From Cryobacterium suzukii (lineage in GTDB: Bacteria > Actinomycetota > Actinomycetes > Actinomycetales > Microbacteriaceae): a stretch of DNA of 64,000 nucleotides. Location of the stretch: positions 124,001 to 188,000 of the forward strand of contig NZ_SOHJ01000003.1 of NCBI RefSeq assembly GCF_004403185.1. The letters run 5' to 3'. Each line of letters opens with the position of its first letter. Positions within the stretch are counted from its first letter, which is position 1. The position numbers and the translations under genes are program-made. Under the pieces are notes generated by a model. That model had not been told where the DNA came from. It searched no databases and saw nothing but the letters and a program-made list of their open reading frames with translations. Below are positions 1 through 64,000 of this stretch, piece by piece.

Positions 1-119
1 GCATGGAACAGACGAACAGCGATGTCGGCGACGGCGACGCGGCTGCGGGCATCCGCTTGCCGGGAGCCGGAAACCGGGGCGTGGGCGGTGAGTGCGGCTG
101 GCGCGGACAGATCAGACAT
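1..119 (-). CDS. N-terminal fragment of an unidentified leftward gene
   Basis: Reading the minus strand from an ATG at 119-117 gives an open frame of 39 codons that runs off the left edge. It begins MSDLSAPAALTAHAPVSG and continues with an Ala/Val/Arg-rich stretch ending near ADIAVRLFH. Codon use is actinobacterial, and the frame contains the genus-type heptamer GCATCCG (49-55) in frame as GCG-GAT-GCC. No clear Shine-Dalgarno sequence is visible. The product cannot be named from so few residues. If real, the gene is transcribed divergently from the peroxidase gene. The overlapping plus-strand reading from 3 to 278 looks like a shadow. Confidence 0.4.
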   Translation of the reverse strand, partial: MSDLSAPAALTAHAPVSGSRQADARSRVAVADIAVRLFH

Positions 120-170
120 GGTCTGGCGAAATTAGCACGGAACCGGGGCTGGCCGTCGCGGGCGAAAGGC

Positions 171-186
171 GATCGGGCCCGGGCCC
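171..186. repeat. GC palindrome shared with the 17.3 kb hairpin
   Basis: The 16-mer GATCGGGCCCGGGCCC occurs here, upstream of the peroxidase gene, and again at 17291-17306 inside the large hairpin before the FAD oxidoreductase. The core GGGCCCGGGCCC is self-complementary. It may be a remnant of the same dispersed palindrome or chance in GC-rich DNA. Confidence 0.4.
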
Positions 187-285
187 GGAAAGCGGTGGTG
201 GATGGGGTGGCGCCGGCCCAAGGTTTCCATAAGGCACACAACGCACTCTTGCACCATTCGCTCACCCTGAAGAGATAGGTGCGTC

Positions 286-3200
286 ATGAGCACGTTCGAC
301 GGTCAAGGAAACATGCGCAGAACGAGAAGCACAACCGGGATGCGAGGTAGTCCACCTTTTCAGGACGGTGGAAAACCGCGGAGAGTCTTCGGCAAGCCCA
401 TGCGCGTAGTAGCAGCCGGCATGGCTGCGGTGCTCTACGCCGGACTCGGACTGACGGCCGCACTGCCGGCCCAGGCGGCCATCGCCGCGGTCGGCCAGGG
501 GTTCGCAGTCACCACAAGCGACCTCGCCTACATTCTTAAGCAGATCAAGATCGCTGAAGCCCACGTTGCGAACACCACCTCGGCCACCGGCCCGTGTGGC
601 GCGCTCGTCGGAACCGGCCCCAACCAAATCGCCAGCCCGCTGCTCTCGCTCGGACTGCGCACGGTCGACGGATCCTGCAATAATCTGCAGCCCGGTCAGG
701 ACCAGTTCGGCGCCGCCGACCAGATCTTCCCGCGCCTCACGACACCGGTGTTTTCACAAGCGGAGGTCACGCCCTCCGGATTCGGACCGCCGAACCAGAC
801 CTCCTACGCCCAGAAAAAGGGCCTGGTCTTCGACAGTGAGCCGCGCACGGTCAGCAACCTGATCGTCGACCAGACGTCGACCAATCCGGCCGCCATCGCC
901 GCAGCCGGAAACCCGGTGCGCACCCAGGGCAATGAGGGCGTCGTAGCGTGCACCACCGACCCGAGCCCGACCGTGCCGGCTGGTGTTCCCGCCGGCTGTA
1001 TCCCCTCCAACCAGACGTTGTTCATGCCGAACGTGACGACCGACGTCGGCCTCTCGCCGCCGTACAACTCGATGTTCACCCTGTTCGGTCAGTTCTTCGA
1101 CCACGGGATCGACCAGACGGTCAAGGGCGGTGGCACGGTTTTCGTGCCGCTCAAGGCTGATGACCCGCTGCGCGTCTCCGGTCCTGACGGGATCGCCGGC
1201 AACGGTGACGAGGTTCCCGCCAACCAGGCCTTCATGGTGCTGACCCGTGCGAAGAACCAGCCAGGACCCGATGGCGTCGCCGGCAACAACCCGGCGACCC
1301 CCGCCGACGAGAGCGCCGACGACGTTCAAGATGCCCTCAACACGGACTCCCCGTGGGTCGACCAGAGCCAGACCTACGCCTCGCACGCCTCGCACCAGGT
1401 GTTCCTGCGCGAGTACGTGACCGAGGGTGGCAGGCCGGTCGCCACCGGCAAGCTCATCGGCGGCCCGACCGGACCCACCGCGGGCGGCATGGCAACCTGG
1501 GCCACGACCAAGGCGCAGGCCGCAAACGTGCTCGGACTCCTGCTGGCTGACAAGGATGTTCTCAACATCCCGATGTTGGCAGTGGATGCTTACGGCAAGT
1601 TCATCCCCGGACCAGCGCGCGGCATGGCACAGTACGCCACCGCGACGGGCCTGGTCGAGGGCGACACGGCGAACCCCGTGCCCGTTCCGAGCGACGTGCT
1701 CTACTTCAACACGCCGTTCCTGACCGATATCGCGCACAACGCGGAGCCGAAGTCCGGACTCACGCCAGACGGTAACGCCACGGCATCTGCTGACTTCGCC
1801 AGCCAGCCGTCCGGCACCTACGACGATGAGATGCTCAATGCTCACTTCATCGCCGGTGACGGTCGCGTCAACGAGAACATTGGCCTGACCGCCATTCACC
1901 AGGTGTTCCACTCGGAGCATGACCGTCTGGTCGATGACATCAAGAACACCCTGACCAACGACACCTCCGCCAAGGGCGCTGCGGCGCTGACCGAGTGGAA
2001 GCTGGCTAGCGGAGCTGTCGGGTGGAACGGCGACCGCCTGTTCCAGGCTGCCCGCTACGTCACCGAGATGGAGTACCAGCACCTCGTCTTCGAGGAATTC
2101 GCCCGCAAGGTGCAGCCCGGTATCAACCCGTTCGAGCCGTTCGCCTTCACCCAGACCGAGATAAACCCGGCGGTCAGCGCGGAGTTCGCGCACGCGGTCT
2201 ACCGCTTTGGGCACTCCATGCTGACCGAGACAATCTCGCGTCGCAACCAGGACAAGCCGGGAGTAGACGGACTGTTCGGCACGAGTGATGACGTTCTGGG
2301 TAGCCAGAACGACATTTCCCTGCTCGAGGGTTTCCTCAACCCGCCCGCGTACACCGATGGTGGACCAGAGGGTCAGTTGACCTCCGAAGAGGCCGCCGGC
2401 AGCGTCATCATGGGCATGAGCGACCAGGTGGGTAACGAACTCGACGAGTTCGTCACCGACACCCTGCGCAATGACCTCCTCGGGCTGCCGCTCGATCTGG
2501 CAGCGATCAACATAACCCGTGCGCGTTCTGAAGGCGTGCCGCGGCTGAACGTATTCCGTCGTGATCTGTTCAACAAGACCAACGATGGGGCGCTCAAGCC
2601 ATACACGAACTGGATCGACTTCGGAGAGAACCTCAAGCACCCGGAATCGTTAATCAACTTCGTCGCGGCTTACGGTCAGTTCCCCACCATTACCGGCGCG
2701 AGCACGCTCGACGGAAAGCGCGACGCCGCACGACTGATCGTGAGCCCAGACGCCCTGGCCGGAGAAACTTCTCCGGACGGTGCCATGGACTTCATGAACA
2801 GCACCGGAACGTGGGCCAACTCGGGCACGCACTCGATCACGGGTCTCGACGACGTCGACCTCTGGGTCGGCGGCCTCGCTGAGATGACGACCCCGTTTGG
2901 TGGCCTGCTCGGCACGACGTTCAACTACGTGTTCGAGAACCAGATGACCAACCTGCAAAACGGTGACCGTCTGTACTATCTCGCCCGCACGCCCGGCATG
3001 AACCTCCGCACCCAGTTGGAGGGTAACTCCTTTGCCGAGCTCATGATGCGCAACACGAACGCGCACTCGCTCAAGGCTGATCCCTTCGCCACGGCTGACT
3101 GCAAGTTCGAGCTGAAGAACCTGGCGGGAACCATCGCTGGCTTTGAAGCCTCGGGCAACGCCGTCGCCGACGACCCGCAATCCGAGTGTAATGAGACAGC

Positions 3201-6165
3201 CCTGCTGATTCGCATGCCCGACGGCACGATCAAATACCGTGCCCGCAACACGGTCGACCCCGCTGGTATCAACGGCCAGGCCGTCTACAACGGTACCGGA
3301 AACGTGGACCGGATCTACGGCGGGAACGACAACGACACCTACTGGGGTGGCCTCGGCAACGACGTCATCGAGGGCGGTGGCGGAGCCGACGTGGCTCTCG
3401 GCGGTGAAGGCAACGACATCATCACCGACCTCGCCGGAGACGACGTGCCCAAGGGCGGACCAGGCAACGACGCGATCGATGCCGGACCCGGACTCGACAT
3501 CCTCATGGGCGGCGAAGGCAAGGACTTCACCAACGGTGGAGCCAACGCCAACACAACCTTCGGTGGCGCAGGCGACGACTTCATCGTTCTCGGTGAAAGC
3601 CTCGACGCGGCCTTCGGTGACAGTGGAGACGACTGGGAAGAGGGCGGCAACCAGCCCGACCTCATGATCGGAGACAGCAGCAACCTGTTCTTCCTGGACG
3701 ACTCGCAGAAGCCGGGTAGCGACTTCATGATCGGCCAGGGCGGCGACGACGACTACGACATGGAGGGCGGCGACGACATTGGCGTCGGTGGTCCTGGCAT
3801 TGAAAAGGTCGCCGGCGGTTCCGGCTACGACTGGTCGACTGGCCAGGGTGACCCCCAGGCTCAGGACTCCGATCTGGCTCTGCCGATCGCTCCGCTGGAC
3901 ATCCTGCAGGTCGGTGTACGCGACAAGTACAACGAAGTCGAGGCACTCTCGGGCTGGAAGCTGAATGACATCCTCCGCGGCGACGACGTGGTTCCCAGCG
4001 CCGTTGGTGGCGGTGGCTTCATCGGCTGTGACGTTGTGGACCAGGCCGGAGTAGACCGCATCGCGGGCTTCGACGCGCTGATTCCGGAATTCACGACCAC
4101 GCTGGCATCCGTTGTCGCGCAGTCGGCACAGGGTGACTGCCCGATCCTCGAAGGCCCGAACGTCTGGGGCGCCGGCAACGTGCTCCTCGGCGGCGGCGGC
4201 AGCGACCTGATCGAGGGACGAGGCGCCGACGACATCATCGACGGCGACGCGTACCTCAGCCTTCGCCTGAGCGTCCGCACCAACGCGAGCGACCCGGCAT
4301 CGGAGATTGGCAGTGCCAGCATCAACGGCACGAACCAGAGCGCGATGGCTAGCCAGTACCTGTCCGACGCCGCCGGTGCGCTCACCGGACCGACGCTTCA
4401 GGAAGCTGTTTTTGCTGGCAACGTCGACCCGGGCAACATTGTGGCAGTTCGTGAGATCCTGTATGGATCCAGCGGCACTGACTCGGCACTTTTCTCCGGG
4501 CTCACCACCGATTACGAGGTCACCACGACCGGTGGCGACGGCACGCTCGGCTCGGCGGGATCGACCACCACGGTGCTTGACAACCGTGGTATCGACGGTA
4601 CAGACACCCTTCGCAACATTGAACGCCTGCAGTTCAGCGACACCGTGGCTCCAGGAACGCCGACCACCGTCTCTGCAGTTGCCGGCAACGGTCAGGCGAC
4701 CGTCGACTGGGTGGCTTCGCTGACCGGCATCGCCACCAGCTTCTCGGTGAGGGTGCTCGACTCGTTCGGTGCTCAGGTGGGGGCACTTCGCCCCGCGGCC
4801 GGAACCGCATCCAGCCTGGTTGTCACCGGGCTGACCAACGGCTCCAGCTACACGTTCCAGGTATCGGCGACCAACGCGGAAGGGACGAGCGCATTCTCGG
4901 CATCGTCCAACGCGGTGACTCCGTCGGCACCGGTGGTGCAGGTGGTTGCGGGCGCTCCGACGATCGGAACCCCGGTCGCCGGTAATGCGCAGGTGACCGT
5001 GAACTGGACGTCTCCCGCACCGGTGGCCAACCAGGCACCGATCACGGGTTACCGGGTTCGCACCTACGTCGGCGCGAGTACCACGGCGACCCGCACCTCG
5101 ATTGTCGCCAACGTCTCGACCGTGACGATCACTGCGCTGACGAACGGAACCGGGTACACCTTCGATGTCGCAGCGATCAACTCGGTCGGTACGGGAGCGG
5201 CCTCGGCTCGTTCGGTGGAGGTGACGCCGGTAGCACCGGTGGTGGCGGGCGCTCCGACGATCGGAACGTCGGTCGCTGGTAACGCTTCGGTGACGGTGAA
5301 CTGGACCGCCCCGGGCGCTGTGGCCAACGCCCCGGCTGTCACGGGCTATCGGGTTCGTACCTTCATCGGGGCGGGCACCACGGCAACGGGCACCACGACG
5401 GTGGCCAACGTCACCAGTGCGGTGATCACGGCGTTGACGAACGGGACCGGGTACACCTTCGATGTTGCCGCGATCAACGCGGTCGGCACCGGAGCGGCAT
5501 CCGCTCGTTCGGTTGCGGTCACACCGCGCACGGAGTTCGTGCTTCCCACAGTGACAGCGCGCACGCCGGCCTCCGGTGCACGCTCGGTCAGCCAGACCGG
5601 CAACCTGACGGCAACGTTCAGTGAGCCGGTCACGAGAGTGGGCACAACGACGTTCGTGTTGCGGCTCGGCACCACGCTGGTCCCTGCCGTGGTGTCGTAC
5701 AACGCCACGACTCGCGTCGCGACGCTGAACCCGAACGCGAGCCTGCTCCCGGACCGCAGTTACACGGCCACCCTCTCGGGTATCCGTGACCTCGCCGGCA
5801 ACACGATGGTGGCCAGTTCCTGGACCTTCACTACGGGCCCGGCACCGACGATCCTCACGAGGACTCCCGCACCCGGAGCCATCGCGGTACGCCGGAACGC
5901 CAACGTGACCGTGCTACTCAGTGAAGACATCACCGGAGTCAGCGCGACCACGGTTCGAATCACTCGGGTCTCCACCGGAGCGGTCATCACCTCGGCTGCG
6001 GCGTTCAACGCCACCACCAATGTGTTGACCATCAACCCGGTGACACTGAGCTCGAACGTGCAGTACCGGGTCACCATGACCGGAGGAACGGGCAGCGTTC
6101 GAGACCTCGCGGGTAACCCGCTAGTGACGAGCACCTGGACCTTCACGACCGGCATCCTGTTCTAA
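286..6165 (+). CDS. Secreted animal-type haem peroxidase with RTX, FN3 and Ig-like modules
   Basis: A 1959-aa exported protein. A long basic N-terminus leads to a hydrophobic core (about residues 39-62) ending ALPAQA, a likely signal-peptidase site; starts at codons 10 or 39 are possible. The animal haem peroxidase domain fills about residues 90-900. Motif GQFFDHGID carries Asp272 and distal His273, DGRVNEN carries Arg527 and Glu530, and YRFGHSML carries proximal His643. By comparison with myeloperoxidase, Asp272 and Glu530 are the residues that form ester bonds to haem. Glycine/aspartate RTX nonapeptide-like repeats (Ca-binding) follow at about 1010-1150 and 1297-1330. Then come three FN3-like modules (from about 1455, 1554 and 1653) and two bacterial Ig-like modules (from about 1752 and 1852). 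No LPXTG anchor is seen. The family includes RTX-bearing peroxidases linked to Mn(II) oxidation. The substrate here is inferred, not shown. Confidence 0.9.
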   Translation: MSTFDGQGNMRRTRSTTGMRGSPPFQDGGKPRRVFGKPMRVVAAGMAAVLYAGLGLTAALPAQAAIAAVGQGFAVTTSDLAYILKQIKIAEAHVANTTSATGPCGALVGTGPNQIASPLLSLGLRTVDGSCNNLQPGQDQFGAADQIFPRLTTPVFSQAEVTPSGFGPPNQTSYAQKKGLVFDSEPRTVSNLIVDQTSTNPAAIAAAGNPVRTQGNEGVVACTTDPSPTVPAGVPAGCIPSNQTLFMPNVTTDVGLSPPYNSMFTLFGQFFDHGIDQTVKGGGTVFVPLKADDPLRVSGPDGIAGNGDEVPANQAFMVLTRAKNQPGPDGVAGNNPATPADESADDVQDALNTDSPWVDQSQTYASHASHQVFLREYVTEGGRPVATGKLIGGPTGPTAGGMATWATTKAQAANVLGLLLADKDVLNIPMLAVDAYGKFIPGPARGMAQYATATGLVEGDTANPVPVPSDVLYFNTPFLTDIAHNAEPKSGLTPDGNATASADFASQPSGTYDDEMLNAHFIAGDGRVNENIGLTAIHQVFHSEHDRLVDDIKNTLTNDTSAKGAAALTEWKLASGAVGWNGDRLFQAARYVTEMEYQHLVFEEFARKVQPGINPFEPFAFTQTEINPAVSAEFAHAVYRFGHSMLTETISRRNQDKPGVDGLFGTSDDVLGSQNDISLLEGFLNPPAYTDGGPEGQLTSEEAAGSVIMGMSDQVGNELDEFVTDTLRNDLLGLPLDLAAINITRARSEGVPRLNVFRRDLFNKTNDGALKPYTNWIDFGENLKHPESLINFVAAYGQFPTITGASTLDGKRDAARLIVSPDALAGETSPDGAMDFMNSTGTWANSGTHSITGLDDVDLWVGGLAEMTTPFGGLLGTTFNYVFENQMTNLQNGDRLYYLARTPGMNLRTQLEGNSFAELMMRNTNAHSLKADPFATADCKFELKNLAGTIAGFEASGNAVADDPQSECNETALLIRMPDGTIKYRARNTVDPAGINGQAVYNGTGNVDRIYGGNDNDTYWGGLGNDVIEGGGGADVALGGEGNDIITDLAGDDVPKGGPGNDAIDAGPGLDILMGGEGKDFTNGGANANTTFGGAGDDFIVLGESLDAAFGDSGDDWEEGGNQPDLMIGDSSNLFFLDDSQKPGSDFMIGQGGDDDYDMEGGDDIGVGGPGIEKVAGGSGYDWSTGQGDPQAQDSDLALPIAPLDILQVGVRDKYNEVEALSGWKLNDILRGDDVVPSAVGGGGFIGCDVVDQAGVDRIAGFDALIPEFTTTLASVVAQSAQGDCPILEGPNVWGAGNVLLGGGGSDLIEGRGADDIIDGDAYLSLRLSVRTNASDPASEIGSASINGTNQSAMASQYLSDAAGALTGPTLQEAVFAGNVDPGNIVAVREILYGSSGTDSALFSGLTTDYEVTTTGGDGTLGSAGSTTTVLDNRGIDGTDTLRNIERLQFSDTVAPGTPTTVSAVAGNGQATVDWVASLTGIATSFSVRVLDSFGAQVGALRPAAGTASSLVVTGLTNGSSYTFQVSATNAEGTSAFSASSNAVTPSAPVVQVVAGAPTIGTPVAGNAQVTVNWTSPAPVANQAPITGYRVRTYVGASTTATRTSIVANVSTVTITALTNGTGYTFDVAAINSVGTGAASARSVEVTPVAPVVAGAPTIGTSVAGNASVTVNWTAPGAVANAPAVTGYRVRTFIGAGTTATGTTTVANVTSAVITALTNGTGYTFDVAAINAVGTGAASARSVAVTPRTEFVLPTVTARTPASGARSVSQTGNLTATFSEPVTRVGTTTFVLRLGTTLVPAVVSYNATTRVATLNPNASLLPDRSYTATLSGIRDLAGNTMVASSWTFTTGPAPTILTRTPAPGAIAVRRNANVTVLLSEDITGVSATTVRITRVSTGAVITSAAAFNATTNVLTINPVTLSSNVQYRVTMTGGTGSVRDLAGNPLVTSTWTFTTGILF

Positions 6166-6191
6166 GCCAAGGAACCTGAACCATCCCCCGG

Positions 6192-6224
6192 CCGGCCGGC
6201 GACTCTTCCCGAGTCGCCGGCCGG
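6192..6224 (+). terminator. Stem-loop after the peroxidase gene
   Basis: A perfect 14-bp stem (6192-6205 with 6211-6224) and a 5-nt loop lie 26 nt after the stop. There is no long T tract, as is common in actinobacteria. The core GGCGACTC/GAGTCGCC is identical to that of the hairpin after the next gene. Confidence 0.7.
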
Positions 6225-6384
6225 TTCGTGTTTGTCGGCGACCTCCCCACAAATGAGGTTCGAGAATCGCGGAGAATCCCCTTCGCGCCGGCCTGGCGCC
6301 AACCCCAGTATTTTTACAAGCTTCGGCTGACATCGTTCGTACACGCGTGAATCATGCTCCACTTTATGGAATGGACGGCGCACC

Positions 6385-9069
6385 ATGAAAAAATTATTGA
6401 ACGGACCGAAATGGACCGGTTCCCGGTTCCCGGATCGGCGTCAGACCGCACTGGTGGGGATCGCTGTCACAGCGCTGTGCTCCAGCTTCGTGCTCGCCAT
6501 CCCAGCGGCAAATGCTGCCGTTCCGACCTTCCCAGACAACATCGTGGTCTTCCCCAACCGGGACTTCGTCGTGCTCGAGGGCTACCAAAACCATCTGGGG
6601 GAGACGGCGACCGTTGAAGTCAGCCGCGCCGGTGTCGGTGTGATTGGTTCAGCCCAGGCTGTTGTCCAGGCCGGCGACGTCGCCTTTGAGATCAACCATC
6701 CCGGCGGCGTGTGTTGGGGCGCTGGAACCGGCCTGCAGGTGACCCCCGATATCCTCCCGGCGGACACAGTGTCCGTCAAATTTGGTGCCACAGCTGCCGG
6801 AGACACGCTGGTCCAAGACGTGTTCGTGACCGGCCGCGCTGTGCGCAGCGGCACCACCGTCACGGTCACCGGCCATATCGGCGCCACGGTCAACCGGGCA
6901 CAGGTCGAACAACGCATCATCGAGCCCGCGTTGGTACCAACGACCGTGCAGCGCCGCGATGTGCGCGCCGTACCGGGACCGATGACCCCCGCACCCAAGG
7001 GCGGCTACCGCTCCAGTCTCGAATTTGATCTGAATGGGCCGAACACCTTCACCGCTACCTATATTTTCGACCAGCTTGACGCGGCGCAGCTCGCGGCCGA
7101 TGCTGGCGGCGAGCGTGCTATGGGATGGCAGGCCGAAGATATCAATGCCAACCGCCAGGGTCTGACCATCGCCGAGTTCGGTGAACCGGGCGGCCCCGGC
7201 ATGGGCGGTTGCCCCAATGGCCCGCTCGCTTCGGGACCTCCCGGGCCAACGAACGTCGCAGCCACGAAGGCAGGCACCGGGATCGCACTCACCTGGACCC
7301 CCGCACAGGCGATCCCCGGAACACCGGCCATTACCGGGTACCGGGCCGCTGCCGTGGGGCAAACCGTCACGAACAATGAGCAAGTTGAAATTGGCAAGCG
7401 CATCACCGGCCAGGGTGCAACCGGCACCACGATCACCGGCCTGGCCGCCGGCGAAACCTACGACGTGTACGTGGTCGCGGTCAGTAGCGTCGGAGAAACC
7501 TTCCCGGCCGTTCATGCCATCCCGGCAACCGACAGCACAGCACCCACCGTCACAGCAACGCCGGCCGGCGGCACCTTCGCTACCGCACAATCGGTCACGC
7601 TGAGCGCCAATGAGACCGGGTCGGACATTTACTACACCGTCGACGGTACCGACGTGGTTCTCGCCGGCGGTGTCATCTCCGACTCCGCTACGCTCTACAC
7701 CGGCGCGATACCGGTCACTACCTCCGCAACGCTCACGTTCAATGCCTTCGATCCCGCCGGAAACGTTTCGGCCACTGGTCAGGCTGTGTTCACGATCAGT
7801 GCGGTGAATCCGGAACCTGATGTCGTCGCCCCCACGGTGACGGCGAGGACACCGCTGGCTGGCGCTACCTCGGTCAGCGCGACTGGTGACCTGACGGCAA
7901 CGTTCAGTGAATCGGTCACGGGAGTTAGCGACACCACGTTCGTGCTCGCCAACGGTGCCACGGCCGTTCCCGGCGCAGTGTCCTACGACGCCACTACTCG
8001 GGTTGCGACCCTGAACCCGAGCGCGACATTGTTGGCCGACACCTCCTACACGGCGACGCTGTCGGGTATAGCGGATGTTGCGGGCAACCTGATGACTACC
8101 GACAGCTGGTCGTTCACGACGGCCCCGGTAGCACCGGTGGTGCAGGTCGTGGCCGGAGCTCCCGTGATCGGAACCTCGGTTGCTGGTGATGCTTCGGTGT
8201 CCGTGAATTGGACGGCCCCGGCGCCGGTGGTTGACGCCGCCGCGATCACGGGCTACCTGGTTCGAACCTTCATCGGAGCGGACGCAACGGCAACGGGAAC
8301 GACGACGGTGGGCGATGTCACCAGCGCTGTGATCGGGTCGTTGACGAATGGCACCGGGTACACCTTCGATGTTGCGGCGATCAACTCGGTCGGCACCGGA
8401 GCGGCCTCGGCTCGTTCGGTAGTGGTCACGCCGCGCACGGAGTTCGTGCTGCCGACGGTGACCACGCGCACGCCGGCTGCCGGTGATCGCTCGATCAGCC
8501 AGACCGGAAATCTGACGGCAACGTTCAGTGAACCGGTCACCGGGGTCAGCGGTACGACGTTCGTGCTGCGGCGCGGTACCACGGTGATCGCAGCTGTGGT
8601 CGGCTACAACGCCACGACGCGAGTCGCGACTCTGAACCCGAGCGTGACCCTGCTCGCCGACCGCACCTACACGGCTACCCTTTCGGGCATCCGTGACGCG
8701 GCCGGTAACGAGTTAGCGACGAGCACCTGGTCGTTCACTACCGGTCCGGCTCCGACCATCACCGCGCTGACTCCCGCTTCGGGCGCGACAGGAGTTGGAC
8801 GGCTGGTGAGCCCGACCGCGACCTTCAGCGAAGCCATCACTGGATTCACCGCAACGTCGGTGACTGTCACGCGTCCCGGCGCGACGATCGCTTCGACCCT
8901 GTCGTTCAACGCGACGACTCGCGTACTGACGATCAACCCGAATGCCACACTCCTGGCCAACACGACGTACACGGTGAACATCACCGGTGGCACGGGTGCT
9001 GTGCGAGACCTGGTCGGCAACCCGGTGGTCACCCGCACGTGGTCGTACACGACGGGGGCGGTGAACTAA
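6385..9069 (+). CDS. Secreted multidomain FN3 / Ig-like protein
   Basis: An 894-aa protein with a Sec signal peptide (hydrophobic about residues 22-40, ending PAANA at 44). The N-terminal domain (about 45-280) is unrecognised and begins VPTFPDNIVVFPNRDF. After it come an FN3-like module (about 284-378), a chitobiase-type beta-sandwich (about 382-475, motif SGSDIYYTVDGT-like), an Ig-like module (about 480-578), a second FN3 (about 585-685) and two more Ig-like modules (about 688-894). The last FN3 and Ig modules are nearly the same at DNA level as those ending the peroxidase, so the two proteins probably share a surface or matrix partner. No catalytic motif was seen. A role as structural or binding partner of the oxidase pair is inference. 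The Shine-Dalgarno is weak. Confidence 0.8.
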   Translation: MKKLLNGPKWTGSRFPDRRQTALVGIAVTALCSSFVLAIPAANAAVPTFPDNIVVFPNRDFVVLEGYQNHLGETATVEVSRAGVGVIGSAQAVVQAGDVAFEINHPGGVCWGAGTGLQVTPDILPADTVSVKFGATAAGDTLVQDVFVTGRAVRSGTTVTVTGHIGATVNRAQVEQRIIEPALVPTTVQRRDVRAVPGPMTPAPKGGYRSSLEFDLNGPNTFTATYIFDQLDAAQLAADAGGERAMGWQAEDINANRQGLTIAEFGEPGGPGMGGCPNGPLASGPPGPTNVAATKAGTGIALTWTPAQAIPGTPAITGYRAAAVGQTVTNNEQVEIGKRITGQGATGTTITGLAAGETYDVYVVAVSSVGETFPAVHAIPATDSTAPTVTATPAGGTFATAQSVTLSANETGSDIYYTVDGTDVVLAGGVISDSATLYTGAIPVTTSATLTFNAFDPAGNVSATGQAVFTISAVNPEPDVVAPTVTARTPLAGATSVSATGDLTATFSESVTGVSDTTFVLANGATAVPGAVSYDATTRVATLNPSATLLADTSYTATLSGIADVAGNLMTTDSWSFTTAPVAPVVQVVAGAPVIGTSVAGDASVSVNWTAPAPVVDAAAITGYLVRTFIGADATATGTTTVGDVTSAVIGSLTNGTGYTFDVAAINSVGTGAASARSVVVTPRTEFVLPTVTTRTPAAGDRSISQTGNLTATFSEPVTGVSGTTFVLRRGTTVIAAVVGYNATTRVATLNPSVTLLADRTYTATLSGIRDAAGNELATSTWSFTTGPAPTITALTPASGATGVGRLVSPTATFSEAITGFTATSVTVTRPGATIASTLSFNATTRVLTINPNATLLANTTYTVNITGGTGAVRDLVGNPVVTRTWSYTTGAVN

Positions 9070-9087
9070 AACAGTCACTCGAATTAC

Positions 9088-9121
9088 CCGGCTGGCGACT
9101 CTCCTATGAGTCGCCAGCCGG
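9088..9121 (+). terminator. Stem-loop after the FN3/Ig protein gene
   Basis: A perfect 14-bp stem (9088-9101 with 9108-9121) and a 6-nt loop, starting 19 nt after the stop. It has the same inner stem as the terminator at 6192-6224, suggesting that the two transcription units arose by duplication or share a cassette. The multicopper oxidase start follows at 9173. Confidence 0.65.
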
Positions 9122-9172
9122 TCACCGCAACATCCCCAACCAGTGTTTTTCAGAAATTCAGCAGGAGACGTC

Positions 9173-10864
9173 ATGACATCACGCAGAGAAGTATTGCAGC
9201 TGGGCGCATTCGGTGCGCTCGGTGTCATCGGGATGAGCGGAGGCGACGACGATCCGGTTTCCACCGCCCCGCTCATGACGAAAAGCCAGCTCGCACCCGC
9301 CAATATGCCGGTGCCCTACGCTGGCGTGTTCCGTCGTCCCCCCGAATTATTGCCGTACCAGACGGGATTCGATGACGGCGATCCGTCGCGCCCCTTTGCC
9401 CGCTACGCTCTCACCCAGAAGCTCGGGCAAGCCAAGTTTGTTCCCGGGCTAGCGACGACGGTCGCTGGCTATAACGGGATCTTCCCCGGCCCGACCATTC
9501 GGCTGGATCAGGGCACCCGGAGCGAGGTGCGCATTCGCAACGCTCTGCCAGCCAACGGTCTGCTTCACCCGAGTGCGTTTCGCACCGTCACCCACCTGCA
9601 CGGTTCGCCGTCGCTGCCGCAGTACGACGGCTACGCCAACGACTTCACCGCTGTCGGCAAGGTCAAGAACTATCAGTACCCCAACTGGCAGTCGGCGCGC
9701 ACGCTGTGGTACCACGATCACAACATGCACCAGACCGCGCAGAATGTGTACTCGGGGTTGGCTGGCATCTATGCCCTGCACGACCCGTTCGAACGGGCGC
9801 AGCTGCCCCAGGGCGAATTCGACGTGCCGCTCATGATCTCCGATGCCATGTTTAAAGCCGACGGCTCCCTCGGCTACAACGACAACGGCCACAAGGGGGT
9901 GTGGGGTGACATCATCATGGTCAACGGAGTGCCCTGGCCCACGATGAAGGTCAAGCCTCGCATTTACCGGTTTCGAGTGCTGATCGCCTCAGTCGGACGC
10001 TCTTACCGTCCGACCCTCTCGACCGGTGAGCCGATTTACATCGTCGGCACCGACGGCGGCATGACGCCCACCGTTCAAGCGGTGAGATCGTGGCGCCAGG
10101 GCACGGCCGAACGCTACGAGATTCTGATCGACTTTCGTAAGTACAAGCCAGGGCAAGCGATCGAGCTGCGCAACCTCAGCAACAAGAACAACGTGGACTT
10201 CGCGAACACCGGCAAGATCATGAAATTCGAGGTCGTAGCCGACTCCGGTTCGAGCGCCGGTTCCATCTCGGCCATCCCCACCTCCCTCGACGATGGCGGC
10301 GCGATCCATCCCGCTCTGGGCGGCCTGGCCACCATGAGCCTCACGCCGGAGATGGCCAAGGTCAAACGGAAAATGGTGGTGGACCGCGGGAACGGCCTGT
10401 GGAGAATCAACGGCATGACCTGGGACGACGTGGAGAAGTCGAATTTCACCAAGCTGTTCGGCAACCCTCAGCCCTACGACGTGGAGCAGTGGACCATCGT
10501 CAACTCCTCCGGCGGCTGGTTTCACCCGGTCCATATCCACCTGGTAGACGGCAAGATTATCGGGCGCAATACTAATGGCGGCAAACCGTTCGCCTGGGAG
10601 AAGGGGCCAAAGGACGTCTTTTATGTCGGTGAAAATGAATCCGTCACGGTGCTGATGCAGTTCGATACCGGGGGGGCTGCCGGCGGCCGCTATATGATCC
10701 ACTGCCACAACCTCTCGCACGAAGACCACGACATGATGATTCAGTTTGCCGTCGGCGACTACCGGGTGAACGATCCGGTCACCTCGGATGTTCCGGTGGT
10801 GGACACCACGCCGATGGGCTCATTCCCGCCGGTCTACCGGCCGGGATTGCCGGCGGGCACCTAA
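9173..10864 (+). CDS. Multicopper oxidase, CotA / bilirubin-oxidase type
   Basis: I place the start at ATG 9173 because AGGAG lies at 9163-9167; an in-frame GTG at 9143 would add 10 residues. The 563-aa product begins MTSRREVLQLGAFGALG, a Tat-like leader with twin arginines, so export in folded, copper-loaded form is likely. All four copper motifs are present: HLH (His141, His143), HDH (His181, His183), HPVHIH (451-456) and HCHNLSHEDHDMM (510-522), with Met521 as the likely type 1 axial ligand. Three cupredoxin domains fit the length. The family oxidises phenols, bilirubin, metals such as Mn(II) and Cu(I), or dyes, with O2 as acceptor. Adjacency to a secreted haem peroxidase is the notable context. 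The true substrate is unknown. Confidence 0.9.
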   Translation: MTSRREVLQLGAFGALGVIGMSGGDDDPVSTAPLMTKSQLAPANMPVPYAGVFRRPPELLPYQTGFDDGDPSRPFARYALTQKLGQAKFVPGLATTVAGYNGIFPGPTIRLDQGTRSEVRIRNALPANGLLHPSAFRTVTHLHGSPSLPQYDGYANDFTAVGKVKNYQYPNWQSARTLWYHDHNMHQTAQNVYSGLAGIYALHDPFERAQLPQGEFDVPLMISDAMFKADGSLGYNDNGHKGVWGDIIMVNGVPWPTMKVKPRIYRFRVLIASVGRSYRPTLSTGEPIYIVGTDGGMTPTVQAVRSWRQGTAERYEILIDFRKYKPGQAIELRNLSNKNNVDFANTGKIMKFEVVADSGSSAGSISAIPTSLDDGGAIHPALGGLATMSLTPEMAKVKRKMVVDRGNGLWRINGMTWDDVEKSNFTKLFGNPQPYDVEQWTIVNSSGGWFHPVHIHLVDGKIIGRNTNGGKPFAWEKGPKDVFYVGENESVTVLMQFDTGGAAGGRYMIHCHNLSHEDHDMMIQFAVGDYRVNDPVTSDVPVVDTTPMGSFPPVYRPGLPAGT

Positions 10865-11197
10865 TTGTTCTACGTGAATCAGCTGGTCCCGGCGGTGCTG
10901 CTAGTGCTCATACTGAACGGCTGCACTGCCGGGGTATGGCCCCGGATTCGATACCGGATTGGACCGTTGCTTGAGCCCGGTGCCGACCTCGGCAATGGCA
11001 GGCCCGGTGTGACCCGTGCTGCTGATGCGATCGGCACGTATGGCACCACTCCGTGCGCTGACCACGCCGTCGACGAGTTCCCCGGTTGCCGTCTCGCCTG
11101 GTCGCCGAATCGGCTATGGGATTGGTCTGACGGATGCTGTGCGCGACCGTGCCGATCATATTATGGAGCGGGTTCCTACGGCGGCGGCGATGTCCGG
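10865..11197. other. Intergenic region between convergent genes
   Basis: This 333-bp gap separates the oxidase from the convergent sensor kinase. A GC hairpin CCGGGG-tatgg-CCCCGG at 10929-10945 could serve as a terminator. A plus-strand reading starting at 10865 has a lipobox-like LILNGC but degenerates into low-quality sequence over the kinase gene, so I do not call it. No RNA gene was seen. Confidence 0.4.
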
Positions 11198-12544
11198 TTA
11201 CCGCGTTCGAACGGGAGCCTCTCGATCCAGAGTGGCCATGACCGAGGTGCCACCGCCCATCCAGGAGCGTACCTCGAGCGAACCTCCGGCGACCTGGATG
11301 GTGTCGCGCATGATGCGCAGGCCCACGTGGTTGTCTGGTGCGTCGGCGGACAGGTCGAAGCCGCATCCGTTGTCGTGGATCAGCAGAATGGTGCGGTCGT
11401 CGTCCTGCATGAGAGTCAGTTCCAGGATGCCGGCACGGGCATGTTTCACGGTGTTGGCGAGCACCTCTCGGGCAACCCGGTAGAACATGGCAGCCCGATC
11501 GCGGTCGAGGTCACAGTCGGCCGGTATCTGGAGCTTGACTTCGATTCCATGCTCGAGCACGCGCGCGGCGAGCTGAGCGAGTGCTTCGGGCAGGCCCAGC
11601 TCATCAAGATCGGGCGGATACAGTTCGGAGGACATGGAGCGCAGCGTGCTCACGTTCTTTTGCAGGATTGCCTTGGCCTGCGCGAAGAGTGGACGATTCT
11701 CGGGCGTTGAGTGCATCTCCTCGGCCTCGAGGGCGTACGACAAGCCAGCCAAATCCTGAATGACCTCGTCGTGCAGATCGCGGGCGATGCGCTGGCGTTC
11801 CAGATCGGAGGCATCGATGGCGTGTTGCAGCAGCTTGCGTCGGACCGACTGGTGCCCCTGTATTCGACGGGCCAGCTGGATGGCCGGAATGAGCTGGGCC
11901 AGCTGCAAGGCACCCAGTGACAGCAGGAAAGTGGGGATCAGACCGAGCAGGACGGAGTCCTGATCCGCACGCACATCCGCGTCATTGAAATACGCTTCCA
12001 CGACCAAAGCCTGACCATTGACGGCGATGGCGCGAACGTACACCTCCACCAGATCACCGTTACCGGTTTCGAATTGATTTTCAACTTCATCCTGGGCCTC
12101 CAGGCTGGCCCTCCCCTGGCCGTCAGCCAGCAGTTGGGGAGCCCAACTGGGCATGTCAAAATGTCGACCGACCAGCATCGGCAGGTCCGAGTAGATCACA
12201 CGCCCGGTGGCGTCCCACACCTTGATTCGCACCAGGGCGCCGTCGGCCAGGCGGGGGGCCAGCCGCTCATTGAGCTGGCGGTCGGCGCCGGCGGCGCCGT
12301 CGAGCACGGCGTCGGTAAGTAGTGGGCCGAGCGAGTAGTCCGCCAGGCGTTGCGTCAACAACACGGCGTTAGTCATGGCATTGGCCGCGGCCTGCGCACG
12401 CACCCAGAGCCCCACGGGAACAGCAACGACCACCAACGCGATGAGTCCGGTCAGGAGAAAACGCTGCACGGCTGCACGTACCTCTGAGCGCTCAGCAGCC
12501 TGATTTTCTTCCGGCCGGGAAAGCCTCGGGGGTCGCTTAGACAT
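11198..12544 (-). CDS. Sensor histidine kinase (NarL/LuxR-system type)
   Basis: A 448-aa membrane kinase. I start it at the ATG at 12544, which overlaps the end of the response-regulator gene by 8 nt; an in-frame ATG at 12565 would add seven residues. A first transmembrane segment lies near residues 27-48. An extracellular sensor region of about 145 residues follows, then a second transmembrane segment (LLGLIPTFLLSLGALQL). The HisKA_3 dimerisation box ERQRIARDLHDEVIQDL carries the phospho-accepting His, and a C-terminal HATPase has IHDNGCGFD and GGTSVMATL. It should phosphorylate the regulator encoded just upstream. Proximity suggests control of the oxidase cluster, but that is inference. Confidence 0.9.
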   Translation of the reverse strand: MSKRPPRLSRPEENQAAERSEVRAAVQRFLLTGLIALVVVAVPVGLWVRAQAAANAMTNAVLLTQRLADYSLGPLLTDAVLDGAAGADRQLNERLAPRLADGALVRIKVWDATGRVIYSDLPMLVGRHFDMPSWAPQLLADGQGRASLEAQDEVENQFETGNGDLVEVYVRAIAVNGQALVVEAYFNDADVRADQDSVLLGLIPTFLLSLGALQLAQLIPAIQLARRIQGHQSVRRKLLQHAIDASDLERQRIARDLHDEVIQDLAGLSYALEAEEMHSTPENRPLFAQAKAILQKNVSTLRSMSSELYPPDLDELGLPEALAQLAARVLEHGIEVKLQIPADCDLDRDRAAMFYRVAREVLANTVKHARAGILELTLMQDDDRTILLIHDNGCGFDLSADAPDNHVGLRIMRDTIQVAGGSLEVRSWMGGGTSVMATLDREAPVRTR

Positions 12545-13265
12545 GTTGGGCTGGTACCAAGCCAAGACGGGTTGCGACGACGACGGCCTCCAGTTGTGAG
12601 TGTGCGCCCAGTTTGCCGAGGATGGATTTCACGTAGCCGCGGCAGGTGTTTTCGGAAATTCCCAGGGTCTTGGCGTTGGCGCGAACGTCGGAACCCTCGC
12701 CCATGAGTCGGAGCACCGCCAGTTCACGTTTGGTGAGGTCGGGAAACGGGATCTCCTCGCTGCGCAGGCGGCGCCGGGTGCTGAGCAAACTTACGAGCGA
12801 CGGATGAACGATGAAACCGCCAATGCGTGCGTGCCGGAGGGTGTCGAGCACCGTTGCGAGGGAGCCGTCCTTGGGGAGGAAGGCACAAACGCCGATCGCA
12901 GCTGCCTGTTCGAGAGCTTCCAGCGCCGGGTCGCCGGTGAGGATCACGATGCGGGTGTGGGCCGCGCGGGCCAGGATGGCGGCGGCCGCGACGAGCCCGC
13001 TGCCGTCGGGCAGGTGGTAATCCATGACGACGACGTCGGGGGACAGCGCCAGGCACGCGGCGATGCCGCTCGCGACGCTGTTGGCCGAGCCGACGCTGCA
13101 CAGGTCGGGTTCGCGGTCGAGGGAACCGGTGAGCAGTTCGGTGAAGGTCGTGTGGTCGTCGACGATGAGGATGCGAATTTTACTGGGGGCCGTCATTGTG
13201 GGCGCCAGCAAGGTTGGTGTCATTCCCTGGACGTTGGGTTTGATTGGGGACATCTTCGTGCTCAT
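12537..13265 (-). CDS. LuxR/NarL-family response regulator
   Basis: A 242-aa regulator. The receiver domain spans about residues 30-145, with acidic pocket Asp36-Asp37, phospho-acceptor Asp82 in VVMDYHLPDGSG, Thr110 and Lys132. The C-terminal LuxR helix-turn-helix spans about 177-238 (LTKRELAVLRLM, ISENTCRGYVKSILGKLG). A shorter start at MTAPSKIRILIVDD (13196) is possible. The stop overlaps the kinase start, so the pair is translationally coupled and forms a two-component system. Targets are unknown; the secreted oxidase genes are nearest. Confidence 0.92.
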   Translation of the reverse strand: MSTKMSPIKPNVQGMTPTLLAPTMTAPSKIRILIVDDHTTFTELLTGSLDREPDLCSVGSANSVASGIAACLALSPDVVVMDYHLPDGSGLVAAAAILARAAHTRIVILTGDPALEALEQAAAIGVCAFLPKDGSLATVLDTLRHARIGGFIVHPSLVSLLSTRRRLRSEEIPFPDLTKRELAVLRLMGEGSDVRANAKTLGISENTCRGYVKSILGKLGAHSQLEAVVVATRLGLVPAQHV

Positions 13266-13409
13266 TTCCAGTGACCTCTCTGACCCGGTTCGAGCCTCGC
13301 TGCGGGCGGAAGGTACCGCGTCCTGTGATCGTCGAGATCAGTATGTGCATTACATGAGTTTCTGTCGAGTGCTTGTCGTTCGTCCCCCCCATGTGGTAGA
13401 GCGGTCGGT

Positions 13410-14417
13410 CTAGGTGCAAGCGAGTACTCGTTGGAGGAATGACGTGACGACATTGGTGGCCTCCCGCAGGGATTGGGCGCCCGGTTCTGGTCGTGGCGTG
13501 GTGGTGCTCAACGCCGTATCGGGACGAGAAATCTCTCCGATGGCGGGTACGGGCGACACGCGAAGTTGGTTGTGCAGCATGAGAAGGGCCGAGAGTACGT
13601 CCGAAAGATCGCCGTCGCCTTCGGCCGTCGCGTGCAGCAGTCGTTGCTGGGCGGAACGCAGTATGGAGCCGGGCGCACAGCCGAGTTCGCTCTGCATGGC
13701 CTGGCGACAACGCTCATAGGCCTGTAGGCCCTCCGCGTGGCGCCCGCTGGTTTCCAGCCCATGGATGAGGGCGGTCCATGCCCGCTCATTAAGCGGATCG
13801 TCGGCCAGCGCGAGTCTCGCAAAGTCGAGGGCATCATCGATGCGGTGCAGGGTCGCGGCGGTCTCCGCCGCAAGGATGCGGGCAGACGTCAGCCGCGAAG
13901 CGTGCAACTCGCGGACCTCCGACGCCCACGCAGGTACCAGTTCATCGCCGAGCAGCGGTGCGGCGGCGAGGTTAAGGGCCCGAAGCAGCAGGGGGTAGGC
14001 CAGGGTTGGAATGGTCTTCTGTGCTCGCTGCAATAGAACGTCGAATTGGTCGAGGTCGACGTCGACCAGGTCGCGGTCCAGCACGTAACCGCCGGTCGTG
14101 GTTTGTAGCGGGCCAAATTTGCCCGCACCCGGCTGCAGGTGGCGACGCAGCACACTGACGTAGCTTTCCAGTGTGGGCAGGGCTTCGAGAGGCGGTGTGG
14201 CTCCCCAGAGCAGCTCAATGAGGCGGTCCTTTGAGACCGGCCGTCCCAGGCGTACGAGCAGGATCTCCAGAATTTGACGTGGTTTCGGGCCGCCGAGCTG
14301 ATGCGCGTGCAGCACAACCGATCCTCGACGAATGGTCAGGTTGCCAAATAGATGAACGGTTAAGTGCGCCACGGGCATGGTGACGGGCTGCGCTCGTGTG
14401 TCGAATCCGATTGTCAT
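13410..14417 (-). CDS. SARP-type BTAD transcriptional activator
   Basis: A 335-aa protein. An N-terminal OmpR/PhoB-like winged helix (about residues 18-115; LFGNLTIRRG, PRQILEILLVRLGRPV, YVSVLRRHLQPG) is followed by a bacterial transcriptional activator domain (about 120-265; DVDLDQFDVLL, ERAWTALIHGLETSGRHAEGL). The C-terminal 70 residues are low complexity. Members of this family activate secondary-metabolite or development genes by binding direct repeats near promoters. GGAGG lies just upstream of the ATG. It is a separate unit behind the response-regulator/kinase pair in the same direction. No biosynthetic cluster is visible, so its target may be the nearby secreted oxidase genes. Confidence 0.85.
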   Translation of the reverse strand: MTIGFDTRAQPVTMPVAHLTVHLFGNLTIRRGSVVLHAHQLGGPKPRQILEILLVRLGRPVSKDRLIELLWGATPPLEALPTLESYVSVLRRHLQPGAGKFGPLQTTTGGYVLDRDLVDVDLDQFDVLLQRAQKTIPTLAYPLLLRALNLAAAPLLGDELVPAWASEVRELHASRLTSARILAAETAATLHRIDDALDFARLALADDPLNERAWTALIHGLETSGRHAEGLQAYERCRQAMQSELGCAPGSILRSAQQRLLHATAEGDGDLSDVLSALLMLHNQLRVSPVPAIGEISRPDTALSTTTPRPEPGAQSLREATNVVTSFLQRVLACT

Positions 14418-14928
14418 GATGACCTCCGCTGTCGGGATTCGACCATGGTGCCGGTTCGCCGAAGCCCGGGAAAGCCGCGTGTGGGCTAGTCCACTACCCC
14501 TAATATTGAGGATATATCAGGAGCCCGAGTGGCGGCCGGTGCCGAGGGAAAGATGCGCCCCGTTTCAGCCGTCCAGAATATGAGCGGTGGCCTGTTTCGG
14601 AATCTCGAAAACCAGGGCTGCGAGAATGGACGCGCCGGCTGTCGCTGACTATTGCGTTGAGTCGACCCAGAGCGCGGTGGGTCGTGATCCGAAGCCGGAT
14701 CAGGAGCGGCCGGCGGCATGCGCTGCGTGAGCTCGAGCAGGATGCCTACGCGATGCGCTCGGGGTTGCGCTGGACCGGCTAGGCGGTTGGTCGTCCGCGT
14801 CTGGCGGGTGGTCTCGAGATGCTTCTCTCCGATGCCTTCTCAGCGCGGGTCATGGCGCCAGTTGCGGGTGGGCGCGCCAGCCTTAGAGGGGGCGGCGCGC
14901 GATAGCTGGCGCGGCGAACGAGCGCGCG
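14418..14928. other. Intergenic region with a palindromic repeat copy
   Basis: About 510 bp without a credible gene. Near the SARP side, CCTAATATTGAGG (14499-14511) is an imperfect palindrome in an AT-rich patch and may be part of its promoter. At 14855-14869 lies GCGCCAGTTGCGGGT, which recurs exactly at 31235-31249, within a region with arms GCGCCAG and CTGGCGC (to about 14912). Short readings on both strands here lack coding character. Confidence 0.45.
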
Positions 14929-15786
14929 TCAGCGGGCGAGGGCGGCCAATTCGGCGCGGGTCGAGGCGCCCACCTTGCGCAGTAGGTTGGCCACGTGAAA
15001 CTTCACGGTGTTCTCGCTGATGGTCAGCGCCTCGGCGATCGCCTTGTTGCGCGCGCCCGACGCCACGAGCTCGAGCACGCCGCGTTCGCGTGGGCTGAGC
15101 CCCCAGGCCGCAGCGGCAGAAACGGATGCCGTGGGCGCGTCGAGCGGAAGTGACACCGCCATCTCGGACCCCCAGCCGGCGGTCGCCTCGACGCCCAGGG
15201 TGCCGCTGAGGGCGACGACGCGGGCTGCCAGTTGACGCACACTGGGCACCTCCGCGTCGAGGTCGCCCGGTCCGTCGTCGCGAATGCGAATGAGCAGGTT
15301 GCTGCCGTCGCAGTCCCATTGCACGCGCACCCGGGCGACCCCGGTCTGTTCGACCAGGGCAAGCACGGCGCCGCGCACGATGGCGCGGGCTTCGTGGGCG
15401 ACCTCACCGGGCAGGGCGCGCCCATTCACCGGTGGCTCGATGAACTGCACATCGAGATCGCCGAAACGCACGAGCGGGCGCAGATCGTCGCGCAGTCGTT
15501 CGAAGGCCTGGGCGACGGGTTCCTCGGTGAGGCTGCGATCCAGGTCACTCACCGCGCGCAGGGCGACCATCGCAGCGGCCGCCAGCTCGGTGGCTTTCTG
15601 GCGGGCGGCCGTGTCACTCGTGCTACCCGAGCGCAGCACGGCGAGCAGGGTTTCCAGCGTGGTCGCGTGCGCGTCGGTCAGGTCGGCGATGAGTTTCGAG
15701 CGCTCGGCCGCCGCGCTGCGTGCGGTCTGCGCGGATGAGGTGGCAGGGCGGGTGCCGGGCTCGGGGGAGGTTGCGAAGATCGTCAT
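14929..15786 (-). CDS. HATPase-like domain fused to a LuxR DNA-binding domain
   Basis: A 285-aa regulator with an unusual architecture. An N-terminal helical region (about residues 20-110) resembles a kinase dimerisation segment but shows no clear H-box. A GHKL ATPase-like core (about 115-215) follows, with IRDDGPGD and GWGSEMAVSLPL as candidate G1 and G2 boxes. A LuxR helix-turn-helix occupies 229-285 (LSPRERGVLELV, SENTVKFHVANLLRKVG). There is no receiver domain between sensor-like and DNA-binding parts. It is divergent from hxlB-hxlA across a 113-bp intergenic region, so it is the obvious candidate regulator of formaldehyde assimilation or detoxification. The ligand is unknown; nucleotide or sugar phosphate would be guesses. 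Confidence 0.8.
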   Translation of the reverse strand: MTIFATSPEPGTRPATSSAQTARSAAAERSKLIADLTDAHATTLETLLAVLRSGSTSDTAARQKATELAAAAMVALRAVSDLDRSLTEEPVAQAFERLRDDLRPLVRFGDLDVQFIEPPVNGRALPGEVAHEARAIVRGAVLALVEQTGVARVRVQWDCDGSNLLIRIRDDGPGDLDAEVPSVRQLAARVVALSGTLGVEATAGWGSEMAVSLPLDAPTASVSAAAAWGLSPRERGVLELVASGARNKAIAEALTISENTVKFHVANLLRKVGASTRAELAALAR

Positions 15787-15825
15787 AGGTATAGCCTACC
15801 CGGGCCATCCCTGATTCCCACTCAG

Positions 15826-15861
15826 AACCATCCGTTTGGGTAGTTTAACCATTCTTTTGGC
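15826..15861. promoter_or_regulatory. Tandem operator-like repeat before hxlB
   Basis: Two 15-bp direct repeats, AACCATCCGTTTGGG (15826-15840) and AACCATTCTTTTGGC (15847-15861), match at 12 of 15 positions. They start 21 bp apart, two helical turns, in the divergent region between the LuxR-fusion gene and hxlB. This is the layout expected for an activator bound as a dimer on one DNA face. Confidence 0.5.
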
Positions 15862-15899
15862 GGGCAGCACTCCCGCTCGAAGGAGTGGAGTATTGACCT

Positions 15900-16484
15900 A
15901 TGACCGAAACGACAACCACCCCAACTGCAGCGGATGCCCTCGGGCTCATTTTCGCCGAGAACAGCCACGTCGTCGACGCGCTGCGGTCTGCATCCGCTTC
16001 ATCGCTCGACGAGGCGGTCACCGTGCTCGCTGCGGCGCCCCGTGTATTCGTACTGGGTGCCGGTCGCTCCGGCCTCGCGCTGAAGATGACCGCTATGCGG
16101 CTGATGCATCTCGGACTCGACGTGCACGTTGTCGGCGAGGTGACCAGCCCGGCGATCGCTTCTGGCGACCTGTTGCTGGTTGCCAGTGGTTCCGGGACGA
16201 CGGGCGCCATTGTGCGAGCCGCCGAGACGGCCCACAGCGTGGGCGCGAACATTATCGCACTCACCACGGCTCCCGAGTCGCCGCTCGGGCGGCTCGCTGC
16301 GGTGACCGTGGTCATTCCGGCCGCGACCAAGCAGGACCATGCCGGACAGGTGTCGGCGCAGTATTCGGGCGGTCTGTTCGAGCAAGCAGTGCTGCTCGTC
16401 GGCGACGCCCTGTTTCACACGCTCTGGCAATTGAGCGGCGCCACGGCCGAACAGCTCTGGCCGCGTCACGCCAACCTCGAATAA
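15900..16484 (+). CDS. hxlB: 6-phospho-3-hexuloisomerase
   Basis: A 194-aa SIS-domain protein (GAGRSGLALKMTAMRLMHLG, LLVASGSGTTGAIV), the usual length for the enzyme that converts D-arabino-3-hexulose 6-phosphate to fructose 6-phosphate. This is the second step of the ribulose-monophosphate route of formaldehyde fixation or detoxification. It is followed after 58 nt by hxlA, the gene for the first step, so the two form an operon. ATG 15900 is preceded by AAGGAG/GGAG (15880-15890). The tandem repeat and the divergent LuxR-fusion regulator suggest induced expression. Cytoplasmic. Confidence 0.92.
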   Translation: MTETTTTPTAADALGLIFAENSHVVDALRSASASSLDEAVTVLAAAPRVFVLGAGRSGLALKMTAMRLMHLGLDVHVVGEVTSPAIASGDLLLVASGSGTTGAIVRAAETAHSVGANIIALTTAPESPLGRLAAVTVVIPAATKQDHAGQVSAQYSGGLFEQAVLLVGDALFHTLWQLSGATAEQLWPRHANLE

Positions 16485-16542
16485 GGCGCGCACCTTTTCC
16501 AAGAACTTTCCACTCTTCATCACCAACAGAAAGCAGAACCCC

Positions 16543-17166
16543 ATGAAGCTCCAGGTAGCAATGGACGTATTGACCACCGAAGCGGCGCTCACGCTGGCCG
16601 CTCAGGTCGCCCCCCACGTCGACATCATCGAGCTCGGCACCCCGTTGATCAAGGCAGAGGGCCTGCGCGCCGTCACCGCGATCAAGGCTGCGCACCCCGA
16701 CAAGATCGTCTTCGCCGACCTCAAGACGATGGATGCCGGCGAGCTCGAAGCCGACATCGCCTTCGCCGCCGGCGCCGACCTCGTGACCGTGCTCGGCACG
16801 GCTGGTGACAGCACCATCATCGGTGCCGTCGCCGCCGCGACCAAGCACGGCAAGGGCATCGTCGTCGACCTCATCGGCGTTGCCGACAAGGTCACCCGCG
16901 CCCGCGAGGTCACCGCGCTCGGCGCCCAGTTCGTGGAGATGCACGCCGGACTCGACGAGCAGGCCGAGCCCGGCTTCTCGCTGGCAACACTGCTCAACCA
17001 GGGCGAGACCGCCAAGGTTCCCTTCTCCCTCGCGGGCGGCGTGAACCTGTCGACCATCTCCTCCGTGCAGCGCGCCGGAGCAACGGTCGCCGTTGCCGGC
17101 GGAGCAATCTACGGCGCCGAGGACCCGGCAGCTGCCGCTGCCGCCCTGCGCGCCGCGATCATCTAG
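16543..17166 (+). CDS. hxlA: 3-hexulose-6-phosphate synthase
   Basis: A 207-aa TIM barrel of the orotidine-monophosphate-decarboxylase suprafamily. The N-terminus MKLQVAMDVLTT, the motif VFADLKTMDAGELEAD carrying the conserved Asp-x-Lys-x-x-Asp metal and catalytic set, and HAGLDEQ are characteristic. It joins formaldehyde to ribulose 5-phosphate to give 3-hexulose 6-phosphate. 3-Keto-L-gulonate-6-phosphate decarboxylase is a close relative, but the linked hexuloisomerase supports the present call. Purine-rich AAAGCAG precedes the ATG. A hairpin terminator follows 18 nt after the stop. Confidence 0.92.
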   Translation: MKLQVAMDVLTTEAALTLAAQVAPHVDIIELGTPLIKAEGLRAVTAIKAAHPDKIVFADLKTMDAGELEADIAFAAGADLVTVLGTAGDSTIIGAVAAATKHGKGIVVDLIGVADKVTRAREVTALGAQFVEMHAGLDEQAEPGFSLATLLNQGETAKVPFSLAGGVNLSTISSVQRAGATVAVAGGAIYGAEDPAAAAAALRAAII

Positions 17167-17184
17167 TCTCAGCGTTTGATCTGG

Positions 17185-17210
17185 TGCCGTCCCGCTTCTG
17201 CGGGGCGGCA
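17185..17210 (+). terminator. Hairpin terminator of the hxlBA operon
   Basis: TGCCGTCCCGC (17185-17195) and GCGGGGCGGCA (17200-17210) pair at 10 of 11 positions around a TTCT loop. The hairpin starts 18 nt past the hxlA stop and is followed by a short T-rich run. Confidence 0.6.
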
Positions 17211-17237
17211 CTGTTGCGTTAAGCGGATGTCCGCGAA

Positions 17238-17313
17238 CCGGACGGGGCCCGGGCCCCGTCCACGGGCCCAGTCTATAAACTGGGCCCGTGGATCGGGCCC
17301 GGGCCCCGTCCGG
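17238..17313. repeat. Large nested hairpin upstream of the FAD oxidoreductase
   Basis: Arms 17238-17272 and 17279-17313 (35 bp, two mismatches) flank a 6-nt loop CTATAA. The outer part of the left arm (17240-17261) is itself a perfect 22-bp palindrome, so the DNA or RNA could also fold as a cloverleaf. The right arm ends inside the GGAGGAG ribosome-binding site (17312-17318) and could mask it. It may be a mobile palindrome or a translational control element. Confidence 0.75.
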
Positions 17314-17329
17314 AGGAGAGGACGCCACC

Positions 17330-17350
17330 ATGACGAGCTGCCACGCATGA
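17330..17350 (+). CDS. Six-codon leader cistron
   Basis: ATG ACG AGC TGC CAC GCA TGA encodes MTSCHA. The strong GGAGGAGAGG site lies 8-10 nt upstream of this ATG, whereas the next ATG (17347) has no site of its own but overlaps the TGA. The arrangement suggests that ribosomes initiate here and re-initiate on the oxidoreductase gene. Inferred from spacing only. Confidence 0.4.
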   Translation: MTSCHA

Positions 17351-18777
17351 GCCGCACGATTTTCGACCGAGCCCGGCCCGCAGCATCCGTCGTCGCCGAT
17401 TCGTTCGTCGATACCCGGCAGGGCTCCTTCTGGCTCGATGACCTCGCTCCGCGCGCGAACTATCCCCGCCTCTCGGGCAACCTCAACTGCGACCTCGCAA
17501 TCGTCGGCGGCGGCTACCTGGGCCTGTGGAGCGCGGTGCTGGCCAAGCAGCAGAATCCGGCGGCGCGAGTGGTGCTGCTGGAGGCGCGCACGGTGGGCTG
17601 GGCAGCATCCGGCCGCAACGGTGGTTTCTGCGAGGCGAGTCTCACCCACGGTCAAGAGAACGGGCGCCGCCGTTGGCCGCAGGAGATCGACCGGCTGACC
17701 GAGCTCGGCCAGGAAAATCTCGACGAGATTGAGCGGGCCGTGGCGAGCCTCGGCCTCGACTGCGATTTCGAACGCACCGGCGCCATCGACCTCGCCGTCG
17801 AGGAGCACCAGGTTCAGTGGCTGTGCGAAGAAGACACTGATGACAACACCGTCTTTCTCGATGCGGCGGCCGTGCAGGCCGAGGTGGCCTCGCCGACCTA
17901 CCTGGCCGGGGTGTGGCATCGGCGCAGCAACGCCCTCGTGCATCCGGGCAAGCTCGCCGCCGAGCTCGCCCGGGTGGCCACCGGGCTCGGCGTCGAGATC
18001 TTCGAGCACTCGCTCGTGCAGAACATCGACACGACCGGACTAACCGCGGCGCAAGGCACCCGAATCGTGACGGCGGGCGGCACCGTAACCGCTCGCAAGA
18101 CGGCGCTCGCCACGAACGTCTTCCCCTCGCTACTCAAGCGCAACAAACTCGCAACCGTGCCGGTCTACGACTACGTGCTCATGACCGAACCGCTCCACAA
18201 CGACCAACTCGCCGCGATCGGCTGGCAGAACCGGCAGGGCCTCAGTGACCTGGCCAATCAGTTTCACTACTACCGGCTGAGCGCCGACAACCGCATTCTG
18301 TTCGGCGGCTACGACGCCGTCTATCACTATGGGCGCAGAGTGCGCAGCGGCTATGAGAACCGACCCGAAAGCTTTGAAAAGCTCGCGAGTCACTTCTTCA
18401 CGACCTTTCCGCAGCTGGCCGGGGTGCGCTTCAGCCACAAATGGGCCGGTGCCATCGACACCTCGACCCGGTTTTGCGCCTTTTTCGGGCAGGCTCGAGG
18501 CGGACGCATCAGCTACGCCGCCGGATTCACCGGCCTCGGCGTTGGCGCCACGCACTTCGCGGCCCAGGTCATGCTCGACCAGCTGGCCGGCCGCAGCACG
18601 GAACGCACTGAACTGGCCATGGTGCGGGGCCGTCCACTTTCGTTCCCGCCGGAGCCGATCGCATTCGTTGGAATTCAGGCCACCCGGTGGGCGCTGGACC
18701 GTGCCGACCACAACCGCGGCAAGCGCAACGCCCTACTCAGGAGCCTCGACGCGCTGGGTCTCGGCTTCGACTCCTAG
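17347..18777 (+). CDS. FAD-dependent oxidoreductase (DAO / amine oxidase type)
   Basis: A 476-aa protein with an N-terminal Rossmann FAD motif DLAIVGGGYLGLWSAVLAK and GRNGGF, typical of the glycine/D-amino-acid oxidase fold and especially of PuuB-like gamma-glutamylputrescine oxidases. C-terminal GFTGLGVGATHFAAQ is the FAD-closing motif. I chose ATG 17347, since upstream in-frame sequence runs through the hairpin. Expression is probably coupled to the leader cistron and may be modulated by the hairpin. It follows the formaldehyde-fixing operon; a demethylating oxidase that releases formaldehyde would make sense there, but the substrate is not identifiable from sequence. Confidence 0.85.
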   Translation: MSRTIFDRARPAASVVADSFVDTRQGSFWLDDLAPRANYPRLSGNLNCDLAIVGGGYLGLWSAVLAKQQNPAARVVLLEARTVGWAASGRNGGFCEASLTHGQENGRRRWPQEIDRLTELGQENLDEIERAVASLGLDCDFERTGAIDLAVEEHQVQWLCEEDTDDNTVFLDAAAVQAEVASPTYLAGVWHRRSNALVHPGKLAAELARVATGLGVEIFEHSLVQNIDTTGLTAAQGTRIVTAGGTVTARKTALATNVFPSLLKRNKLATVPVYDYVLMTEPLHNDQLAAIGWQNRQGLSDLANQFHYYRLSADNRILFGGYDAVYHYGRRVRSGYENRPESFEKLASHFFTTFPQLAGVRFSHKWAGAIDTSTRFCAFFGQARGGRISYAAGFTGLGVGATHFAAQVMLDQLAGRSTERTELAMVRGRPLSFPPEPIAFVGIQATRWALDRADHNRGKRNALLRSLDALGLGFDS

Positions 18778-18787
18778 ACGCCGGGTC

Positions 18788-19462
18788 TCAGCCGAGCAGC
18801 AAACGACCGAGCTGGTCGGTCGAGTGCACGACGGCGGTCGCCGCGGCGGCTTCGGCGGGGGAGCCGTAGCCCCACTCCACCAGAATTGCCGGAATGCCAT
18901 TGGCCTCGGCACCGACGGCGTCGTAGCTGCGGTCACCCACCATGACGGCACCGCTGGTGTCGACTCCGGTTGCTGCAAGGCGCGCCAGGGCCTCGGCGAC
19001 GATGTCGGCCTTGTGGCTGCGGGTCTCGTCGGCGGAGGCCCCGACCGTTGTCGTGAAGTACTTCGCGAGGTCGAAATGCGTGAGAATGGCGATCGCACTC
19101 AGTTCGGGCTTGCTGGTGGCCAGGGCGAGCGGAATGCCCGCAGCGTGGATGCGCTCGAGCAGACCGGCGATGCCGGGAAAGACAGCCGTATCCAGTGCGG
19201 CAGCACCGTGGTATTCAGCTCGGTAGACCGCGATGGCCTCATGGGCTTCGTCGGCGGTCATGCCCGCGTATTCCTGAAAGGCGTCGAGCATTGGCGGGCC
19301 GACATAGGCGAGAAGCTCGGAATCGGAGGGAACGGGGCGGCCGAGCAACGTGAAGGTGCGAGCCAAAGAGCTGGTGATGGCCGGGGCGGAATCGGTAATG
19401 GTTCCGTCGAGGTCAAAGAGGATGGCGCTCCAGGTGCGCGTCAGAGTGGGATTCACTCGCAC
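18788..19462 (-). CDS. HAD-superfamily phosphatase (phosphoglycolate-phosphatase-like)
   Basis: A protein of about 224 aa with HAD motif I ILFDLDGTITDS (nucleophile first Asp), cap domain, motif II LATSKPE, Lys in SHKADIV and motif IV VMVGDRSYDAVGA. The likely role is hydrolysis of a small phosphate ester such as 2-phosphoglycolate or pyrophosphate; the exact substrate cannot be read. The start may be GTG 19462 or TTG 19480. Its stop lies just past that of the convergent oxidoreductase. Confidence 0.85.
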   Translation of the reverse strand: MRVNPTLTRTWSAILFDLDGTITDSAPAITSSLARTFTLLGRPVPSDSELLAYVGPPMLDAFQEYAGMTADEAHEAIAVYRAEYHGAAALDTAVFPGIAGLLERIHAAGIPLALATSKPELSAIAILTHFDLAKYFTTTVGASADETRSHKADIVAEALARLAATGVDTSGAVMVGDRSYDAVGAEANGIPAILVEWGYGSPAEAAAATAVVHSTDQLGRLLLG

Positions 19463-19541
19463 CAGCCTAGGCGATCTCAACGCACTTCCCCCATTTGCCC
19501 ATTATTTCTCAGCTTTTGCCCGGTTAGCGCGGTACAGCGAG

Positions 19542-20237
19542 CTAGAAGAGCTTCGAGGCCGTATCGTCGAGTCCGCGCATCGCGTCGTAGTCGAGCAGCA
19601 GGCAACGGATGCCGCGATCCTCGGCCAGCTTGCGGGCCTGCGGCTTGATCTTTTGCGCGGCGAAAACCCCGCTGACCGGTGCCAGGTGTGGGTCACGGTT
19701 CATGAGTTCGAGGTAGCGCGTGAGCTGTTCGACCCCATCGATATCACCATTGCGCTTCAGTTCTACCGCGACCGACCGGCCGCTCGCGTCCTGCGCGAGG
19801 ATATCGACCGGCCCGATCGCCGTCATGTATTCGCGGCGCACAAAAGTGAAGCCTTCACCGAGCAGATGGATGTGCTCGGCCAGCAACTTCTGCAGGTGTG
19901 ACTCGGCGCCGTCCTTGATCAGGCCGGGGTCGATGCCGAGTTCGTGCGCGGAGTCGTGCTGCACCTCGTAGACGCTGACCACGAGTTGGTCGGCGGTCTT
20001 GGCGTGGGTGACCGTCCAGAGGGCGGTGATGCCGGCATCCGCTTGATCACTGTCGGGTTCGGAAATCGTGACGGAGCAGGGCGGGCTCATCCAGTTGAGC
20101 GGCTTGTATGAGCCGCCGTCGGAGTGCACGAGCACACTACCGTCAGACTTGATCATCAGCAGGCGAGTGGCCAGCGGCAGATGCGCACTGAGACGCCCGG
20201 CGTAGTCAACGGAGCATTTCGCAATTACAAGGCGCAC
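19542..20237 (-). CDS. nucS: Mismatch-specific endonuclease NucS / EndoMS
   Basis: A 231-aa protein of the usual length. It begins [20 protein letters not shown]. The N-terminal DNA-binding half contains [15 protein letters not shown] and [13 protein letters not shown]. The C-terminal RecB-like nuclease shows PVDILAQD and [17 protein letters not shown], carrying the catalytic Asp, Glu-x-Lys and Gln. It cuts both strands at mismatches and provides the non-canonical mismatch repair of actinobacteria and archaea that lack MutS-MutL. It is a strong marker for the host phylum. Confidence 0.95.
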
Positions 20238-20397
20238 TGGTCGAGCTTAACCGATGCCGCGTTGCGATGCCGGTGCCGGCACCGCACAACGTGCCTCTGG
20301 CTCCCAGACTCGAGGCGCATGCTGAAAGTAACGAGCCCGGAACGGGGCGAAAGCTCCTGCCGTAAGAGGCCCGCGATTCGATAAGAGGAGAAAGTCA

Positions 20398-21453
20398 GTG
20401 AAGGCACTGGTTTATAACGGTCCCGGCGACAAGTCCTGGACCGACGTTCCAAATCCCGAGATCATCAACTCGACCGACGTGATCGTGCGGGTTGAGACGA
20501 CCACCATTTGTGGCTCGGATCTGCATATTCTCAAGGGCGATGTGCCCGCCGTCACGAAGGGCCGAATTCTCGGCCACGAGGGTGTTGGCACCATTACCGA
20601 AATCGGCTCGTCCGTAAGCACGCTCAGCGTCGGAGATCGGGTCATCATTTCGTGCGTCAAGTCCTGCGGACATTGCGCTAACTGTAAGACCGGACTCTAC
20701 TCGCACTGCCTCGGTGACGAGGGAACGAGCGGCATCGGCTGGATCTTCGGTCATTTGATCGACGGTACCCAGGCTGAATTCGTGCGTGTGCCCTACGCCG
20801 AGAACTCGCTCTACAAGGTGCCGGAAGGCGTCACCGAAGATCAGGCCGTCATGCTGTCCGACATCCTGCCGACCGGTTTTGAAATCGGCGTTCAGAACGG
20901 TCAGATCAAGCCCGGTGACGTGGTCGCCGTAATCGGCGCCGGGCCGGTTGGCCTCTCAGCGATGGCCACCGCCGGCCTCTACGGAGCCGCCACGATCATC
21001 GCCATTGACCTCGACAAGAACCGCCTCGAGCAGGCCAAGGAATTCGGCGCGACGGACACGGTCGTGTCCTCTGCCACCGACTGGAAGGCGCAGATTCTCG
21101 CGCTGACCGATGGGGCCGGAGTCGATGTGGCCATTGAGGCCGTTGGAATCCCGCAGACCTTCACAATGGCGACGGAGATCGTTCGCCCCGGCGGCCGCGT
21201 CGCCAACGTTGGAGTGCACGGCAAGCCCGTCGAGCTGCACCTCGAAGAGCTCTGGATCAAGAACATCAACATCAGCATGGGCCTGGTCAACACGAACACC
21301 CTCCCGATGCTGCTTAAGCTCGTCGCGCAGGGCAAGCTCCCCGCCGAGAAGTTCGCCAGTCACCACTTCAGCTTTGATCAGATGCTGGAAGCGTATGACA
21401 CCTTCGGTCGCGCCGCCGAAACCAACGCCCTGAAGGTTGTCATCAGCCGATAG
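20398..21453 (+). CDS. Zinc-dependent alcohol dehydrogenase
   Basis: A 351-aa medium-chain dehydrogenase. The catalytic zinc set is Cys38 (TTICGSDLH), His60 and Glu61 (GHEGVG). Structural zinc cysteines 90, 93, 96 and 104 are present, and NAD binding is through GAGPVGLSAMA. GTG 20398 is preceded by AAGAGGAGAAA, a strong ribosome-binding site. The sequence type resembles threonine/alcohol dehydrogenases acting on small secondary or primary alcohols; substrate is uncertain. Monocistronic, with a strong intrinsic terminator after the stop. Confidence 0.9.
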   Translation: MKALVYNGPGDKSWTDVPNPEIINSTDVIVRVETTTICGSDLHILKGDVPAVTKGRILGHEGVGTITEIGSSVSTLSVGDRVIISCVKSCGHCANCKTGLYSHCLGDEGTSGIGWIFGHLIDGTQAEFVRVPYAENSLYKVPEGVTEDQAVMLSDILPTGFEIGVQNGQIKPGDVVAVIGAGPVGLSAMATAGLYGAATIIAIDLDKNRLEQAKEFGATDTVVSSATDWKAQILALTDGAGVDVAIEAVGIPQTFTMATEIVRPGGRVANVGVHGKPVELHLEELWIKNINISMGLVNTNTLPMLLKLVAQGKLPAEKFASHHFSFDQMLEAYDTFGRAAETNALKVVISR

Positions 21454-21465
21454 GTCGTTTTACCG

Positions 21466-21513
21466 GCCTGGCGGTCGCTGCGCGTTCCCGCGCGGCGGTC
21501 GCCAGGCTTTTTT
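21466..21513 (+). terminator. Intrinsic terminator after the alcohol dehydrogenase
   Basis: Outer stem GCCTGGCG (21466-21473) pairs with CGCCAGGC (21500-21507), with further GC pairing inside, followed by six T (21508-21513). It is the clearest rho-independent terminator in the window. Confidence 0.85.
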
Positions 21514-21583
21514 GTGTCGTTTCTGCGGCGAACGGATGCGGTCGGCCGGGCCGACGGATGCCGCCAGCCCGGCGAACGACCGC

Positions 21584-22402
21584 CTAGATGCTGCGGTGGT
21601 CTCGTACCGCGGATTCCAAATCTGCGAGCCCGGGAGCCATCGCGGCATCGACGGCCATGGGGTCGGAGATGTTGAGCTCCTGCATGCCACGCCGGCCTTC
21701 GGGGGCTGTGTTGATTTCGTGGTCGCCAGCCTCCAGCCCGGCCAGCACATCGGCAATGACGTCGTCGAGGGATCGGCGCTCCCAGCCCGGTGAGGCGGCG
21801 GCATTCTGCGATGACATCATGTCCGTATCCGTCGCGCCCGGGTATACGGTCGCGACGTGCACTCCCAATCCGGTCAATTCGCGCCGCAGGGATTCTCCGA
21901 AACGAGCGAGGCCGGCCTTGGTTGCGGCGTAGACAGAATAAAACGGCATGCCGACGAGGGCGATTCCGCTGGAAATGTTCAAGACAATGCTGTCCCGGTC
22001 GGCGCCGGCGCGAAGACGCGGCAGCAGTGCCCGGGTCAGAAGCACGGGGGCAACGAGGTTGAGATCGATCATGGATCGAATATCGGCCTCGCTGGTCAAT
22101 TCGAGGCGCCCGGCGCGAACGTTGCCGGCATTGTTCACTAGCAGGTCGACGGTGGGCCACGACTCGACGGCCTCAGAAACTCGGTCAACACTGTTAGGCA
22201 GGGTGAGATCCTGCGTCAGGACTTCGGCCGTGCCTCCGGCGGCTTCGACCAGCTGGGCTGTCGCGGTGAGCGTTGACTCTTTCCGGCCCACCAGGAGCAG
22301 GTGTGCGCCTCGCGATCCGAATTCAACAGCCAGGGCCCGCCCTATTCCCTGCCCTGCTCCGGTGATGATGCCGTGTCGGTTGATTAGATCCAAAATTGTC
22401 AT
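21584..22402 (-). CDS. Short-chain dehydrogenase/reductase
   Basis: A 272-aa SDR. Cofactor motif TGAGQGIG near residue 14, NNAGN, catalytic Ser in ISSG and YAATK supply the classical set. The start MTILDLINRHGIITG at 22402 puts the Rossmann turn at its normal place; the open frame extends 59 codons upstream but lacks SDR sequence. The purine-rich GAAGGA directly abuts the ATG, unusually close. The substrate is unknown. It is divergent from the iron-transport operon. Confidence 0.85.
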   Translation of the reverse strand: MTILDLINRHGIITGAGQGIGRALAVEFGSRGAHLLLVGRKESTLTATAQLVEAAGGTAEVLTQDLTLPNSVDRVSEAVESWPTVDLLVNNAGNVRAGRLELTSEADIRSMIDLNLVAPVLLTRALLPRLRAGADRDSIVLNISSGIALVGMPFYSVYAATKAGLARFGESLRRELTGLGVHVATVYPGATDTDMMSSQNAAASPGWERRSLDDVIADVLAGLEAGDHEINTAPEGRRGMQELNISDPMAVDAAMAPGLADLESAVRDHRSI

Positions 22403-22581
22403 TCCTTCGTATCGGACGAGACAGGCAGCGAGTGCCTGAACCGCATCGTTGAGTGGGGTCAACGGTGTGCTGACGCGGGCTATTCCCTCCGCGCGCTCCG
22501 CCAAAGGTCGCGCGTCGCGGCCAGCGAGGCCATGCGGCTTGCCCTGATCGAGCGGATCCACGATTCGCCTCAACGCCAAAG

Positions 22582-22600
22582 TTAGCGTAGCCTTACCTTA
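22582..22600 (+). promoter_or_regulatory. DtxR/IdeR-like iron box
   Basis: TTAGCGTAGCCTTACCTTA matches the 19-bp DtxR/IdeR consensus TTAGGTTAGGCTAACCTAA at 14 positions. It lies 29 nt before the iron-binding lipoprotein gene. Iron-loaded repressor bound here would shut off the importer under iron sufficiency. Confidence 0.65.
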
Positions 22601-22629
22601 GAAATCGTTCGCCACGTCTCTGGAGTCCC

Positions 22630-23667
22630 ATGCGCATCCCCTTCCCTGTCGCCGCCCTCCTGGCCGGTGCCTCTGTCCTTGCCCTTGCCGGCTGCACCCA
22701 GGCCGCCGAGCCGTCAGCCCCAGCGGAAACCAGCGACAACGCCTTCACCCTCTACTCGGGTCGCGACGAAGCGCTCATCCAGCCGCTGATCGACCAGTTC
22801 GAAGAGCAGAGCGGCATCAGCGTCGAGGTACGTTACGGCAACACCGCTGAGCTCGGCGCGCTCCTGCTCGAAGAGGGCGAGGCCACTCCGGCCCAGGTGT
22901 TTCTCGCGCAGGACGCCGGAGCGCTCGGAGCCCTGAGCAACGCCGACCTGTTCGCGACGTTGCCAGCAGCAACCACCGACAAGGTCCCGGCCGGATTTAC
23001 CTCGACCGACGACACCTGGGTCGGCGTCACCGGCCGGGCCCGGGTGATCACTTATGACAGTGAGGCGATGGGTGCGGCCGACGTGCCTTCAAGTGTTGAT
23101 GCATTCACCGACCCCGCCTGGGCCGGAAAGTTCGGCATCGCGCCGGCCAACGCGAGCTTTCAAGCCTTCGTCACCGCCTATCGGGTTTTGAACGGCGAAG
23201 AGGCCGCCGACAAGTGGGTCGCCGCCGTTGCCGCCAACGATCCGGTCATCTTCGATAACAACCGAGCCATTCTCGCCGCCGTCAACGACGGGGTCATCGA
23301 GGCTGGACTCATCAACCATTACTACTGGTTCGCCCAGGCCGCCGAAACCGGCGAGGCCAACATGCGCGCGCAGCTCTCCTACCCCGAGGCTGGCGATGCC
23401 GGATCGATCGTGAACGTCACGGGGGCCGGCCTGCTCGCGGGCGCCGCATCGGATGCCGACGCGCTCGAGTTCATCGACTATCTCGTCGGCACCGATGCCC
23501 AGCAGTATTTCGTCGACGAGACCTACGAGTACCCGCTCATCGGCGGCATCGACGCCCCGGCCGGACTGCCAGAGCTTGACTCGCTCGTCAACCCGGACCT
23601 CGACCTGGCCGATCTCGACACCCTCGCTGACACGCAGGCCCTGCTCGGCAAGCACGGCCTGATCTAG
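22630..23667 (+). CDS. Iron(III) ABC transporter substrate-binding lipoprotein
   Basis: A 345-aa lipoprotein with lipobox LALAGC (Cys22). The mature part resembles the FbpA/AfuA family of ferric-ion binders (FTLYSGRDEALIQPLIDQFE, EVRYGNTAELGALLLEE, GVTGRARVITYD, TYEYPLIGGI). Tyrosines in the C-terminal half are candidate iron ligands. It is the first gene of a three-gene importer operon, downstream of the DtxR-like box. The anchored protein captures ferric iron outside the membrane and passes it to the permease. Confidence 0.9.
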   Translation: MRIPFPVAALLAGASVLALAGCTQAAEPSAPAETSDNAFTLYSGRDEALIQPLIDQFEEQSGISVEVRYGNTAELGALLLEEGEATPAQVFLAQDAGALGALSNADLFATLPAATTDKVPAGFTSTDDTWVGVTGRARVITYDSEAMGAADVPSSVDAFTDPAWAGKFGIAPANASFQAFVTAYRVLNGEEAADKWVAAVAANDPVIFDNNRAILAAVNDGVIEAGLINHYYWFAQAAETGEANMRAQLSYPEAGDAGSIVNVTGAGLLAGAASDADALEFIDYLVGTDAQQYFVDETYEYPLIGGIDAPAGLPELDSLVNPDLDLADLDTLADTQALLGKHGLI

Positions 23668-23739
23668 CATTGCAGTAGTGAAGGCGCGGTTGCGGGCTCG
23701 GGTCGGGGGCCGCGCCCTACCCTGCGGCGGGAGCCTCTC

Positions 23740-25314
23740 GTGACTGAGCTGCTTATTCCGCCGCTCGAAACGGATGCCCCGCCACGCACTCCCGGCCGGT
23801 ATCGCTTTGGCGCGCCACCCTGGCTGCTGGTGCTCGCCGCGCTCTGCGCGGCGACCGCCGCCATTCCACTGGTCTACCTCGTGGTGCGCACGACGGAGGC
23901 GGGGCTCACCGAACTGCTCGACACCCTGATGCGCCAGCGCGTGCTGCAGCTCACGGTCAACACGGTGCTGCTCGCCGCGGCCGTCACCCTGTCGTGCCTC
24001 GTGCTCGGCACGGTCTGCGCGTGGATTCTCACGCGCATCCGCTTGCCCTTCCAGCGCACGTTGCTGCTGGTCTCCGCGCTGCCGCTCGCGGTTCCAAGCT
24101 ACCTGGCCGCTTACGGCTGGCTGGTCTGGTTTCCCCACCTCAATGGGTTCTGGGCCAGCTGGTTCGTCATGACCATGGTCTGCACCCCCTACGTGACGCT
24201 GCCGGTCGCTGCGGCCCTGCGCGGGGCATCCGCAGATCTGGAATCGGTGGCCCGCACCCTCGGTCGTGGCCCGCTGCGCGCATTCGCGGCCGCGACCTGG
24301 CCGCAGATTCGCCCGGCCGCCATCGCCGGGGCACTTTTGGTCTGCCTCTACTCGCTGAGTGACTTCGGGCTCGTCTCGATGCTGCGGTTTCAGACGCTCA
24401 CCTGGGGAATCAACGCCGCGTACGGTGCGAGCTTCGACCGCAACCAGGCCGCGCTGCTCGCCCTCGTGCTCGTCGTGCTCGCCCTCGTGGTCGTGGCTGG
24501 CGAACGTCACAGCCGCCGCCAAGTCTCCAGTGTTCCCGGTCGGAGTACCATGCCGGCGCGCGCGCCCGGCCGTACCTGGCCCGTCTACGTCACGGTGCTC
24601 CTCGCCGCGCCGCTCGCCGGGGTCGTGGTTCCGGTGGTCGGATTGCTCACTCGCCTGCTCGAGGCCGAAACCCTGCGCGCTATCGACGTGCCGCGTTTGG
24701 TCGAGGCGATCGGCGCGACCCTCGGGCTGGCCCTGGCGGCCGCCGTGATCGCGGTGCTCGTGGCACTGCCGATCGCCGCGCTCGCCGCCCGGTACCGCGG
24801 AAGGCTGGTCGCGGTAATCGAGGCCGTCGGCTTTCTCGGCCATGCTCTGCCCGGCATCGTCGTGGGCCTCTCCCTCGTGTTCTTCGCACTCGCCGCGGTG
24901 CCGATGTTCTACCAAACCTCGCTCGTGCTCGTCTTCGCCTACGTCGTTCTGTTCATGCCTCGCGCCATCGGCAGCGTGCGCAGCGGCATCGCGGCGGTAC
25001 CGACGAGCCTCGGCGACGTATCGCGCATGCTCGGCCTCTCACCGTTCCAGGCCTGGTGGCGGGTGACCGCACGACTCGCCCTGCCCGGCATCGCGATCGG
25101 CGCACTGCTCGTGGCCATCTCGGCCATGAAAGAATTGCCAGCGACGCTGCTGCTGCGGCCGACGGGCATTTCGACGCTCGCGACCGAGTTGTGGAGTCGC
25201 ACGGCCCTGTTCGAGTTCGGCGCTGCCGCGCCCTACGCTGCGGCGCTCGTGCTCGTGGCGATGGTGCCCGCGGTGCTGCTGTCGGGCATCCGCGGCACAG
25301 CAAGGGAGAACTAG
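23740..25314 (+). CDS. Iron ABC transporter permease (FbpB type)
   Basis: A 524-aa permease with two homologous halves and about twelve transmembrane segments, as in FbpB. Both halves carry the EAA loop that contacts the ATPase: VARTLGRGPLRAFAAATWP and SRMLGLSPFQAWWRVT. The N-terminus (GTG 23740) is cytoplasmic and proline-rich. The stop overlaps the ATPase start by one base. It moves ferric iron delivered by the lipoprotein across the membrane. Confidence 0.92.
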   Translation: MTELLIPPLETDAPPRTPGRYRFGAPPWLLVLAALCAATAAIPLVYLVVRTTEAGLTELLDTLMRQRVLQLTVNTVLLAAAVTLSCLVLGTVCAWILTRIRLPFQRTLLLVSALPLAVPSYLAAYGWLVWFPHLNGFWASWFVMTMVCTPYVTLPVAAALRGASADLESVARTLGRGPLRAFAAATWPQIRPAAIAGALLVCLYSLSDFGLVSMLRFQTLTWGINAAYGASFDRNQAALLALVLVVLALVVVAGERHSRRQVSSVPGRSTMPARAPGRTWPVYVTVLLAAPLAGVVVPVVGLLTRLLEAETLRAIDVPRLVEAIGATLGLALAAAVIAVLVALPIAALAARYRGRLVAVIEAVGFLGHALPGIVVGLSLVFFALAAVPMFYQTSLVLVFAYVVLFMPRAIGSVRSGIAAVPTSLGDVSRMLGLSPFQAWWRVTARLALPGIAIGALLVAISAMKELPATLLLRPTGISTLATELWSRTALFEFGAAAPYAAALVLVAMVPAVLLSGIRGTAREN

Positions 25315-26591
25315 TGGGTTGGGTAGCGATCGAGGCGCTGAGCGTCTCTTACGGTGACACGCGTGTGCTTGACGACGTCAGCCTGCGCATTCCGCGCGGC
25401 TCACTCGTGGCCGTTCTCGGTCCAAGCGGATGCGGCAAGACCACTCTCCTGCGCGCGGTCGCGGGTCTGTTGCCGGTCGCCTCCGGCACGATCACGGTCG
25501 GTGGGCGCCTCGTCACCGGCCCCGGCGTGCAGCGCGCTCCGGAGAAGCGCGGCATGGGTTGGGTTCCCCAGGATGCCTCCCTGTTTCCGCACCTGTCGGT
25601 CGGCGAGAACATCGGCTTCGGACTGCCGCGCACGAAGCAGAACGACGACCTCTACTGCGAACCCGGCGAGACTTCCGGCGGAGTCGGCGGACTGTTGGCC
25701 GGACTCACCCGGCGTGGTCGCGTGGCCCGCGCCCCGGTGCGCGTGAGCGCGCCCTCGAGCCACCTCGCGGCGGCACCGATCAGCCCAGACCGCAGCCGCC
25801 AGACCAGCCGAGCGGCCCGAATCACCGAACTGGCCACCCTCGTGGGCCTGACCGAACTCGTGGATCGCGCCCCCTCGCAGCTCTCCGGCGGCCAGGCTCA
25901 GCGGGTGTCGCTGGCCCGGGCGCTCGCCCCCCGGCCCGACCTCATGCTGCTCGACGAACCGTTCGCGGCCCTCGACCCGCTGCTGCGTTCGGCCCTGCGC
26001 ACCGAGGTCGCTGCCCTGCTGCGCGGGCAGCACAACACGAGCCTGCTCGTGACGCACGACCAGGAAGAGGCGCTTTCCCTCGCCGACTTCGTGGCCGTGA
26101 TGCGCGGCGGCGAGATTCTGCAATTCGGCACCCCGGCGGATGTCTACGAGCGCCCGGTCGACCCCTGGGTTGCCGGGTTCGTCGGCGACACCGTCGAACT
26201 CGACGGTCACTGGAGGGACGGCCGGGTGGAGTGCGCCCTTGGCTCACTCGCGGCAGACTGGATGGGCGTGCAGTCACGGTCCGAGCGGTCGTCCGGTGGG
26301 CCGATGGGCGAGCGGGGCGCAGCATCCGCTCCCGCCGACGGAACGAGCGTGCGCGTACTCCTCCGCCCGGAATGGCTGACCCTGGGCGCGCGGGGTTCGG
26401 CCCAGCCCACAACGGATGCCGTCGTCACAGCCATCGCCTACGCCGGCCACGATGCCCTGGTCAGCTTTGCTCTCGCTGACGCAGAGAAAACGGCGGTGCG
26501 TGCGCGCATTGCAGCGCCCGACCTGCCCCGGGTCGGCGACCGCGTGACGCTGGGCATCTGTCAGAACGCTCTCGCTTACCCGCTCGAGTAG
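25314..26591 (+). CDS. Iron ABC transporter ATP-binding protein with an internal insertion
   Basis: A 425-aa ATPase starting at GTG 25314, which shares one base with the permease stop. Walker A GPSGCGKTT is at 36-44, the Q-loop is VPQDASLFPHL, the signature LSGGQ is at 190-194, and Walker B is LMLLDEPFAALDP; a C-terminal TOBE-like domain follows. The Walker A to signature distance is about 55 residues longer than in MalK/FbpC relatives. The extra segment (about residues 105-165) is rich in Gly, Arg, Ser and Pro and lies just before the signature. It powers iron uptake. The reading upstream of 25314 is a shadow of the permease. Confidence 0.9.
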   Translation: MGWVAIEALSVSYGDTRVLDDVSLRIPRGSLVAVLGPSGCGKTTLLRAVAGLLPVASGTITVGGRLVTGPGVQRAPEKRGMGWVPQDASLFPHLSVGENIGFGLPRTKQNDDLYCEPGETSGGVGGLLAGLTRRGRVARAPVRVSAPSSHLAAAPISPDRSRQTSRAARITELATLVGLTELVDRAPSQLSGGQAQRVSLARALAPRPDLMLLDEPFAALDPLLRSALRTEVAALLRGQHNTSLLVTHDQEEALSLADFVAVMRGGEILQFGTPADVYERPVDPWVAGFVGDTVELDGHWRDGRVECALGSLAADWMGVQSRSERSSGGPMGERGAASAPADGTSVRVLLRPEWLTLGARGSAQPTTDAVVTAIAYAGHDALVSFALADAEKTAVRARIAAPDLPRVGDRVTLGICQNALAYPLE

Positions 26592-26682
26592 CGTTGTCGG
26601 CAGATTCCGGCCTCGCAACCAGTTGTCGGACGCGTGAGTGGCCCGCACTCTTGGGCGCGCAACCGGAAGGCATCTGGTGAAG

Positions 26683-28005
26683 TCAGAGCGCCCCGACGAC
26701 CATCCAAGCCTTGCTGCGCGCGCGCAAGCTGAGGGTCACGGCGCGGGCGCCGAGATAGCCGAGCGCGAACGCGGCCATGAGCAGCGCGAGCCCGGCCGCA
26801 CCCGCCGGCGCCCAGAGCAGCACTGCTCCGGCGAGCGGTACGAACACCGCGAGATTCACCAGCCCGGTCAGCGCGAGATAGCGGGCGTCGCCGGCGCCGA
26901 TGAGTACGCCGTCGAGCACGAAAACCACCGCGCCGAGGGGAACGGATGCCCCCAGCACGATCAGGGTCAGCGGAAGCAGCTCCGTCACCGCCGAGGCATT
27001 GGTGAACGCGTGCCCGAGCACCCCGCTCGTGCCGATCACCGCGACCGCGAGCACGATCCCGGCGAGCAGACCCAACTCGAGGCAGCGGCGCAGGATGGCG
27101 CGCACCCCGGTCACATCCCCGGCACCGAGGCCGCGACCGACGAGGGCCTGGGCGGCGATGGCGAGGGCGTCGAGCGCGAAAGCGAGCGTCGCGAACAGGG
27201 TCATGGCGATCTGAAAGGCCGCGAGCTCGGGGGAGCCGAGCTGGGCGGCCACAAACACGGCGAGCAGCATGGCGGCGCGTAGGCTCAGCGTGCGCAGGAA
27301 CAGCCAGCCGCCGCTCCGGGCGCCGAGCAGCATTCCGGCCCGGTGCGGGCGCAGCGGAGCGCTGTGGCGCCTGGCATGCGTGGCGACCACCACGAGGTAG
27401 ACCAGGGCCATGCCCCACTGCGCTACGACGGTGCCAACGGCCGATCCGGCAATGCCCCAGCCCAGCAGGTAGATGAAGACATAGTTGAGCGCGATGTTCG
27501 CGCCGAAGCCGATCCCGGCGACGTAGAGCGGGGTGCGGGTATCTTGCAGGCCGCGCAGCAGTCCGGTGGCGGCAAACACCAGCAGCATGGCGGGCAGGCC
27601 GACCATCGAGATGCCGAGGTAGGTGGCGGCATCCGCTGTCACGGCCGTTTCGGCGCCGAACGCGCCGACGAGTACCGGGACGGCGAGCAGGCCACCGGCC
27701 GCGAGAACGACGCCGAGGCCGACGGCGAGCCACAGCCCGTCGATGCCGACGGAGACTGCCTTGCGCGTGTCGCCGGCGCCGAGCCAGCGGGCCACCGCCG
27801 GGGTGGTGCTGTAGGCGAGAAACACCATCAGGCCGATGATGGTCTGCAGCACCGCGCTCGCCAGGCCGAGTCCGGCCAACGGGGTGGTTCCGAGGTGTCC
27901 GACCATGGCCGAATCCGCCAGCAGAAACAGGGGTTCAGCCATGAGCGCGCCGAGCGCGGGCACGGCGAGTCGCAGAATGTCGCGGTCGATGGGCTGTGCC
28001 CGCAA
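26683..28005 (-). CDS. MATE-family efflux transporter (DinF-like)
   Basis: A 440-aa membrane protein with about twelve transmembrane helices in two halves. The N-terminus DILRLAVPALGALMAEPLFLLADSAMVGHLGTTPLAGLGL is diagnostic of the DinF branch of MATE exporters. These exchange cations for drugs or metabolites. The start is probably TTG 28005. It is convergent with the iron importer and has no visible partner gene. Confidence 0.92.
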   Translation of the reverse strand: MRAQPIDRDILRLAVPALGALMAEPLFLLADSAMVGHLGTTPLAGLGLASAVLQTIIGLMVFLAYSTTPAVARWLGAGDTRKAVSVGIDGLWLAVGLGVVLAAGGLLAVPVLVGAFGAETAVTADAATYLGISMVGLPAMLLVFAATGLLRGLQDTRTPLYVAGIGFGANIALNYVFIYLLGWGIAGSAVGTVVAQWGMALVYLVVVATHARRHSAPLRPHRAGMLLGARSGGWLFLRTLSLRAAMLLAVFVAAQLGSPELAAFQIAMTLFATLAFALDALAIAAQALVGRGLGAGDVTGVRAILRRCLELGLLAGIVLAVAVIGTSGVLGHAFTNASAVTELLPLTLIVLGASVPLGAVVFVLDGVLIGAGDARYLALTGLVNLAVFVPLAGAVLLWAPAGAAGLALLMAAFALGYLGARAVTLSLRARSKAWMVVGAL

Positions 28006-28357
28006 AATGTTGATGGTTCGACTCTACGGCGGGCGCGCCGGCGGTGGCTCGCCCCGTGATCCCGCAGCCACTCCAACGAAAATGCGAAACGGATGCTGCG
28101 TGCTCAGGACGTGAAAACGCCTCAGGGCAACCCGCTGAAGTGTTAAGAAAGCCAAATCTTTCATCAGCGGCGACCGCATATCGGGCCTATCCCCCGCCCC
28201 ATCCCGATATGTTCGTCCCAGAAGCTTCTGCCGACCGTGGACGCTTCGGGCACGCGCCGGGAACATCATTTTTGGTTCAGGTGCCCGCGTTCATCCCGCA
28301 AGAATGTTTGCCGCCTCAGTGACGAGCGTGCGGACATCCGTTTCGAAAGGCTCGACC
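28006..28357. other. Intergenic region upstream of pntA
   Basis: About 350 bp between divergent units. It contains one genus heptamer CGGATGC (28090-28096) and an 8-bp inverted repeat ATATCGGG/CCCGATAT (28178-28185 and 28203-28210) with a 17-nt spacer, which could be an operator or attenuator for the pnt operon. No gene is supported. Confidence 0.4.
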
Positions 28358-29473
28358 ATGCCGGATCCCCGACCGTACCCTGAGACGCCCCGAATCGGCG
28401 TCGTGCGTGAGAGCGGGGCGGAGGAGCGGCGAGTTGCCCTCGTGCCGCGCGCCGTCGCGTCTCTCGTTGCCAGGGGGCTCAACGTCGTTGTCGAATCCGG
28501 CGCGGGAGCCGAGGCGCTCATGGGTGACGACCTCTATCTCGAAGCTGGCGCCACCATCGGTGACGCCTGGAGCGCCGACATCGTGCTCAAGGTCGCTCCG
28601 CCCACCGACGCCGAGATAGCCCGCCTCAGGGCGGGCACGACCCTGATCGGGTTCCTCGCACCGCGCAACACAGATAACAAGATCGTCGCGCTGCAAGATG
28701 CTGGCATCGTCGGCTACGCGGTCGAGGCGATCCCGCGCATCTCCCGGGCTCAGGTGATGGACGCCCTCTCGTCGCAGGCGAACGTGGCCGGCTACAAGTC
28801 GGTCATTCTCGCAGCGTCGTTGTCGACTAGATTCTTCCCGATGCTCACGACGGCGGCCGGAACGGTCAAACCGGCGAGCGTGCTCGTGCTCGGCGTCGGC
28901 GTCGCCGGGCTTCAGGCTCTCGCCACCGCCAGAAGGCTCGGCGGCCGCGTAACCGGCTACGACGTGCGCCCGGAGGTCGCCGACCAGGTGCGGTCGGTGG
29001 GCGCGCAATGGCTCGACGTGGGCATCGACGCGGCCGGTGACGGCGGCTATGCCCGCGAGCTCACCGCCGACGAGCGCGCCGCGCAGCAGGCAGCACTGGA
29101 GAAAGCGATTTCCACCTTCGACGTCGTGATCACCACCGCCCTCGTGCCTGGGCGGCCGGCGCCGCGACTCGTGACCGCTGCGGCCGTGCACGGTATGAAA
29201 CCGGGCAGTGTCGTCATCGACATGGCGGGGGAGACCGGCGGCAACTGCGAGCTCACCGTTCCCGGCCAGACCGTGGTCGTCGGCGGCGTCACGATTGCCT
29301 CGCCGCTCAACCTGCCCTCGACCATGCCCGAGCATGCCAGCGAGCTCTACTCAAAGAACCTCACCGCGCTGCTCGAGTTGCTCGTGCGGGACGGCCGACT
29401 CGACCCCGACTATTCCGACGACGTCGTGGCGCTCTCCTGCGTCACGCGTGCCACGGCCCCGAACAGGATCTGA
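28358..29473 (+). CDS. pntAA: NAD(P) transhydrogenase, alpha1 subunit (NAD-binding)
   Basis: A 371-aa soluble subunit. I start it at ATG 28358 because GAAAGG sits 7 nt upstream; the frame opens 18 codons earlier at 28304. Motifs include IGVVRESGAEERRVALVP at the N-terminus, ALSSQANVAGYKSV, and the NAD Rossmann GVGVAGLQALATARRLGG. It is the dI domain of proton-translocating transhydrogenase, which drives NADPH formation from NADH. The split alpha subunit (alpha1 plus alpha2) is common in actinobacteria and alphaproteobacteria. Confidence 0.95.
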   Translation: MPDPRPYPETPRIGVVRESGAEERRVALVPRAVASLVARGLNVVVESGAGAEALMGDDLYLEAGATIGDAWSADIVLKVAPPTDAEIARLRAGTTLIGFLAPRNTDNKIVALQDAGIVGYAVEAIPRISRAQVMDALSSQANVAGYKSVILAASLSTRFFPMLTTAAGTVKPASVLVLGVGVAGLQALATARRLGGRVTGYDVRPEVADQVRSVGAQWLDVGIDAAGDGGYARELTADERAAQQAALEKAISTFDVVITTALVPGRPAPRLVTAAAVHGMKPGSVVIDMAGETGGNCELTVPGQTVVVGGVTIASPLNLPSTMPEHASELYSKNLTALLELLVRDGRLDPDYSDDVVALSCVTRATAPNRI

Positions 29474-29476
29474 CCC

Positions 29477-29794
29477 ATGGACTACACCGACTTTCTGGCG
29501 AACATCGCCATCCTCGTGCTCTCGGGCTTCATCGGCTTCGCCGTCATCTCGAAAGTACCCAACACGCTGCACACCCCCCTCATGTCTGGCACAAACGCCA
29601 TCCACGGCATCGTCGTGCTCGGCGCCCTTACCGTGCTCGGCACGGCACATAACCCCAGTATTCCGCTGCAGATCATCTCGTTCGTGGCGATCGTGTTCGG
29701 CACCGTCAACGTCATCGGCGGCTTCGTCGTGACCGACCGGATGCTCGCCATGTTCAAAACCCGCCCCGCCGCTTCGACCGACGGGAAGAACTGA
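29477..29794 (+). CDS. pntAB: NAD(P) transhydrogenase, alpha2 subunit
   Basis: A 105-aa membrane protein with three hydrophobic helices. NTLHTPLMSGTNAIHGI is the conserved loop. It supplies the first part of the dII proton channel. It starts 3 nt after pntAA and ends 2 nt before pntB, within one operon. Confidence 0.95.
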   Translation: MDYTDFLANIAILVLSGFIGFAVISKVPNTLHTPLMSGTNAIHGIVVLGALTVLGTAHNPSIPLQIISFVAIVFGTVNVIGGFVVTDRMLAMFKTRPAASTDGKN

Positions 29795-29796
29795 CC

Positions 29797-31215
29797 ATGG
29801 ATATCCTCGTTTACGCTCTCTACATCGTCGCGTTCGCGATGTTCATTATCGGGCTCTCCGGGCTGACTGCCCCGAGATCTGCTGTGCGCGGCAACAAGAT
29901 CGCTGCGGCCGGCATGGGCGTCGCGTTCATTGCGACCCTGATCCACATCCGCGACACCGGCAGCTGGCTGGTGATCATCGCCGCTCTCGTCGTGGGAGTG
30001 ATCGTCGGTATCCCGCCGGCTCGCAAGGTGAAGATGACGGCCGTGCCGCAGCTCGTCGCCCTGTTCAACGGAGTCGGCGGCGGAACCGTCGCGCTCATCG
30101 CCTGGGGTGAATTCCTCGAAAGCGACGGTTTCACCGGTCTCCGCGTCGCGTCCGGCCCGGTGCTTCCACTGGTGATCGCGTCCCTGTTCGCGGCGATCAT
30201 CGGCTCACTGTCGTTCTGGGGCTCGATCGTCGCGTTCCTGAAACTGCAGCAGATTCTGCCCGGGCACCCCTTGTCGGTCGGTCGGCTGCAACAGCCGCTG
30301 AACGCGATCCTGTTCCTGGGCTCCGTCGTCGCGGCCGTCGTCGTCGGGATCGGCTCAACCACCACGGGCGCGGCCCTGGTCTGGTTCGTCGCAATCCTCA
30401 TCCTGGCGGGCATCCTCGGGGTCATGACCGTGCTCCCGATCGGCGGCGCCGACATGCCCGTCGTCATCTCGCTGCTCAACGCCCTCACCGGTCTCTCCGC
30501 GGCGGCTGCCGGACTCGCGCTCAACAACATCGCGATGATCGTCGCCGGCATGCTCGTCGGGGCATCGGGCACCATCCTCACCAACCTCATGGCGAAGGCC
30601 ATGAACCGGTCGATTCCGTCGATCGTCGCCGGTGGGTTCGGTGGCAGATCCCAGGGCAATGCGGCCACGAGCAACGGAGACCAGGTCGCAAAATCCACCT
30701 CTGCAGCGGATGCCGCCATCAAGCTCGCCTACGCCAACCAGGTCATCGTCGTTCCGGGTTACGGACTCGCCGTCGCCCAGGCCCAGCACGCTGTGAAGGA
30801 CATGGCCAAGGTGCTCGAAGCACGCGGCATCGAGGTCAAGTACGCGATCCACCCGGTGGCCGGGCGCATGCCCGGGCACATGAACGTGCTCCTTGCCGAG
30901 GCCGACGTTTCCTACGACGCGATGAAGGAGATGGACGACATCAACGGCGAGTTCTCCCGCACGGACGTCACCATCGTCATCGGCGCCAACGACGTCACCA
31001 ACCCCGCCGCACGCACCGACCCGAACTCGCCCATCTTCGGGATGCCAGTGCTCAACGTCGACCAGTCGCGCGCGGTGATCGTGCTCAAGCGCTCGATGAG
31101 TTCGGGCTTTGCCGGCATCGAGAACCCGCTGTTCTTCGGAGCCAACACCACGATGCTCTTCGGCGACGCCAAGAAATCCGTCGCCCAGGTGACCGAGGAG
31201 CTCAAGGCGCTGTAG
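29797..31215 (+). CDS. pntB: NAD(P) transhydrogenase, beta subunit
   Basis: A 472-aa protein. The N-terminal two thirds of the first half holds about nine transmembrane helices of dII. The C-terminal dIII NADP(H)-binding domain contains VIVVPGYGLAVAQAQH, HPVAGRMPGHMNVLLAEA and VIGANDVTNPAA. The subunit couples proton entry to hydride transfer onto NADP. It is the last gene of the pnt operon; a palindromic repeat begins 18 nt after its stop. Confidence 0.96.
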   Translation: MDILVYALYIVAFAMFIIGLSGLTAPRSAVRGNKIAAAGMGVAFIATLIHIRDTGSWLVIIAALVVGVIVGIPPARKVKMTAVPQLVALFNGVGGGTVALIAWGEFLESDGFTGLRVASGPVLPLVIASLFAAIIGSLSFWGSIVAFLKLQQILPGHPLSVGRLQQPLNAILFLGSVVAAVVVGIGSTTTGAALVWFVAILILAGILGVMTVLPIGGADMPVVISLLNALTGLSAAAAGLALNNIAMIVAGMLVGASGTILTNLMAKAMNRSIPSIVAGGFGGRSQGNAATSNGDQVAKSTSAADAAIKLAYANQVIVVPGYGLAVAQAQHAVKDMAKVLEARGIEVKYAIHPVAGRMPGHMNVLLAEADVSYDAMKEMDDINGEFSRTDVTIVIGANDVTNPAARTDPNSPIFGMPVLNVDQSRAVIVLKRSMSSGFAGIENPLFFGANTTMLFGDAKKSVAQVTEELKAL

Positions 31216-31232
31216 GCGGTCGCCGCCCGTCG

Positions 31233-31294
31233 GCGCGCCAGTTGCGGGTCACCGCGCCACCTACAGATGGCGCGCCCACCCGTACCTGGCGCGC
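31233..31294. repeat. Palindromic intergenic repeat, family 1
   Basis: A 62-bp imperfect palindrome with 27-bp arms (22 matches) and an 8-nt loop CCTACAGA. Its left arm contains GCGCCAGTTGCGGGT, found exactly again at 14855-14869. It is located directly after pntB and may act as a terminator or be a REP-like element. Confidence 0.65.
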
Positions 31295-31327
31295 TTACCC
31301 GCGCCGGCCCGCCACGCGCGTAGGAGG

Positions 31328-31385
31328 GCGCCCGATATCGGCACCCGCTACGCCGGATACCGTAGCGCCCACCCAGATCGGGCGC
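31328..31385. repeat. Second palindrome, partner of 32421-32470
   Basis: Outer arms GCGCCCGAT (31328-31336) and ATCGGGCGC (31377-31385) enclose an inner stem CGCTACG/CGTAGCG. The segment 31362-31375 recurs as an exact inverted 14-mer at 32421-32434 beyond the exonuclease gene. Confidence 0.55.
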
Positions 31386-31428
31386 GGTCATCGCGCCAAC
31401 ACGGGCCTACCGTGGCAAACTGCTCGCC

Positions 31429-32379
31429 GTGACCCCTCAACCCGAGCGCCGCATGCTCCTCGACACCGCAGCCCTGTACTTTCGCGCGTTCTACGGCGTG
31501 CCCGACACCGTGCGCGGCCCCGACGGAACGCCGGTGAACGCCGTGCGCGGACTACTCGACATGATCGCCCGGCTCAGCACCGAGTTTGGGCCGACCGAGA
31601 TCGTGGCCTGCTGGGACAACGACTGGCGCCCGCAGTGGCGGGTCGACCTCATCCCCACCTACAAGACCCACCGGGTCGCCGCCGAGCCGGCAACGGATGC
31701 CGACCCCGCGATCGAATCGGTGCCCGACCTGCTCAGTCCCCAGGTTCCGATCATCCGCGAGGTGCTCGACGCCCTCGGCATCCCCATCATCGGCGCCGCC
31801 CACCACGAGGCCGACGACGTGATCGGCACCCTGGCCTCGCACGCGTCGATCTCCGTCGACATCGTCACCGGCGACCGCGACCTCTTTCAGCTCGTCGACG
31901 ATTCCCGCCACGTGCGCGTCATCTACACCGGGCGCGGCATGTCCCGGCTGGAGACACTGACGGATGCCTCCCTCACCGCTAAGACCGGCGTCACCCCGGC
32001 GCAATACGCCGACTTCGCGGTCCTGCGCGGCGACGCCTCCGACGGGCTGCCAGGAGTCGCCGGGGTGGGGGAGAAGACCGCGGCGATCCTGCTGGCCTCC
32101 TGGGGTGACCTCGACGGCATCGTGACGGCCGCCAGCGACCCGAAAACGGTGATGGGGGCATCCGTTCGCTCGAAGATCCTCGCCGCCACCGACTACCTCA
32201 CGGTGGCCCCGGCCGTGGTGCAGGTCGTGCGCGACCTGGATCTGCCGGCGTTCGACGCCCGCATCCGCCTGAGTACCCCTGATCAACTTGCCGTGCTCGA
32301 GCGGTTGTCGACCGAGTGGGGGCTCGGCGCCTCGATGACTCGCGCCCGTGAGGCGCTCGGAACGCTCGCCGCGACATAA
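31429..32379 (+). CDS. 5'-3' exonuclease (polymerase I 5'-nuclease type)
   Basis: A 316-aa stand-alone flap nuclease homologous to the N-terminal domain of DNA polymerase I. Acidic metal ligands lie in LLDTAALYFRAF, VACWDN, HHEADDVIGTLA and IVTGDRDLFQLV. A helix-hairpin-helix motif follows (GLPGVAGVGEKTAAILL). It likely removes RNA primers or flaps in replication and repair. GTG 31429 starts the frame. The gene is isolated and flanked by palindromic repeats in inverted orientation. Confidence 0.9.
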   Translation: MTPQPERRMLLDTAALYFRAFYGVPDTVRGPDGTPVNAVRGLLDMIARLSTEFGPTEIVACWDNDWRPQWRVDLIPTYKTHRVAAEPATDADPAIESVPDLLSPQVPIIREVLDALGIPIIGAAHHEADDVIGTLASHASISVDIVTGDRDLFQLVDDSRHVRVIYTGRGMSRLETLTDASLTAKTGVTPAQYADFAVLRGDASDGLPGVAGVGEKTAAILLASWGDLDGIVTAASDPKTVMGASVRSKILAATDYLTVAPAVVQVVRDLDLPAFDARIRLSTPDQLAVLERLSTEWGLGASMTRAREALGTLAAT

Positions 32380-32420
32380 TCCGCTATCGGCGCACGCCCG
32401 AAAGCTATGGCCGCGCCATT

Positions 32421-32470
32421 TGGGTGGGCGCTACGCCGGTTACCGATGCGCGCTCCCATACCGGGCGCGC
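32421..32470. repeat. Inverted copy of the 31.33 kb palindrome
   Basis: TGGGTGGGCGCTAC (32421-32434) is the exact reverse complement of 31362-31375, and the following sequence to about 32470 keeps partial similarity (GCCGGTTACCG, GGGCGC). The two copies bracket the exonuclease gene. Confidence 0.5.
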
Positions 32471-32536
32471 GCATCCAGAACGGCATGTGCGACCCCGCTG
32501 CGACAACCTGTCATCCTCCCCGGATAGGCTGAACCC

Positions 32537-34501
32537 ATGACTGAGCTGGCGACTGCATCCGGAATCAACCAGAACGAACTTGACCCGGAGGTGCGCCCGC
32601 AAGACGACCTCTTTCGGCACGTGAACGGCAAATGGATCGCACGCAGCGAGATTCCCGCCGACAAGGCCCGCTGGGGTTCCTTCACGATGCTGGCCGAAGA
32701 CGCCGAGAAGGCCGTGCGCGAAATCATCGTCGAGGCGCAGACCGCGCCCGCGGGCAGCCTCGAGCGCAAGTTCGGCGACCTGTACACGAGCTTTCTCGAC
32801 GAAGAACGTATCGAAGCGCTCGGCTCCACCCCGCTGACCGCAGACCTCAAAGCGGTCGACGCGGTCACCTCCATCTCCGAGCTCCTCTCGACCCTCGGCC
32901 GCCTCGAGCGTGGCGGCGTCGCGGGAGCCTTCCACCTCTACGTCGACAACGACCCGGGCAATCCGGAGCGCTACCTGGTTTTCATCGCGCAGGGCGGTAT
33001 CGGCCTGCCAGACGAGAGCTACTACCGCGAAGAAAAGTTCGCCGAGATCCGCACCAAGTACCAGGAATTTCTTGAGCGGATGTTCACCCTCGCCGGTTTC
33101 GCCGGCGCAGCCGAGCGTGCAGCGCGCGTCTTCGACCTCGAAACCGAACTCGCCTCGCACCACTGGGACAAGGTCTCCACCCGCGACAGCGAGAAGACCT
33201 ACAACCTGCGCACCTGGGGCCAGGTTTCCGCGCTCGCCGCGGGCGCCGACGTTGACCTCTGGCTTGCGGGCCTCGACGCCCCGGCCGGCGCCTTCGAGGA
33301 GGTCGTCGTGCGGGAACCCAGCTACATCTCCGGACTCGCGACCGCCCTGTCAGACGACCGGCTCGAATCGTGGCAGGACTGGCTGCGCTGGCAGGTCATC
33401 CGCTCGAGTGCTGCGTATCTGTCTGGCGAATTCGTCGAGGCGAACTTCGACTTCTACGGGCGCACCCTGAGTGGCACCCCGCAGTTGCGCGACCGCTGGA
33501 AGCGCGGAGTCTCGCTCGTAGAGGGATCCCTGGGCGAGGCCGTCGGCCGCATCTACGTGGAGCGTCACTTCAAGCCGAGCGCCAAGGAGAGCATGGACGT
33601 GCTCGTGGCCAACCTCGTACAGGCTTACGAGAACAGCATCAGTACCCTCGACTGGATGACCGAGGAGACACGCACACGAGCCCTCGAGAAGTTGCGCAAA
33701 TTCACGCCGAAGATCGGCTACCCGGTGAAGTGGCGCGACTATTCGAGCCTGTCCATCAACGCCGACGACCTGATCAGCAACGTCAAGGCCGCCGGGGAGT
33801 TCGAGTTTCAGCGCGAGCTCGGCAAGATCGGCAAGCCGCTGGACCGCGACGAGTGGTTCATGACGCCGCAGACCATCAACGCCTACTACAACCCCGGATT
33901 CAACGAAATCGTCTTTCCGGCCGCTATCTTGCAGTTTCCATTCTTCGACGACGCGCGCGACCCGGCCGCTAATTACGGCGCGATCGGCGCGGTCATCGGC
34001 CATGAGATCGGCCACGGCTTCGACGATCAGGGCTCGAAGTACGACGGCGACGGCCGCCTCATCGACTGGTGGACCGCCGAGGACAAGGCCGCGTTCGAGC
34101 TGCGCACGACCGCGCTCATCGCCCAGTTCGAAGGGCTTGAGCCGCAGGCCATTCCGGGAAACACCGTCAATGGCGCGCTCACGATCGGTGAAAACATCGG
34201 CGACCTCGGCGGGCTCTCCATCGCCTGGAAGGCGTACCTGCTTTCGCGCAACGGCGAAGACAGCCCGGTCATCGACGGACTCACCGGTGCCGAACGATTC
34301 TTTCTCTCCTGGGCCCAGGCCTGGCAAATGAAGCTGCGCGACGCTGAGGCCATCCGCTTGCTGGCCATCGACCCGCACTCGCCGAACGAGTTTCGCTGCA
34401 ACCAGATCGTCAGCAACATTCCCGCGTTCTATGAAGCGTTCCAGGTCGGCGAAACGGATGCCCTCTACCTCGCCCCCGAGCAGCGCGTCACCATCTGGTA
34501 G
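32537..34501 (+). CDS. M13-family zinc metallopeptidase
   Basis: A 654-aa neprilysin/PepO-like endopeptidase. Substrate-binding INAYYNPG carries Asn448-Ala-Tyr-Tyr. The zinc motif HEIGH is at 489-493 with catalytic Glu490, and the third ligand Glu552 lies in GENIGDLGG with Asp556. No signal peptide or transmembrane anchor is evident, so it is probably a cytoplasmic oligopeptidase, as are many actinobacterial members. The length fits the family. Monocistronic. Confidence 0.95.
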   Translation: MTELATASGINQNELDPEVRPQDDLFRHVNGKWIARSEIPADKARWGSFTMLAEDAEKAVREIIVEAQTAPAGSLERKFGDLYTSFLDEERIEALGSTPLTADLKAVDAVTSISELLSTLGRLERGGVAGAFHLYVDNDPGNPERYLVFIAQGGIGLPDESYYREEKFAEIRTKYQEFLERMFTLAGFAGAAERAARVFDLETELASHHWDKVSTRDSEKTYNLRTWGQVSALAAGADVDLWLAGLDAPAGAFEEVVVREPSYISGLATALSDDRLESWQDWLRWQVIRSSAAYLSGEFVEANFDFYGRTLSGTPQLRDRWKRGVSLVEGSLGEAVGRIYVERHFKPSAKESMDVLVANLVQAYENSISTLDWMTEETRTRALEKLRKFTPKIGYPVKWRDYSSLSINADDLISNVKAAGEFEFQRELGKIGKPLDRDEWFMTPQTINAYYNPGFNEIVFPAAILQFPFFDDARDPAANYGAIGAVIGHEIGHGFDDQGSKYDGDGRLIDWWTAEDKAAFELRTTALIAQFEGLEPQAIPGNTVNGALTIGENIGDLGGLSIAWKAYLLSRNGEDSPVIDGLTGAERFFLSWAQAWQMKLRDAEAIRLLAIDPHSPNEFRCNQIVSNIPAFYEAFQVGETDALYLAPEQRVTIW

Positions 34502-34599
34502 CGCGATTGTCCCCCCGTCGGGGTTAGTCTAGGAACAAGCTCTTCTGAGCCGGGGATGGGGCAGGCGCGGGGCGTTTGTCGAGGAAGGGATCGAGCCGA

Positions 34600-35547
34600 G
34601 TGGTCTTTTCTAAGCGCGACGCCGACGGCACCGGTGCTGCTTCCAGCCGAGCGGATGCCGTCACCGGCCGTTCCCGCCACGCCGCGCTCTCCGGTGGCAA
34701 GCACCGCACGACGGATTCGCCCGAGAATTTCACCCGCGGCTTTGCGTCCCTCGGTGACCTCGCCCTCAACGGGGTGCAGGTTTCGGCGCGGGCGACCGAT
34801 CTCGCGACTGGACGGGTGCTGTTCTCGGTCGACGATCACGTGTCGATGCCGACGGCGAGCGTTGGCAAGGTGCTGCTGCTCATCGAGGTGGCCGCGCGCC
34901 TGAACGACGCCGAATTCGGCCTGGCGACGATGCTCGAGCGGTCCGGCGCGGACGCCGTGAGCGATTCCGGGGTCTGGCAACACCTGCAGATTTCACGACT
35001 CGGCGTGGCCGACCTCGCAGCGCTGGTCGGCGCGACGAGCGACAACCTCGCGACCAACGTGCTTATTCGCGCTGTCGGGCTGCACTCGGTACGCGCCCGC
35101 ACCGAGCAACTCGGGCTCAGCCGCACGGCGCTGCTCGATCTGGTGCGTTCCAAGCGCGGGCCGGATGACGCGCCACAGTTGTCGGTGGGGAGCGCTAAAG
35201 AACTCACCTGGCTGTTCACGGCGCTCGCCCGCGGCGAGATCGTCGATGCTGAAACGAGCGCGCGCGTTATCGGCTGGCTGTCGCTCAACACCGACCTGTC
35301 GCTCGTGGCCAGCGCCTTCGGCCTGGATCCGCTCGCGCATCGGGAGAGCGACCACGGTCTGCTCATGGTCAACAAGACGGGAGCGACTGCCGGGGTGCGC
35401 AGCGAGGCGGGAATCCTCCGCGGACCGCGGGCCGGCGTGACCTACGCTGTGACGCTGCTCTTCGATGACACTCAGCTGATGACGCGGCTCGCGGTTCTCG
35501 ACGGCATGCGCGCGGTCGGGGCCGACCTGCTGGAGTACGTGCACTAG
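34600..35547 (+). CDS. Class A beta-lactamase-like serine hydrolase
   Basis: A 315-aa protein. GTG 34600 is preferred because AGGAAGGGA (34583-34591) lies 8 nt upstream; TTG 34576 would add eight codons. It has the penicillin-recognising triad: SVGK (Ser87, Lys90), SDN (147-149), exactly 60 residues after the serine as in class A enzymes, and KTG (259-261). No ExxLN omega-loop with the deacylating Glu166 equivalent is visible, so true beta-lactam hydrolysis is doubtful; a peptidase or esterase role is possible. No clear signal peptide was seen; about 60 polar residues precede the fold. Confidence 0.8.
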   Translation: MVFSKRDADGTGAASSRADAVTGRSRHAALSGGKHRTTDSPENFTRGFASLGDLALNGVQVSARATDLATGRVLFSVDDHVSMPTASVGKVLLLIEVAARLNDAEFGLATMLERSGADAVSDSGVWQHLQISRLGVADLAALVGATSDNLATNVLIRAVGLHSVRARTEQLGLSRTALLDLVRSKRGPDDAPQLSVGSAKELTWLFTALARGEIVDAETSARVIGWLSLNTDLSLVASAFGLDPLAHRESDHGLLMVNKTGATAGVRSEAGILRGPRAGVTYAVTLLFDDTQLMTRLAVLDGMRAVGADLLEYVH

Positions 35548-35618
35548 CTGGCGCTAAGTTGTGCCATCGTGGAGTTGTCGGGCATTGAGGCCCGATACCT
35601 ACGCGAAGGAGCTATGCC

Positions 35619-36512
35619 ATGGCGGTCATCGGATGGATTGGACTTGGCCACATGGGCGGCCCCATGACGGCAAACCTGGTGAAGGCCGGGCACAGCGTGC
35701 GCGGCTTCGACCTGAGCGCCCCCGCCCTCGACGCGGCGGTGGCCGCTGGAGTCACGCGCGCGACGAGCATCAAAGATGCCGTAGCAGGCGCCGACGTGGT
35801 CTTCACCATGCTGCCGAAGGGTGAGCATGCCCGCGCGGTGTACTTCGGCGATGAGGGAGTCTTCGCTCAGGCCGACCAAAAAACCCTGCTCGTGGAGTCG
35901 TCGACGATCGACATTGAATCGTCCCAGGTCCTGCACGATGCGGCAGCGGCGGCGGGCTTTCGCTTTGTCGACGCCCCGGTCTCTGGCGGCATCACCGGTG
36001 CAGAGAAGGGCACGCTCACCTTCATGATTGGCGGGAAAGCGGATGCCGTCGCCGACGCCACCGAGTACATAAAGCCGATGGCCGCGAATATCATCCCCAC
36101 CGGTGGGGCGACGACCGGCCAGGCCGCGAAGATCTGCAATAACCTGATGCTGTTCATCAGCCTCGCCGCAACCGCCGAGGGAGCGGTGCTGGCGGATCGG
36201 TTGGGACTGGACCCGCAGGTGTTCTGGGACATCGCATCCGTTTCGTCGGGCGATAGCTGGGCGCTGCGCACCTGGTATCCAATTGCGGGGGTCGTGCCAT
36301 CGGCGGCCGTGAACCGCGACTTCGCGCCGACCTTTACGGCCGAGCTCGCCAATAAGGACATCGGCCTCGCGGTCGCCGCTGCCGCCGCCACCAACACACC
36401 GCTCGAGATCGGTCAGCACGTGCAGCAGCTATTCCAGCGCCTGATCGACCAGGGCCAGGGCGGCAAGGACTGCTCAATGATCGTGAAACTGGTCGACGGC
36501 ACCCTGGCCTGA
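35619..36512 (+). CDS. 3-hydroxyisobutyrate dehydrogenase-family enzyme
   Basis: A 297-aa beta-hydroxyacid dehydrogenase. Rossmann GLGHMGGPMTANLVKAGH opens the protein, APVSGGITGAEKGTLTFMIGG is the substrate-binding motif, and catalytic Lys171 lies in GQAAKICNN, the family position. It oxidises 3-hydroxyisobutyrate in valine breakdown, or a related hydroxyacid. GAAGGAG precedes ATG 35619. No other valine-degradation genes are nearby, so a general call is safer than mmsB. Confidence 0.88.
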   Translation: MAVIGWIGLGHMGGPMTANLVKAGHSVRGFDLSAPALDAAVAAGVTRATSIKDAVAGADVVFTMLPKGEHARAVYFGDEGVFAQADQKTLLVESSTIDIESSQVLHDAAAAAGFRFVDAPVSGGITGAEKGTLTFMIGGKADAVADATEYIKPMAANIIPTGGATTGQAAKICNNLMLFISLAATAEGAVLADRLGLDPQVFWDIASVSSGDSWALRTWYPIAGVVPSAAVNRDFAPTFTAELANKDIGLAVAAAAATNTPLEIGQHVQQLFQRLIDQGQGGKDCSMIVKLVDGTLA

Positions 36513-36630
36513 CGCGGCTCGCTGTGAGTTCTTATACAAGTGTGGTGGGGACGTGCAATTTCAGGGGTCAGCACTCGAGAAAATGATCACGAGCCCAGGT
36601 TTGACGAGTGCGATACGGAATCGTAAGTAG

Positions 36631-36656
36631 ACAGTCTGACTAACTAGTGAGACTAT
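36631..36656. promoter_or_regulatory. PadR operator-like inverted repeat
   Basis: ACAGTCTGACTA (36631-36642) and TAGTGAGACTAT (36645-36656) are inverted with 10 of 12 matches, ending 6 nt before the padR-like ATG. The position and symmetry suggest autoregulation by that repressor. Confidence 0.55.
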
Positions 36657-36662
36657 GTAGTC

Positions 36663-37007
36663 ATGCAACCCAAACCCTGGCCGGCCGATTGGATGCGCGC
36701 GGCCCTCAGCCTCTGCGTGCTCCGCACGCTCGCGCCCGGCCCGACCTACGGCTATGCGATCGCGACCGCGCTCGAAACGTCTGGGTTTGGCGCCATCAAG
36801 GGCGGCACGCTGTATCCGCTGCTCACCCGCTTCGAAGCGGCCGGCTGGATCGCCGGCGAATGGCGACCGGGCGCCGGGGGACCGGGGCGCAAATACTTCG
36901 CGCTGACCGAGGCGGGACGGCGCGAACTGACCGACCAGATCGCCCAGTGGCAACTTTTTTCCACCACCGTGCACGACCACCTGCAGAAAGGCCCGGCCGA
37001 ATCATGA
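36663..37007 (+). CDS. PadR-family transcriptional regulator
   Basis: A 114-aa winged-helix regulator: LRTLAPGPTYGYAIATAL, GTLYPLLTRFEAAGWI and GRKYFALTEAGRREL are diagnostic. It overlaps the next gene (ATGATGA), encoding a membrane protein, in the usual PadR-HAAS arrangement in which the repressor controls its own operon in response to an envelope or drug signal. An inverted repeat directly upstream is the likely operator. Confidence 0.92.
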   Translation: MQPKPWPADWMRAALSLCVLRTLAPGPTYGYAIATALETSGFGAIKGGTLYPLLTRFEAAGWIAGEWRPGAGGPGRKYFALTEAGRRELTDQIAQWQLFSTTVHDHLQKGPAES

Positions 37008-37807
37008 TGACCAGCAACCCGCTTGATCACGACACCAGCGATTCCGAGCCCGCCGGCATCCGCTTGGCTGAGGCCGCACGCGAGACCGACAACGCCGCCT
37101 GGCTCGACGATCTCACGATCGAACTGCGCCTGCTCGACGTGCCCGGCACCGCCATCGGCGATGCCGTGGCCAGCGCCCGCGAGTTTCTTGCCGATTCCGG
37201 TGCCCGTGCCGAGGAATCGTTTGGCAGCCCCGCCCGCTACGCCGTCGAGCTCGATCTGCCGACCCTTCCCGAGGACAAGTCGTCGAATCGGGAGGTCCTG
37301 CTGACCAGCGGAATCGGGGTGATCGGGCTGGGGGTGCTCGGCCAAACGGCCTACCCCCTCGCGGGTGGTGACGACGGTCTGGCCGTGCGACTGTGGATGG
37401 TCGTGTCCCTGGGGGCGACAATCCTCCTGTTGGGCTTGATACCGAGAGTCATTCCCGTCTTGTTGCGCGCGCGGACCCGCCCGCGTACGGTGGGGCTGAT
37501 CGCGGCAGGGATATCATTCTGTGGTTTCTGTCCTGTTCTGCTCAGCGTGTGGTGGGGGCAGGTGGTGCTGTTTAGCGTTCCCGCACTGCCGGTAGCCATC
37601 GGTGCCGGAATCCTGCTGCTCGCGCCAGCCATCTGGAACCAGCTGCGCCAGAATCTGCAGGACGATCCGATCATCGAGCCGGGCACCAATGCCGCGCCCG
37701 TCCTGTCCCGCGGAGTGCGCCTTCTGGTCGTTGGCGTCAACTGGATCATGGTGGTCTACGGTGCCATCAGCTTCGTGCTCACCTTCGCCCTCTACCCGAA
37801 CAACTGA
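37004..37807 (+). CDS. PadR-associated membrane protein
   Basis: A 267-aa protein whose start ATG overlaps the padR stop. An N-terminal soluble part (about residues 1-95) with AWLDDLTIELRLLDVPGTAIGDAVASAREF resembles the HAAS helical signalling domain. About four to five transmembrane helices follow (SGIGVIGLGVLGQ, VVSLGATILLLGLI, GLIAAGISFCGF, LPVAIGAGILLLAPAI, WIMVVYGAISFVLTF). Such proteins accompany PadR repressors as sensors or effectors. The function is unknown. Confidence 0.75.
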   Translation: MMTSNPLDHDTSDSEPAGIRLAEAARETDNAAWLDDLTIELRLLDVPGTAIGDAVASAREFLADSGARAEESFGSPARYAVELDLPTLPEDKSSNREVLLTSGIGVIGLGVLGQTAYPLAGGDDGLAVRLWMVVSLGATILLLGLIPRVIPVLLRARTRPRTVGLIAAGISFCGFCPVLLSVWWGQVVLFSVPALPVAIGAGILLLAPAIWNQLRQNLQDDPIIEPGTNAAPVLSRGVRLLVVGVNWIMVVYGAISFVLTFALYPNN

Positions 37808-37820
37808 TGCCCGATCTCGC

Positions 37821-37955
37821 AATGGAAAGGGCACACCAGACGCACGTACCTCGCTCTCGACCAGCCTGTTCCTCGGCGCGATCACCTGGTCGATGGTGAT
37901 CCTGTCGATTGTGATTTGGATGTTCGCGCTGTTCGGCGAGCCGCTCGAGCGCTAG
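37821..37955 (+). pseudogene. Possible remnant of a small membrane protein
   Basis: One frame encodes a convincing transmembrane stretch, LFLGAITWSMVILSIVIW, ending GEPLER and a stop at 37955. No ATG, GTG or TTG opens this frame before the helix, while an ATG with GGAAAGGG (37822-37831) lies in another frame that stops early. It may be a frameshifted third gene of the PadR operon. Low confidence. Confidence 0.3.
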
Positions 37956-37971
37956 GCCCAGATCCCGCCGC

Positions 37972-38080
37972 CGAGCCGTGAGTTTCACGGGGATGCAGCC
38001 GTCGAGCCGTGAGTCTTAGGGTGATTTGAACGTTCCAACGCCCTGAGACTCACGGCTCGGCGACTGAAACTCACGGCTCG
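37972..38080. repeat. Nested palindromic repeat, family 2, copy 1
   Basis: The outer arms are a perfect 16-bp inverted repeat: CGAGCCGTGAGTTTCA (37972-37987) with 38065-38080. The inner arms are 19 bp with one mismatch: 38003-38021 with 38041-38059. The loop GATTTGAACGTTCCAACG recurs with two changes in copy 2. It abuts the truncated dehydrogenase remnant. Confidence 0.8.
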
Positions 38081-38093
38081 GCGAGGGGAGTAA

Positions 38094-38528
38094 TACAACG
38101 TCATCGTCCGGCAGCTCCTGCAGCACCCGTTGGGCGATGCGATGTTTCTGCGGGGCGTCTTCCAACCGGCGCTGGGCGAGCGCGATCTCGAACGGGGTGC
38201 TCTGCACAAGGCGGCCGCCGCCGTGCTGGCGGCGAATGCCACCCTGGCGTTCGAGCACGACGAGGTCGTGGCGAGCTGGGCCCGTTACGCCGAGGGCACC
38301 GACGAGCAGGGCGAACCGATCGACGTCGTCGACCGCATCAAGGACACGGTCATGCAAAGCGCCGCCGACTACCGGGCCGATCCGCACTCGTTCCTGCGTG
38401 ACCGCGACCTGTTCGGCGATCTGATCGACGATGCCGCGTTTGTGGCGGCCTACGACCGCGCGCTCCACCTGCTGCACACGGTCGGCGCACGCCGCACCCT
38501 TGAGGTGCTCACCGCGTCGCTCGATTAG
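38094..38528 (+). pseudogene. C-terminal remnant of a mannitol dehydrogenase-family gene
   Basis: An open frame of 144 residues ending at 38528 matches the C-terminal domain of polyol-specific long-chain dehydrogenases, notably EVVASWARYAEGTDEQGEPI. The full enzyme has about 480-500 residues, so roughly 70 percent is missing. An in-frame TAA at 38091 stands directly before the remnant, 11 nt from the end of a palindromic repeat, so a deletion at the repeat is likely. A downstream TTG at 38130 has no ribosome-binding site. Its partner xylulokinase follows intact after 32 nt, as in mannitol/arabitol catabolic clusters. Confidence 0.7.
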
Positions 38529-38560
38529 GCTGATCACAACTAGGTTTCAAAGGAGATGCG

Positions 38561-39970
38561 TTGGCACTGAATCGTCGCGTGGTTGTCGGAGTGGATTCCT
38601 CGACCCAGAGTTGCAAGGTAGTCAGTGTCGACGCCGACACCGGGAAGCTGTTACAGCTGCGTAGCGCACCCCACCCCGATGGCACGAGCATCAACCCCGA
38701 TCGCTGGTGGGAGGCCTTCGAGCAGGCCGGCGGTAGCGCATCCGCTCAGGGTGACGGCAATGTGCTCGCCCTCGGTGTGAGCGCGCAGCAGCACGGCATG
38801 GTCGCTCTGGACGCTGTCGGTACGCCCGTACACGACGCCCTGCTCTGGAACGACGTGCGCAGCGCCCCGCAGGCCGCCGCGCTCACCGAGCAGTACGGCG
38901 CTTCGATGTGGGCCGAGGAGGTCGGTGTAGTGCCGGTCGCCTCGTTCACCATCACGAAACTGGCCTGGCTGCGCGAGAACCGGCCCGAGCTCGCCGCGCG
39001 CGTCGAGCAGGTACTGCTGCCACACGACTGGCTCACCTGGAACATTCTCGGGCGGCCCGCCGAGTCGACGACCGACCGCAGCGATGCTTCAGGCACCGGA
39101 TATTTTTCGGTGCCCAGCAACGAGTACCGCCTCGACCTGTTCGAGGCCGCCCTCGGTCATGCAGCGCGAGTGCCACGCGTGCTCGGCCCATCTGAACACG
39201 CCGGGGTCACTCCTGGGGGGGTCATCATCTCGGCCGGCGCCGGCGACAACGCAGCCGCAGCCCTCGGCCTCGGCGCGGAGGAGGGCGACGTTGTCGTGTC
39301 GATCGGCACCAGCGGCACCGTTTTTGCCAGCACTGTTGCCCGCATAGCGGATGCCTCAGGCTCAGTCGCCGGGTTCGCCGACGCCGCCGGCGGCCAGCTT
39401 CCCCTGCTCGCGACCATCAACGGTGCCCGCACCCTCGTGGCGACGGCCGGCATGCTTGGCGTCGACATCGAGCGATTCGGCGCCCTCGCCCTCACCGCCC
39501 CGATTGACGCCGACGGCCTGCTCATGCTGCCCTACCTCGATGGCGAACGCACCCCGAACCTGCCGGATGCCACCGGTTCCCTCACCGGAATGCGCCGGGC
39601 CAATATGCGCCCCGAAAACCTGGCCCAGGCATCCGTTCTGGGTCTGGTCTGCAGCCTCGCTGACGCGCTCGACTCCTTGCGCAGCCAGGGTGTGCCGGTG
39701 CGGCAGGTCATTCTGATCGGTGGTGGCTCGCAGTCGCCCGCCGTGCAGAAGATTGCCGCGGATGTTTTCGGTGTGCCGGTCGTGCTCCCAGCCCCCGGCG
39801 AATACGTGGCCCTCGGGGCTGCGCGGCAGGCCGCCTGGGCCCTCGACGGGAGCTTTCCCGAGTGGAAGCGCGAGATCGCGACCGAACTTGCGCCCTCGGC
39901 CACCCGAGACTGGGCCATCGACGTGCGCGCACGCTACGCCGAGCAGCGCGCGCTGATCTACGGGGTGTAG
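38561..39970 (+). CDS. xylB: Xylulokinase
   Basis: A 469-aa FGGY-family kinase with TTG start (38561) after GGAG. Motifs: VVGVDSSTQSCKVV (phosphate 1), ALGVSAQQHGMVALD, WNDVRS, PHDWLTWNILG, DASGTGYFS (catalytic Asp), VSIGTSGTVFA and LIGGGSQSPAVQKIAADVFG. It phosphorylates D-xylulose to xylulose 5-phosphate for the pentose phosphate pathway. The preceding dehydrogenase remnant suggests an origin in polyol use (arabitol to xylulose); today it would depend on xylulose from elsewhere. Confidence 0.92.
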   Translation: MALNRRVVVGVDSSTQSCKVVSVDADTGKLLQLRSAPHPDGTSINPDRWWEAFEQAGGSASAQGDGNVLALGVSAQQHGMVALDAVGTPVHDALLWNDVRSAPQAAALTEQYGASMWAEEVGVVPVASFTITKLAWLRENRPELAARVEQVLLPHDWLTWNILGRPAESTTDRSDASGTGYFSVPSNEYRLDLFEAALGHAARVPRVLGPSEHAGVTPGGVIISAGAGDNAAAALGLGAEEGDVVVSIGTSGTVFASTVARIADASGSVAGFADAAGGQLPLLATINGARTLVATAGMLGVDIERFGALALTAPIDADGLLMLPYLDGERTPNLPDATGSLTGMRRANMRPENLAQASVLGLVCSLADALDSLRSQGVPVRQVILIGGGSQSPAVQKIAADVFGVPVVLPAPGEYVALGAARQAAWALDGSFPEWKREIATELAPSATRDWAIDVRARYAEQRALIYGV

Positions 39971-39980
39971 CCGGCCCGCT

Positions 39981-40045
39981 TCGCCGAGCCGTGAGTCCTG
40001 ACGCGATTTAAACGTTTCAACGCTCGAAGAGTCACGGCTCGGCGA
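39981..40045. repeat. Palindromic repeat, family 2, copy 2
   Basis: Arms 39981-39997 and 40029-40045 pair at 16 of 17 positions (core CGCCGAGCCGTGA). The loop GATTTAAACGTTTCAACG matches copy 1 except for two bases. It lies between the ends of xylB and the convergent mannosyltransferase gene, where it could terminate both. Confidence 0.8.
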
Positions 40046-40052
40046 GTGAAAC

Positions 40053-41252
40053 TTAGGGGTACCCGATGAACCAGAGCAGCACGATGGCGATCGGCTGCAA
40101 CGCGATCGACCCCGCGAGCAGTCCGCGGCGCAGCGGTTTCGACCGCGCGATCGCCGGGTCACCGAGCAGCGGTGCGAGCGGCAGCAGCAAGCGAAACAGG
40201 CTCTGCTGCGGCAGAAACACTGCAATCAGATAGAGTCCGTAGCTCGCCGAATAGGCCACGGCCTCCGGCCGAAGCGGATGCAGCGCACGCCGCGACAACC
40301 ACCACCCAAAACCGGCCGCGAGCACGAGCACGAGAGCGATGCCGGCCGACCCCAGGTACTTTCCGGCCATCAGAAACCACGGGGTGAGCGGCACGAACGG
40401 GGCTTGACCGACGAAACCGGTCCACCAGGACAGCTCAGTGATCAGGTAAGCGTCGGGCACGCCCGTGACAGCGCCAGCCACGAGCGGCCAGGCCAGACCG
40501 GCCGCCGCAATGGACAGCCCGGCGGCCACTATGGCCCAGCGTTCGCTCCAGCACATCCGGTCGCGCACACGCCAGCGCAGCAGCAGCATGATCGCGAGGG
40601 CCAGCGACAGCGCGAGCACCCCGGGCCGGGAGAACGCGGCCACTATCGCAAACGGAATCATCAGCAGGTAGCGCCGATTCATCATCAGGCCGAGGGCTGC
40701 AAAGACGCAGAATAGAAAAAGACTCTCGGCATAGGCCGCCTGCAAAATGAACGACAGCGGCCCGAAACAGAACAGGGCGACCGCCCAGAGCGCCGAGTAA
40801 GGACCCACCCGAGGTGCCAACAGGCGGTACAGCGCGAGCGCGGCCAGAGCGCCGAACAGGGTGGCCACGAGCACCCCTGCGACGTAGAAATCGAGGCCGG
40901 TCAGGGCAGACACACCGCGTACGAGCCAGGGAAACACCGGCAGAAACGCCCAGGCATTCGGCAGGACGTTGCCAGCCGAGTCGGTTGGAAGCTCGGTCGG
41001 GTAGCCGTGCAGCGCGATCTGCCGGTAGAACGAGCTGTCCCACGACCCCGAGAAGGTAAAGAAGTTCGGGTCGCTGCGGTAGCTCGCAAAGTTCCAGTCG
41101 AGTCGGGTCGCGACGGCGAACAGGGTCGCCAGCAGGGTCGTCGTGAGCAGTCGAGACGCCGCCCAAATCACAAGCACGAGGCCCCACGGCGGCAGGCGGC
41201 CGAGGCGAGAGCGGAGCGCGCTGGGCCGTTCTGCCACCCCCGTGTTCGTCAT
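40053..41252 (-). CDS. PIG-V-like membrane mannosyltransferase
   Basis: A 399-aa polytopic membrane protein with about nine to ten hydrophobic segments. The first extracytoplasmic loop has FSGSWDSSFYRQIALHGYP, matching the WD-x-x-(W/F)Y-x-x-IA-x-x-GY pattern of PIG-V/GPI-mannosyltransferase-related enzymes in actinobacteria. These use polyprenyl-phosphate mannose to decorate lipids or proteins outside the membrane. Acceptor unknown. Single gene. Confidence 0.75.
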   Translation of the reverse strand: MTNTGVAERPSALRSRLGRLPPWGLVLVIWAASRLLTTTLLATLFAVATRLDWNFASYRSDPNFFTFSGSWDSSFYRQIALHGYPTELPTDSAGNVLPNAWAFLPVFPWLVRGVSALTGLDFYVAGVLVATLFGALAALALYRLLAPRVGPYSALWAVALFCFGPLSFILQAAYAESLFLFCVFAALGLMMNRRYLLMIPFAIVAAFSRPGVLALSLALAIMLLLRWRVRDRMCWSERWAIVAAGLSIAAAGLAWPLVAGAVTGVPDAYLITELSWWTGFVGQAPFVPLTPWFLMAGKYLGSAGIALVLVLAAGFGWWLSRRALHPLRPEAVAYSASYGLYLIAVFLPQQSLFRLLLPLAPLLGDPAIARSKPLRRGLLAGSIALQPIAIVLLWFIGYP

Positions 41253-41280
41253 CGCCCCAGACTAGCCGCCGGCGACCACG

Positions 41281-41508
41281 CTAGCAGCAGCGCCCCTGCG
41301 GGTTCTTATCCTGGCGGTCGGTCTGGTCCCGCCAAAATTCGCGCTCGGTGAGTAGCGGATGCGGCGCGCGGTCGAGGCCGGCAGCATCCGTTTCGCAGGA
41401 GGCCGCGTGGTGCGCCACGTACTTGTCGTAGGCGTCCTCGCCGAGAAGGCCTTTGAGGTACCAGGCCACACCGCGGACGCCAGTGCGGACGCCCGCCCAC
41501 AGGGTCAT
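41281..41508 (-). CDS. YbdD/YjiX-family small protein
   Basis: A 75-aa protein starting MTLWAGVRTGVRGVAWYLKG with GEDAYDKYVAHH, typical of the YbdD/YjiX family that is almost always encoded next to CstA. Its ATG shares one base with the cstA stop (TAATG), so translation is coupled. It is thought to help the CstA/BtsT pyruvate or peptide transporter. The frame upstream of 41508 belongs to a shadow. Confidence 0.9.
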   Translation of the reverse strand: MTLWAGVRTGVRGVAWYLKGLLGEDAYDKYVAHHAASCETDAAGLDRAPHPLLTEREFWRDQTDRQDKNPQGRCC

Positions 41509-43781
41509 TAGTGGCCCTTGACCTTGATTTTTTTCTCGACCGGCAGGGCATCCCACTGTGCCTGCAGCACCTTTTCGGGCGGGGTCATGATGAACCCGGC
41601 CGGCGCGTAGATCTGCGACTGCACGGCGTCATCCTCGCTCGTGGCGTTCGAGCGCTGGCGGTACGCGCGCACGGTGGCCTGGATCGCCGTCAGGATCACG
41701 ATGATCGAGAGCACGACGAAGATGATGGACAGCACACCCTGCACCATCGTGTTGCGCACGACCGCCTCCATCGCCAGAACATTCGGCGCGGTGCCGAAGC
41801 TTGTTTCGCCCGCAGCCAGCGCGTCGGCGAACGCACGGTTCTGCGCGAAGTAGCCGATGCCGGGGGTGGTGGAGAAGATCTTCAGGAACGAGGCTGAAAT
41901 GGTGACCACGGCGGCAAAGCCGAGCGGTAGGGCCACGACCCAGAGATATTTGAACAATCCACGCTTGGCGACAATGGCCATACATACGGCCAGGGCGATG
42001 GCCGCGAGGAGCTGGTTGGCGATACCGAACAGCGGGAAGAGCGTGTTGATTCCGCCGAGTGGATCGGTCACTCCCATCAGCAGCACGGCTCCCCAGGCGG
42101 CGACCATGACCGCCGTGGCAGCCCAGGCACCGGGACGCCAAGAGGTGTTCTTGAACTTCGGAAAGAAGTTGCCGAGGCTGTCCTGCAGCATGAAGCGGGC
42201 CACGCGGGTGCCGGCATCCACTGCGGTGAGAATGAACAGCGCTTCGAACATGATGGCGAAGTGATACCAGAAGCTCATCATCGACGTACCGCCGACGAGC
42301 TGCTGCATGATGTGCGAGAGCCCGACGGCGAGTGTGGGAGCGCCGCCAGTGCGGGAAACGATCGACTCTTCGCCGACGTTGGTGGCCATGTCGGTCAGCA
42401 TGTTGGGGGTGAGGTTGACGCCGGTGAGGCCGAGGCCGTTCACGAACGCGACCGCGCCCTGCACGGTTCCGCCGGTGAGGGCTGGCGAGGAGTTCATGGC
42501 AAAGTAGATGCCCCGGTCGATCGACAGCGCGGCAACGAGGGCCATGATGGCGACAAGCGACTCCATGAGCATGCCGCCGTAGCCGATGAACCGGGTCTGG
42601 CGTTCCTTCTGAATCAGCTTGGGCGTGGTGCCAGATGCGATGAGTGCGTGGAAGCCGCTGAGGGCGCCGCAGGCGATCGTGACGAACAGGAACGGAAACA
42701 GCGTTCCGGCCACGACGGGGCCGGTGCCGCTGGTGGCGAAGCCGCTGACCGCCGGCACGTTGATCTCGGGGCGGATGATGACGATCGCCACGGCGAGCAT
42801 CCCGATCGTGCCGATCTTCATGAAGGTCGACAGGTAGTCGCGCGGTGCCAGCAGTAGCCACACGGGCAGGATCGCGGCGATGAAGCCGTAGATGATGATG
42901 CCCCAGGCGATGGTGACCTTGTCGAGCAGCAGGTAGGTCTGGCCCCATTCGGTGCCGTTGACCATACCGCCGCCGACGATGGCGGCGATGAGCAGCACAA
43001 AGCCGATGATGGAGATCTCGGTGATCTTGCCGGGGCGGAAAAAGCGCAGGTAGCAGCCCATGAACAGCGCGATCGGAATGGTCATTCCGACCGAGAAGAC
43101 GCCCCATGGGCTTTCGGCGAGGGCGTTCGTGACGACGAGGGCCAGGATGGCAACGATGATCACCATGATCACCAGGGTCGCGATGAGTGCAGCGGTGCCG
43201 CCGATCACGCCGAGTTCGTCACGGGCCATCTGGCCGAGCGAGCGACCGCCGCGGCGCATAGAGAAGTGCAGCACGAGGTAGTCCTGCACGGCACCGGCGA
43301 GTACGACGCCGACGATGATCCAGATCGTGCCCGGCAGATAGCCCAACTGGGCGGCCAGCACGGGGCCGACCAGCGGCCCGGCACCGGCAATGGCGGCGAA
43401 GTGATGGCCAAACAAAACGCGACGGTCGGTCGCGGCAAAGTCCTTGCCGTCTGCCCTGTACTCGGCCGGAGTGGCCCGACGGTCATCGGGCCGAATGATG
43501 TGCTTCTCGATGAACTTCGAGTAGAAGCGGTAGCCGATGAGATAGGTGCAGATCGCGGCGAAGACGAACCAGATGGCATTGACGGTCTCACCGCGCACCA
43601 CGGCGAGCATGACCCAGCTGAGGCCGCCGAGCAGCGAAATCGCCGACCAGATCGCAATCTTGAGGGGCGTCCACTGGCGATCGTGGGCGTCAAGCTCCTC
43701 GGGATTCAGCGCGACGGCTAGGTCGCGCGGAACCCGTTTCAGAGCGGTCGGTTCTTTGGTTGTGCTGGACGTAACGCCCAT
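41508..43781 (-). CDS. cstA: Carbon starvation protein CstA (pyruvate/peptide transporter)
   Basis: A 757-aa membrane protein with about sixteen to eighteen helices. Signatures include IGYRFYSKFIEKHI, the internal loop DRRVLFGHHFAAIAGAGPLVGPVLAAQLGY, RRGGRSLGQMARDELG and CGALSGFHALIASGTTPK. Relatives import pyruvate or peptides during nutrient limitation in symport with protons. It forms an operon with ybdD. The spacing region to glyS (43782-43944) must hold both divergent promoters; TAAAAT at 43888-43893 is a possible -10 element for glyS. Confidence 0.95.
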   Translation of the reverse strand: MGVTSSTTKEPTALKRVPRDLAVALNPEELDAHDRQWTPLKIAIWSAISLLGGLSWVMLAVVRGETVNAIWFVFAAICTYLIGYRFYSKFIEKHIIRPDDRRATPAEYRADGKDFAATDRRVLFGHHFAAIAGAGPLVGPVLAAQLGYLPGTIWIIVGVVLAGAVQDYLVLHFSMRRGGRSLGQMARDELGVIGGTAALIATLVIMVIIVAILALVVTNALAESPWGVFSVGMTIPIALFMGCYLRFFRPGKITEISIIGFVLLIAAIVGGGMVNGTEWGQTYLLLDKVTIAWGIIIYGFIAAILPVWLLLAPRDYLSTFMKIGTIGMLAVAIVIIRPEINVPAVSGFATSGTGPVVAGTLFPFLFVTIACGALSGFHALIASGTTPKLIQKERQTRFIGYGGMLMESLVAIMALVAALSIDRGIYFAMNSSPALTGGTVQGAVAFVNGLGLTGVNLTPNMLTDMATNVGEESIVSRTGGAPTLAVGLSHIMQQLVGGTSMMSFWYHFAIMFEALFILTAVDAGTRVARFMLQDSLGNFFPKFKNTSWRPGAWAATAVMVAAWGAVLLMGVTDPLGGINTLFPLFGIANQLLAAIALAVCMAIVAKRGLFKYLWVVALPLGFAAVVTISASFLKIFSTTPGIGYFAQNRAFADALAAGETSFGTAPNVLAMEAVVRNTMVQGVLSIIFVVLSIIVILTAIQATVRAYRQRSNATSEDDAVQSQIYAPAGFIMTPPEKVLQAQWDALPVEKKIKVKGH

Positions 43782-43944
43782 TTCTCCTCCTTGAGCCAGA
43801 GCAAATCTCGTGAATCCGCCTCTTTACGTTACCCCGACGCGAGAATGACTCAGACCCAGAGCGGGAACGCGGGATGGATAGAGCACGTAAAATGGATAAC
43901 CGGGCACTCGCCCAAATTCTGCGCCTTCGACCATTGGAGCCACC

Positions 43945-45330
43945 GTGGCCGCACCCACCCATCTTGATGCCGTCATCGCCCTCGCCCGCCACCGCGGCTT
44001 TGTTTTTCAGGCCGGTGAGATCTACGGCGGTTCCCGCTCCGCCTGGGACTACGGACCCCTCGGCGTCGAGCTCAAGGAGAACATCAAGAAGCAGTGGTGG
44101 CGTTCCATGGTCACGAGCCGCGACGACGTCGTGGGCCTCGATTCGTCGGTGATTCTGCCTCGCCAGGTTTGGGAGGCATCCGGTCACGTCGAGGTCTTCA
44201 GCGACCCGCTGATCGAGTGCACCAGCTGCCACAAGCGTTTTCGCGCCGACCACCTCGAAGAGCAATATGAGGAGAAGAAGGGCCGCCCGCCCGAAAACGG
44301 CCTCGACGATATCGCCTGCCCCAACTGCGGCAACCGCCACATCTGGACCGAACCGCGCGCCTTCTCCGGCCTGCTCAAGACCTACCTCGGCCCGGTCGAT
44401 GACGAGGCCGGCATGCACTACCTGCGCCCCGAAACCGCGCAGGGCATCTTCGTCAACTTCGCCAACGTGTTGCAGGCATCGCGCTCGAAGCCTCCGTTCG
44501 GCATCGGCCAGATCGGCAAGAGCTTTCGCAACGAGATCACCCCCGGAAACTTCATCTTCCGCACCCGCGAGTTCGAGCAGATGGAAATGGAATTCTTCGT
44601 CGAGCCCGGCACCGACGAGACCTGGCACCAGTACTGGATCGACACCCGCATGAAGTGGTACACCGACCTCGGCATCAATCCCGAAAACCTGCGCCTGTTC
44701 GAGCACCCGGCCGAGAAGCTCTCGCACTACTCCAAGCGCACCGTCGACATCGAGTACCGCTTCGGCTTCACCGGCACCGAGTTCGGTGAGCTCGAGGGCG
44801 TGGCGAACCGCGGCGACTTCGACCTGTCAACGCACGCCAAGGCATCCGGTAAAGACCTGTCCTACTTCGACCAGACCAAGAACGAGCGCTGGACGCCCTG
44901 GGTGATCGAACCCGCCGCCGGCCTGACCCGCTCGCTCATGGCCTTTTTGGTCGATGCGTATGTCGAAGAAGAGGTCCCGAACGCCAAGGGCGGCGTCGAC
45001 AAGCGCACCGTGCTCAAGCTCGACCCGCGACTGTCGCCGGTGAAGGCCGCCATTCTGCCGCTCTCGCGCAACGAGAAGCTCTCCCCCATGGCGCGCGAGC
45101 TCGCCGCGAGCCTGCGTCAGCTGTGGAACGTCGACTTCGACGACGCCGGAGCCATCGGCCGTCGTTACCGCCGCCAGGACGAAATCGGTACGCCGTTCTG
45201 CATCACGGTCGACTTCGACTCGCTCGACGACCAAGCCGTCACCGTGCGCGACCGCGACACGATGGCACAGGAGCGCGTGCCGCTCGCCGACCTCGAGGCC
45301 TACCTCGCGGTGCGTTTGCGCGGCGCCTAG
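43945..45330 (+). CDS. glyS: Glycyl-tRNA synthetase (class II, alpha2 type)
   Basis: A 461-aa single-chain enzyme of the eukaryote-like alpha2 group, starting at GTG 43945 after GGAG. N-terminal motif [26 protein letters not shown], a zinc site with CTSCHKRF and CPNCG, motif 2 [19 protein letters not shown], motif 3 [10 protein letters not shown] and a C-terminal anticodon-binding domain. It charges tRNA-Gly. The gene stands alone and ends before a hairpin made of two genus heptamers. Confidence 0.97.
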
Positions 45331-45340
45331 CCCTCAAAAA

Positions 45341-45360
45341 ACGGATGCGCAGGCATCCGT
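45341..45360. terminator. Hairpin of two inverted CGGATGC motifs
   Basis: ACGGATGC (45341-45348), loop GCAG, GCATCCGT (45353-45360): an 8-bp perfect stem starting 11 nt after the glyS stop. It is a likely terminator built from the genome-abundant heptamer, preceded by six A. Confidence 0.6.
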
Positions 45361-45376
45361 CAGGCAGAATAAGACC

Positions 45377-46417
45377 ATGAAAGCGGTCTATTTCGAAGAG
45401 TTCGGTGTTCTCCCGGTGCTGCGCGAGGTGCCGGAGCCGCTGCTGAGCGCGGCCGGCGTGATCGTGCGGGTGGAGGCCACCGGCCTCTGCCGCAGCGACT
45501 GGCACGGCTGGCTCGGCCACGACAGCGACATCGCACTGCCGCACGTCCCCGGACATGAACTGGTCGGCGTGATCGATGCGGTCGGGCCGCTCGTGCGCCG
45601 GTTCCGAGTGGGCCAGCGAGTGACCGTTCCCTTTGTTTGCGCCTGCGGCGAGTGCCCGGAGTGCGACGCCGGCAACGGGCAGGTTTGCCGCAACCAGACC
45701 CAGCCAGGGTTCACCCACTGGGGTTCCTACGCCGAGCGGGTCGCGCTGCACAACGCCGATGTAAACCTCATCGCCATCCCCGACGATCTCGACGCCGGGG
45801 CCGCTGCGCTACTCGGCTGCCGGTTCGCCACCTCGTATCGTGGGCTCGTGCACCAGGCGAACCTCAAGGCGGGCGAGACTCTGGTGGTCGTCGGCTGTGG
45901 CGGAGTGGGCCTCAGCGCGGTGATGATCGGGCAGGCGCTTGGCGCCACCGTCATAGCCGTCGACATCAGTGGCGACGCGCTCGAGGCGGCGACCCGCGTT
46001 GGGGCGGCGCACGTGGTCAACTCGGCCGGGCTCGGCGACTCCGAGGTGGTCGATCGTATTCGAGCGCTCACCGTGGACGGCGCACAGGTGAGCCTTGAGG
46101 CGCTCGGCCGGGAGAATACGGTGGCCATCAGCATCCGCTCGCTGGCTACTCGAGGACGGCACGTGCAGATCGGGTTACTGGCCGACGACCCGCGGATGCC
46201 GCTGGGTACGGTCATCGCGCGGGAACTGACCGTGCTCGGCAGCCACGGCATGCCCGCCCACGACTATCCGGCCCTGCTCGACCTCGTGCTGAGCGGCCGG
46301 CTGCGACCGCAAGACCTGATCAGCCGCCGAATCACCCTGGCCGAAGCGCCAGCAGCACTGGCCGCCATGTCAACTTCCGCCCCGCCCGCTGGCGTCACCC
46401 TGATCGAGCTGGGCTAA
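45377..46417 (+). CDS. Zinc-dependent alcohol dehydrogenase
   Basis: A 346-aa medium-chain dehydrogenase. The catalytic zinc Cys is in [10 protein letters not shown], with His-Glu in PGHELVG. The structural-zinc loop [17 protein letters not shown] is complete, and NAD is bound through [13 protein letters not shown]. The family covers alcohol, sorbitol and threonine dehydrogenases; substrate not resolved. The C-terminus overlaps the convergent hemA stop by 4 nt. Confidence 0.88.
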
Positions 46418-47787
46418 GAGGCGATCGCACCGGCGTCGGCGGCATCCGCTGCGCCGGCAGCTGGCAGGGTAACGTCGATACCGAACAGGGCGTCCAGCCC
46501 GGTGAGGTAGGCGTCCTGCTCGCCGGCGCGGGCCAGTTCGCGGGCGCGAACCATGGGGGCGTGCAGCAACACGCCGGCCAGGTGCCGCAGGGCCGACTCG
46601 GTCGCTTCGCTCGAATCACCGCGGCTGCGAGCCCGGGCGATTTCAGCGTCGCGCAGCTCGAACACGTAGCTGCGCAGGGCAACGACGGCCGGGGTCAGGC
46701 TTTGCTCTTCGGCGACGTCGGAGAACTTGCGGGCGGCCTTGCCCACGATCTCGCGGGCATCGGTTGTGGCATTGAGCTCCTCGAGCGGCGCATGGATGCT
46801 GATTGTCTCGAGGTCGAGCAGTTCGACACCGGGTACCAGGGTGACATCGGGTGCCACGTTGCGGGGCAGCCCTAGGTCGATGATGAGCTGCGGTGGCGCT
46901 GCGGGGCCGGCATCGGCCGGGCACAGGCGGGCCGGGGCATCGGCGGTCGCGCCGGAAATCCCGAACGGGTCCACGCCGATCTCGGTGCGCCCGCGGGTGA
47001 TCAGGGCTGCATCGATGACGTGGTCATCGCGCAGGGTGCAGGTGACGACCACGTCGGCGCGGGCAACCTCAGCGGCGAAATCCTCGGTGGGAACGGCTTC
47101 AATACCGTGCGACGCGGCGAATCCGACGGCGCGACCGGAGGGCGAGTAGACCCGCACGTTCTCGGCCCCGCGGTCACGCAGGGCGGCGAGGGAGGCGCCG
47201 GCATAGCGGCCGGTGCCGACCAAAAGCACGCGGGCGCTCGACCAGTCGCTGACCCGGCTTTCGGCCAGTTCGAGGGCGAGACGCACGATCGAGCGACCGG
47301 CTGAGCCGATGCCGGTGCGGTTCTTGACACCGCGCGAGGTCTGGGACGCCCGCTGAAAGAGGCGCTCGAGCTCGGGGCTCGTGGTGCCGTCGGCGCGAGC
47401 CTGCTCGAGCGCGCGGCGCACCTGGCCGGCAATTTCGACCTCGCCGACGACGACGGATTCGAGACCGCTCGTCACGGCGAACAGGTGCTCAGCGACGCCA
47501 TTGCCGTGCACGAGGGTGAGATTGTCGCGCAGGGTGTCTGCGTCAAGGCCGCTGCTGGCGCTCACGGCCTCGATGGCGGCGTAGACGGCGGGAAGAGGCG
47601 ACACGCCGTAGGGCTCATTGAGGTCGAGGTAAGCCTCAAACCGGTTACAGGTCGCGACAACGACGGCACCGCTGAGCGGTCCGTGCTGCTCTACCATGCG
47701 GGTGGCCGATGCGCCCCCGCCCACAGACAATTTCTCCAGCACATCGAAGGTGGAGTTTTTATGACTGGCGGACAAAAGAATAAGCAC
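46414..47787 (-). CDS. hemA: Glutamyl-tRNA reductase
   Basis: A 457-aa enzyme. I start it at GTG 47787, giving [19 protein letters not shown], the usual N-terminus; the frame extends 31 codons further without homology. Catalytic Cys47 lies in [13 protein letters not shown], and [13 protein letters not shown] and the NADPH Rossmann [17 protein letters not shown] follow. It reduces glutamyl-tRNA to glutamate-1-semialdehyde, the committed step to haem. It is divergent from hemE, with about 50 bp between them, so their promoters overlap. Confidence 0.95.
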
Positions 47788-47838
47788 TACGCAATTGTAC
47801 GACTCAATGCTGTACGCTTTCGGCGCGCGCCGCCAGCG

Positions 47839-48981
47839 ATGTTTGAGAGAATGGTCGAGATGATCCTCGACGCGCAGCATCCACTCTCCTCCGGCCTCAC
47901 CGCCGACTCCCGCCTGATCCAGGCCTATCAGGGCACTCGGCCCGCCGTGACCCCGGTGTGGTTCATGCGTCAGGCCGGCCGATCGCTGCCGGAATACCGT
48001 GAGCTACGCGTTGGAACGCGCATGCTCGACGTGTGCCTCGACCCCGAATTGGCGAGCGAAATCTCGCTGCAGCCGGTGCGTCGGCACCAGGTCGATGCCG
48101 GAATCTTCTTCAGCGACATCGTCGTTCCGCTCAAGCTTGTCGGGGTCGACGTGTCGATCGTGGCCGGCAAGGGCCCCGTTCTTGGCAAGGCCGTGCGCAC
48201 CCGAGCGGATGTCGATGAACTCACCGCCCTCGACCCCACCCTGCTCGATACGGCCCTCGCACCGATCAGTGCGGCCGTGGCGCTGGCGGTGTCCCAGCTC
48301 GGATCGACCCCGCTGATCGGCTTCGCCGGCGCCCCGTTCACGCTCGCCGCGTACCTGGTCGAGGGCGGTCCGTCGAAGGACCACATCCACGCCCGTACCC
48401 TCATGCATGCCGAACCGGAAGCCTGGGCCAAGCTCATGGCCTGGACCGCCGACGTCACCGGTCGGTTCCTGCGCGCGCAGGTGCTTGCCGGCGCTAGTGC
48501 TGCCCAACTGTTCGACTCGTGGGCCGGAGCGCTTTCGTTAGCCGACTATGCGGCATCCGTTGCCCCCGCGTCGGCCGCGGCGATCGCCCACGTGCGCGAT
48601 CTGACCTACACCGTGCGTGGCGCAGGAGACGAACCGACCGACCGCAACGTGCCGATCGTGCACTTCGGCGTGGGAACCGGCGAACTGCTCAAAGAAATGC
48701 ACAACATCGGTGCCGACGTCGTCGGCGTGGATTACCGGGTGCCGCTCGACGAGGCCAACCGCCGGCTGGGCGGCGCCGTCCCGCTCCAGGGCAACGTCGA
48801 CCCCGCGCTGCTCGCGGCGCCATGGTCGGTGCTCGAAGCGCACGTGCGCGACGTGCTCGAACGTGGACGCACCGCGCCGTCGCACGTGCTCAACCTCGGC
48901 CACGGCGTTCCGCCCGACACCGACCCCGACGTGTTGACCCGGCTGGTCAGCCTCGTGCACGATGTGAGTGCGGCCGATTAG
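47839..48981 (+). CDS. hemE: Uroporphyrinogen decarboxylase
   Basis: A protein of about 380 aa. In-frame ATGs at 47839, 47851 and 47860 are all possible; the last best fits the family N-terminus. Hallmarks: [66 protein letters not shown] and VPLQGNVDP. It decarboxylates uroporphyrinogen III to coproporphyrinogen III. First gene of the rightward haem operon; hemY follows after 10 nt. Confidence 0.96.
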
Positions 48982-48991
48982 GAGCAGCAAC

Positions 48992-50509
48992 ATGACCACA
49001 CCGATCGACGTACTCGTGATTGGCGCAGGGGTGGCCGGCCTGGTCGCCGCCCGCGAATGCGCCCAGGTGGGGCTCCGCGTCACCCTCATTGAGGCAACGG
49101 ATGCCGTCGGCGGCCCGGTGGCCGGCCACGTTCTCGACGGACTCACCCTCGACAGCGGCGCCGAAAGCTTCGCCGTTCGCGGCGGCACCGTGGCGTCATT
49201 CATCGAGGACCTCGGTCTCACCGATCAGGTTGTCGCTCCGAACGTCGCCGGCGCATGGTTGCACCTTCCGGCTCTCAAAGCCGGTTCCCCAGCGGATACC
49301 TCGGTCAGCGTTCCGCTGCCAAAGGCCGGCGTGCTCGGAATTCCGGGTTCCCCGCTCGCCGACGACGTGCGCCGCGTCATCGGCTGGAAGGGGGCGCTGC
49401 GCGCCTACGGCGACCGGCTCATGCCCGTGCTCACGATCGGCCGAGAGCACAGCCTCGGCGACCTGGTGAAGAAGCGCATGGGAGCGCGTGTGCTCGACCG
49501 CCTCGTCGAGCCCGTCGCCTCCGGCGTCTACACGACGAGCGCCGTCGACCTCGAAATTGACGTCGTTGCCCCCGGACTCAACCGCGCCCTCACCACGGCC
49601 GGCTCGCTCTCCGGGGCCGTCTCGGCCCTGCGATCCGGCGCCCCGGCCGGCTCCAACGTGGGCGGACTGCTCGGCGGCATGGCCAGCCTGCCCGCCGCCA
49701 TCGTTGCCGCCCTGGAACACCACAACGTGACAATTCTGACCGGCACCACGGCCGAGAGTCTGACTCATTCCGGCACCGACGACGCGCCCACCTGGGCCGT
49801 CACCGTCACCCGGCGAGCGGATGCCGACCCCGCCGACCCACACGCCGAGCCCACGACTGACACCCTCACCGCCCGCTATGTCATCGTCGCGACCCAGGGC
49901 GCGCAGGCACTGCGACTGGTCAATCCGCTCGGCGCACAGTTCGACGCGCTCGCCGAACTTGACTGGCCGGCCCCGACCGCCGTCACCCTCACTTCGCTCG
50001 TGCTCGACGCACCCGCCCTCGACGCGCACCCGCGCGGCACCGGTGTGCTCGTGTCGATTGATGCTCCCGACGTCACCGCGAAGGCGCTCACCCACGTCAC
50101 CGCCAAATGGGCCTGGGTTGCCGAAGCCGCCGGCCCCGGCCGTCACGTCGTGCGGTTGTCCTACGGTCGGGCCGGTCAGTCCAACCCGACCGACGCCCTG
50201 ACCGACGATGAACTCCAGGCACTCGCGCTGCACGACGCATCCGTGCTGCTCGGCGTTCCTTTGCCGGCCGGCTGCGTGCGAGCCTTTGCCCGCACCGAAT
50301 GGCGCGACGCACTGTCACCCGCCACTCTCGGAGCGCCCGAACGTGCGCAGCAGGTGGGCGAAGCCGTCGCCGCGACCCCCGGGCTGGAGATCACCGGTGC
50401 CTGGTTGGCCGGAACGGGCCTTGCCTCGGTCATTCCGCACGCTCTCCAGGCCGGCGACCGCATTCGGCACGCCGCCCTCGGCCTCAACATCTCCGCGCCA
50501 GATCTCTAG
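48992..50509 (+). CDS. hemY: Coproporphyrinogen III oxidase (HemY/CgoX type)
   Basis: A 505-aa FAD enzyme starting at ATG 48992 (AGGAG upstream). FAD motif VLVIGAGVAGLVAARE, GGPVAGHVLDGLTLDSGAESFAVR-type substrate region and a C-terminal GxGL-type motif (WLAGTGLASVIP). With ChdC and HemH nearby, it should oxidise coproporphyrinogen III to coproporphyrin III using O2, as in the Gram-positive haem route, rather than protoporphyrinogen IX. Confidence 0.93.
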   Translation: MTTPIDVLVIGAGVAGLVAARECAQVGLRVTLIEATDAVGGPVAGHVLDGLTLDSGAESFAVRGGTVASFIEDLGLTDQVVAPNVAGAWLHLPALKAGSPADTSVSVPLPKAGVLGIPGSPLADDVRRVIGWKGALRAYGDRLMPVLTIGREHSLGDLVKKRMGARVLDRLVEPVASGVYTTSAVDLEIDVVAPGLNRALTTAGSLSGAVSALRSGAPAGSNVGGLLGGMASLPAAIVAALEHHNVTILTGTTAESLTHSGTDDAPTWAVTVTRRADADPADPHAEPTTDTLTARYVIVATQGAQALRLVNPLGAQFDALAELDWPAPTAVTLTSLVLDAPALDAHPRGTGVLVSIDAPDVTAKALTHVTAKWAWVAEAAGPGRHVVRLSYGRAGQSNPTDALTDDELQALALHDASVLLGVPLPAGCVRAFARTEWRDALSPATLGAPERAQQVGEAVAATPGLEITGAWLAGTGLASVIPHALQAGDRIRHAALGLNISAPDL

Positions 50510-50624
50510 CCGAAACTGTGCACTTCCTGTATTGATACGAGCGCAACCAGACATACCCGCACCACCTGAGTCCAAAACGGCGAAGCGGGCTACTCTGGGG
50601 GAACCTTACGAAAGTGGAGACTCA

Positions 50625-51008
50625 ATGCGCGGAAAGCTTCTGTTCATCACGGGCGGACTCGTCGGCTATGTGCTCGGCGCACGTGCTGGCCGTAAACGCT
50701 ACGACCAGATCGCCGCCGCTGCCAATGATCTCTGGAACGCCAAGCCCGTTCAGCGCCGGGTGACTGAGGTACGCGACGCCGCCCTCGAACTGGTCGGCGA
50801 CGTTCCCGCCACCCTGTACAAGGTCGGTAAGAAGGCCGTCTCACAGGCCGCGGCGAAGAAGAAGCAGGCTGCTGGCAAAACGGATGCCTACGCCACGCCG
50901 GCCGCGAAGGCCAGTACCGCCACGAGCCGTACTGCCGCCGCAAAGCCCAAGCCGAAGGCGACCCCCATGGCGACCCCCACGGCGGCAGACGATTCCACGG
51001 CGCAGTAA
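50625..51008 (+). CDS. YtxH-like small membrane-associated protein
   Basis: A 127-aa protein. The N-terminus MRGKLLFITGGLVGYVLGARAGRKRYD is a glycine-zipper-like hydrophobic segment seen in actinobacterial YtxH-type proteins. An amphipathic middle (about 30-85) and an Ala/Lys/Thr-rich, probably disordered tail follow. No known enzymatic role. It lies inside the haem gene cluster with two other envelope genes. Confidence 0.75.
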   Translation: MRGKLLFITGGLVGYVLGARAGRKRYDQIAAAANDLWNAKPVQRRVTEVRDAALELVGDVPATLYKVGKKAVSQAAAKKKQAAGKTDAYATPAAKASTATSRTAAAKPKPKATPMATPTAADDSTAQ

Positions 51009-51074
51009 GCGCGCAACAGCTCGTAGAATTCAGACACCTGAAACCCCGACACCCGAGTATAGGGAAGGCAATCC

Positions 51075-51494
51075 GTGACTAGCAGTGGATTCAACCCGAA
51101 AAGCAAGCGCCCGTTGCTTGCACTGATCGGGGAACTGCCCGGCCAGATCAGCGCCCTCGTCAGGGCCGAACTGGATGCTTTCAAAGCCGAGTTCGTTGCT
51201 AAGGCCAAGAATTTCGGGGTCGGTGCCGCCCTCTTCATTGTGGCCGCTGCCATCCTCTTTTTCGCCCTCGGGGTGTTCGTCGCCCTCGCTGTGATCGCGT
51301 TGGCCCTCGTGCTGCCGCTCTGGCTGGCCACACTCATCGTGGCGGTCGCGCTGGTGCTCATCGCCGTCATCCTGCTGCTTATCGGTGTCAACCGGGTGAA
51401 GGCGGCCACGAAACCCGATCCGGAGGGTGTGCACGCGAGCATCCGTCACGACGTTGATGCATTCAAGGGAGTTGGCGAATATGACCATAAATAA
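51075..51494 (+). CDS. Holin-superfamily-III-like (Actinobacterial Holin-X) membrane protein
   Basis: A 139-aa protein, GTG 51075. A basic N-terminus and amphipathic helix (LIGELPGQISALVRAELDAFKAE) precede two long transmembrane helices (FIVAAAILFFALGVFVALAVIA and a Leu/Val-rich second). The domain is named for phage holins, but this group is chromosomal and widespread in actinobacteria, usually beside a DUF3618 gene as here. It overlaps the next gene by 14 nt. An envelope role is inferred. Confidence 0.8.
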   Translation: MTSSGFNPKSKRPLLALIGELPGQISALVRAELDAFKAEFVAKAKNFGVGAALFIVAAAILFFALGVFVALAVIALALVLPLWLATLIVAVALVLIAVILLLIGVNRVKAATKPDPEGVHASIRHDVDAFKGVGEYDHK

Positions 51495-51774
51495 CCCCGA
51501 GCTCACCGAGGCTGGCAGGGACAAGCGCGACATCGATGACCTGCGCGCCGAAGCGCGGCAGGCGCGCGCCGAGCTCGCTTCGACGCTCGATGCTATCGAG
51601 TACAAGTTCAATTTGCCCAAGCAGCTGCGCATTAATCGCCGTCGCCTGACCCATGCCCTGCGCCAGCTCGGCGAGGACAGCCCGGCCGCCCTCGTGGGAA
51701 TTGCGCTCAGCGCGGCGACCGTGGTCGGCGTTATCGTCTGGTTCGGCGCTTCCGCGGTGGTTAAGAACCGCTAG
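51481..51774 (+). CDS. DUF3618-family membrane protein
   Basis: A 97-aa protein. A coiled, charged N-terminus with RAEARQARAELASTLDAIEYKF is the DUF3618 signature; a C-terminal transmembrane helix follows (GIALSAATVVGVIVWFG). The start is ATG 51481 within the preceding gene. The pair is a conserved actinobacterial unit of unknown function. Confidence 0.85.
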   Translation: MTINNPELTEAGRDKRDIDDLRAEARQARAELASTLDAIEYKFNLPKQLRINRRRLTHALRQLGEDSPAALVGIALSAATVVGVIVWFGASAVVKNR

Positions 51775-51856
51775 TTCCGATCAAACCGGGCGAGTCAGTT
51801 CACAGAATCGCAGCGCTCATTTTGGTGCCGGGCTCAATAAAGAGCAAACTAGACCT

Positions 51857-52609
51857 ATGACTCACCCGGCTGCCGGAGAGGCAGTAACCAACGTTCAGCC
51901 CGCCACCCCTACCGATTCCGAAGTACCCGCGGCTTCGCCGCAAGGTTTCGCCCTCTTTACCGTTCTGCGAAGAGATCCGAACAACCCGGATGACCTCGAC
52001 GGCCGCGATGTCCCGCACGCGGTCAATGAGCTCGACGACGTTGTCGCCCTGATCGAAGCCGAGGGCGTTACGGTTCGCGGTTTCTACGACGTCTCCGGAC
52101 TCAAGGCCGATGCCGACGTCATGATCTGGACCCACGCCGACGAGGCTGAGACCCTGCAGTGGGCCAACCGCGAGCTGCGCCGCAGCCGCCTGCTTAAGAG
52201 TCTCCTACCCACCTGGAATGCCATGGGGGTGCACCGCGACGCCGAATTCAACAAGAGCCACGTGCCCGCTTTTTTGCGCGGCGTAGAACCCAAGGCCTGG
52301 CTCACGATCTACCCCTTTGTGCGCAGCTACGAGTGGTACCTGCTGCCCGACGACGAGCGCAGCAAGATGCTCGCCGACCACGGCCGCAAGGGCGCCGCTT
52401 ACCGTGGAGCCCTGGCCAACACGATCTCGGCTTTCGCCCTTGGCGACTACGAGTGGCTGCTGCCGATCGAGAGCGACGAACTCACCGAACTGGTCGACCT
52501 GATGCGCGGCCTGCGTGAAACCGAAGCCCGCCGCCACGTGCGCGAGGAGATCCCGTTCTTCACCGGACGCCGCATCTCCACCGCCGAGGTCGTCGAGGTT
52601 CTGCAGTAA
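51857..52609 (+). CDS. chdC: Coprohaem decarboxylase
   Basis: A 250-aa chlorite-dismutase-fold protein. Proximal haem ligand His175 lies in ADHGRKG, catalytic Tyr152 in IYPFVRSYEW, and His135 in NKSHVPAF. Their spacing (17 and 23 residues) equals that of His118, Tyr135 and His158 of the actinobacterial enzyme from Corynebacterium diphtheriae, so this is the actinobacterial clade that uses a distal His. It decarboxylates coprohaem to haem b with peroxide. The stop overlaps the hemH start (TAATG). The N-terminal 28 residues are an unstructured extension. Confidence 0.95.
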   Translation: MTHPAAGEAVTNVQPATPTDSEVPAASPQGFALFTVLRRDPNNPDDLDGRDVPHAVNELDDVVALIEAEGVTVRGFYDVSGLKADADVMIWTHADEAETLQWANRELRRSRLLKSLLPTWNAMGVHRDAEFNKSHVPAFLRGVEPKAWLTIYPFVRSYEWYLLPDDERSKMLADHGRKGAAYRGALANTISAFALGDYEWLLPIESDELTELVDLMRGLRETEARRHVREEIPFFTGRRISTAEVVEVLQ

Positions 52610-53733
52610 TGACCACGTACGACGCCGTTTTGCTGGCCGGTTTCGGCGGCCCCGAAGGCCAGGACGACGTGATTCCGTTCCTGCGCAACGTGACGGGCGG
52701 CCGTGGCATCCCCGAGGAACGCCTCGAGGTCGTGGCCAAGCACTACCGCCACTACGGCGGCGTCAGCCCGATCAACGACCAGAACCGTGTGTTAAAAGCT
52801 GCGCTTCAGGTCGAACTGACCCGTCGCGGCATCGACCTGCCCGTGATCTGGGGTAACCGTAACTGGGCGCCGTACCTCGCCGACACGATCTCTGACGCTC
52901 ACGATGCGGGCCAAGACCGCCTGCTCGCGATCGCGACGAGCGCTTACAGCTCCTACAGCGGATGCCGCCAGTACCGCGAAGACTTCGCTGCGGCGCTGAC
53001 GACCAAGGGCCTGAACGACACGGTGCACATCGACAAAATTCGCCAGTTTTTTGACCACCCCGGCTTCGTTACCCCCTTCATCACCGGTGTCACCCAGGGC
53101 CTGCAAGACGTCCGAGATGCCATCCCCGGCATCAATGTCGACACCGAGGTCGAGATTCTGTTCTCGACCCACTCGATCCCCATGACGGATGCCAACAAGA
53201 GCGGCCCAGCCGAGCGCGGTTTCGGCGAGGGTGGCGCGTACGAAGCGCAGCACCGCGCCGTCGCCCAGGTCATCATGGACTCCCTCGTGGAACCGGCCGA
53301 TACCGAGGCGCCGCTGAAGACCCAGTGGCAGCTCGTCTACCAGTCCCGCAGCGGCCCGCCCAGCATGCCATGGCTCGAACCCGACATCAACGATGCGATC
53401 GCCCTGCTGCCCGCCCGCGGCATCCGTGCCGTCATCATCGTGCCGCTTGGATTCGTGAGTGACCACATGGAGGTCCTGTGGGACCTCGACAACGAGGCGA
53501 TGGAGACGAGCGAAAAGTTCGGCCTCCACGCCGTACGCGTGCCCACCCCCGGTGTCTCGCCCGACTTCGTAAGCGGCCTCGTCGACCTGATCGAGGAACG
53601 ATTGAACGACACCCCGACCTCCGACCGCCCGGCTAAAACCGCCCTCGGTCCCTGGTACGACGTCTGCCGTCCCGGCTGCTGCGAAAACGTGCGCCTCGGC
53701 TTCAAGCCGGCCCTCGCCGGAATGGCACCATGA
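52609..53733 (+). CDS. hemH: Coproporphyrin ferrochelatase
   Basis: A 374-aa enzyme. VLLAGFGGPEGQDDVIPFL opens it, GNRNWAPYL is the porphyrin region, and ILFSTHSIPM holds the catalytic His. Cysteines in SSYSGCRQY and the C-terminal VCRPGCCEN suggest the [2Fe-2S] cluster known from actinobacterial ferrochelatases. It inserts iron into coproporphyrin III, giving coprohaem for ChdC. Start and stop overlap both neighbours (TAATG and ATGA). Confidence 0.95.
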   Translation: MTTYDAVLLAGFGGPEGQDDVIPFLRNVTGGRGIPEERLEVVAKHYRHYGGVSPINDQNRVLKAALQVELTRRGIDLPVIWGNRNWAPYLADTISDAHDAGQDRLLAIATSAYSSYSGCRQYREDFAAALTTKGLNDTVHIDKIRQFFDHPGFVTPFITGVTQGLQDVRDAIPGINVDTEVEILFSTHSIPMTDANKSGPAERGFGEGGAYEAQHRAVAQVIMDSLVEPADTEAPLKTQWQLVYQSRSGPPSMPWLEPDINDAIALLPARGIRAVIIVPLGFVSDHMEVLWDLDNEAMETSEKFGLHAVRVPTPGVSPDFVSGLVDLIEERLNDTPTSDRPAKTALGPWYDVCRPGCCENVRLGFKPALAGMAP

Positions 53734-54683
53734 CCGTCATCCGCGTGGGCACTCGGGCGAGTGCCCTGGCCCTCGCCCAGACCCAGACCATCGTCAACCG
53801 CATCGCGGCTTCGGCCGGTGTCGAGGTTGAAATCGTGCGGGTTACCACGCACGGCGATACCTCGACCGAATCGCTCTCGAGCCTCGGCGGCACCGGTGTG
53901 TTCGCGAGCGCCCTGCGCGAAGCCCTGCTGAACGACGAGTGCGACGTCATCGTGCACTCGTTCAAGGACCTGCCGACCGAGGCGCACCCTGGCCTCGTCA
54001 TCGGCGCAACGCCCAAGAGAGCGGATGCCCGGGACGTGCTGGTGGCACGCGCCGGCTTCACCCTGGACACCCTGCCAGAGGGCGCCCGAGTCGGCACAGG
54101 TTCGCCCCGCCGGGTCGCCCAGTTGCTTGAGCGTCGGCCCGACCTCACGATCGTCGACATTCGCGGCAACATCGATACACGTGTGGGCCGCGTCACCGAG
54201 GGAGACCTCGACGCCGTCGTGCTGGCCGCCGCCGGCCTCGGACGCCTCGGTCGGCTCGATTCCCTGGCGCCCGAATTTCTCGACCTGTCGGCCTGGCCCA
54301 CCGCTCCCGGCCAGGGGGCGCTCGCCATCGAGGTGCGGAGCGGCAAGCCCGATCGCCTGCTGGGCGTGGCGCTCGAGGCCATGAACCATTCCTCGACCGA
54401 GGCGACGACCACCGCCGAACGCACGGTACTGGCCCGCCTCGAGGCCGGTTGTGCGGCACCGATCGGTGCGACCGCGGTCGTCGACGATGGCCTGCTGTTT
54501 CTCACCGCCACCGTGTACAGCCCGGATGGCTCTCGCAAGATCACCAGTTCACACGCGGCAACGCCCGATTCCCACTCTGCCCTCCATCTCACTGAAGCCG
54601 CGCTCGACGTGGCCGAACGAGTATCCATAGATCTTCTGGCCGGTGGCGCGGCCGAGTTCGCTCCCCTGAAAGTGACTGAGTGA
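53730..54683 (+). CDS. hemC: Hydroxymethylbilane synthase (porphobilinogen deaminase)
   Basis: A 317-aa enzyme. IRVGTRASALALAQTQ, HSFKDLPTEAHPG and the dipyrromethane-cofactor Cys241 in EAGCAAPIGA (E. coli Cys242) are conserved. It polymerises four porphobilinogens. Overlaps hemH by 4 nt and is followed by hemD after 4 nt. Confidence 0.97.
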   Translation: MTVIRVGTRASALALAQTQTIVNRIAASAGVEVEIVRVTTHGDTSTESLSSLGGTGVFASALREALLNDECDVIVHSFKDLPTEAHPGLVIGATPKRADARDVLVARAGFTLDTLPEGARVGTGSPRRVAQLLERRPDLTIVDIRGNIDTRVGRVTEGDLDAVVLAAAGLGRLGRLDSLAPEFLDLSAWPTAPGQGALAIEVRSGKPDRLLGVALEAMNHSSTEATTTAERTVLARLEAGCAAPIGATAVVDDGLLFLTATVYSPDGSRKITSSHAATPDSHSALHLTEAALDVAERVSIDLLAGGAAEFAPLKVTE

Positions 54684-54687
54684 CCAC

Positions 54688-55476
54688 GTGATCAATCGAC
54701 AGACCAAGCCCCTCGCGGGCTGGCGAGTTCTCGTTCCGCGCGGTGGACCCTGGGGTGATCAGGTGGCAGCCAATCTGCGCGCCATGGGAGCGCATCCGAT
54801 CGTCGCTCCCATGATCAACTTCGCGGCGACTGACGACGCCCCGGCCCTCGAAGCGGCGCTGACCCGCCTCGCCGCCGGCGACTTCGACTGGATGACCATC
54901 ACGAGCGCCACGACCGTCGACGTTCTGTCGTCGCACCGCGCGGTCGTCGCACCCGGAACGCGCATCGCCGCGGTCGGTGAAACCACCGCGGCCGCGCTCG
55001 TTGCGGCCGGCTACCACGTGGACATCGTTCCCTCCGAAGATAATTCTGCGCGCGGCCTGCTGAAGGAGTGGGAGGCTGCCACTGCCGGCGTCATCCCCCT
55101 GCGCGTGCTCACGCTGCGCAGTGAAATCGCCAAGCCACTGCTCTCCGAAGGGCTGCGCCGCGTCGGCCACGACGTGGAATCGGTCGTCGCCTACCGCACG
55201 ATCGGCGTGCCCGTCAGCGACCAAGTCGTCGCCGACGTCAAAGCCGGCCTCGTGCACGCCGTACTCGTCACCAGTGGCAGCGTGGCGCGCCAGGTACGCG
55301 AACAATTCGGCGACATTCCCGAGCGCACACTCGTGGCGTGTATCGGTCCGCAGACCGCGAAGGATTCCCGGGCCCTCGGCCTGCGCGTTGATGTGATCGC
55401 CGAGGAACGCAGCGCCGAGTCGCTGATTGACGCGCTCGTCGATGCCGCTTTGGCGGGAACCGCACCGGCACTCTGA
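54688..55476 (+). CDS. hemD: Uroporphyrinogen III synthase
   Basis: A 262-aa protein starting at GTG 54688. The sequence is poorly conserved, as usual for HemD, but LAGWRVLVPRGGPWGDQVAANLRAMGAHP, WMTITSATTVDVL and VLVTSGSVARQVRE are recognisable. Ring closure and D-ring inversion give uroporphyrinogen III. Tightly linked to hemC. Confidence 0.92.
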   Translation: MINRQTKPLAGWRVLVPRGGPWGDQVAANLRAMGAHPIVAPMINFAATDDAPALEAALTRLAAGDFDWMTITSATTVDVLSSHRAVVAPGTRIAAVGETTAAALVAAGYHVDIVPSEDNSARGLLKEWEAATAGVIPLRVLTLRSEIAKPLLSEGLRRVGHDVESVVAYRTIGVPVSDQVVADVKAGLVHAVLVTSGSVARQVREQFGDIPERTLVACIGPQTAKDSRALGLRVDVIAEERSAESLIDALVDAALAGTAPAL

Positions 55477-55533
55477 TCGGTCAGGTAACGGCCGGATAAC
55501 GGAACGCACAGCCGAGCGGCGTAGGGTACAGGA

Positions 55534-56517
55534 GTGACCAAACCCGTTATCCGCCCACGACGCTTGCGCACCAGCGGCGCGCTCCGTCGCCTGGCCAGTG
55601 AAATTCGTGTCAACCCGGCCGAGCTCGTGCTCCCCATGTTCGTGCGCGAAGGTGATGACGCCCGCCCAATCACGTCGATGCCTGGCGTTGTGCAGCACAG
55701 CATCGACAGCGCACGCCGGGCCGTCGTGCAGGCGGCCGAAGCCGGCATCGGCGGCATCATGTTGTTCGGGGTGCCAGACGTGCGTGATGCGACCGGAACC
55801 GGCGCGACCGATCCCAAGGGCATTCTCAACCTGGCCACTCGCGCTCTCGTCGACGAGATTGGCGACGCGCTCGTCGTGCAGACCGACCTGTGCCTCGACG
55901 AATTCACCGACCACGGCCACTGCGGCGTGCTCGCGGCCGACGGTCACGTCGACAACGACGCCACCCTCGAACGCTACCGCGACATGGCCCTTGCCCAGGC
56001 CACGGCCGGATCCGCGCTGCTTGGTCTCTCGGGCATGATGGACGGCCAGGTCGCGGCCGTGCGCGAGACCCTCGACGGCAACGGTTTCGAAGACACCGCC
56101 GTGCTCGCCTACTCGGCCAAGTACGCCTCCGCTTTCTATGGACCGTTCCGCGAAGCCGTTGCCTCGACGCTGGTCGGCGACCGCCGCACCTATCAGCTCG
56201 ACCCGGCCAACCGGCGCGAGGGCCTGCGTGAAGCGCAGCTCGACATCGCCGAGGGCGCCGACATCGTCATGGTCAAACCGGCCGGCGGCTACCTCGACGT
56301 GCTCGCCGCAGTTGCCGCCATGAGTGATATTCCCGTTTGGGCATACCAAGTGTCTGGCGAATACGCGATGATCGAAGCTGCCGCCGCGCAGGGCTGGATC
56401 GACCGTCGCCGTGCAATCGAAGAGTCGGTTTTGAGCATCCGCCGGGCCGGTGCTGATGCCGTGCTCACCTACTGGGCTGTTGAACTGGCCACCTGGCTCA
56501 AGGAGGAGCAAGCATGA
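55534..56517 (+). CDS. hemB: Delta-aminolevulinic acid dehydratase (porphobilinogen synthase)
   Basis: A 327-aa enzyme. The Schiff-base lysines are Lys196 ([16 protein letters not shown]) and Lys248 ([11 protein letters not shown]), one residue from the E. coli positions. The metal loop reads [14 protein letters not shown], so of the three zinc cysteines of animal enzymes the middle one is Asp; metal use may differ. It condenses two aminolevulinates to porphobilinogen. GTG start; overlaps hemL by 4 nt. Confidence 0.97.
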
Positions 56518-57887
56518 CCGACACGATGTCAACGTCAGCGGAACACACAGCCACCCACAACGACGAGCTGTTCGACCGCGCCCGCCGTGTGATTCCCGGG
56601 GGAGTCAACTCGCCGGTGCGCGCCTTCGGCTCGGTCGGCGGCACTCCGCTGTTTCTCGTCAAGGCTGCGGGCGCATACGTCACGGACTCCGACGGCCGGG
56701 AGTATGTCGACCTCGTCAATTCCTGGGGCCCGGCAATTCTGGGCCATGCGCATCCCGAGGTCATCAGGGCCGTGCAGGATGCTGCCGCCCTCGGACTGTC
56801 TTTCGGTGCGTCGACACCGGCGGAGACCGAACTGGCCGAACTCGTCGCTGAGCGCGTCGGCGCGGTCGAAAAGCTGCGCCTCGTGTCGACCGGTACAGAG
56901 GCGACCATGACCGCCATCCGTCTGGCCCGCGGCTTCACCAATCGTGACCTGCTGATCAAGTTCGCCGGCCACTATCACGGTCACTCCGACGGCCTGCTCG
57001 CCCAGGCTGGCTCCGGCCTCGCCACCCTCGCCCTGCCCGGTTCAGCCGGGGTCACGGCCGCTACCGCAGCGCAGACCCTCGTGCTGCCGTATAACGACCT
57101 CGCTGCCGTGCGGGCCGCCTTCGAGGCGCACCCTGGCCGGATTGCCGCCATCATCACCGAAGCCGCTGCGGCCAACATGGGAGTTGTCGCCCCGGATGCC
57201 GGCTTCAACGCCGCGCTGTCGGGGATCGCGCACGAGAACGGCGCCCTGCTCATCCTCGACGAGGTGCTCACTGGTTTTCGGGTGAGCCGCGCCGGTTTCT
57301 GGGGCTTGGAGACCAGCAGTCTGGAGGCGGCCGGCGAAGAGTTCTACACACCCGACCTGCTCACCTTCGGCAAGATCATCGGCGGCGGACTGCCCGTAGC
57401 CGCCCTCGGCGGCCGAGCCGACGTGATGGACTTTCTCGCACCGACCGGCCCGGTCTACCAGGCCGGCACGCTGTCGGGCAACCCCGTCGCCGTCGCGGCG
57501 GGGATCGCGACCCTCAACCTGCTCGACGAGAGCGTGTACGACCGTCTTAACGCGACCGCCATAATCCTCTCTGAGGCCGTTTCCGCCTCGCTCACCGCCG
57601 AGGGTGTCGCCCACCGGGTGCAGCGGGCTGGCAACCTGTTCAGCTTCGTGTTCGGCGACGAGGCCCAGGGGTCGGCACCGCGCACCTATGCCGACGTGCA
57701 GCGCCAGGAAGCCTTTCGCTACGCACCGTTTTTCCACGCCATGCTCGATGGTGGCGTGTCGTTGCCGCCGAGCGTGTTTGAGGCCTGGTTCGTCTCCGAC
57801 GCGCACGATCAGACCGCCATCGGGCGCATCTTCGAGGCTCTGCCCGCTGCGGCCAAGGCTGCCGCTGCCGCGACGCCGCGGGGCTGA
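56514..57887 (+). CDS. hemL: Glutamate-1-semialdehyde 2,1-aminomutase
   Basis: A 457-aa PLP enzyme. [59 protein letters not shown] and the PLP lysine Lys287 in [17 protein letters not shown]. It converts the HemA product to 5-aminolevulinate. Last gene of the operon; a stem of inverted heptamers follows the stop. Confidence 0.97.
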
Positions 57888-57895
57888 CCCGGGCG

Positions 57896-57929
57896 AGCGG
57901 ATGAGCGTGGCCGACTGAGGGCATCCGCT
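57896..57929. terminator. Inverted heptamer pair after hemL
   Basis: AGCGGATG (57896-57903) and CATCCGCT (57922-57929) form an 8-bp stem with an 18-nt loop, 8 nt past the hemL stop. It resembles the glyS hairpin in using the abundant motif as stem arms. Confidence 0.4.
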
Positions 57930-58016
57930 GCCGTTGGAGAGATCCTGCGCTTGGACGTTGCTGCTTTGTGAGGTTCACACAACAGATTTGCGGCCCCAAC
58001 GGGGCAGACTGGAACA

Positions 58017-58367
58017 ATGGCTTCCCTGAGCGTGCATTCTGACCGGCTCGAGATCCACCTGACGCGCGCGGAAAGAACCCTCGCGCTGCGAAGGGAGTCG
58101 ATCGTGGTGCAGCGAGAGAATATCCGCTCGGTGATCATCACCGAAGATCCGTGGATTTGGCTGCGCGGAATTCGTGCTCTCGGCTCGATCGTTCCGCTCG
58201 TCCTGGCCGCGGGAACCTGGAAGTTTCATGGCGGCAAAGACTTCGTGTCGATCAAACGTCACCGCCCTGCCGTGGTGATCGACCTCGTCGACGAAGAATT
58301 CGCCCGCGTCATTCTCACCAGCCAGCACGCGACCGATCTCATCGACTCGCTCAAGCTGCCGGCCTAG
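58017..58367 (+). CDS. Small conserved protein of unknown function
   Basis: A 116-aa protein rich in short beta-strand-like segments (LSVHSDRLEIHLT, IVVQRENIRSVIITED, VVIDLVDEEFARVILT), reminiscent of bacterial PH-like domains. A short hydrophobic patch LGSIVPLVLAAGTW lies in the middle. No catalytic motif. It stands alone between hemL and the convergent DUF1304 gene. Confidence 0.65.
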   Translation: MASLSVHSDRLEIHLTRAERTLALRRESIVVQRENIRSVIITEDPWIWLRGIRALGSIVPLVLAAGTWKFHGGKDFVSIKRHRPAVVIDLVDEEFARVILTSQHATDLIDSLKLPA

Positions 58368-58375
58368 CCGACCAG

Positions 58376-58756
58376 CTAGGCAAAGAGGAACAGCACGAAG
58401 CCGATCAGTGGCAGCGTGCCCTGAATCAGCGCGGCCCTGGCATAGTTCCGGCCACCGCTCCACAGCACGATGGCGGCGAGCACCATCGACGCGGTCGAAA
58501 ACAAGATGAGCGCGAGGCCCGCGGCGGGAATGCCGCCGAAGAACAGACCGAGACCCGTGACTGCACCGAGCCCCAAAAACAGGTTGTAGAAACCCTGGTT
58601 GTAGGCCATCGGCTTGATGGTGGCGGCGTCCGCCTGGCTGGCCACACCGAAGCGTTTCCAGATGGCGGGGCGGGTCCACCACAGGCTCTCCATCGTGAAG
58701 ATGTAGCCGTGCAGCACGGCGGCGAGGGCAACGAACAGAGCAGCGACAATGGCCAT
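58376..58756 (-). CDS. DUF1304-family membrane protein
   Basis: A 126-aa protein with four transmembrane helices. VLHGYIFTMESLWW, MAYNQGFYNLFLGLGAV and RNYARAALIQGTLPLIGFVLF are typical of DUF1304. Unknown function. It ends 9 nt from the stop of the preceding convergent gene. Confidence 0.85.
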   Translation of the reverse strand: MAIVAALFVALAAVLHGYIFTMESLWWTRPAIWKRFGVASQADAATIKPMAYNQGFYNLFLGLGAVTGLGLFFGGIPAAGLALILFSTASMVLAAIVLWSGGRNYARAALIQGTLPLIGFVLFLFA

Positions 58757-58785
58757 GTCCGCAGCCTATGCCCCCACCGGCACGA

Positions 58786-59619
58786 CTACGTGACGTCCTT
58801 CTTCCAGCTCACGGCGTAACCGATGACGGTCGCGACCAGGGCATAACCGAGCAGCACGAGACCGCCCTGCCACCAGTCCAGCGGGGCGGCTCCGGCCGGG
58901 CTGGCCACGGTGAAGATGCTCGCGCCGACGAGGGCATCGGAGGCGGCTCCGGGCAGAAAGTTACCGATCGTCGCCGTGACTTCGAGGAAAGAGGCGGCCA
59001 GCCGCAGCAGCGGTTCGACGAACTGGGTGAAGGCGAGCACGATCACAATCGAGGCCACCTGATTGGGCACGAGCACGCCGAGGCCGACGCCGATCGCCGC
59101 CCAGAGGCCCATGGCGAGAAGCGTGCGCGCCACGAGCAGCCAGGTCTCGGAGCCCTGCAGTAACGCATCGACACCAAAGGCGCTCAACACCCCGCCGCCG
59201 ATACCAACCGATGCCGCTAGCGCGACGAGCCCGAAGCCCGCACCGATCAGAATCAGCGTCACCGTCTTGGCCCCCAGCACCACGCCGCGTCGAGGGGTTG
59301 CCAGAAACGTCGGCGTCAATGTCTGGTGGCGAAACTCACCGGTCGACGCGAGGGCACCGAGCAGCACCGGAAAGACGTACCCGACCGAGGAGGCGAAGCT
59401 GTAGATGAGGGGAGGGAGGGTTCCGAAGGTGATCGCCCCGCCGCCGGTATTGACGGCATCCGGGCTGATCACACCGGTCTGGAGACCGGCGAACAGCGCC
59501 GCGAGGCCACCGGCGAGCAGGCCGATGTAACAAAAAAGCACGATAGCGAGAATCCACCACAGGCGGGTGGTGAAAATCTTGGCGAATTCGGCCGCGACAG
59601 AACGCACGAACAAAATCAC
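58786..59619 (-). CDS. ABC-2 type transporter permease
   Basis: A 277-aa membrane protein with about six helices and the large extracytoplasmic region after helix 1 (LWWILAIVLFCYIGLLAGGLAAL). STGEFRHQTLTPTFLATPRR is the usual cytoplasmic turn of ABC-2 permeases. Start overlaps the stop of the ATPase gene (ATGA), so they act as a pair. Substrate unknown; related systems export lipids or antimicrobials or give drug tolerance. Confidence 0.85.
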   Translation of the reverse strand: MILFVRSVAAEFAKIFTTRLWWILAIVLFCYIGLLAGGLAALFAGLQTGVISPDAVNTGGGAITFGTLPPLIYSFASSVGYVFPVLLGALASTGEFRHQTLTPTFLATPRRGVVLGAKTVTLILIGAGFGLVALAASVGIGGGVLSAFGVDALLQGSETWLLVARTLLAMGLWAAIGVGLGVLVPNQVASIVIVLAFTQFVEPLLRLAASFLEVTATIGNFLPGAASDALVGASIFTVASPAGAAPLDWWQGGLVLLGYALVATVIGYAVSWKKDVT

Positions 59620-60518
59620 AGCGACTGGCTCCCGCCGACGAGGGCGAGAAACGAGTCCTCGAGGCCGGCTTTCTGACGATGCAGCACGCTCAGTTCGACC
59701 CCGGCGGTGAAGGCGAGATGTCCGAGCAGGCCCGGATCGGGCGTCGCGGCCAGCAGGCCGGTGCGGCCGATCGAGAAGGTGATGCCGGCGGCCGTGAGGG
59801 CGGCGGCGAGGGCGTCCCGGTCGGGCGAATCGACGATCGTCTGCGGGGCGGCATCCGTGTCGAGGCTGGACAGCGGACCCAGATGCACGAGTTGACCCCT
59901 GGCGATGATGACGACGTCGTCGACGCTCTGCTGCACCTCGGAGAGCAGGTGGGAGCTGACCAGAACAGTGCGGCCCTCGGCGGCCATGTCGCGCAGAAAC
60001 CCGCGAATCCAGCGGATGCCCTCCGGGTCCAGCCCGTTGATCGGTTCGTCGAGCACAAGCACGCCCGGGTCGCCGAGCAGGGCGTACGCCAGGCCGAGTC
60101 GTTGGCGCATGCCGAGTGAGTAGCCGCCAACCCGCTGGGCGGCGTGAGCGGCGAGTCCCACCTGGGTGAGTACTTCCAGCACTCGGGTGCGCGATAGTCC
60201 GGCCGCGATCGTGTACACGGCGAGGTGGTCGCGGGCGCTGCGGCCCGGGTGAAAGCTCGCGGCTTCGAGGGCGGCGCCCACCGTGGCGAGCGGATGCGGC
60301 AGGTCGCGGTAGCGCACGCCGCCGAATGTGGCCGTGCCGCTGCTGGCGGCGACCAGCCCGAGCAGAATGCGCAGGCTCGTGGTCTTACCGGCACCGTTCG
60401 GCCCCAGGAACCCGGTGACCCGGCCGGGTTCAACCGTGAACGAGAGATCGGTGACCGCGGCGACACCACCAAAGCGTTTGCTGATGTTGTGAAATTCGAT
60501 AACAGCGCCGGCCGGCAT
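59616..60518 (-). CDS. ABC transporter ATP-binding protein
   Basis: A 300-aa ATPase of the CcmA/daunorubicin-exporter group: Walker A GPNGAGKTT, signature YSLGMRQRLGLA, Walker B VLVLDEPINGLDP, switch His in VLVSSHLLSEVQ. A C-terminal regulatory tail of about 85 residues is present. It energises the permease encoded downstream. Confidence 0.9.
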   Translation of the reverse strand: MPAGAVIEFHNISKRFGGVAAVTDLSFTVEPGRVTGFLGPNGAGKTTSLRILLGLVAASSGTATFGGVRYRDLPHPLATVGAALEAASFHPGRSARDHLAVYTIAAGLSRTRVLEVLTQVGLAAHAAQRVGGYSLGMRQRLGLAYALLGDPGVLVLDEPINGLDPEGIRWIRGFLRDMAAEGRTVLVSSHLLSEVQQSVDDVVIIARGQLVHLGPLSSLDTDAAPQTIVDSPDRDALAAALTAAGITFSIGRTGLLAATPDPGLLGHLAFTAGVELSVLHRQKAGLEDSFLALVGGSQSL

Positions 60519-60601
60519 CCGACTCCCCCCTGTAATGAGTCCAGCCTAGGGCCGGCAACGTCCCTGCTTCTGCCGTCCAAGAAGGCCTTCCGGCACAATC
60601 G

Positions 60602-61837
60602 CTACGGCCGTAGAAAGTCGTCGAGCGCGTCGATTATCCGCTCGACCTCGTGCGCCGTGGTGTACGGCGCGAGGCCGATGCGCAGTCCGCCGTCATCGCC
60701 CAGCCCGAGGTGCCGACTCGCTTCTCGGGCGTAGAACGAACCGGCCGGAGCCAGAATCCCCCGGCCGGTCAGAAACGCGGAGGCGGCATCGGCCGAATGG
60801 TCGGCGAAGGTCACCAAAACGGTGGGGGTGCGCCGAGCGGCGCGGGAATGCACGCGCACGCCGGGCAGCGCGGCGAGCCCCGCTTCAAGCTGGGTGAGCA
60901 ACAGCGCTTCGTGCGCTTCGAGTGCGTGTGACGACGCGACGAGGCGTTCCCGTCGGGTTGGGGCGGCGGCGCCAACGGGGGGCGAGGCCGGCACGAGCGC
61001 GGCGAGAAAATCAATGGCCGCCGTCACGCCGGCGAGTTGTTCGTATGGGAGGGTGCCAAACTCGAATCGCTCGGGCACGGAATCGGTTGACGTCGCGAGC
61101 TTGTCGGGCCGGATGCCTTCTAAGAGTTCCGGTGCGGCGGCGAGAACGCCGCAATGCGGGCCGAGAAACTTATACGGGGAGCACACGAAGAAGTCGGCAC
61201 CGAGCGCCTTGAGGTCGACGAGTGCATGCGGTGTGTAGTGCACACCGTCAACGTAGAGCAGCGCGCCGGCGGCATGCACCACCTCGGCGATCGCCGCGAT
61301 CGGCGGGCGGGTACCAATCAGGTTCGATGCGGCTGTGACGGCAACGAGGCGCGTCGCTGGACCAACGACGGCGGCGAACGCGTCGGCGGACAATTCGCCG
61401 GTGGACGGGTCGAAGTCGACCCAGCGCACGGTTGCGCCCGTGCGGTCGGCCGCCTGCACCCACGGCCGGATATTCGAGTCATGGTCGAGGCGGGAGACCA
61501 CGACCTCGTCGCCGGGACCCCACGCGCGGGAGAGATGATGGGAGAAATCGTAGGTGAGTGCTGTCGCACTACGCCCGTAGACGATGCCATTGGGCTCTGC
61601 GCCGAGCAGGTCTGCTGCGGCGGTGCGAAACCCGGTCACAGCCTCGTCCGCGTTGCGTTCGGGCAGGCTGCCCGTGCCGCGGTTCGAGAGCGGGCGAGTG
61701 AGGGTCAGTGCGATCGCCGCGCCGACCTGCCGCGGGGTCTGCGTGCCGCCCGGTCCATCGAAATGAGCGATGCCGGTGGAGAGGGCGGGAAAATGGGTGC
61801 GAACAGCCAGCGCGTCATAGGTCACACCACGATCCAA
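60602..61837 (-). CDS. Class V aminotransferase (cysteine-desulfurase-like)
   Basis: A 411-aa fold-type I PLP enzyme. The PLP lysine lies in SPYKFLGPHCGVL, with GPGGTQTPRQVG near the start and HDSNIRPW before it. Substrate-side residues resemble the cysteine desulfurase-like VC1184 group rather than IscS or SufS; no reactive loop Cys is seen. The start is TTG 61837 or GTG 61825. The physiological reaction is unknown. It lies between an ABC exporter and trhO. Confidence 0.8.
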   Translation of the reverse strand: MDRGVTYDALAVRTHFPALSTGIAHFDGPGGTQTPRQVGAAIALTLTRPLSNRGTGSLPERNADEAVTGFRTAAADLLGAEPNGIVYGRSATALTYDFSHHLSRAWGPGDEVVVSRLDHDSNIRPWVQAADRTGATVRWVDFDPSTGELSADAFAAVVGPATRLVAVTAASNLIGTRPPIAAIAEVVHAAGALLYVDGVHYTPHALVDLKALGADFFVCSPYKFLGPHCGVLAAAPELLEGIRPDKLATSTDSVPERFEFGTLPYEQLAGVTAAIDFLAALVPASPPVGAAAPTRRERLVASSHALEAHEALLLTQLEAGLAALPGVRVHSRAARRTPTVLVTFADHSADAASAFLTGRGILAPAGSFYAREASRHLGLGDDGGLRIGLAPYTTAHEVERIIDALDDFLRP

Positions 61838-61906
61838 TCACAGCGTGTGCCAGCACAGGAAGTCTCTACCGGCGTTTCGGTGCTGATCGTGTTCCAGAAC
61901 GGCCGC

Positions 61907-62833
61907 TCAGGTTGCGGGCGACGCCTCGCTCGCTCGCGACGCATGGGTGGTGCAGGCCGGAGCCTGGGCGGCCACGCAGGTAGCACACACGATCAGCTGT
62001 TCCCGGCACGAGGCGTCGCGGCAGTTGAGCATGTTCGTGGTGGGCGCGGCGCACACTTGGCAGACACCGAGCACGGCAGCGTCGGGAGCGAAGTCGATGG
62101 ACATCCGCTGGTCGAAGACGTAGAGCGAACCCGACCACAGGCCGTCATTGCCGAAGGCCTCGCCGTAGCGCACAATGCCGCCGTCGAGTTGGTAGACCTC
62201 GTCGAAACCGCGCGACTTCATCAAGCCGCTGAGCACCTCACACCGGATGCCACCGGTGCAGTAGGTCACCACCGGCTTGCCCTTGAGATGGTCGTACTTT
62301 CCGCTGTCGAGTTCGGCCACGAACTCGCGGGTGTTGGCCACGTCTGGCACGACAGCGCCCCGAAAATGACCGATTTCGGCCTCGAATTGGTTACGCCCGT
62401 CGAAGAAGACCACGTCATCGCCGCGCTCGGCGACCAGGGCGTTGAGTTCGGCCGGCAGTAGCTTGGTGCCGCCGCCGACCACTCCCGCCTGGTCGACGCG
62501 CAACTCGCCGGGCGCGCCAAAGCTCACGATCTCGTCGCGCACCTTGACCACGAGTTTCGGAAAGTCCAGACTCTGGCCGCCCTCGTCGAGGCCGGTACCC
62601 TCGCTCCACTTGAAATCGATGTTTTTGAACGCGGGGTAGTCGCGGGTCTTACGGATGTATTTCTTGATCGCGGGCAGGTCGCCGCCGACCGTGCCGTTCA
62701 GGCCATCCTTCGAGATGAGGATGCGCCCGCGCAGGCCGAGCCCGGCACAGAGGTCGCGTTGCCACAGGCGCACCGCATCGGGGTCGGCCAGCGGCGTGAA
62801 GATGTAAAAGAGCAGAATCTTCGGAATGGCCAT
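61907..62833 (-). CDS. trhO: tRNA uridine(34) hydroxylase TrhO (rhodanese family)
   Basis: A 308-aa protein. An N-terminal acylphosphatase-like domain ([26 protein letters not shown]) precedes a rhodanese domain with the active loop [13 protein letters not shown]-terminal cysteine cluster ([25 protein letters not shown]) probably binds zinc. The family hydroxylates U34 of several tRNAs with O2, supporting decoding of wobble codons. Divergent from the PEBP gene. Confidence 0.93.
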
Positions 62834-62939
62834 AGGCCCATTTTACGGGGGAGCCATTGTGACGAGGTGCGCGCTGACGAGGTGCGCGCGTAGGCTGGCC
62901 GCACTGATTGTCTCGCAACAGATCGACCGGAGGCCACGC

Positions 62940-63464
62940 ATGACAAAAGACCCGCTCGCCCGCTTCGGCGAGGTGCCACAGTTCTCGCTCACGAGCACCG
63001 ACATGACCGATGGTGGGCCGTTGCGGCCGGCCCAATATGGCGCTGATGCCGGGGGAGCGGATGTCTCCCCGCAGCTCTCCTGGACCGGTTTCCCGACCGA
63101 GACCCAGGGTTTTGCCCTGACCGTGTACGACCCGGATGCCCCGACCGGCTCCGGGTTCTGGCACTGGGCCGTGGCGAACCTGCCGGTCTCCGTCACCGAG
63201 CTTTCTGCCGGAGTCGAGTCGTTGCCGACCGGCTCGCTCGTACTGCCCAATGAGCTGCGGCTCACCTCATTTTCCGGCGCCGGACCGCCGCCGGGAACCG
63301 GCACCCACCGTTATCAGTTCATCGTTCATGCGCTCGACGTGCCAACGCTTGAGCTCGACCCGCAGTCCACACCGGGCGTCCTGGGCTTCAACCTGCACTT
63401 TCACACTCTTGCGCGTGCGGTCCTGGAGGCGACCGGGGTCGCGGGTGGGGCATCCGCTGCCTGA
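62940..63464 (+). CDS. PEBP-family (YbhB/YbcL) protein
   Basis: A 174-aa protein starting at ATG 62940 with CCGGAGG 6 nt upstream; the frame is open earlier but non-coding. DMTDGGPLRPAQYG, SPQLSWTGFP, LTVYDPDAPTGSGFWHWAVANLP and GTHRYQFIVHALD define the phosphatidylethanolamine-binding fold. Bacterial members bind small ligands; the role is unclear. Cytoplasmic. Confidence 0.93.
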   Translation: MTKDPLARFGEVPQFSLTSTDMTDGGPLRPAQYGADAGGADVSPQLSWTGFPTETQGFALTVYDPDAPTGSGFWHWAVANLPVSVTELSAGVESLPTGSLVLPNELRLTSFSGAGPPPGTGTHRYQFIVHALDVPTLELDPQSTPGVLGFNLHFHTLARAVLEATGVAGGASAA

Positions 63465-63492
63465 ACGTCCGTTAAGTGACCCACTTGAAACC

Positions 63493-63521
63493 GGGAATTT
63501 ACCCCAAATGGGGTAGTTCCC
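63493..63521. promoter_or_regulatory. Operator-like palindrome before the esterase gene
   Basis: TACCCC-AAAT-GGGGTA (63500-63513... centre near 63507) is framed by GGGAA and TTCCC, giving an almost continuous dyad. It ends 35 nt before the esterase GTG and could bind a dimeric regulator. Confidence 0.45.
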
Positions 63522-63556
63522 AGCGAGGATTCGGGGAGTCGAATTAACCTCAGGCA

Positions 63557-64000
63557 GTGAGTAAGACCAGTACCGCGTTCGACATCGATCGTCCCATCCC
63601 CCCGCACCGTTCCCCGTCGTTGCCAGACCGTGCCGCGCCAGACCGTGCCGCCACGTCGGCTCCGGCCTGGCTGCACGGCATCCGCGTCCACACTGACGGA
63701 CTGACTGTCGACCGGTCGGCTCATCGGGAGACCGGTATTCGTCGCCTTCCGGTTTGGGCGTGGCGCGCGCTCATGCTGCGACGGGTGGCTCCGGTGCATA
63801 AATTCAACCTGCACCCAATCGACTCCGTCGAGTATGACCTCGATCTGGACTACATCGGCGACGGCCAGAAGATTCACCGGCTCGACGTTCTCGCTCCCAA
63901 ACGCGAGGCTGGGGCGGAACCGCTGCCCGTCTACGTGTACTTTCACGGGGGCGGCTGGACCTCGGGCGACAAAGATCCCCTCACCAAGTACTGCGCCAGT
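63557..64000 (+). CDS. Alpha/beta hydrolase (esterase), 5' part
   Basis: GTG 63557 opens a frame of 148 codons that runs off the right edge. A proline-rich N-terminus and VAPVHKFNLHP precede YDLDLDYIGDGQKIHRLDVL and YVYFHGGGWTSGDKDP. The HGGGW oxyanion-hole motif marks the hormone-sensitive-lipase-type carboxylesterases. The nucleophile elbow lies beyond the window. No signal peptide. Confidence 0.85.
   Translation, partial: MSKTSTAFDIDRPIPPHRSPSLPDRAAPDRAATSAPAWLHGIRVHTDGLTVDRSAHRETGIRRLPVWAWRALMLRRVAPVHKFNLHPIDSVEYDLDLDYIGDGQKIHRLDVLAPKREAGAEPLPVYVYFHGGGWTSGDKDPLTKYCAS

Follow-up and report, generated by a model that had tools for sequence, protein, structure and literature searches.

REP elements of the GTAG and CGTC superfamilies are dispersed extragenic palindromes of 20–40 bp that lie mostly between tandem or convergent genes, and the CGTC type seems to have no dedicated transposase, according to the part of PMC3733652 considered here; the usual number is more than 100 per genome (PMC2817692, in part). 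The Correia repeat enclosed elements of Neisseria are small inverted-repeat elements that are able to generate a promoter for a neighbouring gene, and they are described with insertion duplications and a parental transposase (PMC2649163, in part). At the level of translation, termination-reinitiation couples cistrons of the same strand through an overlapping stop and start, such as ATGA (PMC6728339, in part).

The palindrome described here lies between hxlA and an oxidoreductase gene of Cryobacterium suzukii, and it is one copy of a dispersed family of REP-like palindromes in one cold-loving Cryobacterium lineage. The finding is mostly of a known kind, that of REP-like repeats, in a variant for which no prior description was found in the literature searched, which included part of one Cryobacterium genome paper. 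Similar to the REP elements of PMC3733652, as far as that source was considered, the Cryobacterium repeat is found near 3' ends, between tandem and convergent genes. It shares with REP/RAYT systems the many extragenic palindromic copies (at least 43, which is below the usual REP number) and the rarity of divergent placements (0/40 in its own genome). The repeat is longer, about 70–76 bp, and is built from the adjacent palindromes A (22 bp) and B (24 bp) followed by a second A or by a half-site C. Reading of the 43 copies revealed no tetranucleotide of the GTAG or CGTC kind that is constant and unpaired outside the palindromes, and the CGTC that is present lies inside the stem. The host, Cryobacterium, differs as well, and the word 'actinobacter' is missing from the main text of PMC3733652. 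The likeness to the Correia elements is one of description, and insertion duplications and a parental transposase are features on the Correia side.

The palindrome and its neighbourhood

The window, i.e., the whole stretch of 64,000 nucleotides that was analysed, contains the following features around the palindrome:

15900–16484, + strand: hxlB, 6-phospho-3-hexuloisomerase (match above cut-off)
16543–17166, + strand: hxlA, 3-hexulose-6-phosphate synthase (match above cut-off)
17183–17212, + strand: GC-rich hairpin 3' of hxlA, probable native 3' end of hxlBA (sequence kept in 11 of 12 printed orthologous spacers)
17238–17313, no strand: REP-like palindromic repeat element of the A-B-A form (inverted repeat, fold, genome copies)
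17240–17261, no strand: unit A, 22-bp perfect palindrome GGACGGGGCCCGGGCCCCGTCC (palindrome analysis)
17264–17287, no strand: unit B, 24-bp near-perfect palindrome GGGCCCAGTCTATAAACTGGGCCC (palindrome, and covariation of flanking pairs in 43 copies)
17276–17281, + strand: TAAACT, candidate replacement -10 (hexamer seen, promoter role putative)
17290–17311, no strand: second unit A, with two mismatches
17312–17322, + strand: ribosome-binding site GGAGGAGAGGA (GAGAGGA part common to close orthologues)
17330–17350, + strand: six-codon upstream ORF MTSCHA (TGA overlaps the next ATG)
17347–18777, + strand: FAD-dependent oxidoreductase of the DAO family, 476 aa (family match)

The two arms of the inverted repeat (17238–17275 and 17276–17313) are 38 nt long, 92% complementary and not separated by any spacer. 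The predicted RNA fold of the palindrome has 34 pairs and an energy of -89.2 kcal/mol vs -50.2 +/- 3.9 for 200 shuffled sequences (z -10.1, no shuffle as low), so the hairpin proposed in the sequence-only reading is real. Its architecture comprises a perfect 22-bp A, a near-perfect 24-bp B centred on TATA and another A that carries two mismatches; neither component palindrome was matched elsewhere in the window when up to 3 mismatches were allowed (100 shuffles also gave 0 matches). That the palindrome is a product of chance or of assembly has a practically negligible probability, given a fold z-score of -10 and the occupation of the same site in the relatives G019 (98% identical), G009 and G031, which already refutes this reading (G-numbers denote genomes of relatives, and G000 is the window species). 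An Rfam scan of 16500–18000 returned 34 listed matches, most of them microRNA hairpins, and none reached the gathering score. A search of 16900–17420 for an intrinsic terminator, consisting of a GC hairpin and a U run, gave 0 terminator-like sites.

Downstream of the palindrome follow GGAGGAGAGGACG, the MTSCHA ORF (codons ATG ACG AGC TGC CAC GCA TGA) and the oxidoreductase, whose ATG at 17347 overlaps the stop of the ORF. The strong ribosome-binding site described in the earlier reading is borne out by GGAGGAGAGG, which starts at 17312, and the six-codon cistron with its ATGA overlap is confirmed at 17330–17350. The reported overlap between the hairpin and the start of the ribosome-binding site is present, with an extent of only two bases, the last two of the hairpin (GG). 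The best NCBIfam match of the oxidoreductase is the aminophosphonate oxidoreductase model, far below its cut-off.

A dispersed repeat family in Cryobacterium

A search of the own genome with the hairpin gave 86 matches with both strands counted, corresponding to at least 43 places; 43 copies is a lower bound, with 40 of the 74 first candidates scored and the places read on the DNA around the matches. Among these copies, 12 have the A-B-A form and 31 the A-B-C form in either orientation; C stands for a half-site whose end reads GGTGGGCCC or similar. Among 60 genomes of relatives, the own genome included, the repeat was found in 12, all of which belong to the 37 Cryobacterium genomes (0/23 in the others). 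An even sample of the family gave the repeat in 4 of 299 genomes and 1 of 85 genera; these four are 4 of the 6 Cryobacterium genomes listed, and the other 84 genera gave none. The exact unit-B pattern gave at least 80 rows in the collection of named genomes, all matches listed being from Cryobacterium, and it was not found in viral contigs.

Paired copies with starts approximately 113–153 bp apart were observed at three loci (L193 2484–2700, L185 741–926 and L176 3751–3971), and such pairs resemble composite repeat clusters. Different palindromic repeats near gene ends seem to be present elsewhere in the genus: GCGGGTGAATCGTCGG with an inverted copy occurs at two genes of G067 (L246, L217), and sequences around GACGGAGATTTT or a variant occur in G025 (L223), G032 (L251) and G024 (L049).

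Placement and structure of the copies

According to a simple purpose-written gene predictor, the 43 own-genome copies comprise 20 in convergent, 20 in tandem and none in divergent spacers, with one more inside a predicted gene and two at a contig end. Nearly all copies with genes on both sides (40/41) are outside predicted genes. The chance of finding 0/40 in divergent spacers is 2.7e-7 by the length of non-element spacers, of which 32% is divergent, and 1.4e-4 by spacer number, with the divergent-spacer background drawn from loci chosen around the copies. Outside the own genome, a spacer predicted as divergent does hold a copy in at least one case, at a locus of another species. In the asymmetric copies, the A end faces a gene 3' end in 25 of the 29 away from contig ends (one of which is the copy inside a predicted gene), at a median of 14 nt from the stop, and the C end does so in 18 of the 29, farther away. 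TAG stops account for 28/52 of the stops beside copies vs 59/154 elsewhere (Fisher p 0.053).

The structure appears to be kept next to unit B. Across the 43 own-genome copies, which occupy different sites, two variable pairs flanking B covary: the first pair is Watson-Crick in 26/43 copies vs 18.7 expected (31/2000 shuffles as high), and the second in 23/43 vs 13.9 expected (2/2000 shuffles as high). The same two pairs stand out in 142 genus-wide copies, orthologues included. Farther out, pairing in these 142 copies does not exceed what shuffles give and in part falls below it. We attribute this to the coexistence of A-B-A, A-B-C and C-B-A forms; the result speaks against one long conserved hairpin.

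The repeat is thus placed at gene 3' ends in its own genome. Because it usually lies a short distance 3' of stop codons, transcription would turn it into a strong hairpin near the 3' end of the mRNA, where its most likely role is to terminate or to protect the transcript. The window copy is atypical, being located 72 nt 3' of the hxlA stop and beyond another hairpin.

Slots and subfamilies

Two genes with a repeat slot at their 3' end, labelled from sequence, were followed across the genus; we take them to encode a glutathione peroxidase-like protein and glyceraldehyde-3-phosphate dehydrogenase. The slots were read by eye at 30 orthologous loci per gene, with gene matches in 55/57 and 57/57 genomes. 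The reading also revealed a second subfamily, characterised by TTTCCGGGCCCGGGCCCGGAAA and a B unit of the GATC type, some of whose copies are partial at the first slot. Among the 17 closest genomes, the glutathione peroxidase-like slot holds subfamily 1 in five (one truncated), subfamily 2 in six, diverged remnants in two and neither in four. The glyceraldehyde-3-phosphate dehydrogenase slot holds subfamily 1 in seven (two of them as a single A unit), subfamily 2 in five, a diverged form in one and neither in four. In G013 and in G014, the two slots are occupied by different subfamilies. With a subfamily-2 query, 18/57 genus genomes were detected, namely the same 17 and, more weakly, G072. Homologous sites were also compared for empty sites and for the target-site duplications expected of a MITE. 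Most of the sites listed hold an element, the loci having been chosen for carrying one, and the flanks have diverged too far between species for empty sites to be read cleanly.

The RAYT transposase profile (Y1_Tnp, PF01797) gave 0/57 in the genus genomes and was positive in 5/14 control genomes, which sets the repeat apart from GTAG-type REP/RAYT systems. A fuller scenario, in which RAYT-less composite palindromes of one Cryobacterium lineage occupy fixed 3'-end slots with a subfamily that differs among species, and in which the window copy was turned into a promoter after deletion of the native one, may be entertained but seems improbable when taken as a whole; it would imply a mobilising or gene-converting activity.

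Loss of the -10 block upstream of the oxidoreductase

The oxidoreductase search detected 48/57 genus genomes, many with only distant paralogues; an orthologue with at least 80% identity is present in 25 genomes, while in G031 only part of the gene is matched. Twelve close spacers were printed whole. They show hxlA and its GC-rich hairpin, then palindrome remnants, a full element or neither, and in 9 of the 12 a TAGGCT block (TAGCCT in G031), GAGAGGA and the gene. The hxlA hairpin (17183–17212) is identical in sequence in 11 of the 12, G078 being the exception; it has no U run and a z-score of -5.3. In the spacer of G078 (L035), tandem repeats of the GGACGTGTACGTGTGC type were observed between the palindromes and the -10 block.

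TAGGCT is found at -58 to -77 in 12 of 15 close orthologues, counted from the start of the oxidoreductase match, which in G036 and G074 lies a few bases inside the gene. G031 has TAGCCT, and G000 and G019 have neither. In 252 flanks of divergent spacers, taken from the own genome as well as from further Cryobacterium loci with orthologous spacers included, TAGGCT occurs 21 times vs 5.3 in shuffles (one occurrence lies within a copy of the repeat). Enrichment was also seen for TAGCCT and TAGAGT; TAGGCT is likely a -10 element in Cryobacterium. The -10 block is confined to the close group, as no hexamer resembling TAGGCT was seen in the 130 nt ahead of twelve more distant orthologues; the match of G077 begins at residue 36, which put its upstream region outside this reading.

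The -10 block has been lost in G000 and G019, which share one junction between the repeat and the ribosome-binding site. In G009 and G031, which are near the window species, the repeat occupies the corresponding position and the -10 block is intact. GAGAGGA is at the same place in the 13 other close orthologues read upstream, and among these a hairpin abuts it only in G019. In a tree of 25 orthologues, which left out G031, G018 and G077, the genomes G000, G019 and G009 form a clade with 100/100 support, and G000 and G019 are grouped in 40% of bootstrap trees only.

The oxidoreductase has been kept under purifying selection. Among ten genomes, those with other gene lengths being left out, the G000-G019 pair has a dN/dS of 0.150. 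The 45 other pairs span this value (mean 0.112, range 0.060–0.181), which indicates that the gene stayed useful after the loss of its -10. The G031 gene is broken, with a match over 138 aa in a frame of 189 aa. At that locus (L056) the -10 reads TAGCCT and the leader start ACG, consistent with joint decay.

The six-codon leader

In 5 of the 15 close orthologues, the gene is preceded by an ORF of six codons whose stop overlaps the gene start as ATGA or GTGA; the peptides are MTSCHA (G000), MASRHT (G019), MTSRHA (G009), MTSSHA (G034) and MKNSHA (G074). The conservation check in relatives therefore upheld the layout and not the peptide, which is poorly conserved: Cys occurs in the window peptide alone, and a single His is the sole residue after Met common to all five. 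In the leader-less close orthologues, G031 apart, the gene starts approximately 10–15 nt after GAGAGG. The leader-bearing genes occupy two places in the tree, G000/G019/G009 and G034/G074, and the repeat model detected no copy in G034 and G074, where only GGGCCC remnants are present.

The sequence-only reading had joined hairpin and leader into a dedicated translational switch, in which stalling at, or starvation for, Cys or His would alter access to the oxidoreductase start. The very stable hairpin, the good ribosome-binding site with its ATGA overlap and a layout kept in five species speak for such a switch, and yet we consider it very improbable. The same hairpin is repeated at the 3' ends of unrelated genes, and the leaders of G034 and G074 occur with no detected copy, so that a role of the hairpin as a dedicated leader structure is not supported. 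An amino-acid attenuator has several conserved codons for one residue followed by competing hairpins, and the attenuator lies 3' of its leader peptide. The five peptides compared have no such run. With the hairpin located 5' of the ORF, stalling of a ribosome on the leader could not influence it in the way known from classical attenuation. Amino-acid attenuation is therefore unlikely, and control by Cys or His starvation and a purpose-built amino-acid sensor are not supported. Polycysteine leader ORFs were reportedly described in mycobacteria by Canestrari in 2020. They too are short ORFs ahead of an actinobacterial gene, but the window has one non-conserved Cys, no Cys run and an upstream hairpin. 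The predicted accessibility of the ribosome-binding site and the start sites varies with the transcript start and shows no clear change in access.

The suggestion of reinitiation fares better. The overlap kept in five species and the ACG at the leader start of the broken G031 gene make coupling by reinitiation plausible. All five leader-bearing genes have the overlapping stop and start together with an SD for the upstream cistron. The window resembles the systems of PMC6728339, in the part considered, in its same-strand ATGA overlap, and differs from them in an upstream cistron of only six codons. The six-codon ORF is best seen as a separate feature of part of the genus; its simplest function, and a probable one, would be to couple translation by termination-reinitiation.

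Transcription of the oxidoreductase

The comparison of spacers suggests the following order of events. An ancestral copy of the repeat would have been located in the hxlA-oxidoreductase spacer, upstream of the oxidoreductase's own -10, with hxlA ending in its own 3' hairpin. In the lineage of the window species and one close relative, the -10 would later have been deleted, which brought the repeat directly up to the native ribosome-binding site. Since the gene stayed functional, it needs either the central TATAAACT of the repeat or read-through from hxlA, and the oxidoreductase may now depend on one of these. We regard as the best explanation, and as a fairly probable one, the combination of a lineage-specific 3'-end repeat, a deletion of the -10, a gene relying on TATAAACT or on read-through, and the leader as a separate coupling feature.

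Which of the two sources serves the gene can be weighed from the spacers. If the loop were captured as a promoter, its TATAAACT would act as a new -10 with a start near 17288, and the mRNA would contain the right half of the hairpin only, as a start at TAAACT leaves the full hairpin out of the transcript. TAAACT (17276–17281, at -71 in the palindrome loop) is the only TAnnnT hexamer in the hxlA-oxidoreductase spacer of the window; G019 has the same TAAACT at -71 and one other TAnnnT at -181, so that in both genomes it is the sole such hexamer near the gene. The native -10 sits at a similar distance, -72 to -77, in G009, G034, G074 and G031. However, the hexamer is weak and has no -35, and neither it nor TATAAA is clearly enriched upstream of genes (5 vs 3.6 and 3 vs 2.9, respectively). 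By our own rough estimate, such a placement would arise by chance in approximately 5% of cases, and 40 own-genome copies avoid divergent spacers. A consensus scan of 16900–17420 gave no sigma-70-type promoter and no U-tailed terminator, which says little because shuffles yield only 0.1 and 0.2, respectively. Promoter capture is on balance a possibility that we would put at somewhat below even.

Alternatively, hxlBA transcripts may continue past the hairpin of hxlA and through the palindrome as far as the oxidoreductase, in which case the repeat would act as an intercistronic REP that attenuates or protects the mRNA. The location of the genes on the same strand, the missing native -10 and the continued constraint on the oxidoreductase speak for such an operon. 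On the other hand, the GC-rich hairpin of hxlA, kept in 11/12 printed spacers, probably ends the transcript though it lacks a U run, and the -10 block of the relatives suggests that transcription was ancestrally separate. We give read-through as the source of expression a chance similar to that of promoter capture, likewise below even.

Implications

The analysis shifts attention from an appealing leader-peptide account to a family of dispersed repeats. The window locus offers a clean case of how a gene keeps working after a promoter deletion next to a repeat, and the family as a whole lends itself to testing how short palindromes can spread, and persist at gene ends, without RAYT.
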